NCBI GenBank assembly: GCA_005889345.1
Contig: VBFR01000221.1
Location: 1 to 34,085 of the forward strand
DNA from: Chloroflexota bacterium
GTDB lineage: Bacteria > Chloroflexota > Dormibacteria > CF-121
Reading direction: 5' to 3'
Length of the DNA: 34,085 nt
Positions 1-34,085 of the stretch are shown piece after piece (position 1 is the first letter of the stretch; each line of letters begins with the position of its first letter). Under the pieces are notes generated by a model that saw only the letters and a program-made list of their open reading frames with translations, had not been told where the DNA came from and ran no database searches. Both the position numbers and the translations under genes were made by a program.

Positions 1-16
1 CGAGGCCGACTTTGAG

Positions 17-409
17 ATGCGCAACATATCTGCGACGGGTTGTTGGGTCTATGGATATGTCGGGTTTCAAGTGCTGGATCGATACGGCCAGCCCTTGCCA
101 CAATCCTTGAATTGGTCGACGCAATCCATGTTCGGCGAGAGTCAGCCACCAAGCCGCATCCTGCTTCCGGCCGGCACGACCCCGCTCGGAGTTGAGCCGC
201 GGACCGGTCATGCCTTCTTCAACCTGTTCACGGAGGACGTGACATGCGATGTCAACAAAAACCCGGTCGCAACCATCAAGGTCTGGCCCCCTGATGAGTA
301 CCGGCCGCTCACGATCCCCGCGCAGAGCCTGAGCGGCCTCCAATTCGGCTTCTGCGGTGGCTTTGGAGTCGACCCGCTTCAAATCCAGCCGTTACCGGGC
401 TCGGGCTGA
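17..409 (+). CDS. DUF4232-like secreted/lipoprotein C-terminal portion (5' end probably outside the window)
   Basis: ORF open from the window edge; GCWVYGYVGFQVLDRYGQPL...PAGTTPLGVEP...C pattern resembles DUF4232 domains. Confidence 0.5.
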   Translation: MRNISATGCWVYGYVGFQVLDRYGQPLPQSLNWSTQSMFGESQPPSRILLPAGTTPLGVEPRTGHAFFNLFTEDVTCDVNKNPVATIKVWPPDEYRPLTIPAQSLSGLQFGFCGGFGVDPLQIQPLPGSG

Positions 410-440
410 GCAGCTCTACACGAGGATCCAGCCGAGCCCG
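396..440. terminator. Inverted repeat between convergent gene ends
   Basis: CGGGCTCGGGCTG (396-408) versus CAGCCGAGCCCG (429-440): about 12 bp with one bulge, spanning both stop codons. Confidence 0.35.
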
Positions 441-1054
441 ATCGCCCGAGCGACGGCTTCCGCGCGCGAGCGCGCATTGAGCTTGCCCAGGACGGCGCCG
501 GCATGGAACTTCACGGTGTGCTCGCTGATCCGCAATTGCCGGGCGATCTGTCGGTTCGTCAGTCCACGCGCCATCCACTGCAAGACCTCGAGCTCCCGTG
601 GCGTAAGCGCTTCGGCGGGTGCCCGGAGTGCCGGCTCGATCCGCTCCTCCTGTGGCAGGAGCGCGGAAAGATCTGCGCGCGCAATCGACACCAGCCCGCG
701 CGCCGAGGCGCGCAACGCGGCCGCCAGTGTCTCGCCGTCGACCGCGGCCGGCAGCAGCGCCGATGCGCCGAATGTCAGGGCCTGCGAGACCGCGCCGTGC
801 TCGCTCGCCAGCGCGACGATGGGCAGCCCCGGCTGGGCCGTTGCAAGGCGGGCGATCGCGTCGAGGTCCTCGGCTTCGCCGTCGCCCGCATCCAGCAGCA
901 CAGTGTCGGGGAGCAGCTGCCCGGCGAGGGACGCGGCTTCGGCGACACCGGTCGCGCCCACGATCTTCATGCCGGTCATTCCCGCGACCAGCACGGCCAG
1001 CCCGCTGCGGGCCAGCGGATTCGCGGCGACGATCAGCACCCGGAGGTCGGCCAT
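416..1054 (-). CDS. LuxR/NarL-family response regulator (receiver-like domain plus HTH)
   Basis: C-terminal LTPRELEVLQWMARGLTNRQIARQLRISEHTVKFHAGAVLGKL is a typical LuxR HTH; N-terminal ADLRVLIVAANPLARSGL is receiver-like. The ORF track start is 1090; an internal ATG at 1054 fits better. Confidence 0.85.
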   Translation of the reverse strand: MADLRVLIVAANPLARSGLAVLVAGMTGMKIVGATGVAEAASLAGQLLPDTVLLDAGDGEAEDLDAIARLATAQPGLPIVALASEHGAVSQALTFGASALLPAAVDGETLAAALRASARGLVSIARADLSALLPQEERIEPALRAPAEALTPRELEVLQWMARGLTNRQIARQLRISEHTVKFHAGAVLGKLNARSRAEAVARAIGLGWILV

Positions 1055-1076
1055 GATGATGTTGTACCCAAGGATC

Positions 1077-2021
1077 TCACGGAGATCCATCCGGCAACCA
1101 ATCTCGAGTCAAAAAGAGCCAGAAGGCGAGCCCGGCGTAGGGCCCGTAACGGTTGAAGCGGCGCTCGATCACCCGATCGCTGACCGGAGCCTTCCGGCCG
1201 AGCAGCCGCGCGTAGGTCGGCCGCGTCCACGAATCGAGGATCAGGCGGTCGTACCGCCCGAGCATCAGCATGATGTGGGCGGCGGCGTACGGCCCAACCC
1301 CGGGCAGCGCCAGCAGTTGGGTGGCCACCTCGTCGTCCGGAAGATCGTCACGCGATGTCGCGGCGAGTGCTTCGAGATCGACGCGACCTTTGGCCACCGA
1401 GGTTGCCAGCGCCTTCAGATAGGGACCGCGGTAGCCGGTGCCCGCAACTTTTCTATAGAAGGATGGCGGCGCGGCAGCCATGGCTTCCGGTGTCGGAAAG
1501 GCGCGCCCGTAGGGACTGTCGGGCGGCGCCCCCGACGCCTTCTCGCCCAGCTGCTGCACGAGCGCGTTCACCATTCGCGTGGTTCCGCCCCAGGAGGTAT
1601 TCGTCGTGCAGATCGTCTTGACCACGTCCTCGAACACTGTCGGGCTGCGCACCATCCGGCCCGCGCCGGTGAGGACCCAGGCGAGATCGGGATCCTGGGC
1701 GGCCACGGTGTAGAAGGGCGTCAGGTCGAGGTCGAGGCTGAGGACATGCCGCACCTGGGCCATGATGGCGACGCCAACGGTGGGCGTCGGCGAGGGACCT
1801 GTGACGGCGATCAGCCCGTGCCCGGGACGGGCCTGGGAGATGATCAACGTGCGAGCGCCGATCCCCGCGAGCGGCACCGTGATTTCGAAGGTCCACGCCT
1901 TCTGATCGAGCCGCATCGGAGGCAGTTCCGCGATCCCGTGCGAGAGAAAAACACGCCGCAGGTCGATGACCTCGCCCGCAGGGCCGACTAGCGGGAATTC
2001 AGCTGTCCAGCCCTCAGCCAT
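1077..2021 (-). CDS. HhH-GPD family DNA glycosylase (AlkA/OGG-like)
   Basis: LLALPGVGPYAAAHIMLMLGRYDRLILDSWTR contains a helix-hairpin-helix and downstream Asp typical of HhH-GPD enzymes. Confidence 0.8.
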   Translation of the reverse strand: MAEGWTAEFPLVGPAGEVIDLRRVFLSHGIAELPPMRLDQKAWTFEITVPLAGIGARTLIISQARPGHGLIAVTGPSPTPTVGVAIMAQVRHVLSLDLDLTPFYTVAAQDPDLAWVLTGAGRMVRSPTVFEDVVKTICTTNTSWGGTTRMVNALVQQLGEKASGAPPDSPYGRAFPTPEAMAAAPPSFYRKVAGTGYRGPYLKALATSVAKGRVDLEALAATSRDDLPDDEVATQLLALPGVGPYAAAHIMLMLGRYDRLILDSWTRPTYARLLGRKAPVSDRVIERRFNRYGPYAGLAFWLFLTRDWLPDGSP

Positions 2022-2445
2022 TCGATGCGGCGAGGTAATCCAGGGCGGCCAGGTAGCCCTCGAACCCGAGGCCCGAGATCACGCCCTTCGCGGCCGCAGC
2101 CGTCACCATACGGTGCCTCTCCGGCTCCCGGGCGAAGACGTTGGAGATGTGGACCTCGACGACCGGCTTGCCCGAGCCGCGCAGCGCATCGGCAAGCGCC
2201 AGACCGTAGTGGGACAGCGCTCCCGGGTTGATGATGATCGCGTCGCTGGCCACGCCCTCTTTTTCGATCCAGTCGATCAGCTGGCCCTCGTGATTCGACT
2301 GCAGGCAGGTCAGCGCGAAGTCGAGCTCGCGGGCACGTTCGTTGAGCAGCTTTTCCAGATCGGCCAGGGTCTGGGTGCCGTAGACCTCCGGCTCGCGGCG
2401 ACCGAGCGTGCCAAGGTTGGGACCGTTGAGCACGAGGACCTTCAA
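2014..2445 (-). CDS. aroQ: Type II 3-dehydroquinate dehydratase
   Basis: MKVLVLNGPNLGTLGRREPEVYG; IINPGALSHYGLALADAL; VEVHISNVFAREPERH signatures. Confidence 0.96.
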   Translation of the reverse strand: MKVLVLNGPNLGTLGRREPEVYGTQTLADLEKLLNERARELDFALTCLQSNHEGQLIDWIEKEGVASDAIIINPGALSHYGLALADALRGSGKPVVEVHISNVFAREPERHRMVTAAAAKGVISGLGFEGYLAALDYLAASNG

Positions 2446-4055
2446 GCGGGCAGCACCTCCGCCAAAGCGGCATCGACGACCGATGAATCGACCGACCGGC
2501 CGTATTCCGCTCGTCCGATCTCGCGGAGCAGAACCCAGTGCAGCTCGCCGGCCCGTGACTTTTTATCATGTCGCATCGCCTCGATCAGCTTCGCGCGCGG
2601 GACGGTCGGCGGCTCGGCGAGCAGGCCGACGTCGCACAGAAGGCCATGTTGTAGTTCGACAGCCTCGGGCGAGCAGGCACCCGCGCGCAGGCTGATGCGC
2701 GCCGCCACCTCCATGCCCCAGGCAACGGCCTCGCCGTGTCGGAGGCGACCGTACCCGGTGGCGCGTTCGAGGGCGTGGGCAACCGTGTGGCCGTAATTCA
2801 GAATGGCCCGAACGCCAGCTTCGTTCGGGTCGCGGCCGATGACCGAGGCCTTGATGGCGATGGCGCGAACGATTGCCTCACGAACAATTGGCGGCCGGCC
2901 ACCCACTAGGCCCGACAGATTCTGCCGGAGCCAATCAAAGAATCGGCGGTCGCTGATGACGGCTGCCTTGATGATCTCGGCAAATGACGCGCGGAACTCT
3001 TTCTCAGGAAGCGTCCCCAGATAATCCAGGTCGCAGAGGATCGCAGAAGGCTGGTGAACGGCGCCCACCAGGTTTTTGCCGGCCGGCAGATTCACCGCAG
3101 TCTTGCCACCGATGCTGCTGTCGACCATGGCGAGTAGCGTAGTTGGCATCTGTATATAACGGATACCGCGCATCCAGGTGGCCGCGGCCAAGCCGGCAAC
3201 ATCCCCCACACTGCCGCCACCGAGCGCGATCAGGGCGCCCTGACGATCGACGCCCGCGGCCGCGAGCGCGTCGTAGATGCCGGCCAGCACCGATAGCTCC
3301 TTCGCCGCTTCCCCGGCCGGTATCACATGCCGCTGTGCCGCAATGCCTTCGGACGCCAGCGCATCCATCAGTGGCTTAGCCCGGCGCTCGACATGCTCGT
3401 CAGTCACGATCAGTAAGCCTCCACCCTGCCCTTCCCCGTAAACGGGAGAGGGATTTCGCTTGCGCAGGGCAGCCGCGACCAGATGCGTGAGACCGTGGCC
3501 GATTGTCACCTCGTGGGGAGAGCCGGGGACGTCGATAAGGATGCGCTGCAGCCCTCCGGCGGAAAGCCGGCCTTTGACCCGTTCAGCAACCTCGGCCGGA
3601 TCGAGGCCATCGGTCTTTACCACGAGGTCCGCCTCGAGGTAGCGTGGCAACCGGCTCGGCAGCAGCGTAGCGATGGCCGACGTCTTGCCCGACTGAAGCA
3701 GTGGTCGATCGGTCGATCCATTCAGGCGGCGAGCCAGTTCGGTGGGCTCCGCCGTCAGCGCGACGACGTAGTTGCCCTCGCGGATGCGCGCCCAGTTGTC
3801 CTCGCGCATCGGCGCGCCGCCGCCGACCGCGATGACGACGCTGTCGCCCTCCAACGCGCCTTGCAGGCAGCGCGACTCGCGCTCGCGGAACCCGGCCTCG
3901 CCTTCAGTGGAGAAAATCTCGGCTACTGAGCGCCCAGCATCCGCCTCGATCACATCATCGAGGTCCACGAAAGGCCGCTTGAGCCGCTGAGCCAGGCGCG
4001 GGCCTACCGTCGACTTGCCGCTTCCCATGAAGCCGACGAGCACCACGTTGTTCAA
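2442..4055 (-). CDS. aroKB: Fused shikimate kinase / 3-dehydroquinate synthase
   Basis: N-terminal GFMGSGKSTVGPRLAQRLKRPFVDLDD (AroK P-loop) and C-terminal GGGSVGDVAGLAAATWMRGIRYIQMPTTLLAMVDSSIGGKTAVNL (AroB) in one ORF. Confidence 0.95.
   Translation of the reverse strand: MNNVVLVGFMGSGKSTVGPRLAQRLKRPFVDLDDVIEADAGRSVAEIFSTEGEAGFRERESRCLQGALEGDSVVIAVGGGAPMREDNWARIREGNYVVALTAEPTELARRLNGSTDRPLLQSGKTSAIATLLPSRLPRYLEADLVVKTDGLDPAEVAERVKGRLSAGGLQRILIDVPGSPHEVTIGHGLTHLVAAALRKRNPSPVYGEGQGGGLLIVTDEHVERRAKPLMDALASEGIAAQRHVIPAGEAAKELSVLAGIYDALAAAGVDRQGALIALGGGSVGDVAGLAAATWMRGIRYIQMPTTLLAMVDSSIGGKTAVNLPAGKNLVGAVHQPSAILCDLDYLGTLPEKEFRASFAEIIKAAVISDRRFFDWLRQNLSGLVGGRPPIVREAIVRAIAIKASVIGRDPNEAGVRAILNYGHTVAHALERATGYGRLRHGEAVAWGMEVAARISLRAGACSPEAVELQHGLLCDVGLLAEPPTVPRAKLIEAMRHDKKSRAGELHWVLLREIGRAEYGRSVDSSVVDAALAEVLPA
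3418..3456. repeat. GC-rich palindromic repeat copy A, in-frame inside the aroB domain
   Basis: cctccaccctgcccttccccgtaaacgggagagggatttcg; same consensus as the copies at 5536, 12800 and 16359. Confidence 0.8.
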
Positions 4056-5140
4056 CGGCGTGTCTCCTGCAGGTAGCTCTCGACGTTACGATGGAGCTCC
4101 GCCACGGAATCGCTGCCGAACTTCTCGAGCAGGACGCCCGCGAGCACCAGCGCCACCATCGCTTCCCCGACCACGCCCGCGGCCGGCACGACGCAGATGT
4201 CACTGCGCTCGTAATGGGCCCGAGCCGGCTCTTTTGTCTTGAGGTCGACGGTAGGGAGCGGCTTGAGCAGGGTCGAGATCGGCTTCATGTAGCCATGGAC
4301 GACGAGTGGTTCGCCGTTGCTCACGCCGCCGGTCAAACCCCCGGCGCGGTTCGTCTCGTGGCCGAGACGCCCATTGTCATAAACGGGGACGTCGTGGACC
4401 TGCGAGCCGGGCAGCCCCGCCCCCTCCACCCCATCGCCGATCGCGACCGCCTTGCAGGCCGGAATGCTGACGATTGCCTGGGCAAGGAGGCCATCAAGCC
4501 TCGTGTCCCACTGGCGGTAGCTGCCCAGGCCGGGCGGCACGCCCTCGGCGACCACGGTGAAGACGCCGCCAAGCGTGTCGCCTCGCTCGCGCGCCGCGTC
4601 GATGGCCGCGACCATCGTCGCACTGGCTTCCTGATCGGGACAGCGGACCGCTGAGCCTTCAACCTCGCCCCATTTAATTGATGGAGGGACAAACGCCTCG
4701 ATCGTGCCGATTGAGCGCGTGTAGCTACGGACCTGGATACCGAATTCGGCGAGCAACAGTTTCGCGACGCCGCCCGCGGCTACCCGCGCCGCGGTCTCGC
4801 GGGCGCTGGCCCGCTCCAGGACGTCGCGCGCGTCATTGGCACCGTACTTGAGCATGCCGGCAAGGTCGGCGTGGCCCGGCCGGACCCGTGTGATCGGCTT
4901 GCGCTTCACCTCGGCGGCGTCGACGGCCATCACCTGGCGCCAGTTCTCCCAATCTGCGACGATGTGGGCCTCGTCGTGCTCGATCGCCATCCGCCCGCCG
5001 CGACCGTGACCACCCTGCCGACGTTGAAGGTCGCGGGCCAGGTCTTCTTCCCGCACCGTCAAACCAGCGGGCACGCCGTCGAGAATGACGGTGAGCCGCT
5101 CGCCGTGCGATTCTCCGGCCGTGAGCAATCGGAGCGTCAT
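4052..5140 (-). CDS. aroC: Chorismate synthase
   Basis: MTLRLLTAGESHGERLTVILDGVPAGL; RPGHADLAGMLKYGANDARDVLERASARETAARVAAG. Confidence 0.97.
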   Translation of the reverse strand: MTLRLLTAGESHGERLTVILDGVPAGLTVREEDLARDLQRRQGGHGRGGRMAIEHDEAHIVADWENWRQVMAVDAAEVKRKPITRVRPGHADLAGMLKYGANDARDVLERASARETAARVAAGGVAKLLLAEFGIQVRSYTRSIGTIEAFVPPSIKWGEVEGSAVRCPDQEASATMVAAIDAARERGDTLGGVFTVVAEGVPPGLGSYRQWDTRLDGLLAQAIVSIPACKAVAIGDGVEGAGLPGSQVHDVPVYDNGRLGHETNRAGGLTGGVSNGEPLVVHGYMKPISTLLKPLPTVDLKTKEPARAHYERSDICVVPAAGVVGEAMVALVLAGVLLEKFGSDSVAELHRNVESYLQETRR

Positions 5141-5913
5141 GCCGGCACCGATGCGCCGTCTAACGCAGCCCGCATCACGTTAAGCGGCGCCTTCCTTCCG
5201 GTCCAGATCTCAAACGATGCGGCGCCCTGGTGCAGCAACATCGCCCGGCCCTCCGCCGACCGGCGGCTGCGGAGGTCGAAGAGGCGTTGGTCCCGTCGTA
5301 ACCAGGAGGGCGGCGGAAGATCGGCGGGGGTGGCATTGACGACGAGGTCCGCGCGGGCAACGGTCTGCTTAATGTGGTCCATCTCAAGGGAGCCGCCCCG
5401 CTCGATCTCGAGATCCCGACACAGCCGTTGGGCCTGCTCGAGATTGCGGGCAATGACCCAGATGTCGGCAACGGGTTGCAGGGCGGCGGCAACCGCTCGC
5501 GCGGCGCCGCCGGCGCCGATGATCGCGACGCGGAAGCCCCCACCCTGCCCTCCCCCGCGAGCGGGGGAGGGTATTTGTTCATCGAGGGCGCGGCGGAAGC
5601 CTTCGACGTCGGTATTCCAGCCCTTCAGCCTGGCGCCCTGCCGGCTGATCGTGTTGACCGCGCCGATGCGGGCGGCCAGCGGATCGAGATCATCGAGGAA
5701 GGCGATCGCGGATTCCTTGTGTGGGATCGTGACATTAGCCCCGAGGATGCGCTCATCGCCTCGCAGCTCGGCCATCGCCGCGGCGAAGTCGGCGCGGCTC
5801 ACTTCTCGAAGCGCATAACGGCAGTCGATGCCGAGTGCCTCGAAGGCGGCATTCTGCATCACGGGCGAGAGGCTGCGAGAAACGGGGTCGCCCAGCAGGA
5901 GCACTCTATTCAT
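5137..5913 (-). CDS. aroE: Shikimate dehydrogenase
   Basis: MNRVLLLGDPVSRSLSPVMQNAAFEALG; GANVTIPHKESA; VAIIGAGGAARAVAAAL. Start re-assigned from 6114 to the ATG at 5913. Confidence 0.95.
   Translation of the reverse strand: MNRVLLLGDPVSRSLSPVMQNAAFEALGIDCRYALREVSRADFAAAMAELRGDERILGANVTIPHKESAIAFLDDLDPLAARIGAVNTISRQGARLKGWNTDVEGFRRALDEQIPSPARGGGQGGGFRVAIIGAGGAARAVAAALQPVADIWVIARNLEQAQRLCRDLEIERGGSLEMDHIKQTVARADLVVNATPADLPPPSWLRRDQRLFDLRSRRSAEGRAMLLHQGAASFEIWTGRKAPLNVMRAALDGASVPA
5536..5575. repeat. GC-rich palindromic repeat copy B, in-frame inside aroE
   Basis: ccccaccctgccctcccccgcgagcgggggagggtatttg; near-perfect CTCCCCCGC/GCGGGGGAG dyad. Confidence 0.88.
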
Positions 5914-7207
5914 GGGTGAGCTCCTGGAGTTGCGTGAAGAAGTTCGGATAGGAGACGGCGACGCAGTCGGCGTCCTCGATCGTGGTCGGACCGGAGGCGA
6001 CGAGTGCCGCCACCGCCAGCGCCATCGCGACGCGGTGATCACCGTGGGACTCGACGGCCGCGCCGCGCAGGCCCGTCGGTCCCTTGACACTGACGCCGTC
6101 GGGGCGCTCCTCAACGATTGCGCCCATTCGGCGGAGGCCCTCCGCCATGGTGGCGATCCGGTCGCTTTCCTTGACGCGGAGCTCGCCCGCGCCGTCGATG
6201 CTCGTGACGCCTTCGGCCTGGGTCGCCAACACGAGCAGGGTCGGGATCTCGTCGATGGCGGCCGCTACGTCGGCGGCTTTGAGGACGGTGGCACGAAGGC
6301 GCTGCCCGGTGACGGTCACCATGCCGCGCGGCTCGATATCGCCAGACGGCCCTTCGATCTTGACCTCGCAGCCCATCGATCGCAGCATCGCGAGGAAGGC
6401 GACCCGGGTCGGGTTGAGGCCGACATCACCGACGATGACCGACCAGCCAGGCCGCAGTGCCGCCGCCGTCAGCCAGAAGGCGGCTGACGAAAAGTCGCCA
6501 GGGATCGCGAGCTCAATCGGCCGCAATGGCTGATGCGACGGACGGATGACGACTCCGTCGGCCGTCGCGTCGACATCTGTTCCCATCGCGCGTAAGAGCC
6601 GCTCGGTGTGGTCGCGCGTGGGCGTGGGCTCCACGACGGTCGTCGGCCCGCTGGCGGAAAGCCCGGCCAGCAGCAGCGCGCTCTTCACCTGGGCACTTGC
6701 TATCGGGAGCGTGTGCCGCCGTCCCTGCAGCAACGTTCCCGTCACAACCACAGGAGCCCGACTCTCCCGCGATTCGATCCTGGCGCCCATGGTCCGCAGC
6801 GGCTCGATCACGCGATCCATCGGGCGGCGGCGGAGCGAGGCGTCGCCGTCGAGGGTCGCGGCAATCGAGCTGCCGGCCAGCAGGCCCAACAGGAGCCGCA
6901 TCGTGGTCCCGGAGTTCGCGCAATCGAGGATCCCGTGCGGCGTCGCGAAGGAGCGTAGGCCCGCGCCACGGATCCGCGCGGTGCGGCCGCTGCGCTGGAG
7001 GTCGGCACCGAGGGCGCGCAGGCAGGCAACGGTCGCCAGGACATCTTCACCTTCGGGCAGACCGTGCACCCAGCTTTCGCCCTGTGCCAGAGCGGCCAGC
7101 ATCAGCACGCGGTGAGCAATCGATTTATCGCCGGGAACCGACAGTTCACCGGCTAGGCGCGTTGCCGGTGAGATAGTTCGGGCGGACTGAACTTCAGCGC
7201 GCGGCAT
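5906..7207 (-). CDS. aroA: 3-phosphoshikimate 1-carboxyvinyltransferase (EPSP synthase)
   Basis: LAGELSVPGDKSIAHRVLMLAALA; LDCANSGTTMRLLLGLLAG; LRVKESDRIATMAEGLRRMGA. Confidence 0.97.
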   Translation of the reverse strand: MPRAEVQSARTISPATRLAGELSVPGDKSIAHRVLMLAALAQGESWVHGLPEGEDVLATVACLRALGADLQRSGRTARIRGAGLRSFATPHGILDCANSGTTMRLLLGLLAGSSIAATLDGDASLRRRPMDRVIEPLRTMGARIESRESRAPVVVTGTLLQGRRHTLPIASAQVKSALLLAGLSASGPTTVVEPTPTRDHTERLLRAMGTDVDATADGVVIRPSHQPLRPIELAIPGDFSSAAFWLTAAALRPGWSVIVGDVGLNPTRVAFLAMLRSMGCEVKIEGPSGDIEPRGMVTVTGQRLRATVLKAADVAAAIDEIPTLLVLATQAEGVTSIDGAGELRVKESDRIATMAEGLRRMGAIVEERPDGVSVKGPTGLRGAAVESHGDHRVAMALAVAALVASGPTTIEDADCVAVSYPNFFTQLQELTHE

Positions 7208-8006
7208 GCACGCCCTCGCTAAATAGCTCCTTCACCCTGGTTCCGGTGGCGATTCGCTGACGATAGCGGTGCAGGACCGCATCGAAGCGATCGATTGCGT
7301 CCACCAGCGCGTCGCGATTCTCCCGCGCGATCGCCTCGTACATCGCGGGGTCGCCGCCGGCCAGGCGTACCATGCCGCGATACCCTGGCCCTCCGAGCGT
7401 CGAATCGGCGTTCCGGTGCACCGTTTCGGCAAAGGCCGAGCTGAGCGCGAAGGCCAGGTGGCTGAGCAAGGCCATCTGCTGGTCGTGGGCGTCGGCGGGC
7501 ATGAAGCTCGGCGTGGCACCAATCGCGCGCACCATCTCGAACCAGATGTCGAACGGCCGGACGTCCTGACCCTGGGTTGGAGTGAAGATCCAGGGCTCCC
7601 GATCGAAGATGGCGGCATCGCTCTCCTCCAGCCCGCTTTGCGCCTTGCCGGCCACCGGGTGGCCGCCAAGAAAACGCGAGGGATTCGACAAACGCTTCGC
7701 CCACCCAATGACGGGCCGCTTGACGCTGGCCACATCCGTGATGAGGGTTCCGGCCGGGACGATGGGTCCCAGGCGTTCAATCACACCGGCGATCTGGTCG
7801 ATCGGTGTCGCGATCACCACAATGTCGCAGTCCGAAACATCGCTCAAATCCGTCGATGCCCGGTTGACAGCCCCGCGTTGCATCGCCGCGGCCGCGCTTT
7901 CCGCTCGCCGTGCCACGCCCGTGACGTCGATCGAGTGGCGCAGGCGGCGCAGGGCCAGCCCGAGAGAGCCGCCGATCAAGCCGAGCCCGACGATGCCGAC
8001 CCGCAT
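7194..8006 (-). CDS. tyrA: Prephenate dehydrogenase
   Basis: [71 protein letters not shown]. Confidence 0.93.
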   Translation of the reverse strand: MRVGIVGLGLIGGSLGLALRRLRHSIDVTGVARRAESAAAAMQRGAVNRASTDLSDVSDCDIVVIATPIDQIAGVIERLGPIVPAGTLITDVASVKRPVIGWAKRLSNPSRFLGGHPVAGKAQSGLEESDAAIFDREPWIFTPTQGQDVRPFDIWFEMVRAIGATPSFMPADAHDQQMALLSHLAFALSSAFAETVHRNADSTLGGPGYRGMVRLAGGDPAMYEAIARENRDALVDAIDRFDAVLHRYRQRIATGTRVKELFSEGVHAAR

Positions 8007-9028
8007 CAGGCCACTCCGACCGTCCGGCTCAGCGCCGCGGCGACGGCGTCGACCTGTTCGACCAGGTGGGCGAACGCTTGCGGGGTCAGCGATTGGGCGC
8101 CATCGGAGAGCGCAACCTCCGGCTGAGCGTGCACCTCGACCATCAGCCCGTGAGCGCCCGCAGCGATCCCCGCCAGCGCCATCGACGTGACGAGGGAACG
8201 CCGACCGGTGCCATGGCTTGGGTCAACGATCACCGGAAGGTGGCTCAACTCCTTGATGAGCGGTACGGCGTTGAGGTCCAGCGTGTTGCGGGTGTAGGTC
8301 TCGAAGGTGCGAATGCCCCGCTCGCAGAGGATCACCTCGTAGTTGCCCTGGCTCAGGATGTACTCGGCGGACAGCAACCACTCCTCGATCGTCGCGGACA
8401 TGCCGCGCTTCAGCAGGACCGGCTTGCGCAGGCGACCGACTTCGGACAGCAGCGGGAAGTTCTGCATGTTGCGGGCGCCGATTTGCAGCACGTCGACGAT
8501 GTCGGCAAGCGTCCCAATGTCGGCCGGCTCCAGCACCTCGCACACCAGGGGAAGACCGGTCTCGCGTTTCGCCTCGCGCAGGATGCTGACGCCGTCGCCG
8601 CGCAGTCCCTGGAAGCTGTAGGGAGAGGTGCGTGGTTTGAAGACACCACCACGCAGAGCGTGGGCCCCCGCCGCCCGCACCTTCCGGCAGGTCTCGAGAT
8701 AGAGCTCTTCGCCGTCAACCGAGCACGGTCCGGCGACGATCCAGGGGCGGTCCCCACCAACCTCCTGCGCACCAACCCTGATGCGGGTATCACGCGATCG
8801 AAACTCGCGATTCGACAATTTGAATGGCTTCGTGATGGGTACCACCTCGGCTACGCCGGGCGCCTCGATGAAGAGTTCCCGAAGCGCGAATGGATTTGTC
8901 CCGATAACGCCGATCACCGTTCGCTCGTCGCCGTCGCTCAGATGGGTCCGGCAACCGTGGGCCTCGACCTGGGAAACGACCGCCGCCACCTGCGCCGGGG
9001 TCGCGTCGTGCCGCATCACGATGATCAT
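8006..9028 (-). CDS. aroF: 3-deoxy-7-phosphoheptulonate synthase (AroA(G)/AroF type)
   Basis: [82 protein letters not shown]. Start re-assigned from 9124 to the ATG at 9028. Confidence 0.95.
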
Positions 9029-9393
9029 GCCGTCACCCTCAACTTCTCCGCGCCGCGGAGATAGACGAAGCGCATCGCCGATGACGGCCGGTCGGTGTTG
9101 ACGAGGAGCAACACGCGGATACACCGTGGGAGGCTGCGTGGGTTGGAGGCGGGCACCGCCATCTCGTGGCCGCAGAGCAGGGGAACGTCCCCCCAGCCGA
9201 AGCGCCGGGCCGCGGCCGCGGGAAATTCCGCCGTCAGATCGGGTGTCGTGGTGAACCAGACGGCGGCGACGTCGCCCGCGTGGAGCGCGTTCTCCCGGGC
9301 AAGCTCCGCCAGCAGCTCCGTCGTGGCGTCGACGATCGCCGTTTCGCTGTCTTCGTCCGTGGTCGTCGCGCCGCGAATCCCTCGAACCGCCAT
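9025..9393 (-). CDS. aroH: Chorismate mutase, AroH type
   Basis: VRGIRGATTTDEDSETAIVDATTELL; FTTTPDLTAEFPAAAARRFGWGDVPLLCGHEMAVP; FVYLRGAEKLR. Strong Shine-Dalgarno AGGAGG at 9403-9408. Confidence 0.93.
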   Translation of the reverse strand: MAVRGIRGATTTDEDSETAIVDATTELLAELARENALHAGDVAAVWFTTTPDLTAEFPAAAARRFGWGDVPLLCGHEMAVPASNPRSLPRCIRVLLLVNTDRPSSAMRFVYLRGAEKLRVTA

Positions 9394-9401
9394 CCTTGTT
9401 T

Positions 9402-9508
9402 GCCTCCTAGGCGCGCCAAGTTCGTTGTCTGTGTGGGAGGAGGCCGGTGAACGGGAGGTGGCGGGAGGGGCGGCGCTAGCCCATCCCGAGCCGGTCCCGT
9501 GCCGGCCC
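9402..9508 (-). promoter_or_regulatory. Putative attenuator with alternative RNA pairings controlling the aroH Shine-Dalgarno
   Basis: GGGCCGG (9508-9502) can pair with CCGGCTC (9494-9488) or CCGGCCT (9447-9441). GCCTCCT (9444-9438) is exactly complementary to the Shine-Dalgarno AGGAGGC (9408-9402). The 9441-9444 overlap makes these pairings exclusive. Confidence 0.55.
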
Positions 9509-9556
9509 GAGGTAGGCGTAAAAGTAAAAGCCCGCGAACTGAATCCGCCCCGTCAT
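9476..9556 (-). CDS. Phe/Tyr-rich leader peptide MTGRIQFAGFYFYAYLGPARDRLGMG*
   Basis: Reverse complement reads ATG ACG GGG CGG ATT CAG TTC GCG GGC TTT TAC TTT TAC GCC TAC CTC GGG CCG GCA CGG GAC CGG CTC GGG ATG GGC TAG, directly upstream of an aromatic amino acid operon. Confidence 0.8.
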   Translation of the reverse strand: MTGRIQFAGFYFYAYLGPARDRLGMG

Positions 9557-9565
9557 GTGCGGCAC

Positions 9566-9594
9566 ATCGTACTAGAAGTCTTCTGACCTGACAA
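9566..9594 (-). promoter_or_regulatory. Sigma70-like promoter for the aro operon leader
   Basis: -35 TTGTCA (9594-9589), 17-bp spacer, -10 TACGAT (9571-9566); predicted start about 0-3 nt from the leader ATG. Confidence 0.6.
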
Positions 9595-9659
9595 GGGCCA
9601 ATCGTAACCTCGCCCGGTATCCCTCTCTGGCGGCACCACGTCCGCCTAAGGAGGCACCC

Positions 9660-10127
9660 ATGCGGTCATTTCGAATACACATCGGCATCATCCCGGCGGT
9701 CGCCGCTGTCTTGCTCGCGGCCTGCGGTGGTACCAGCGCACCCAGTAGTGCGGGGGCGCCGTCGGCGAGCAGCGCCGCCCTGATCCACACCGCCTCGATG
9801 AAGGTCGGCGACAAGACGCAAACCGTGCTGAAGAACACCAAAGGCCTCACGCTCTACTACTTCACCCCCGACACGGCGTCCAAGGTGGCCTGCACCGGCG
9901 GCTGCGCCTCGAACTGGCCACCGCTCCTCGCGAGCTCGGGAGCCCCGACCAGCAGCCCGGCGTTGCCCGGCAAGCTGACGGTGCTGAACGGCGACAACGG
10001 GAACCAGGTTCTATATAACGGACACCCGCTCTATACCTATGTAAAGGACGGGGACGCCGGCGATGCCTACGGCCAGGGCGTCGGTGGAAAGTGGTTCGTC
10101 GCGACGCCTGATCTCGCTGCGGCCTAG
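9660..10127 (+). CDS. COG4315-like secreted lipoprotein (Lipoprotein_15 repeat)
   Basis: Lipobox LLAACGG; LTLYYFTPDT...CTGGCASNWPPLL and VLYNGHPLYTYVKDGDAGDAYGQGVGGKWFVA motifs; Shine-Dalgarno aaggagg. Confidence 0.85.
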   Translation: MRSFRIHIGIIPAVAAVLLAACGGTSAPSSAGAPSASSAALIHTASMKVGDKTQTVLKNTKGLTLYYFTPDTASKVACTGGCASNWPPLLASSGAPTSSPALPGKLTVLNGDNGNQVLYNGHPLYTYVKDGDAGDAYGQGVGGKWFVATPDLAAA

Positions 10128-11551
10128 TGCGAGACGCTCGGGATGGCCGCCGCCGGCTGCGGAGCCAGGTCGGGAAGCATCTGCATCGGATCGACCGGGC
10201 TGTTCTCGATCCGAACCTCGAAGTGGGTATGCGGCCCAGTCGAGTTACCGGTTGAGCCGACCAGCCCGATCAGCTGGCCACGGTGCACGACATCCCCCTC
10301 CTTGACCCCGATCGTGAGCAGGTGACCGTAGAGCGTTTTGAGGCCGGCGTCGTGCTGGATGATGACGTAGTTCCCGTATCCAACCAGCTGGCCGCCGCTG
10401 TCGGCCATCGGACGAGCCAGCATGACGACCCCGTCCGCCGCGGCGAAAACTGGAGTGCCGAGCGGCACAGCCAGGTCAATCCCGGTGTGAAAATGCGCGA
10501 ACCCGGCATAGGACGCTTCGAAGGCGTACGACGTTGGACCAAAGCCCTGGCTGATGGTCGCGTGCGGGATCGGCCAGAGCAGGCGCCCCGTGGCGGCCAG
10601 CACCGGATCTTCTGCGATCAGCTGGGCCGTCAACTCGAAGTTCTGCTGGGCGAAAACCGCCTGCTCGATCTGGCTCAGAATGCTGTCGGTCTTCATCTTG
10701 ACCAGCTTGGCCCGGCGCGCCGCCATCTCGGGCGAGTCGGTCTGCATCGCATCGAGTGCCGCCAACGCCTCGTCGATGGTGCCCTGAAGCTGCGTCTGGA
10801 GTGACTGCTCATTGGCGATGTCCCCGGCCAGGGTGGTGCGGAACCCGACCAGCCTGGAAAGGGTGTCCTTCTTGGTCTGGCGGCTGCGCTGCAGCGTCGC
10901 TTGCGCATGTTCCAGCGCGACATCGTCGGCCTGCACCGAGCGAATGAGCGCTCGCTCGCGGTCGAGGACCACGTCGCTGTAGCCGATGGTCCGCAGAAGG
11001 CCGGCGAAGCCACCCGACCGAATCAGGCTGACCAAGAAGTTGTCCTGGTGCTTGTAGAGGCCGCGGATGATGGCCGCGAGCTTGGTGCGGTCCGACTGCA
11101 GCTGGGCGCTCGCCTGCTCGTGGAGGGCGCTGACCGTTGCCATCCGGGAATCGAGCTGCGAGACCTGTTTTTCGGCGTCGAGAATCTGCTGGCCGAGCGC
11201 GATCAGGCTCAATTCCGACTGGTTCAGCGATTGCTCCAGCATCAGCGCGTGGGCCTCGGAGGCGGTCAACTCTCCGATCAACTGGCCCTGCGCCTGTCGG
11301 TTCTGCAGGACGGGGCCTGCCGGCGAAGGACTGGCCGCGGGTGCGGGCGTAGGCGATGCGCCCAGCGTGGAGCCGAATCCTCCCGGTGCGATCCCAGGAC
11401 TCGGGCCGGGCGACGCCGAAGGTGAAGCCGCCGGCGTGTCGGCGAGAGCTCCAGCTGGGGCCAGGGCGAGCATCGCAGCCAGGCAGAGCAGGAGCACCGC
11501 CACTCTCCGCCCACGGCTGGCTCCCGCGGCCACCGAGGGACGCGAGTTCAC
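10124..11551 (-). CDS. Secreted coiled-coil M23/LytM peptidase
   Basis: FHTGIDLAVPLGTPVFAAADGVVMLA ... GLKTLYGHLLTIGVKEGDVVHRGQLIGLVGSTGNSTGPHTHFEVRIENSPVDPM; signal sequence RRVAVLLLCLAAMLALAPAGALA. GTG start at 11551 inferred. Confidence 0.88.
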   Translation of the reverse strand: MNSRPSVAAGASRGRRVAVLLLCLAAMLALAPAGALADTPAASPSASPGPSPGIAPGGFGSTLGASPTPAPAASPSPAGPVLQNRQAQGQLIGELTASEAHALMLEQSLNQSELSLIALGQQILDAEKQVSQLDSRMATVSALHEQASAQLQSDRTKLAAIIRGLYKHQDNFLVSLIRSGGFAGLLRTIGYSDVVLDRERALIRSVQADDVALEHAQATLQRSRQTKKDTLSRLVGFRTTLAGDIANEQSLQTQLQGTIDEALAALDAMQTDSPEMAARRAKLVKMKTDSILSQIEQAVFAQQNFELTAQLIAEDPVLAATGRLLWPIPHATISQGFGPTSYAFEASYAGFAHFHTGIDLAVPLGTPVFAAADGVVMLARPMADSGGQLVGYGNYVIIQHDAGLKTLYGHLLTIGVKEGDVVHRGQLIGLVGSTGNSTGPHTHFEVRIENSPVDPMQMLPDLAPQPAAAIPSVSH

Positions 11552-11832
11552 AGCTCTACAAAAGTCTTTACAACTGTTAAGGCGAGGGCTTCTTCGGCCC
11601 ACCCCATCGAACCCCAAACGCTGCCTCCGTGGGCCCCTTCCAGCCCGGATTCGTATTCGACGCCCAGCCGCGCGCCCCTCCCGGGCGCGAAGCCTCACTG
11701 TGCTCTATTTTCGCATTTTTGTCACCCCTTCCCCAATTGCAGCTTTCGTGGAAGCCGTCCCGAACACTTGCCGCGGCCTAACCTGTGCTACCATCCTGAA
11801 AAACCAACTCGAGCTATCACGGGGGAAGTGAT

Positions 11833-12798
11833 CTGGCACAGAGCCGGTTTTTAACGCACACGCTTGTTCTGTTAGCGGCGGCCGTGATCCCGGTACTGAC
11901 AGCCTTCGACCGACTCCACACTGACACGGCCTACGGCGCAAATCCCACCCCTTCTGTTTCAGTGCGGACGACGCACGTCGACGACGTGGTCCTGAGCCAG
12001 GGTGGCTTCATCATGAAGATGAGCGCCTCCAGTGTGGACACCCCGGTCCGGCGCGACGTCGCCTACTACACCATCAAGCCGGGCGACACGGTCCAGAGCG
12101 TCGCCGGACGCTACGGGCTGACGCTGGACACCCTGCGCTGGGCCAATAACATCGCCGACGTGACGAGCGTGGTGCAGGGCCAGCGACTGGTCGTGCCTCC
12201 CGTCAACGGCATCCTGGTCAAGGTCCAGTCCGACACCCAGCTGAGCGGGCTCGCAATCCAGTACCACGTCAAGGTCCAGGACATCATCGACTTCAACCTG
12301 ATCCGTGATCCCGACCACCTCAAGCCCGGCAGCATGCTGATGCTGCCCGATGGGGTGGGACCGTCGCTTGCCGATCCAGGGATCGGCAAGAAAACCGTTC
12401 GCTCCGTCACCTGGAACCGCTTCGGCCCGCAGGTCACGAACTACACCATCACCTACAGCAACGCACCGGTCACCGGCTCCGGCGGCAAGTTCCCGTATGG
12501 GTACTGCACCTGGTGGGTGGCGCACAAGCGGTATGTCCCGTGGTCGGGCAACGCCTGGCAGTGGTGGTACAACGCCCAGCAGTTCGGCTATGCCGAGGGC
12601 CAGGTACCGATGGTGGGCGCCATCATGGTGCAGGGCATCAGTTGGACCTCGCCGGTCGGGCACGTGGCGTACGTGGAGTCCGTGAACGGGGACGGGTCCT
12701 TCACGGTCTCGGAGATGAACTACGCCGGCTGGGGCCGCGTCGATTACCGGACGATCAAGTCCACGGCCGGACTGGATCTGTTGGGCTTTATCTACTAA
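11833..12798 (+). CDS. LysM plus CHAP-domain secreted cell wall hydrolase
   Basis: YTIKPGDTVQSVAGRYGLTLDTLRWANNI (LysM); YGYCTWWVAHKR...VGAIMVQGISWTSPVGHVAYVESVNGDGSFTVSEMNY (CHAP). Upstream start uncertain; the ORF track uses GTG 11884. Confidence 0.85.
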   Translation: MAQSRFLTHTLVLLAAAVIPVLTAFDRLHTDTAYGANPTPSVSVRTTHVDDVVLSQGGFIMKMSASSVDTPVRRDVAYYTIKPGDTVQSVAGRYGLTLDTLRWANNIADVTSVVQGQRLVVPPVNGILVKVQSDTQLSGLAIQYHVKVQDIIDFNLIRDPDHLKPGSMLMLPDGVGPSLADPGIGKKTVRSVTWNRFGPQVTNYTITYSNAPVTGSGGKFPYGYCTWWVAHKRYVPWSGNAWQWWYNAQQFGYAEGQVPMVGAIMVQGISWTSPVGHVAYVESVNGDGSFTVSEMNYAGWGRVDYRTIKSTAGLDLLGFIY

Positions 12799-12799
12799 C

Positions 12800-12838
12800 G
12801 ACCCTCACCCTGCCCTCCCCGCGAGCGGGGGAGGGAGA
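12800..12838. repeat. GC-rich palindromic repeat copy C, intergenic
   Basis: gaccctcaccctgccctccccgcgagcgggggagggaga immediately after the CHAP gene stop. Confidence 0.85.
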
Positions 12839-12857
12839 AGTGTTCCAATAGCTAGTA

Positions 12858-14276
12858 GTGATCGCCCCTGAAGAATTCCTTGAAGATTCCCGCGAGCAGG
12901 GACTGACGGAACTCGAAGATTTTCTGCGGATCCCCAGCATCTCGAGCCAACCGGAACGAGCCGACGATGTCCGGCGCGCCGCCGGCCACCTGGCCGAACA
13001 ATACCAACGGATCGGTCTGCAGAACGCGCAGGTCATCGAGACCGCGGGGCATCCGGTCGTCTATGCCGACTGGCTGAAGGCCCCGGGCAAGCCGACCGTG
13101 CTGCTCTACGGGCACTATGACGTTCAGCCAGTCGACCCACTCGACCTCTGGACATCGCCACCGTTCGAGCCGCGTCAACAGGACGGCCTGCTCTTCGGGC
13201 GCGGAACATCCGATGACAAAGGGCAGATCGCGCTGCACTGGCAGGCGATCCATGCCTGGCTGCGCACGACCGGCGAGCTGCCGCTCAACCTCAAGGTGAT
13301 CGCCGAAGGCGAAGAAGAGATCGGCAGCCCGAATTTCGAGGAGTTCGTACGCGCCCACCGCGACCGGCTCACTTCGGACTACTGCGTCATCAGCGACACG
13401 GCGATGGTCGCGAAGGGCATTCCTGCTATTACCTACGCGCTCCGCGGCCTGATTTACTTCGAGCTGCGAGTCGAGGCGGCCGACAGCGATCTGCATTCCG
13501 GGAACCTCGGAGGCATCGCACCCAACCCGGCCCAGGCCCTCGCGGAGATCCTGGTCCAACTCAAGGATCCCGCCGGCCACGTGCTGGTGCCCGGTTTCTA
13601 CGACGGCGTGCGACCGCTCAGCGACGACGAGCGCCGCCAGTTCGCGCGCATCCCTTTTGACGAGGTCGAGATGAAGCGCATCTATGGTCTCCGGGCGTTA
13701 CATGGTGAGCCGGGATTCACTCCCACCGAGCGAAACTGGGCACGGCCGACGCTCGACGTCAACGGAATCTGGGGTGGTTACCAGGGGCCGGGCAAGAAGA
13801 CGATCATTCCCGCCTGGGCGGCCGCGAAGTTCAGCTGCCGTCTCGTCCCCGACCAGGATCCAATCGCCGTCAGCGAGGCGTTGCGCCGGCACATTGACGA
13901 GGTCGCGCCAAAGACGGTGCGGGTCACCGTCACCGAGCTCAGTGGTCAGGGTGACCCCTGGATCACGCCGGTCGACCATCCACTGATCGCCGCCGGACAG
14001 CGAGCTCTGCGGAATGTCTATGGCACGGAGCCGGCCCTCATTCGCGCCGGCGGGTCGATCGGCGCCGTCGATGTCATGGGCCGGCTGCTCGAGGCGCCGT
14101 GCCTGCTGGTCGGCTTCGTGCTGCCCGATTGCTTTGCCCACGCGCCCAACGAGCGGCTCGACCTGGACAGCTTCTTCCTCGGCCGCAAGGCGGCCCTGCA
14201 TCTGTGGGAGGAGATCGCCGCCATTGGCATTCCGGCCACCCAGACGTCGCCGGCGCCGTCCCCCCGGCACCAGTAA
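12858..14276 (+). CDS. M20 family dipeptidase/peptidase
   Basis: VLLYGHYDVQPVDPLDLWTSPPFEP...LFGRGTSDDKGQ; VIAEGEEEIGSPNF; DLHSGNLGG. Confidence 0.93.
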   Translation: MIAPEEFLEDSREQGLTELEDFLRIPSISSQPERADDVRRAAGHLAEQYQRIGLQNAQVIETAGHPVVYADWLKAPGKPTVLLYGHYDVQPVDPLDLWTSPPFEPRQQDGLLFGRGTSDDKGQIALHWQAIHAWLRTTGELPLNLKVIAEGEEEIGSPNFEEFVRAHRDRLTSDYCVISDTAMVAKGIPAITYALRGLIYFELRVEAADSDLHSGNLGGIAPNPAQALAEILVQLKDPAGHVLVPGFYDGVRPLSDDERRQFARIPFDEVEMKRIYGLRALHGEPGFTPTERNWARPTLDVNGIWGGYQGPGKKTIIPAWAAAKFSCRLVPDQDPIAVSEALRRHIDEVAPKTVRVTVTELSGQGDPWITPVDHPLIAAGQRALRNVYGTEPALIRAGGSIGAVDVMGRLLEAPCLLVGFVLPDCFAHAPNERLDLDSFFLGRKAALHLWEEIAAIGIPATQTSPAPSPRHQ

Positions 14277-14311
14277 CGGCCTGCAAGGCCGTTGTAGCAC
14301 CGGGGCAACCC

Positions 14312-15223
14312 GTGACTATCCTGCCGCGCGTATCCGTTTTGGGGCGCTGGTCCTGGCCACCGCAGCGGTACGCCGCGCTCCTGCTTGGGCTGGTCTGGCT
14401 GATTCTTGCGTCTCCATATCCGCCCTCGCTCAAGAGCACCGGCATGCTCTTGATCCTCGTGCTCCTGGTTCTCAACGTTCTCCTTGGTGTTGCCAGCGAC
14501 TGGATGGCCTTTGCGCGGACAGCCACGCTCGATCTGCGCCACGTAACCTGCCGGAACCGCGCATACCGTCTTGCCATTCCGCTGGTGGGCGCGGGGATTC
14601 TCGTGATGATTGCTCTCTCGATCGCCGGCGGCTTCGCACCCCCAACTGGGGTCACTCATTCGCTCACCCAACTGCCGCTAGGAATCAGAATGCGGCAGCT
14701 GGTCGCTTTGCTGGAGTTGCTCGTCATCGCTCCGACGGCGCTCATCGCTTGGAGGCTTGCGGCGGATCCGGCTCTTGTAGCCGGCCGGACGGAGGGCTTA
14801 CGGAACTGGGCCCCCGCCCTTTCCATTCCACTGCTCGCTGCTGTCTGGTTCGTAGCAGTTGCGGCCTTGCCGGCACGTACCGTCACGGTGCAAGCCGCGC
14901 CGGACGGATTCGCCTGGTGGGGCTCGACGTGCGGTCACTTTGCCGCCATGAAAGAAGTCGGTTACGGCTTCGGCGGCGCTGTCCAGCTCCAGACTGAGGT
15001 TTGCTGGGACGGTGAGAGGGTCCTCGATGTTTGGACTGATGGTCGTTCGAGCTGCACCGTCGACGAAACGGACCACGATTTTGCCCTCGTTTCCGAGGAC
15101 TGCATCATCTGGGGCAACCGCCTGATCCTGCATGGGCGAGTCGAGCCGCTGCCAGGCGGGCTGGGGGCCCGAGACGTCGAGATTCGGATCGAGGTCGGAG
15201 CTAGGCGCAGCCGGTCCGCCTAA
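14312..15223 (+). CDS. Putative membrane protein of unknown function
   Basis: Several hydrophobic segments (YAALLLGLVWLILA; MLLILVLLVLNVLLGVA; LVGAGILVMIALSIAGG); start GTG inferred. Confidence 0.55.
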   Translation: MTILPRVSVLGRWSWPPQRYAALLLGLVWLILASPYPPSLKSTGMLLILVLLVLNVLLGVASDWMAFARTATLDLRHVTCRNRAYRLAIPLVGAGILVMIALSIAGGFAPPTGVTHSLTQLPLGIRMRQLVALLELLVIAPTALIAWRLAADPALVAGRTEGLRNWAPALSIPLLAAVWFVAVAALPARTVTVQAAPDGFAWWGSTCGHFAAMKEVGYGFGGAVQLQTEVCWDGERVLDVWTDGRSSCTVDETDHDFALVSEDCIIWGNRLILHGRVEPLPGGLGARDVEIRIEVGARRSRSA

Positions 15224-15233
15224 TCAGGTGGAA

Positions 15234-15485
15234 TTAGTCGCCGTTTTTCGTGGCGTTGTGCGGTAGACCCGCCCGGACTCTTGCGAAGTTGGCTCGGAGC
15301 TCAGCTTGACGCGATGCCGACGCCGCGCGTTTTAGCCGCTCGGAGCGGCGGATTCCAAAGACGGCATCCCAGCCGACCTGCAGCAGGGCACCCGCGTAGT
15401 CATCGATCGGAACGTGCTCCGCCTGAGCCGCAGCTTCGATGTAATCCTCGAGTACGGGATCGACGCTGGCTATAAGCTTGCCCAC
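15234..15485 (-). CDS. Small hypothetical protein
   Basis: 83-aa ORF, MGKLIASVDPVLEDYIEAAAQAEHVPIDDYAGALLQVGWDAV, protein-like composition. Confidence 0.45.
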   Translation of the reverse strand: MGKLIASVDPVLEDYIEAAAQAEHVPIDDYAGALLQVGWDAVFGIRRSERLKRAASASRQAELRANFARVRAGLPHNATKNGD

Positions 15486-15566
15486 TCAGGGTCCCCTCGG
15501 TGTCCGCGTTCCTCCCCAACTGCACGATAACGCCAAGCAGTACGCGCGCGCCATACCACATTCCGC

Positions 15567-16354
15567 CTAAATATCGTGATGTGACTGGTAGTGCGGCTTC
15601 AACGTCTCCTGGTAGTCGAGAAAGCCGAAGTGAAAGGCGTGATTCGGCTCGAAGAGGAGCGCTTGGCGAGGCCAGAATTCCGATAGCGCCGCCTCTTCCA
15701 TATCCGGCGTCTGGAATCGACGGAACAATTCCGCCCGGGCGAGCGTTCGGATGTCCGCCAGCCATGCGTGGTCGTTCGACGTCACCTGAACCGCGTCAAG
15801 CTCAGCCACAGCCGCCTCAATTGTTCTCGCGACCCGGGCCCGCAGGACCGCGCGTTTCATCCTCAGCTGTCCGGCCGCGGTAGCTTCGAGATCGAGCTCG
15901 ACGCGGTCGACGTCCACGTCGCTGAGCTCCGACTTCGCCCGCGCAAGCTCCCATCGCGCCTGATCAAGCTTTCCCGCCAACCTGGCGAAGGTGGCGCGAT
16001 AGCCGAACGACTCATCGAACATTGGAAGACCACGCATGTAGAGGAACATGTCGTCGGCGATTTTCAGGTCGTAGTAACGAGCAAAGATTGGCTGGATCAC
16101 GATCTGTCCGAGCTCGAACCGGTTCCATAAGTAGTAATAGCGCGCTATCGCCAGCACCGTCGGACTTCCGACCTGCTCGAGGCGAGCCCGTAGTTCAGCC
16201 AGCCGGACGCGGGGAATTGCCGGACGCCTTCCTCGAAGATCTCCTGCTCGCCAGCCGCCAGATGCCGACGATCCATCCCATCGAGGACGGCGCCGAGCTC
16301 CTTCCACTGCCCCTTGGGACCGTATTGGTCCACCAGGCTCTCGATCTCGCTCAT
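15567..16354 (-). pseudogene. Hypothetical protein gene split by a frameshift near 16170-16200
   Basis: N-terminal frame (16354 to about 16180) MSEIESLVDQYGPKGQWKELGAVLDGMDRR...NYGLAS continues in a different frame as RLEQVGSPTVLAIARYYYLWNRFELGQIVIQPIFARYYDLKIADDMFLYMRG... Confidence 0.6.
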
Positions 16355-16358
16355 GGAA

Positions 16359-16395
16359 CCCCCACCCTGCCCTCCCCCGCAAGTGGGGAGGGGAT
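16359..16395. repeat. GC-rich palindromic repeat copy D, intergenic
   Basis: acccccaccctgccctcccccgcaagtggggagggga. Confidence 0.85.
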
Positions 16396-16411
16396 CCTCA
16401 CTGCCGCTCGC

Positions 16412-17113
16412 CTAGTCGGCGACGAAGCGGTAGCCGATCCCCGGAACGGAGTGGATGTAGTGCGGCTTTTCGGAGTCGCGCTCGATCTTTTTGCGCAACC
16501 GGTAGACGTGGGCGTCGACGGTGCGCGTCTCGATCTCGACCTCGTAGCCCCACACCTTGCGCAGCAGCTCGCCGCGGCTGACGACCTGTCCGGCCTGCGA
16601 GGCGAGCAACGACAGGAGGTTGAACTCGGTCAATGTCAGGGCGACTTCCTTGCCCTCGCGCCACACCTGGCGGCTATTCATGTCGATGATGAGGCCTGGG
16701 AACTCGAAGCGCGTCTTGGGCTGTGCCTGCGAGACCGCCTGCTCGCTCCGACGCAGGTGTGCGCCCACCCGGGCTAGGAGTTCCCGTACCTCAAACGGCT
16801 TGGTCAGGTAGTCGTCGGCCCCCACCTCGAGCCCAACGACGACGTCGATCGTGTCGTTCTTCGCGGTCAGCATGATGACCGGCACCTGGGTGCCGTCGGC
16901 GCGCAGCTGGCGGCAGACGTCCATGCCGGAGACGCCCGGCAGGTTCAGGTCGAGGATCACGAGGTCGGGCTCGGACTTCTCGATCATCTCCATGCCCTTC
17001 TCCCCGGTGTCTGCCTCGATCAGGTTCAGGTTTTGACCCACGCACGCCATTCGGACGACCTCCCGGGTCGGGGCATCATCCTCGATCATCAAAATGGTCT
17101 TCGGGAATGACAT
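16412..17113 (-). CDS. OmpR-family response regulator (REC plus winged helix)
   Basis: KTILMIEDDAPTREVVRMA; DLVILDLNLPGVSGMDVCRQLR; VPVIMLTAKND; VDAHVYRLRKKIERD...IHSVPGIGYRFV. Confidence 0.95.
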   Translation of the reverse strand: MSFPKTILMIEDDAPTREVVRMACVGQNLNLIEADTGEKGMEMIEKSEPDLVILDLNLPGVSGMDVCRQLRADGTQVPVIMLTAKNDTIDVVVGLEVGADDYLTKPFEVRELLARVGAHLRRSEQAVSQAQPKTRFEFPGLIIDMNSRQVWREGKEVALTLTEFNLLSLLASQAGQVVSRGELLRKVWGYEVEIETRTVDAHVYRLRKKIERDSEKPHYIHSVPGIGYRFVAD

Positions 17114-17122
17114 GGGTCGCGC

Positions 17123-18763
17123 CTACTCCTTCTCCAGAAAGTTCGTCACTTGCAGCATGAATTTCTTGAGTTCGATCGGTTTCGCGATGTAGCCACTGCA
17201 CCCCGCGGCCAGCGCCTGCTCCTCGCTTCCCTTCAGCGCGTTCGCTGTCAGGGCGACCACTTTGATACTCCGCGTGGCCGGGTCCGCTTTGAGCTGGCGG
17301 GTAACCGCTAATCCATCAACGCCGGGGAGCTGCATATCCATCAGTATTAGATCGGGCCGGAGGTGCCGAGCTTTCTCCAGGCCCTCCTGGCCGTTCGAGG
17401 CGGTGTCCACGGCGAAGCCGTTGCCCTCCAGGACCATTCGCGCCAGGTCCAGGTTCGAAGGATTGTCCTCGACCACGAGCACCCGGTTCCGCTTGCTCGG
17501 GCCGGGCCGGAGCGGGAATTCAATGGTGAAGGCAGTGCCCTGGTCGGGGGCGCTCTCGAAGTCGATCGTCCCGCCGTGGAGCTCGACCAGTTTCTTGGTC
17601 AACGCCAGGCCGAGCCCGGTGCCCGGGTACTCCCGGTTACTGGCGCTCTGCACCTGGTAGAAGGCGCCAAAGATCTTGTGCTGGACCTCCTTGGGGATGC
17701 CGATGCCGCTGTCCTGGACCGTGATCCGAAGCGCCTCGCCCTGGACCGCGGCCTTCAGGCCGACCTTCCCCGACGGCGGCGTGAACTTGATGGCATTCGA
17801 CAGCAGGTTGTAGAGGACCTGCTTGAACTTGTTCTTGTCCGCAATCAAAAGCGCATCAGGCGGCTCGACCGTCGAGGCGATCTCGATGTCCTTCTTCATG
17901 GCCAGCGAACGCACCACATTGAGCACCTCGCGGACGGCGGAGTCGACCCCGAACTCCTCGTAGACCAGGTCCATGCGGCCCGCCTCGACCTTGGTCAGGT
18001 CGAGGACGTCGTTGATCAGGGACAGCAGGTGCTTGCCGCTGTTATAGATGTTGTCCAGGCAGTCCTTGCGCTGCTTTTCGGTGATCTTGCCGGCCAGGTC
18101 GTCGCGGAGCAGTTCGGAAAAGCCCAGGATGGCGTTGAGCGGCGTGCGCAACTCGTGCGACATGTTGGCGAGGAACTCGGACTTCAGCCGGCTGACCTCG
18201 GCAATCTGGGCGTTGGCGGTCTCCAGCTCTCCGAGGTGGGCCTGGAGCTGCTCGTAAAGGCGGCCGTTCTCGATGGCGATCGAGGCCTGGTTGGTGATGA
18301 CCTTGAGGATCGCGGCGTCCAGCTCGGTGAAGGGGTCGACCCGCTGCCGCGAGATCGTCATCGCGCCGACCACCCGCTGGGTCGTCGCCAGCGGCTGGAC
18401 CATGAGCGAGCGTGGGGACCGGCTCTGGTCGAGCATCTTGAAGCGTGGGTCGAGGGTGGCGTCGGCGATATTGAGGGTCTCGAGCTGCTCGACGGCGTAG
18501 CCGAGGATGCCGTCGCCCAGGACGAAGCGAGCGATGTGCGGCACCATGTCGCGGTGCGGGTACGTAGCAGTGGCGGTCAGCTCGCGCGTGCCCTCATTAA
18601 GTAGGAAGACGGTGGCGGCGTCGAACTGCACCATCTGGGACGTCGCCCGCAGCATCGCCTCGATGTTGTCGTTGAGGGAAAGCGAGGCGGAAAACAAACC
18701 CCCGAGCCGGTTCAGCAGTTGAATCTCGGGGTCGGCTGTCACGTGCCCGACATTATAAGTCAT
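17123..18763 (-). CDS. GAF-HisKA-HATPase-REC hybrid sensor histidine kinase
   Basis: FLANMSHELRTPLNAILGFSELL; YNLLSNAIKFTPPSGKV; PGTGLGLALTKKLVELHGG; C-terminal REC LILMDMQLPGVDGLAVTRQLK. Confidence 0.95.
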   Translation of the reverse strand: MTYNVGHVTADPEIQLLNRLGGLFSASLSLNDNIEAMLRATSQMVQFDAATVFLLNEGTRELTATATYPHRDMVPHIARFVLGDGILGYAVEQLETLNIADATLDPRFKMLDQSRSPRSLMVQPLATTQRVVGAMTISRQRVDPFTELDAAILKVITNQASIAIENGRLYEQLQAHLGELETANAQIAEVSRLKSEFLANMSHELRTPLNAILGFSELLRDDLAGKITEKQRKDCLDNIYNSGKHLLSLINDVLDLTKVEAGRMDLVYEEFGVDSAVREVLNVVRSLAMKKDIEIASTVEPPDALLIADKNKFKQVLYNLLSNAIKFTPPSGKVGLKAAVQGEALRITVQDSGIGIPKEVQHKIFGAFYQVQSASNREYPGTGLGLALTKKLVELHGGTIDFESAPDQGTAFTIEFPLRPGPSKRNRVLVVEDNPSNLDLARMVLEGNGFAVDTASNGQEGLEKARHLRPDLILMDMQLPGVDGLAVTRQLKADPATRSIKVVALTANALKGSEEQALAAGCSGYIAKPIELKKFMLQVTNFLEKE

Positions 18764-18994
18764 GATTTTTGACAGAACCACGTTCCTGATTGGGGGTTTC
18801 GATACTGCAACGTCACGCTGCGTAACTTTCTTTCAGCGGCAGCGAGCCCGCAGGGCGAGCCGCGCTTTCGCGCGTGACAGGGCGGGCGGCGGATGCGGCC
18901 TGTACGCGCTCACGAGGCCGTCGTTATTTCGGCCGAGTGCGCGATGGGCCGCTGGACGACGCCCTCGCCCGGCAAATGAGTAGCATGACGCGAC

Positions 18995-20032
18995 GTGAAG
19001 GCGATTCGATTTCACCAGCACGGTGGCCCCGAGGTGCTCCGCTACGAGGACGCGCCAACCCCGAAGCCCGGCCCCGGTGAGGTGCTGGTCGCGCTTCGGG
19101 CGGCCGCCCTCAACCACCTGGACCTCTTTACCCGCAACGGCGGCGTCCCCAAGGTACCCCTCCCCCACATCGGCGGCGCCGATGGCGCTGGCGTGGTGGC
19201 GACCAACGGTCCCGGCGCGAGCCGCTATCCCGCCGGCACCCGCGTCTTCTTCGACCCTGGGTTGAGCGACGGCACCTGCGACTACTGCGCCCGCGGCGAG
19301 CACAGCCTCTGCGAGCGGTGGGAGATCCTCGGCGAGCACCGCGACGGCACCTATGCGCAGGCGGTCGTCATGCCCGAAATCAACCTCCGGCCCATCCCGG
19401 AAGGCCTGAGCTTCGAGGAAGCTGCCGCCTTCCCGCTGGTGTTCCTGACCGCCTGGCGCATGGTGGTGACGAAGGCCCGCGTCCTGCCGGGTGAGTCGGT
19501 GCTCATCCTCGGGATCGGCGGCGGCGTGGCGCTGGCCGCGCTGCAGATCGCCAAGCACGTGGGGGCCCGCGTCTTCGTCACCTCGAGCAGCCAGGAGAAA
19601 CTCGACCGCGCCAAAGCGATGGGCGCCGACGTGCTGATCAACCACAAGGCGCAGGACTTCTCCAAAGAAGTCTGGGGCATCACGGAGAAGCGCGGCGTCG
19701 ACGTCGTGATCGAAAACGTGGGTGCGGCCACCTGGGCCGGGAGCATTCGGGCGCTGGCACGAGGCGGCCGGCTGGTCACGTGTGGCGCCACGTCCGGCCC
19801 CAAGCCGGATGAGGATATCCGCCGCATCTTCACCAAGCAGATCACGATTTACGGCTCGACCATGGGAACCCGGCATGACTGGGAACAGCTGAGCCGGCTG
19901 CTGGCCGCCAAATACTTCCGGCCGGTCGTCGACCGCACCTTCCCGCTCGAGCAGGCGGCACAGGCGCAGACGCTCCTCGAGCAGGGGGAACACTTCGGCA
20001 AGCTCGTCCTGACGATTCCGCCGCTTTCGTGA
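18995..20032 (+). CDS. Zinc-type MDR alcohol dehydrogenase / quinone-oxidoreductase family
   Basis: MKAIRFHQHGGPEVLRYEDAPTPKPGPGEVLVALRAAALNHLDL; structural-zinc-like CDYCARGEHSLCERWE; Rossmann ILGIGGGVALAALQIAKHVGA. Confidence 0.93.
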   Translation: MKAIRFHQHGGPEVLRYEDAPTPKPGPGEVLVALRAAALNHLDLFTRNGGVPKVPLPHIGGADGAGVVATNGPGASRYPAGTRVFFDPGLSDGTCDYCARGEHSLCERWEILGEHRDGTYAQAVVMPEINLRPIPEGLSFEEAAAFPLVFLTAWRMVVTKARVLPGESVLILGIGGGVALAALQIAKHVGARVFVTSSSQEKLDRAKAMGADVLINHKAQDFSKEVWGITEKRGVDVVIENVGAATWAGSIRALARGGRLVTCGATSGPKPDEDIRRIFTKQITIYGSTMGTRHDWEQLSRLLAAKYFRPVVDRTFPLEQAAQAQTLLEQGEHFGKLVLTIPPLS

Positions 20033-21174
20033 AGCGGTCATGGGTGGCTGTCCTCATCGTTGCGCTCCTCGTCGCCTGTGGTCAGCCGACCGCGCAGGCG
20101 ACGCCGACGGCGTCACCCCACCACACGCCTACGCCGACGCCAAGCCCGACGCCAGTCCCGACACCGACGCCGCTGCCGCCCCCGCCGAACCTCCCTGCGG
20201 CCGCGGGCTTGGGAGTGCCGGCCGGCTTTTCGGCGTATGTCTACGCGCGCGGCCTTGGCACCGCGACCGCGATGGCCTTCGGTCCGGACGGCCGGCTTTA
20301 CGTCCTGAGTTCCGGTGGCTCGCTCGCCGTCGTTGGATCGGCCGGCGCCGGCCCCCGTGTCTTGCTCTCTGGCCTTCCAATCCCGCTGGGGCTGGCCTGG
20401 CGGGGTGACGATCTCTACGTTTCGGTCCGCGGCGGCGTCCGGGCATATCACCTCACCAACGGTGCCCTGTCAGGCGGCGGCACCGTCGTGCGGGGGCTGG
20501 TCCCGGCAGTCAGCCGTCACCAGAACGATTGGATCGTCTCGATGCCCAACGGCGACTTTCTCCTCGGGCTGGGGTCGACCTGCGACGTCTGCAACGAAGC
20601 CGACCCGAGAAGCGCGAGCGTGCTGCGCTTTCACGCTGACTGGAGCTACGCCGGTGTGGTCGTGCGGGGCAGCCGCAACCCCTACGGTCTCGCGCTGCGC
20701 GGCTCGACCGGCGACGCCTACGTCACCATCAACGGCCAGGACAATCTCGGCGCACAGCCGGCGGACCATCTCTTGCGGGTAACGGACGGCGAAGACGCGG
20801 GATGGCCGCGCTGCTGGCCAGCCTATCCGGACGGCAGTCTCCACGGCAATTGCGCCGGCGTCGCGCCGCCGGTCGCGGTGTTCGCGCCCCACTCGTCGGC
20901 GGACGGCATCACCTTTTACGATGGGGCCGAGTTTGGCGCGGATTACGCAGACAGTGCCTTCGTGACGGAATGGGGCGCCAACGTCGGCGGCCCGACCGGA
21001 CGTCGAGTGATGCGGGTGGTGCTATCCGGGTCCGGCGCGAGTGAGCACGGCCAGGTCAGTGATTTCGCGACCGGGTTCTCGCATCCGCTGGCCATCCTCG
21101 AGGCACCCGATGGTGGCCTGCTGGTCGGTGACTACGGCACCGGCCAGGTCACGGAGATCTTCCGGACGAGCTAG
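20029..21174 (+). CDS. Sorbosone-dehydrogenase/PQQ-GDH-like beta-propeller lipoprotein
   Basis: Lipobox LLVACGQ, Thr/Pro linker TPTPTPSPTPVPTPTPLPPPP, GFSAYVYARGLGTATAMAFGPDGRLYV and RNPYGLALRGSTGDAYVTINGQDNLG. Confidence 0.82.
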   Translation: MKRSWVAVLIVALLVACGQPTAQATPTASPHHTPTPTPSPTPVPTPTPLPPPPNLPAAAGLGVPAGFSAYVYARGLGTATAMAFGPDGRLYVLSSGGSLAVVGSAGAGPRVLLSGLPIPLGLAWRGDDLYVSVRGGVRAYHLTNGALSGGGTVVRGLVPAVSRHQNDWIVSMPNGDFLLGLGSTCDVCNEADPRSASVLRFHADWSYAGVVVRGSRNPYGLALRGSTGDAYVTINGQDNLGAQPADHLLRVTDGEDAGWPRCWPAYPDGSLHGNCAGVAPPVAVFAPHSSADGITFYDGAEFGADYADSAFVTEWGANVGGPTGRRVMRVVLSGSGASEHGQVSDFATGFSHPLAILEAPDGGLLVGDYGTGQVTEIFRTS

Positions 21175-21175
21175 C

Positions 21176-21246
21176 GCCCCACCCGACCCTCCCCCGCCAA
21201 GCGGGGGAAGGAAATGCCATTTGCCCCCGCAAGCGGGGCAGGGCAA
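21176..21246. repeat. GC-rich palindromic repeat copy E, double hairpin
   Basis: ccccacccgaccctcccccgccaagcgggggaaggaaatgccatttgcccccgcaagcggggcagggc: two tandem dyads. Confidence 0.75.
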
Positions 21247-21280
21247 CCAGCGTCGCACACGTATCGGCCTGGTCGATCGA

Positions 21281-21997
21281 TTGAAAGACCTGACGGACTG
21301 GCTCAGCGAAGGCGAGGCGACGGCCAGCCAGGGTTACCTCACGTCTGCGGGCGGCCCGCTGCACCGTCCGAGCCGCCAATGGTACGGACAGGTGATGCCC
21401 GGCTCATGGGCGCCCAACATCGACAGCGACGGGGTCGACGGCAAACTCGGCGGCGTCGTCGCCATCCGGGCTCACGACCCGGCGTTCGACGAGAACGTCT
21501 TCCTCGCGCAGGTGCAGCGCCTGTTTTTCGCGGTCATCGAGGCATGGAGCGCGCTCAAGCCGGCGCTCAGCCAGGGTGTCATGGCGTCGTTGATCTGGGA
21601 GGAGCAGAAGGCCCAGATCTCCTCCTACAGGGAACGGGGATGGCGCAACGTTCTCACCAAGCTGACATTTACCAGCGCGGTCGTGGCGGGCGCGCTCAGC
21701 GACAGCGGCTTCGACACGATCACGGTGCGCATCAACGCCAACTCGGCCGACTACGACGTCGACGCCGATCGGAACGTGATCCGCGGTGATACGCAACCCT
21801 GGGACTGGACCGAAGACTGGATCTTTCAGCGCCCGTTGACTGCACAGACCGGCCGGCCGGGCACGATCACCTCACAGACGTGCCCGAACTGCGGCGCCGC
21901 GGTCAACGTCGACATCACCAGCATCTGTCCCTTCTGCGATGCCGCCGTCATCAGTGGGAAGTTCGGCTGGTTGTTGACGCGCATCGATCGGGTCTAG
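21281..21997 (+). CDS. Tim44-like domain protein with C-terminal zinc ribbon
   Basis: NVFLAQVQRLFFAVIEAWSALKP...GFDTITVRINANSADYDVD...CPNCGAAVNVDITSICPFCDAAVISGKFGWLL; similar to the C-terminus of 23403-24332. Start uncertain. Confidence 0.7.
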   Translation: MKDLTDWLSEGEATASQGYLTSAGGPLHRPSRQWYGQVMPGSWAPNIDSDGVDGKLGGVVAIRAHDPAFDENVFLAQVQRLFFAVIEAWSALKPALSQGVMASLIWEEQKAQISSYRERGWRNVLTKLTFTSAVVAGALSDSGFDTITVRINANSADYDVDADRNVIRGDTQPWDWTEDWIFQRPLTAQTGRPGTITSQTCPNCGAAVNVDITSICPFCDAAVISGKFGWLLTRIDRV

Positions 21998-22078
21998 ATG
22001 AATTTGCCTCCGTATGCACAGCCCCTCAGGCGCTCCGCTTCGAACATAGACGTCCCGGCGCTCGTTGGTGCGCCAGGA

Positions 22079-22113
22079 GAAATTCGCGAGCCTTGTCGCG
22101 GCTCGCGAATTTC
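22079..22113. other. Perfect 14-bp stem hairpin, intergenic
   Basis: GAAATTCGCGAGCC-ttgtcgc-GGCTCGCGAATTTC. Confidence 0.85.
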
Positions 22114-22221
22114 GACGGACGAGCTCCCACCGTTCCGAGAGACGCGCGAGACACGCTTGCCAAACGCAAGGGAGCTGCGCGCGTACACCACTGGGTGAGC
22201 TGGACGTCGCTGGGAGCTCGG

Positions 22222-22246
22222 TTTCAGGCGCTTCTCGCGCCTGAAA
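22222..22246. other. Perfect 10-bp stem hairpin, intergenic
   Basis: TTTCAGGCGC-ttctc-GCGCCTGAAA. Confidence 0.8.
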
Positions 22247-22249
22247 ACA

Positions 22250-22281
22250 GAAAACCGACCATCGCTCAGTGGTCGGTTTTC
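22250..22281. terminator. Bidirectional rho-independent-like terminator between convergent genes
   Basis: GAAAACCGACCA-tcgctcag-TGGTCGGTTTTC, 12-bp stem with T runs on both strands. Confidence 0.8.
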
Positions 22282-22438
22282 CTGCCCCGTCTGGGCCGCG
22301 CCCGCCGGCAGGCGAGCCCGACTATTCTCTCATTGCCGGGGCCTCCGTGGACGCCCCAATTGCGGTTTCTGTTGCTGCGGTTACTGCTTATTTAACAACA
22401 GCCCTATCAAGTTTCTATATCTGGTTGTCGATTGCGGC

Positions 22439-23035
22439 CTACAGGGCGCCGGATTCGCGCAGGCTCCGGAAGCGCTCGGTGCAGACCACCAAGTGATCCA
22501 GGACTTCCACCCCGAGTAACCGGCCGGCTTCCTGGAGGTGGCGCGTGACCGCCAGGTCCTCCGGGCTGGGGCTGGGATCGCCGGAAGGGTGGTTGTGAGC
22601 CAGGATGACGGCCGCTGCTCCCAACGTCAGCGCCGGTCCGAAAACCTCACGCGGCTGCAACGCAGCGACGTTGAGGCCACCGACCGCGACCTTTTCGCAC
22701 GCCAGCGGTTGGTTGCGCGTATTCAGGTAGAGGACGGCGAAACACTCCTTCAGGCTGCTGCGAAGCTCCTGGAACTGCAGCAGAGCCTCCCGTGGCGACG
22801 TGACCGCCGGGGCGGCGCTGTCGGCCGGCACATGCCAGCGGCGAGCGAGCTCCCGCACCATGAAGAGCCGGCGGACCTGGGCGGGCCTGAAGCCATGCTT
22901 GCGAGCCGACGCCCGCAGGTCCCCAGGTTGCCGCTCGACAATGCCTCCTTCCGCCAGCAACGCCCTGACCCCCGACAGATCGCCCCGCTGCCCGACGAGG
23001 GCAGCCAGCAGGCCCGGCTCGTCCGGCACAGCCAT
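22439..23035 (-). CDS. radC: RadC family JAB-domain protein
   Basis: SSLKECFAVLYLNTRNQPLACEKVAVGGLNVAALQPREVFGPALTLGAAAVILAHNHPSGDPSPSPEDLAVTRHLQEAGRLLGVEVLDHLVV. Start re-assigned from 23749 to ATG 23035. Confidence 0.92.
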   Translation of the reverse strand: MAVPDEPGLLAALVGQRGDLSGVRALLAEGGIVERQPGDLRASARKHGFRPAQVRRLFMVRELARRWHVPADSAAPAVTSPREALLQFQELRSSLKECFAVLYLNTRNQPLACEKVAVGGLNVAALQPREVFGPALTLGAAAVILAHNHPSGDPSPSPEDLAVTRHLQEAGRLLGVEVLDHLVVCTERFRSLRESGAL

Positions 23036-23047
23036 CGCCCGCCATGT

Positions 23048-23067
23048 TACTACATTTTTGTGTAGTA
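23048..23067. promoter_or_regulatory. Dyad upstream of radC, candidate operator
   Basis: TACTACA-tttttg-TGTAGTA perfect 7-bp arms, 13 bp from the radC start. Confidence 0.4.
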
Positions 23068-23088
23068 GCCTACGCTGAATGAGTCGGC

Positions 23089-23406
23089 TTAACGGTGGCC
23101 GGTGATGGCGACGATCACGAGCAGCAGAATGATGATCATGAGAACCACGGCCGCGACGCCGACAAGCAACACCGTCAGGTTGATGGTCGTGTCCTTGATG
23201 GGCGCCTGCACCGACATCGGCGGACCCGGCTGGACCGGTGACCCGGCGCCAGGCGGCAGCGGCGCACCGGGTGGCGCAATTGGGCGCTCGACAAACGCAC
23301 CCGGAGGGCCTGGCGACTGGGGCGCCGGCGGCTGCGACCAGCCGGTACGGTCGGGTGGGCCCGGCGGCGGCAGGTTCTCCGCGGGCGTCGTGTCTTGTTC
23401 GTTCAT
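23089..23406 (-). CDS. Proline-rich protein with a single C-terminal transmembrane helix
   Basis: MNEQDTTPAENLPPPGPPDRTGW... followed by INLTVLLVGVAAVVLMIIILLLVIVAITGHR. Confidence 0.75.
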   Translation of the reverse strand: MNEQDTTPAENLPPPGPPDRTGWSQPPAPQSPGPPGAFVERPIAPPGAPLPPGAGSPVQPGPPMSVQAPIKDTTINLTVLLVGVAAVVLMIIILLLVIVAITGHR

Positions 23407-24332
23407 CCTTGCCACTCCGATGCTTGTGTGATGTTGTCGAGGACCCAACCGAACTGTCCGCTCGTAACGGTCGCCTTGCAGTAGCTACAGACACCCGACT
23501 CGTTGATCGATAGGGGCGCGCCGCAGTTGGGGCATTGCGTAACCTCAGCCCCCTCCCCTGCCTTGGTGCGGGCGGCGCCGCTCCGGATGAAGGTCCAGTA
23601 CTCCGTGAAGGGTTGATCCTTCTGGGAGCCGAAGATGATTTTGTTGGTATTGGCCTCGTTGACTTCGTAGTCCGCGGCGCTGGCATCGATGCGAACCGTG
23701 ATGGAGTCGAAGCTCGGATCGGATTGCACCTTGACGATCTGGCACCCACCGATGACCAGGTTGTCGAGGATGTTCTTCTTGTGCGCGGCGATCATGGCAT
23801 CGATCTGGTTCTTCCAGCGGTGATAGATGCCGTCAGACATGTAGACCCGCGCCGGCTCGAGATTTCGGTCCATCCACGATTTCTGCAGGGCGAAGAAGGC
23901 GGCCTGCGCCCGGTCGAGGAACATCTGCTGATTGAAGTTGGGGTCTTTGGCCTGCAGGGCGGCCATGTCGTCGCTCAGCGTCGAACGCATCTGTGCCATG
24001 GGGGCGTAGCTCGGGCCCCAGTTCGACGCCTGCACGGGGTTGCTGATGCTCATGCGGCGGTAGGCCTGCCAGATGCCGTACAGGATGATGAGGAAGAAGA
24101 TGAACCCACCGCCGCCTCCCCCGAAGAGGAAGAACGGCAGGAGGAACCCGGCTCCGCCTAAGCCGCCGCCCCCGCCATAGCTGCCGCCACTGTAGCCGCC
24201 GCCGCCAAAGCTGCCGCCACCGCCGCTGAAGTGGCTGCCCCCGCCGGCCCGGGCAAAGGCGAGTAACGGGCTCATCAGCACGAGCGCCAGCGCCATCACG
24301 ACGCCGAGGAGGAGTCGCCGGCGCCAGCTCAC
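23403..24332 (-). CDS. Gly-rich membrane protein with Tim44-like domain and C-terminal zinc ribbon
   Basis: Signal/TM plus GGGSHFSGGGGSFGGGGYSGGSYGGGGG; DRAQAAFFALQKSWMDRNLEPARVYMSDGIYHRW; CPNCGAPLSINESGVCSYC. Confidence 0.85.
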   Translation of the reverse strand: MSWRRRLLLGVVMALALVLMSPLLAFARAGGGSHFSGGGGSFGGGGYSGGSYGGGGGLGGAGFLLPFFLFGGGGGGFIFFLIILYGIWQAYRRMSISNPVQASNWGPSYAPMAQMRSTLSDDMAALQAKDPNFNQQMFLDRAQAAFFALQKSWMDRNLEPARVYMSDGIYHRWKNQIDAMIAAHKKNILDNLVIGGCQIVKVQSDPSFDSITVRIDASAADYEVNEANTNKIIFGSQKDQPFTEYWTFIRSGAARTKAGEGAEVTQCPNCGAPLSINESGVCSYCKATVTSGQFGWVLDNITQASEWQG

Positions 24333-25429
24333 GATTGTGCCGGTGCGCCTCCGCCCGTAAGTGATTGGCCGCAGTTGGTGCAGAACTTGGCGTTCGCGGC
24401 GTTTTGCGTGCCGCACTTGGGGCAGGCCACCGTGGCACCGGTTGGCGCCGGCGCCGGTGAAAGCGTCTGACCGCAGCTGTTGCAGAACTTCGCGTTCTCG
24501 GCGTTCAGCGCGTGACAGTTGGGGCAGCGAACCTGGATCTGACCGCCGGCGGCCACCGTCTGCCCCAGCTGGCCGGCGACCAGGCCGCCCACGCCCAGGC
24601 CGACCCCGAGGAATGCGGGATTGACGCCGCCACCCTGACCGGGTCCTTGCGCCAGGCCCTGCCCGGCACCGATCATCGCCGCGCCCGACGCGTATTGCTG
24701 GAAGCCACCGGCCAGCTTGGTGTACTGCACGTCCTTGAGGAAGTTCTTCAGCTTGTCTTCGTCCTCGGGCTTCAGCGTGATCGTGAAATTCCCGAGGCGG
24801 ACGATCTGAAGGCCGTAGCTGTTGATGTTGCGCTGGACCTGGGCGATCGTTTCCGATTCGATCTCGTCGGTGTGGGCCGCGATACCGAGCAGCGGCCAGC
24901 CGTTGGTGACCACGTGCGCGACGACGTCGGTCCGCAGGGTCTTGAGCAGCTGCTCGCGCATCCAGTCGGTGATCTCGTCGTTGGTGGATAGGTTCTGGGT
25001 CCCGACCAGGTTCACGATCAGCGACTGGGGCTCGACGACTTTCAGCGAGTATTCGCCGAAGACGCGGAGTCCAACGCCGAAGTTCGTCTGGGGATCGACA
25101 ACGTTGTCGATCGCTCCACCGAATGGGAGGTTGGGAAACTCACGCGTCGAGACGAAATAGAGCTCGGTTCGAAACAGGTTCCCGCCGCTGGCGGCGTCGA
25201 CCAGGATCCCAAGGAAGGGGATTTCCGACGAATCGAGGGTGACGCGCCCCGGCTGGATGGTGCCCTGGACGCGGCCGTCGCGGAAGAAGACCGCCAGCTC
25301 GTCTTGCTCGACCGTCAGCTGGGTGAGCTTGCGAATGTTCGTGTCGGGCCATTTGAAGAGAAGCTGGCCTTTTGCCGTATCCGGGCGAGCGATGAACTCG
25401 CGGCGGACTTCCTGGCTGAAGATACCCAT
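24329..25429 (-). CDS. SPFH-domain (YdjI/virion-core-protein-like) protein with two C-terminal zinc ribbons
   Basis: SPFH-like N-terminus (GQLLFKWPDTNIRKLTQLTVEQDELAVFFRDGRVQGTIQPGRVTLDSSEIPFL); CPNCHALNAENAKFCNSCGQ and CPKCGTQNAANAKFCTNCGQ. Confidence 0.88.
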   Translation of the reverse strand: MGIFSQEVRREFIARPDTAKGQLLFKWPDTNIRKLTQLTVEQDELAVFFRDGRVQGTIQPGRVTLDSSEIPFLGILVDAASGGNLFRTELYFVSTREFPNLPFGGAIDNVVDPQTNFGVGLRVFGEYSLKVVEPQSLIVNLVGTQNLSTNDEITDWMREQLLKTLRTDVVAHVVTNGWPLLGIAAHTDEIESETIAQVQRNINSYGLQIVRLGNFTITLKPEDEDKLKNFLKDVQYTKLAGGFQQYASGAAMIGAGQGLAQGPGQGGGVNPAFLGVGLGVGGLVAGQLGQTVAAGGQIQVRCPNCHALNAENAKFCNSCGQTLSPAPAPTGATVACPKCGTQNAANAKFCTNCGQSLTGGGAPAQS

Positions 25430-25543
25430 CTAAACCTCCATTGCCGGATCCGGGCGGTTCGCCGCCAATCCGCGTTATAGCAGGAAACGGCGGACCCAAC
25501 GAAGTCCTTCCCCTGGGAGGGCGCCGCCAAACCCCGGGAACCG

Positions 25544-27391
25544 ATGGTCAATCCAGCTTTCTCCCACCCTCGAGGGCGGCCCGCCCGCCCCTGGCAGTCT
25601 GCGCGGTTGTCCTTGTCCCGATCGAGGGTGGATGTCTTTGCTCTGGTGGGTTTCCTGGGTCTTTCCGTGGCGCTCTTTGCCGGGGCCTGGCGCGCGCCCA
25701 CCTCCGTCGTCGCCGGCCGTGGAACCGACGACATCGGGATCATCGTCTGGTTCCTGCGATGGGTCCCGTTCGCCATCGGCCACGGTCACAATCCACTCTT
25801 CGCGGACTACCTGAATGTCCCCTACGGGGTCAATTCGATGTGGAACGCCTCCATGCCGATTGCGGGGCTGGCGATGTGGCCCGTCACTTCCAGCCTCGGC
25901 CCGATCTTCTCCTACAACCTGCTGGTCACGCTGGCGGTCGCCCTCTCCGCCTGGTGCGCGTTCCTCGCGGCGCGGCGCTACGTCGATCGTGCGCCAGCGG
26001 CCGCGCTGGCCGGACTGCTCTACGGGTTTTCCCCCTATATGATCGCCCAGTCCCAAGGGCATCTCCACGTCACCCTGGCGTTCATTCCGCCGCTCATGCT
26101 CCTGATCTTCGACGAGATCGTGGTGCGCCAGCGACGACCGGCGCGGCGGATGGGCCTGCTCCTCGGCTTGCTGGCCGCCTTCCAGCTCCTGCTCGCCGAG
26201 GAGCTGCTGGCCACGGAGATCCTCTGCGCGATCCTGGGCATCGCCTTGCTGACTACGCTCTATCCACAACGCCTGCCGGCTCACCGCCGGCACGCGCTGA
26301 CGGCGCTCGGGATTGCCGCGGGCGTCTTCCTGGCGTTGGCCGCGGTGCCGATCGCGTTCCAGTTTTTCGGGCCGCAGCACGTGACGGGGGCGGTGCAGAT
26401 CCGCAACGCCTACGTAAGTGACCTCCTCGGGTTCGTGGTGCCAACCGCGCACCAGCAGTTCGCGCCCGCGGCCGCGGTTCAGCTCAGCGAGGGGTTTTCC
26501 GGTTATTCCTCGGAATGGGACGCCTACCTCGGCGTCCCCTTGATCGGACTCGTGATCTATACGAGTGTCGCGTTCTGGGCGCGACCCCTGGTGCGCGTCG
26601 CGTCCACGCTGATGCTGGTCCTCGCCGTCCTCTCGCTAGGCACCACGCTGCATATCGCCGGACAATGGACGCCCTTGCCCATCGGCGCACTGGCCCTGAT
26701 CGTTCCCCTCCTTGGGCGAGTCATTCCGCTGCGATTCGGGCTCTATGTCTTTCCGGCGACCTGGGTGATGCTGGTCGCGGCACCGGTCTTGAGCAGCGCC
26801 CTTCCCGCCCGCCTGATGCTCTATGTCTTTCTTTTCGCCGGGCTGCTGCTCGCGGTGCTGGTGGATGCGTGGCTCAAGGCCCCTACCCTGCCCTTAAGCG
26901 GAGGACTGAGGGCGGTTCTCGTCGGCGTGGCGCTGCTGCTACTGCTCCCGCGGATTCCATTCCCCGCCGAGCCGGTGGCGATTCCGAGCTTCTTCACGGG
27001 CGGCGGCGTGCGGCAGCTTCCCCAAGGCAGCGTGGCGTTGGTCGTCCCCTACGCCCGGCTCGCCCATGGCTCGGCCATGCTGTGGCAGGCCGCGTCCGAT
27101 ATGCGATTCCGCATGCCGGAGAGCTACGCCCTGGTCCCCGGCCCCTCCTTCAACAGTCCAGCGACGGCGACCGGCCATGTGCTGCGACTCATCGAGGAGG
27201 ACCTGGGTACGCCGGCTCTGACGGAGGACCTTCGCCGGCAGGTCCTCGATGAGCTCACCGCCCGAAAGGTTCAGGCCATAATCGTTGGGCCAATGCGCAA
27301 CCAGCAGCGCATCCTTGCCTTCGTTACCTGGTTGACGGGCACGGCGCCACAACAGGACGGCGGCGTGTTCATCTGGCGGCTCACGACATGA
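25544..27391 (+). CDS. Polytopic membrane protein, GT-C-type glycosyltransferase-like
   Basis: Many TM segments; early luminal-loop Asp motif GRGTDDIGIIVWFLRW; adjacent GT and methyltransferase genes. Confidence 0.7.
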   Translation: MVNPAFSHPRGRPARPWQSARLSLSRSRVDVFALVGFLGLSVALFAGAWRAPTSVVAGRGTDDIGIIVWFLRWVPFAIGHGHNPLFADYLNVPYGVNSMWNASMPIAGLAMWPVTSSLGPIFSYNLLVTLAVALSAWCAFLAARRYVDRAPAAALAGLLYGFSPYMIAQSQGHLHVTLAFIPPLMLLIFDEIVVRQRRPARRMGLLLGLLAAFQLLLAEELLATEILCAILGIALLTTLYPQRLPAHRRHALTALGIAAGVFLALAAVPIAFQFFGPQHVTGAVQIRNAYVSDLLGFVVPTAHQQFAPAAAVQLSEGFSGYSSEWDAYLGVPLIGLVIYTSVAFWARPLVRVASTLMLVLAVLSLGTTLHIAGQWTPLPIGALALIVPLLGRVIPLRFGLYVFPATWVMLVAAPVLSSALPARLMLYVFLFAGLLLAVLVDAWLKAPTLPLSGGLRAVLVGVALLLLLPRIPFPAEPVAIPSFFTGGGVRQLPQGSVALVVPYARLAHGSAMLWQAASDMRFRMPESYALVPGPSFNSPATATGHVLRLIEEDLGTPALTEDLRRQVLDELTARKVQAIIVGPMRNQQRILAFVTWLTGTAPQQDGGVFIWRLTT

Positions 27392-28086
27392 ACCTTGCAT
27401 CCGGCGCGTCCACGCTCGAGGTCATGGAAAGCGCGAGGCGGTACAACCGCTGGATCTACGACCGCATCCGGGACAGCCTGGGCCAACGTGTCCTCGAGAT
27501 CGGTTGCGGCACGGGGACCATCACCAGCTTGATGGTCGATCGCCAGCTGGTCGTCGGGGTCGATGTGGTGGAGAACTACGTTCGCGCAGCCAGCAACCGG
27601 TTCAAAGATCGTCCCAACGTCGTTATCCGCCAGCATGACCTGACCGAGTCGACCGACGCGCTGCGCGGCTACCGTTTCGACTCGGCCGTGAGCGTCAATG
27701 TCTTCGAGCACATCGCCAACGACGAAAGGGCCATGAAAGCCGTCTATGCGCTGCTCGAGCCGGGCGGGACCTTCACGCTCCTTGTGCCGTGCCACCCGGC
27801 GCTCCTCGGCCGCTTCGATCGCGACATCGGCCATCACCGCCGCTACACCAAACCCGGGCTCCGGGGCAAGCTCGAGGCGAGCGGCTTTACCGTCGAGCGG
27901 ATCCGGCGGAGCAATCCGGTGGGCGCACTCGGATGGCTGGTCAACGTTCGCCTGCTCGGGCTGCGGCGGCTGCGCGGCACGGCACTGTTCGATCGGTTGG
28001 TGCCGGCCTTCGCCGCGCTCGACCGGGTCGAGCTGCCCCTGGGACTGTCATTGATCGCTGTCGCGCGAAAACCGGCGGCCGGCTGA
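27388..28086 (+). CDS. SAM-dependent methyltransferase, class I
   Basis: VLEIGCGTGTITSLMVDRQLVVGVDVVENYV; DSAVSVNVFEHIANDERAMKAVYALLEPGGTFTLLVPCHP. Confidence 0.92.
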   Translation: MNLASGASTLEVMESARRYNRWIYDRIRDSLGQRVLEIGCGTGTITSLMVDRQLVVGVDVVENYVRAASNRFKDRPNVVIRQHDLTESTDALRGYRFDSAVSVNVFEHIANDERAMKAVYALLEPGGTFTLLVPCHPALLGRFDRDIGHHRRYTKPGLRGKLEASGFTVERIRRSNPVGALGWLVNVRLLGLRRLRGTALFDRLVPAFAALDRVELPLGLSLIAVARKPAAG

Positions 28087-28089
28087 GCG

Positions 28090-28878
28090 TCAGGCCGCGC
28101 GCTCGTCCGGCAGCTCTGGAAGGCGGGGCCTCAGGGAAAGCTCCTTGAGCCTAAGTCCGTGGTAGGGATCCTCGACACCGAAGAGCCGGCGCCTTGTGGT
28201 CAGCCGCAAGCGGACCAGGGTACCGAACGCTCGCGCGCCATCAACCCAGGTCAGCTTCTTCCCTTCTTCGCGGCTGCGAGCGTAGTACGTGATCGGGACT
28301 TCGTGGATTCGATAGCCGAGGCGGAGAATGCGGGCGGTGATCTCGGGCTCGATGTCGAAGCGATCACCGTGCAGGCTCAGCCGGCGCATCAGTTCCGCGC
28401 GCATCGCCTTGAACCCGGTCTCCATGTCCTGGATGTAGCAATTGAAGAGCACGTTGGTGGCGGTGGTGAGGAGGCGGTTACCCAGCACGAACCAGTACGA
28501 GTAAGCGCTCTGGCCGGCGAAGCCGCGCACGCCGTAGACGACGTCCGCGCGGCCCTGGAGGAGCGGGCTGATCATGATCTCGTACTCGAGCGGGTCGTAC
28601 TCGAGGTCCGCGTCCTGGATGATGACCAGCTGCGCGGTCACCGCATCGACCGCGGTGCGGATCGCGGCCCCTTTGCCGCGGTTTGAGGGGTGGCGGTAGA
28701 CGCTGACCCGCCGGTCGCCGAGGAAGCCCTGCGCCACCTGGAAGGTCCCATCCGCGGAGCCGTCGTCGACCACGATGAGCTGCTGAACGCACGGCTGACG
28801 GAGGACCCGGCGGAGCACCTGCCCCAGGGTGGGCGCCTCGTTGAAGGCGGGCACGATCACCGCGAGATTCGCGTCCAC
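28090..28878 (-). CDS. Family 2 glycosyltransferase (DPM1-like)
   Basis: LAVIVPAFNEAPTLGQVLRRVLRQ...IVVDDGSADGTFQVA; NRGKGAAIRTAVDAVTAQLVIIQDADLEYDP. Confidence 0.94.
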   Translation of the reverse strand: MDANLAVIVPAFNEAPTLGQVLRRVLRQPCVQQLIVVDDGSADGTFQVAQGFLGDRRVSVYRHPSNRGKGAAIRTAVDAVTAQLVIIQDADLEYDPLEYEIMISPLLQGRADVVYGVRGFAGQSAYSYWFVLGNRLLTTATNVLFNCYIQDMETGFKAMRAELMRRLSLHGDRFDIEPEITARILRLGYRIHEVPITYYARSREEGKKLTWVDGARAFGTLVRLRLTTRRRLFGVEDPYHGLRLKELSLRPRLPELPDERAA

Positions 28879-28952
28879 AGTCCTTCAACTCGTGCCGGGC
28901 GCCAAAATTTGCAGAAGGTTTGGCGATCTCGTGCCGTTGTCCTTTGGGCACC

Positions 28953-29801
28953 GTGAACCTTGCACGCCCGAACGACGAGACCGTCATCTCCGGCCCCTGG
29001 CCCTGGGTCACGCAGTCATCGCTTTCCATCGTCCTGCCCGCCTACAACGAGGAGCTGAACATCGAGGGCGCGATCGAGGAAGCGTGCGAGGTTGCTGCCG
29101 CCGCGGCCCCCGCGTGGGAGGTCATCGTGGTCGATGACGGCAGCCGGGACAGCACGGCGCAGCGGGTCACCCGCATCAGCCAGCGCCAGCCTCGGGTGCA
29201 GCTGATTCGGTTTCCGGAAAACCGAGGCTACGGCGCCGCGCTACGGGCCGGCTTCCACGCCGCTCGCGGGGATCTGATCTTCTACACGGATAGTGATCGG
29301 CAGTTCGACTTGAGCGAGCTCAGGTATTTCCTCCCGGTCATGGACCGTACCGACGTGGCCATCGGCTTTCGCGTCTACCGCTACGACCCGGTGCTGCGCT
29401 GCCTGTTGTCCTGGGTCTACAACCGCCTGGTGAGCGCCCTCTTTCGGGCGCGGGTGCGCGATGTCGACTGCTCGTTCAAGCTGTTTCGCCGCGAGGTCCT
29501 GGAAGCGATCGACCTCGAGACGAGCGATTTCTTCATCGACACGGAAATGGTCGCCAAGGTCAGGAAGTGGAACTTCCGCATCCTGCAGAAGGGGGTTAAG
29601 CACTACCCGCGACGGGCGGGAGAGAGCAGTGTCCGGGCGAGCCACATCCCGCGCACCCTGCTGGTGGTGGCGCAGATGTGGCTCCGGCTTTATCTCCCGG
29701 TGCTGCTCGGCCGGCGCGAAGCAATCGAGCCGGTGTGCCCGCGACGTTTGGCCGGCCAGGACCTCGGGATCGAGCCTCGCGAGGCGCGCGGTGGAGAGTA
29801 G
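28953..29801 (+). CDS. Family 2 glycosyltransferase
   Basis: LSIVLPAYNEELNIEGAIEEACEV...VIVVDDGSRDSTAQ; NRGYGAALRAGFHAARGDLIFYTDSDRQFD; GTG start inferred. Confidence 0.94.
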   Translation: MNLARPNDETVISGPWPWVTQSSLSIVLPAYNEELNIEGAIEEACEVAAAAAPAWEVIVVDDGSRDSTAQRVTRISQRQPRVQLIRFPENRGYGAALRAGFHAARGDLIFYTDSDRQFDLSELRYFLPVMDRTDVAIGFRVYRYDPVLRCLLSWVYNRLVSALFRARVRDVDCSFKLFRREVLEAIDLETSDFFIDTEMVAKVRKWNFRILQKGVKHYPRRAGESSVRASHIPRTLLVVAQMWLRLYLPVLLGRREAIEPVCPRRLAGQDLGIEPREARGGE

Positions 29802-30555
29802 CCTCTACGACGAGTACGTCCGCATCGAAGATATCCACTGGTGGTTCCGCGGACGCCGAAAGATCATCACCACCATGTTGCGCCCCTACGTGCGACCGCC
29901 CGCACGCATCATCGACGTCGGGTCCGGCGGAGGCGCGGTCGCCCAGGCCCTCCAGGAGTTTGGCCATGTGACCGCCTGCGACATCGACGTGCGTTGCGCC
30001 GCAAGCGTCTCGCGGCGGCCCGGCATGAGTTTCGCTTACGGGACGGCGGAGGCGATCCCGTTTGCCGATGGCAGTTTCGACCTGGTCACGGCCTTCGATG
30101 TCCTCGAGCACCTCGATGACGACGTCAGGGCGCTTAAAGAGATGGCGCGGGTCGCCTCTCCCCAAGGCCTGATCGCCGTCACGGTGCCAGCCTACCCGTG
30201 GATGTGGGGCCGCCAGGACGAGGTCAGCCATCACCGGCGGCGCTACACCGGCCGATCACTCAGGCGGGCGATCATCGGCGCAGGTCTTCATCCGCGACGG
30301 CTGACAGCGTTCAATACCATCCTCTTTCCCGGCATAGCGGCGCTGAGGGTTTCCCGCCGGCTCGCCCGCCGATTCACCGAAGGGACGCGCGCGCCCGATC
30401 CCGCCGGCCTGAGCTCCGACTTTTCCATGACGAAACCCGGCCCGCTAAACGACCTGCTATCCGCCACCTTCAGTGCCGAGGCGGCGGTGCTGCGGGTCCT
30501 CGACCTGCCGGTCGGTGTCTCCCTGCTTGCCATCGCCGAGCATGCGGCTTCTTAG
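29791..30555 (+). CDS. SAM-dependent methyltransferase, class I
   Basis: HWWFRGRRKIITTML; IIDVGSGGGAVAQALQEFGHVTACDID; FDLVTAFDVLEHLDDDVRALKEMARV; GTG start inferred. Confidence 0.92.
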   Translation: MESSLYDEYVRIEDIHWWFRGRRKIITTMLRPYVRPPARIIDVGSGGGAVAQALQEFGHVTACDIDVRCAASVSRRPGMSFAYGTAEAIPFADGSFDLVTAFDVLEHLDDDVRALKEMARVASPQGLIAVTVPAYPWMWGRQDEVSHHRRRYTGRSLRRAIIGAGLHPRRLTAFNTILFPGIAALRVSRRLARRFTEGTRAPDPAGLSSDFSMTKPGPLNDLLSATFSAEAAVLRVLDLPVGVSLLAIAEHAAS

Positions 30556-31693
30556 TTCGAGCCGAGCCCAGGTGGCGGCGCTGGCCGTCGTCCTGGTCCT
30601 TTTCGGCTACAACGTCATCCAGTACTTCAGCTTCGTCATCGAGACGCCCTGGCAGCTCGACTTCTCCGATTTCTACTTTGCGGCTCGCACTGGGCTGGCC
30701 CACGGGTGGGCTCAGATGTACAACACCGCGGTGTCGATGCCTGCGCTCTATGCCGCCACCGGCAACTGGTTTCCCTTTCAACACTCACCCGTGCTCGCCT
30801 GGCTGCTCGTGCCGCTGAGCCAGCTGCCGTATGCGCTCGCGCTCAGCATCTGGAACGGTTTCCTGTTTGGCTGTTACGTGGTTTGCTGGCGCCTGTGCGC
30901 CCCAGGCTCGCGAGAGCGGCGCCTCCTTCTCCTGGTCGCGGGCCTCGGCCTCTACCCCGTCGTCCTCGGCCTGGCCCTCGGCCAGCCCACCATGCTGGTC
31001 CTGGCGGGGGTGAGCCTCTGCTTCTGGCTCCTTAGACACAACCGGCCACTGCTGGCCGCGGCCGCGCTGGCGCTCCTCGCGGTCAAGCCGCAGTCAAGCT
31101 TCCTGGTGCCGCTTGCCCTCCTCTTCGCGGGGCGCATCCGCGTCTTCGCCGGATGGGCCGTGCTCTCCCTCGGCGTCGCGGTCCTCGCCGTTCTCGCCCT
31201 TGGCCAGCAAGGCCTTCAGGATTGGGCGCACGCTATTTCGATCGCCCAGAACCTTCCCGGGATTCGATTCAATAGCGTCGGCTCGGTGATCGGACCTGGT
31301 CTGCCAGCCACCGCGGTCGGTATTGCGGCGGCCGGCATCGCGCTGGTGATTGGCCGGCTGGCGGCACGCGAGGGCCCCGAACTCCCGATCGCGGCGGGAC
31401 TATCCGGCTCGGTCCTAGCCTCGCCCTACCTGAGCGTGACCGACCTCTCCGCCCTGCTCATCGCCGCGTGGCTCGTTCTTCGACTCGATCCCCCTGGTTG
31501 GCTGAAGGCGTTGATGGTGGTGGGGTACGTGCCGTTCTTCTTTGCCAATGCCCTCTTCATGCACGGGCCGTTCCTGCTCCTCGAGTGCGCCTGGCTCCTC
31601 GGCCTCCTGGTGTTCACGATTTCGCGTCGGCGGGAGGGTGATCTGGAAGATTGGCTCCGGAGCCCGGATTCGAACCGGGAACCGTCGCGTTAA
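30542..31693 (+). CDS. GT87/DUF2029-like polytopic glycosyltransferase
   Basis: DFSDFYFAARTGLAHGWAQMYNTAVSMPALYAATGNWFPFQHSPVLAWLLVPLSQLPYALALSIWNGFLFG; start re-assigned to ATG 30542. Confidence 0.82.
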   Translation: MRLLSSSRAQVAALAVVLVLFGYNVIQYFSFVIETPWQLDFSDFYFAARTGLAHGWAQMYNTAVSMPALYAATGNWFPFQHSPVLAWLLVPLSQLPYALALSIWNGFLFGCYVVCWRLCAPGSRERRLLLLVAGLGLYPVVLGLALGQPTMLVLAGVSLCFWLLRHNRPLLAAAALALLAVKPQSSFLVPLALLFAGRIRVFAGWAVLSLGVAVLAVLALGQQGLQDWAHAISIAQNLPGIRFNSVGSVIGPGLPATAVGIAAAGIALVIGRLAAREGPELPIAAGLSGSVLASPYLSVTDLSALLIAAWLVLRLDPPGWLKALMVVGYVPFFFANALFMHGPFLLLECAWLLGLLVFTISRRREGDLEDWLRSPDSNREPSR

Positions 31694-31726
31694 CAGCGCG
31701 CTGCTCTACCGTTGAGCTACTCCGGA
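31652..31726 (-). tRNA. tRNA-Asn(GTT), with encoded CCA
   Basis: TCCGGAGTAGCTCAACGGTAGAGCAGCGCGCTGTTAACGCGACGGTTCCCGGTTCGAATCCGGGCTCCGGAGCCA: 7-bp acceptor stem TCCGGAG/CTCCGGA, anticodon loop CTGTTAA, T-loop TTCGAAT. Confidence 0.96.
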
Positions 31727-31742
31727 ACGCCAGGCGCGATCC

Positions 31743-31748
31743 AGTATA
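31743..31748 (-). promoter_or_regulatory. Candidate -10 element for tRNA-Asn
   Basis: TATACT about 17 nt upstream of the tRNA 5' end; no convincing -35. Confidence 0.4.
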
Positions 31749-31789
31749 TCCGCCATGGTCCGCCTGCCCACTCGCTTAACGCGCTACCG

Positions 31790-32329
31790 CTATCTGACCT
31801 TTCGGCTCGACCGCGCGTTGCGCGGCGACTCGGTGGGCAGGGTCATCACCGCATCCCGCATGGCCCGGAGGTCTCGCTCGCTCAGCTCCAGCAACCCCTT
31901 GGGTGGCCGGTACATAGCCCTCTCGATTTGGGACCACAGTTTCTTGCCCGCCGGCGTGAGGGCGACCAGCCGCGAGCGCCGGTCCGAAGGATGAGGGCGG
32001 CGTTCCGCGAGACCGCGGGCCTCGAGCCGATCGACGATCCAGGTAACGGTCGACGCATCGCACCGCCACTCGTCGGCCAGCGAGCGCATGCTCCGGCCCT
32101 CCGCAATCGGCGCGATGCTCGCGAGCGTGCGCGCATCGTTGGGCGTGAGACCAGCTCGGCCGAGCGCCGCATTCCGTTCCCCGGACGTTGCCACGATGAA
32201 ATCGAAGATCGCCCGCCAGGCCTCTCGGGCGGCGCGCGCCTTGCCGGCCTCATCGGATCCCGGGGGACGCCGGATTCTCACCAACCTCCGATAGTTTACA
32301 GGGTCCGATAGTTGAATTAATCCAAGCAC
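31790..32329 (-). CDS. MarR-family transcriptional regulator
   Basis: LTPNDARTLASIAPIAEGRSMRSLADEWRCDASTVTWIVDRLEARGLAERRPHPSDRRSRLVALTPAGKKLW. Confidence 0.92.
   Translation of the reverse strand: MLGLIQLSDPVNYRRLVRIRRPPGSDEAGKARAAREAWRAIFDFIVATSGERNAALGRAGLTPNDARTLASIAPIAEGRSMRSLADEWRCDASTVTWIVDRLEARGLAERRPHPSDRRSRLVALTPAGKKLWSQIERAMYRPPKGLLELSERDLRAMRDAVMTLPTESPRNARSSRKVR
32287..32313. promoter_or_regulatory. Direct repeat, candidate MarR operator
   Basis: TCCGATAGTT (32287-32296) repeated at 32304-32313, 17-bp period, between divergent marR and DUF2269 genes. Confidence 0.4.
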
Positions 32330-32368
32330 TTCTGCTAGGCTGGGCCCCTAGAGGAGGTTTGCCTGACC

Positions 32369-32827
32369 ATGAATAACTGGTTGCTATTCGTCCATATCCT
32401 CGCGGCCATGGTATGGCTCGGCGGAGGGCTGACACTGTTGATCGTGGGCCTGCGAGCCCGCGCGAGCTCGCGCCCGGAAGCGATTGCGGAATTTGCCGGC
32501 GCGGTGCCCTACGTGGGGCTGCGCGTCCTCATGCCGTCGGTCGTCCTGCTGTTGGTCACGGGCGTCTGGCAGGTGCTGGCCAGCTCCGCCTGGAAGTTCA
32601 CGCAGCTGTGGGTCGTCATCGCCCTGGTCCTTTTCGCCATCGCTTTCCTCATCGGGGCCGTCTACATGAGCCGCGTCGGGATCGCGCTCGCCCGTGCCGG
32701 AGCCAACGCAGCGACTAACCGAGCGTCTGCCAGCGCCGCGCTCAACCGCTGGCTCGCCGGCTATGTCGTCGTGCTGATCGTCCTACTGCTGGCGGTCTGG
32801 GACATGATCTTCAAGCCCGGCCTGTGA
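32369..32827 (+). CDS. DUF2269-like integral membrane protein
   Basis: MNNWLLFVHILAAMVWLGGGLTLLIV...VGLRVLMPSVVLLLVTGVWQVL; four hydrophobic helices. Confidence 0.8.
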   Translation: MNNWLLFVHILAAMVWLGGGLTLLIVGLRARASSRPEAIAEFAGAVPYVGLRVLMPSVVLLLVTGVWQVLASSAWKFTQLWVVIALVLFAIAFLIGAVYMSRVGIALARAGANAATNRASASAALNRWLAGYVVVLIVLLLAVWDMIFKPGL

Positions 32828-32861
32828 GGCAGCGCCCAGGAAACCGGCCGACGTCCGCGCG

Positions 32862-34085
32862 CTAGCTCGCGATCCGCTCCGGAACCTGCCGGCCGGCGGC
32901 GCCACTCTCCCCCACACGCTCCTCTTCTTGATACTCGGCGTCGGTATTGACCAGCCACGGATCGTAGTGCGCCCCGATCGCGATATTCCGCGCCACCAGG
33001 ATCCCCGTCATCATCGAGTGGTCTTGATTGTTGTAATGATGCATCCCGTTGCGTCCGACCAACCACAGATTCGGCAGGGCTCGCTGCAACCATTCCCGCA
33101 CCACGGCCACATGCCCCAAATACGCCCCGTCGTACACGGGATAGGCCTTCGGCTGCCGGTAGACCATGCCCGCCTTGACCTCGTCCGCCCGGCAGATGCC
33201 CAACGCGACCAGTTCGCGCCGGCCCATATCCAGTAAGTCGGCATCGGACCAGCTCCACATGCCGTCCTGCTCGAAGCAGAAATACTCCATACCCAATCCG
33301 GTCAATCCGCTGTCATCGACCATCGCGGAGCTGAAATTCTTGAAATTCGCGATCCGCCCCACCTTGACGCCCGGATCGTGGACGTAAATCCACTGGTCCG
33401 GAAAGACCTCGGCGCGGTCGACCACCACATTGACGGTAATGAAGTCGCGATAGCCGAGCGCGTCGGCCGCGGCGCGCACGATCGACGGCGCCGCCGGCTG
33501 TAACTTCGCGATCAGCTCGCGGATCGGCATGGTGCTGATGAACTCGGTCCCCATGACATCGAGCGTCCCACCCAGCCCATCTCGCACCGACACCGACAAC
33601 ACCCGCCCACCCGCGTGCCGGACGGCCACCACCTCTTCTCCCAATCGCACCGGGTGCCCACTCGCCTTGAGGCGCGCGGCCACCGACTCCCACATCTGGC
33701 CGGCGCCCAATCGCGGATAGCGGAATGAATCGACCAGCGTCTTCACGATCGCGTGCTCCCCGCCCCGCAGCGACGCAGGCAGCACGGCGTTCCGAATCAC
33801 CTCGACCAGGTTCAACCCGCGGATCCGCTGCCCGGCCCAGTCCGCGGACAGCTCGCTGGTGGGGATCCCCCAGACCTTTTCGGTGTAGGTCTTGAAAAAA
33901 ATCTCGAACAGCCGCCGGCCAAATTGGTTCGACACCCAATCCTCGAACGACTGCGGGTCCACCACGGGATGCAGCCGGGCCTGCGCGTAGCTGGTAAGGC
34001 AGCGCGCCGTCTCGACCGGTCCCAGGTTCAAGAAGGCATTCGACGCCCGGATCGGGTAGTCGAAGAACTTGCCGCGATACATGAT
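32862..34085 (-). CDS. UDP-galactopyranose mutase-like / FAD-dependent amino-oxidase-like protein, 5' end beyond the window
   Basis: FFKTYTEKVWGIPTSELSADWAGQRIRGLNL; FISTMPIRELIAKL; NLWLVGRNGMHHYNNQDHSMMTGILVARNI. Confidence 0.82.
   Translation of the reverse strand: MMYRGKFFDYPIRASNAFLNLGPVETARCLTSYAQARLHPVVDPQSFEDWVSNQFGRRLFEIFFKTYTEKVWGIPTSELSADWAGQRIRGLNLVEVIRNAVLPASLRGGEHAIVKTLVDSFRYPRLGAGQMWESVAARLKASGHPVRLGEEVVAVRHAGGRVLSVSVRDGLGGTLDVMGTEFISTMPIRELIAKLQPAAPSIVRAAADALGYRDFITVNVVVDRAEVFPDQWIYVHDPGVKVGRIANFKNFSSAMVDDSGLTGLGMEYFCFEQDGMWSWSDADLLDMGRRELVALGICRADEVKAGMVYRQPKAYPVYDGAYLGHVAVVREWLQRALPNLWLVGRNGMHHYNNQDHSMMTGILVARNIAIGAHYDPWLVNTDAEYQEEERVGESGAAGRQVPERIAS

Follow-up and report, generated by a model that had tools for sequence, protein, structure and literature searches.

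A conserved Phe/Tyr leader peptide and long hairpin upstream of an aroH operon: a probable ribosome-mediated attenuator in one class of Chloroflexota

Organization of the aroH locus

The DNA analysed here (hereafter the window) is a stretch of 34,085 nucleotides, contig VBFR01000221.1 of assembly GCA_005889345.1, from a Chloroflexota bacterium (Dormibacteria, CF-121). Its reverse strand carries the aromatic pathway genes aroH-aroF-tyrA-aroA-aroE-aroC-aroKB-aroQ (Table 1). The initial annotation had described this operon as complete, which holds for the genes just listed but not for pheA, located, likewise trpE, on contigs other than that of the window. It had also pointed to a 26-codon ORF upstream of aroH, ending 82 nt before the aroH ATG and containing six aromatic residues, five of them within codons 10-15 and two of those encoded by UUU; position, length and composition were all confirmed exactly. 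The codons of this leader ORF read ATG ACG GGG CGG ATT CAG TTC GCG GGC TTT TAC TTT TAC GCC TAC CTC GGG CCG GCA CGG GAC CGG CTC GGG ATG GGC TAG.

A promoter scan returned a single site, where 0.0 were expected in shuffles of the region. It starts 38 nt 5' of the leader ATG and its -10 box ends 9 nt before this codon, so the leader should be translated in a leaderless or nearly leaderless fashion. From this spacing, the 5' end of the transcript should coincide with the leader ATG or lie within about 3 nt of it. When the DNA upstream of aroH was shuffled 1000 times with dinucleotides preserved, no shuffle displayed a promoter-linked ORF with as many Phe/Tyr per 8 codons. No intrinsic terminator was found in the aroH upstream region (9300-9750); the arrangement is thus not of the textbook type, and its output must be translational, Rho-dependent or other.

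Several other features of the locus were recorded. The motif GGTTACG, located 5' of the -35 box, was retained in most members of the genus and is perhaps an operator, or else a piece of the promoter of the divergent gene, which codes for a secreted-repeat lipoprotein (PF03640). A palindrome of about 35 nt was dispersed over the window in five copies, two of which lie in frame within aroK-aroB and aroE. An ORF of 163 aa on the forward strand opposite the leader (9095-9586) was set aside, the spacer indels of relatives often not being multiples of three.

Table 1. Features of the aroH locus and other elements of the window (coordinates refer to the window)
Feature	Position	Strand	Remarks
Divergent gene, secreted-repeat lipoprotein (PF03640)	9660..10127	+	
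GGTTACG	9603..9609	-	5' of the -35 box
Promoter TTGTCA-17-TACGAT	9566..9594	-	-35 9594-9589, -10 9571-9566
Leader peptide ORF MTGRIQFAGFYFYAYLGPARDRLGMG	9476..9556	-	26 codons and stop; predicted (near-)leaderless start
Predicted control codons F10 Y11 F12 Y13 A14 Y15	9512..9529	-	Codons 11-15 TAC TTT TAC GCC TAY in 13/13
Long hairpin, 5' strand	9479..9508	-	Leader codons 17-26
Apical loop UAGCGCC	9472..9478	-	Contains leader stop UAG; AGCGCC in 21/21 aligned elements
Long hairpin, 3' strand	9441..9471	-	C-rich spacer
GCCUCCU, candidate anti-Shine-Dalgarno	9438..9444	-	Overlaps hairpin 3' strand
GGCGC	9413..9417	-	4 nt 5' of SD AGGAGG; complements loop GCGCC; conserved in 20/21
Shine-Dalgarno (SD) AGGAGG of aroH	9403..9408	-	Conserved in the genus
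aroH, chorismate mutase	9025..9393	-	ATG at 9393
aroF-type DAHP synthase	8006..9028	-	
tyrA, prephenate dehydrogenase	7194..8006	-	
aroA, EPSP synthase	5906..7207	-	
aroE, shikimate dehydrogenase	5137..5946	-	
aroC, chorismate synthase	4052..5140	-	
aroK-aroB fusion, shikimate kinase / 3-dehydroquinate synthase	2442..4055	-	
aroQ, type II 3-dehydroquinate dehydratase	2014..2445	-	
Palindromic element CCCCCACCCTGCCCTCCCCCGCNNGCGGGGGAGGG	3418-3452, 5537-5571, 12801-12835, 16359-16393, 21176-21210		Five copies

Conservation of the leader within the genus

The expectation that related genomes would carry a short aromatic ORF at this position was borne out by an alignment of orthologous aroH 5' regions. 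The leader was present, with an invariant YFYAY codon run, in 13 of the 14 genus members (the window's genome counted) whose aroH was matched in full, the genomes compared being mostly fragmented assemblies; aroH was not found in G007. Leader peptides of the genus shared a fixed YFYAYLGPAR-RLGM segment behind a variable N-terminus, ended in TAG or TAA, and showed a frame-keeping deletion of 6 nt in three genomes. The promoter was similarly constrained, with a 17-nt spacer between the -35 and -10 boxes in all 13 members and 8-10 nt between the -10 box and the leader ATG. In G004 (L004), only the 3' half of the leader was left; promoter and 5' half were missing and the remainder was fused to lipoprotein-like sequence, reflecting either a natural deletion or a misassembly. 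Within aroH itself, codons 2-11 displayed the lowest synonymous variation among all 10-codon windows, which fits a role at the RNA level but could also reflect a general constraint on gene starts.

A search of the class for the aromatic leader pattern retrieved 13 of 110 genomes, all belonging to the genus, and a related pattern run against 84,980 genomes retrieved genus members and one Neiella match, judged to be due to chance; this strict pattern failed on diverged relatives that were later recovered by covariance model. The leader matches bearing a name were metagenome-assembled 'Chloroflexi bacterium' genomes from soil. Among the genus genomes examined, no such leader was seen before trpE or pheA.

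RNA secondary structure

RNAalifold, applied to 12 leaders, predicted a single long arm in which leader codons 17-26 pair with the C-rich spacer and the stop codon occupies the loop. In the set of 13 aroH sequences, 96.5% of the cells of this hairpin were paired and three pairs displayed double changes (A-U to U-A; U-A and A-U; G-C, G-U and A-U). The resulting covariation score was matched by none of 500 shuffles, and controls in which the pairing was slid reached at most 57% paired cells. Likewise, in a joint alignment of 21 elements, comprising the relatives described below, double changes affected 7 pairs (26 cells), none of 500 shuffles did as well, and sliding the pairing left no more than 52% of the cells paired; these pair counts are biased toward the structure, since the alignment (A5) had been adjusted to the first model. 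When single sequences were folded freely with the SD region omitted, most leaders of pheS and DAHP synthase genes adopted this hairpin too. The leader peptide and the long hairpin are both well supported.

Two further pairings would involve the translation start of aroH. The GCGCC of the apical loop may form a pseudoknot with the GGCGC preceding the SD, a candidate interaction whose two partners are both invariant. The candidate anti-SD could, in opposition to the long hairpin, pair with the SD of aroH; this pairing was conserved (93% paired) and displayed no double change.

That leader codons 16-26 are almost fixed at the nucleotide level would also suit an RNA whose structure is recognized by a protein or ligand, its ORF being untranslated or incidental; similar reservations have been voiced about the actinobacterial LEU element (PMC1262725). 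We nevertheless hold this explanation to be very unlikely given the frame-keeping indels, the proximity of the start codon to the -10 box, and the fact that four families differing in RNA sequence retain both the reading frame and the aromatic codons.

Related elements upstream of pheS and DAHP synthase genes

A covariance model built from the aroH-leader hairpin was used to search for further copies of the element. It uncovered a second copy before pheS in seven genomes of the genus and, in two further genera of the window's family, an element preceding a second DAHP synthase gene. A second model (R2) added one element, again before a DAHP synthase gene, in genome G061 of family f3. Other R2 matches, in G357, G371, G119, G432, G211 and G046, lay inside or antisense to long ORFs with no aromatic gene downstream and were attributed to chance.

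The DAHP synthase upstream regions of the class displayed promoter-linked Phe/Tyr leaders, such as MFAIAPRFYFYFEYATSAPGPVRVLLSK and MQRTARHFYFYFYAGPAFGLPARVTT, each followed by a stop codon. For 16 leader-bearing DAHP synthase genes distributed over four families, densities ranged from 2 to 6 Phe/Tyr per 8 codons and were attained in 0-1 of 300 dinucleotide shuffles each. A chance ORF in GC-rich intergenic DNA, which might have been invoked because short ORFs are common and the original observation came from one sequence, is hardly conceivable for a leader that is conserved and recurs before functionally matched genes. The other, longer type of DAHP synthase showed no leader in the three regions ahead of the match, a weak control as these regions were largely coding. 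In the window's genus, where a single DAHP synthase was found, the leader was located on its aroH operon.

Leaders of the pheS copies contained Phe codons and no Tyr codon. They lay directly 3' of rplT (TAACATG), whereas the start codon was close behind a -10 box in the aroH set and promoter-linked before DAHP synthase genes. This dependence of the aromatic codon type on the downstream gene is what codon starvation predicts, and argues against a nascent-peptide arrest in which free Phe/Tyr or another ligand would trigger stalling through the conserved (G/R)PA(R/G) segment. Such an arrest might explain why a P-A pair lies shortly behind the aromatic run in most leaders of several families, encoded by different codons (CCG GCN, CCA GCC); yet these codons belong to the hairpin strands, which can equally account for their conservation, and we consider the arrest improbable.

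The distance between the last Phe/Tyr codon and the stop was exactly 11 codons in 24 of the 26 leaders of families f1 and f3, and f3 leaders folded into a long arm comparable to the aroH hairpin. The pheS leaders of the window's genome, G000 (L104, 605-746), and of G013 (L112, 1415-1571) displayed 9 codons to the stop, not 11, and the loop of the latter was altered. Leaders of f2 DAHP synthase genes (L127, L138, L143 and others) were followed by a different and larger RNA with a hairpin adjoining the SD (CCGTGTGGTGG...CCACACGGAGG), possibly a second architecture. The 16 f3 genomes examined displayed no comparable aromatic leader ahead of pheS, and no convincing member outside this Chloroflexota class emerged from 400 genomes sampled across the phylum with strict filters.

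Proposed mechanism

Ribosome-mediated attenuation, already suggested by the initial annotation, was supported by the conservation of the leader in the genus and by the presence of leaders of the same type before pheS and DAHP synthase genes. We consider it probable, from comparative sequence data, that the element is a Phe/Tyr-responsive attenuator of this kind, belonging to a family so far known in one Chloroflexota class only. Judging by the promoter position, transcription would start at the leader ATG or within about 3 nt of it, and ribosomes would initiate on the leader without an SD. When charged Phe- and Tyr-tRNA are sufficient, the ribosome would proceed to the UAG and open the hairpin formed by leader codons 17-26 and the spacer; its C-rich 3' strand would then be free to mask the ribosome-binding site of the first gene, to load Rho, or both, and thereby to lower the expression of that gene. 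When they are scarce, the ribosome would stall upstream, within the FYFYAY codons, and the hairpin would remain closed. The loop could then pair with the GGCGC before the SD, and the operon would be ON.

As to the output, control of the ribosome-binding site is our first choice and Rho a serious rival, both this control and the pseudoknot being working hypotheses. With a ribosome mask applied, equilibrium folding revealed no consistent difference in SD access between a stalled and a finished ribosome. Spacer pairing with the ribosome-binding site did not exceed that of shuffles in the aroH group (p 0.37-0.96); it was somewhat above shuffles in family f3 (p 0.017-0.10) and clearly above them in one pheS leader. 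The same sensor might instead act through Rho-dependent termination alone, a finished ribosome exposing the C-rich, G-poor spacer and a stalled one keeping it hidden. The missing intrinsic terminator, an SD sequestration not beyond chance in the aroH group and the spacer composition (C 0.51 and G 0.20 in the window; C 0.54 and G 0.23 in G015) all speak for such an output. Yet the C excess is partly dictated by the G-rich leader strand with which the spacer pairs, and in family f3 it is weak (C about 0.4, G about 0.35). An output through Rho alone appears rather unlikely to us, though by no means negligible.

More tentatively, and with somewhat more doubt than confidence, the elements might compose a regulon spanning this whole Chloroflexota class. 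A single RNA architecture (a leaderless aromatic leader, a fixed 11-codon ruler, a stop codon in the hairpin loop and a loop-to-pre-SD pseudoknot) would then govern translation of pheST, of DAHP synthase and of the aroH operon, having moved between loci with codons tuned to each gene.

Comparison with known attenuators

Amino-acid attenuators are mainly known in Proteobacteria, Firmicutes and Actinobacteria. Those formed by pheL and pheM of E. coli act on transcription and possess an intrinsic terminator, in contrast to the window element, which displays none and matches no Rfam leader family. Both kinds share a Phe-codon leader, placed in E. coli before a Phe pathway gene (pheL, pheA) and before pheST (pheM) (PMC11802643). 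More generally, covariance models of Rfam leader families and T-boxes gave no match in the window region or in eleven related loci.

The nearest system in function is AroR of Corynebacterium glutamicum, a Phe-Tyr-Phe leader peptide 5' of the aroF (DAHP synthase) operon. In the summary that PMC11802643 gives of Neshat et al. 2014, stalling at the Phe/Tyr codons raises expression, and transcription attenuation responds to Phe, not to Tyr. Both leaders thus precede a DAHP synthase operon with codons of the Phe-Tyr-Phe type. The window element differs by its phylum, by the absence of an intrinsic terminator, by a stop codon in the loop of a long hairpin and by its occurrence before pheS as well.

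Two other systems resemble the element in part. The mycobacterial poly-cysteine attenuators (Canestrari et al. 2020), as outlined in PMC9031893 and PMC9094748, are leaderless short ORFs that act on translation of the downstream gene and contain a codon run for the amino acid of the pathway; they concern cysteine and another phylum, and the likeness is drawn at the level of the leader ORF. The actinobacterial LEU element likewise combines a leader ORF, the absence of a terminator and a proposed pseudoknot near the SD (PMC1262725), but its Leu codon run pairs with the SD, whereas in the window it is the codons 3' of the aromatic run that pair with the spacer, and the loop that is complementary to the GGCGC preceding the SD.

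Conclusions

No description of amino-acid attenuators in Chloroflexota, or of this leader family, was found in the open-licence PMC literature. The leader predicts how Phe/Tyr would be sensed in soil-dwelling, uncultured representatives of a major phylum and adds a leader family for annotation. It also offers a design with no intrinsic terminator, in which the switch hairpin carries a stop codon in its loop and the leader is predicted to start leaderless. Finally, its three kinds of target genes provide natural variants for asking which amino acid each leader senses.
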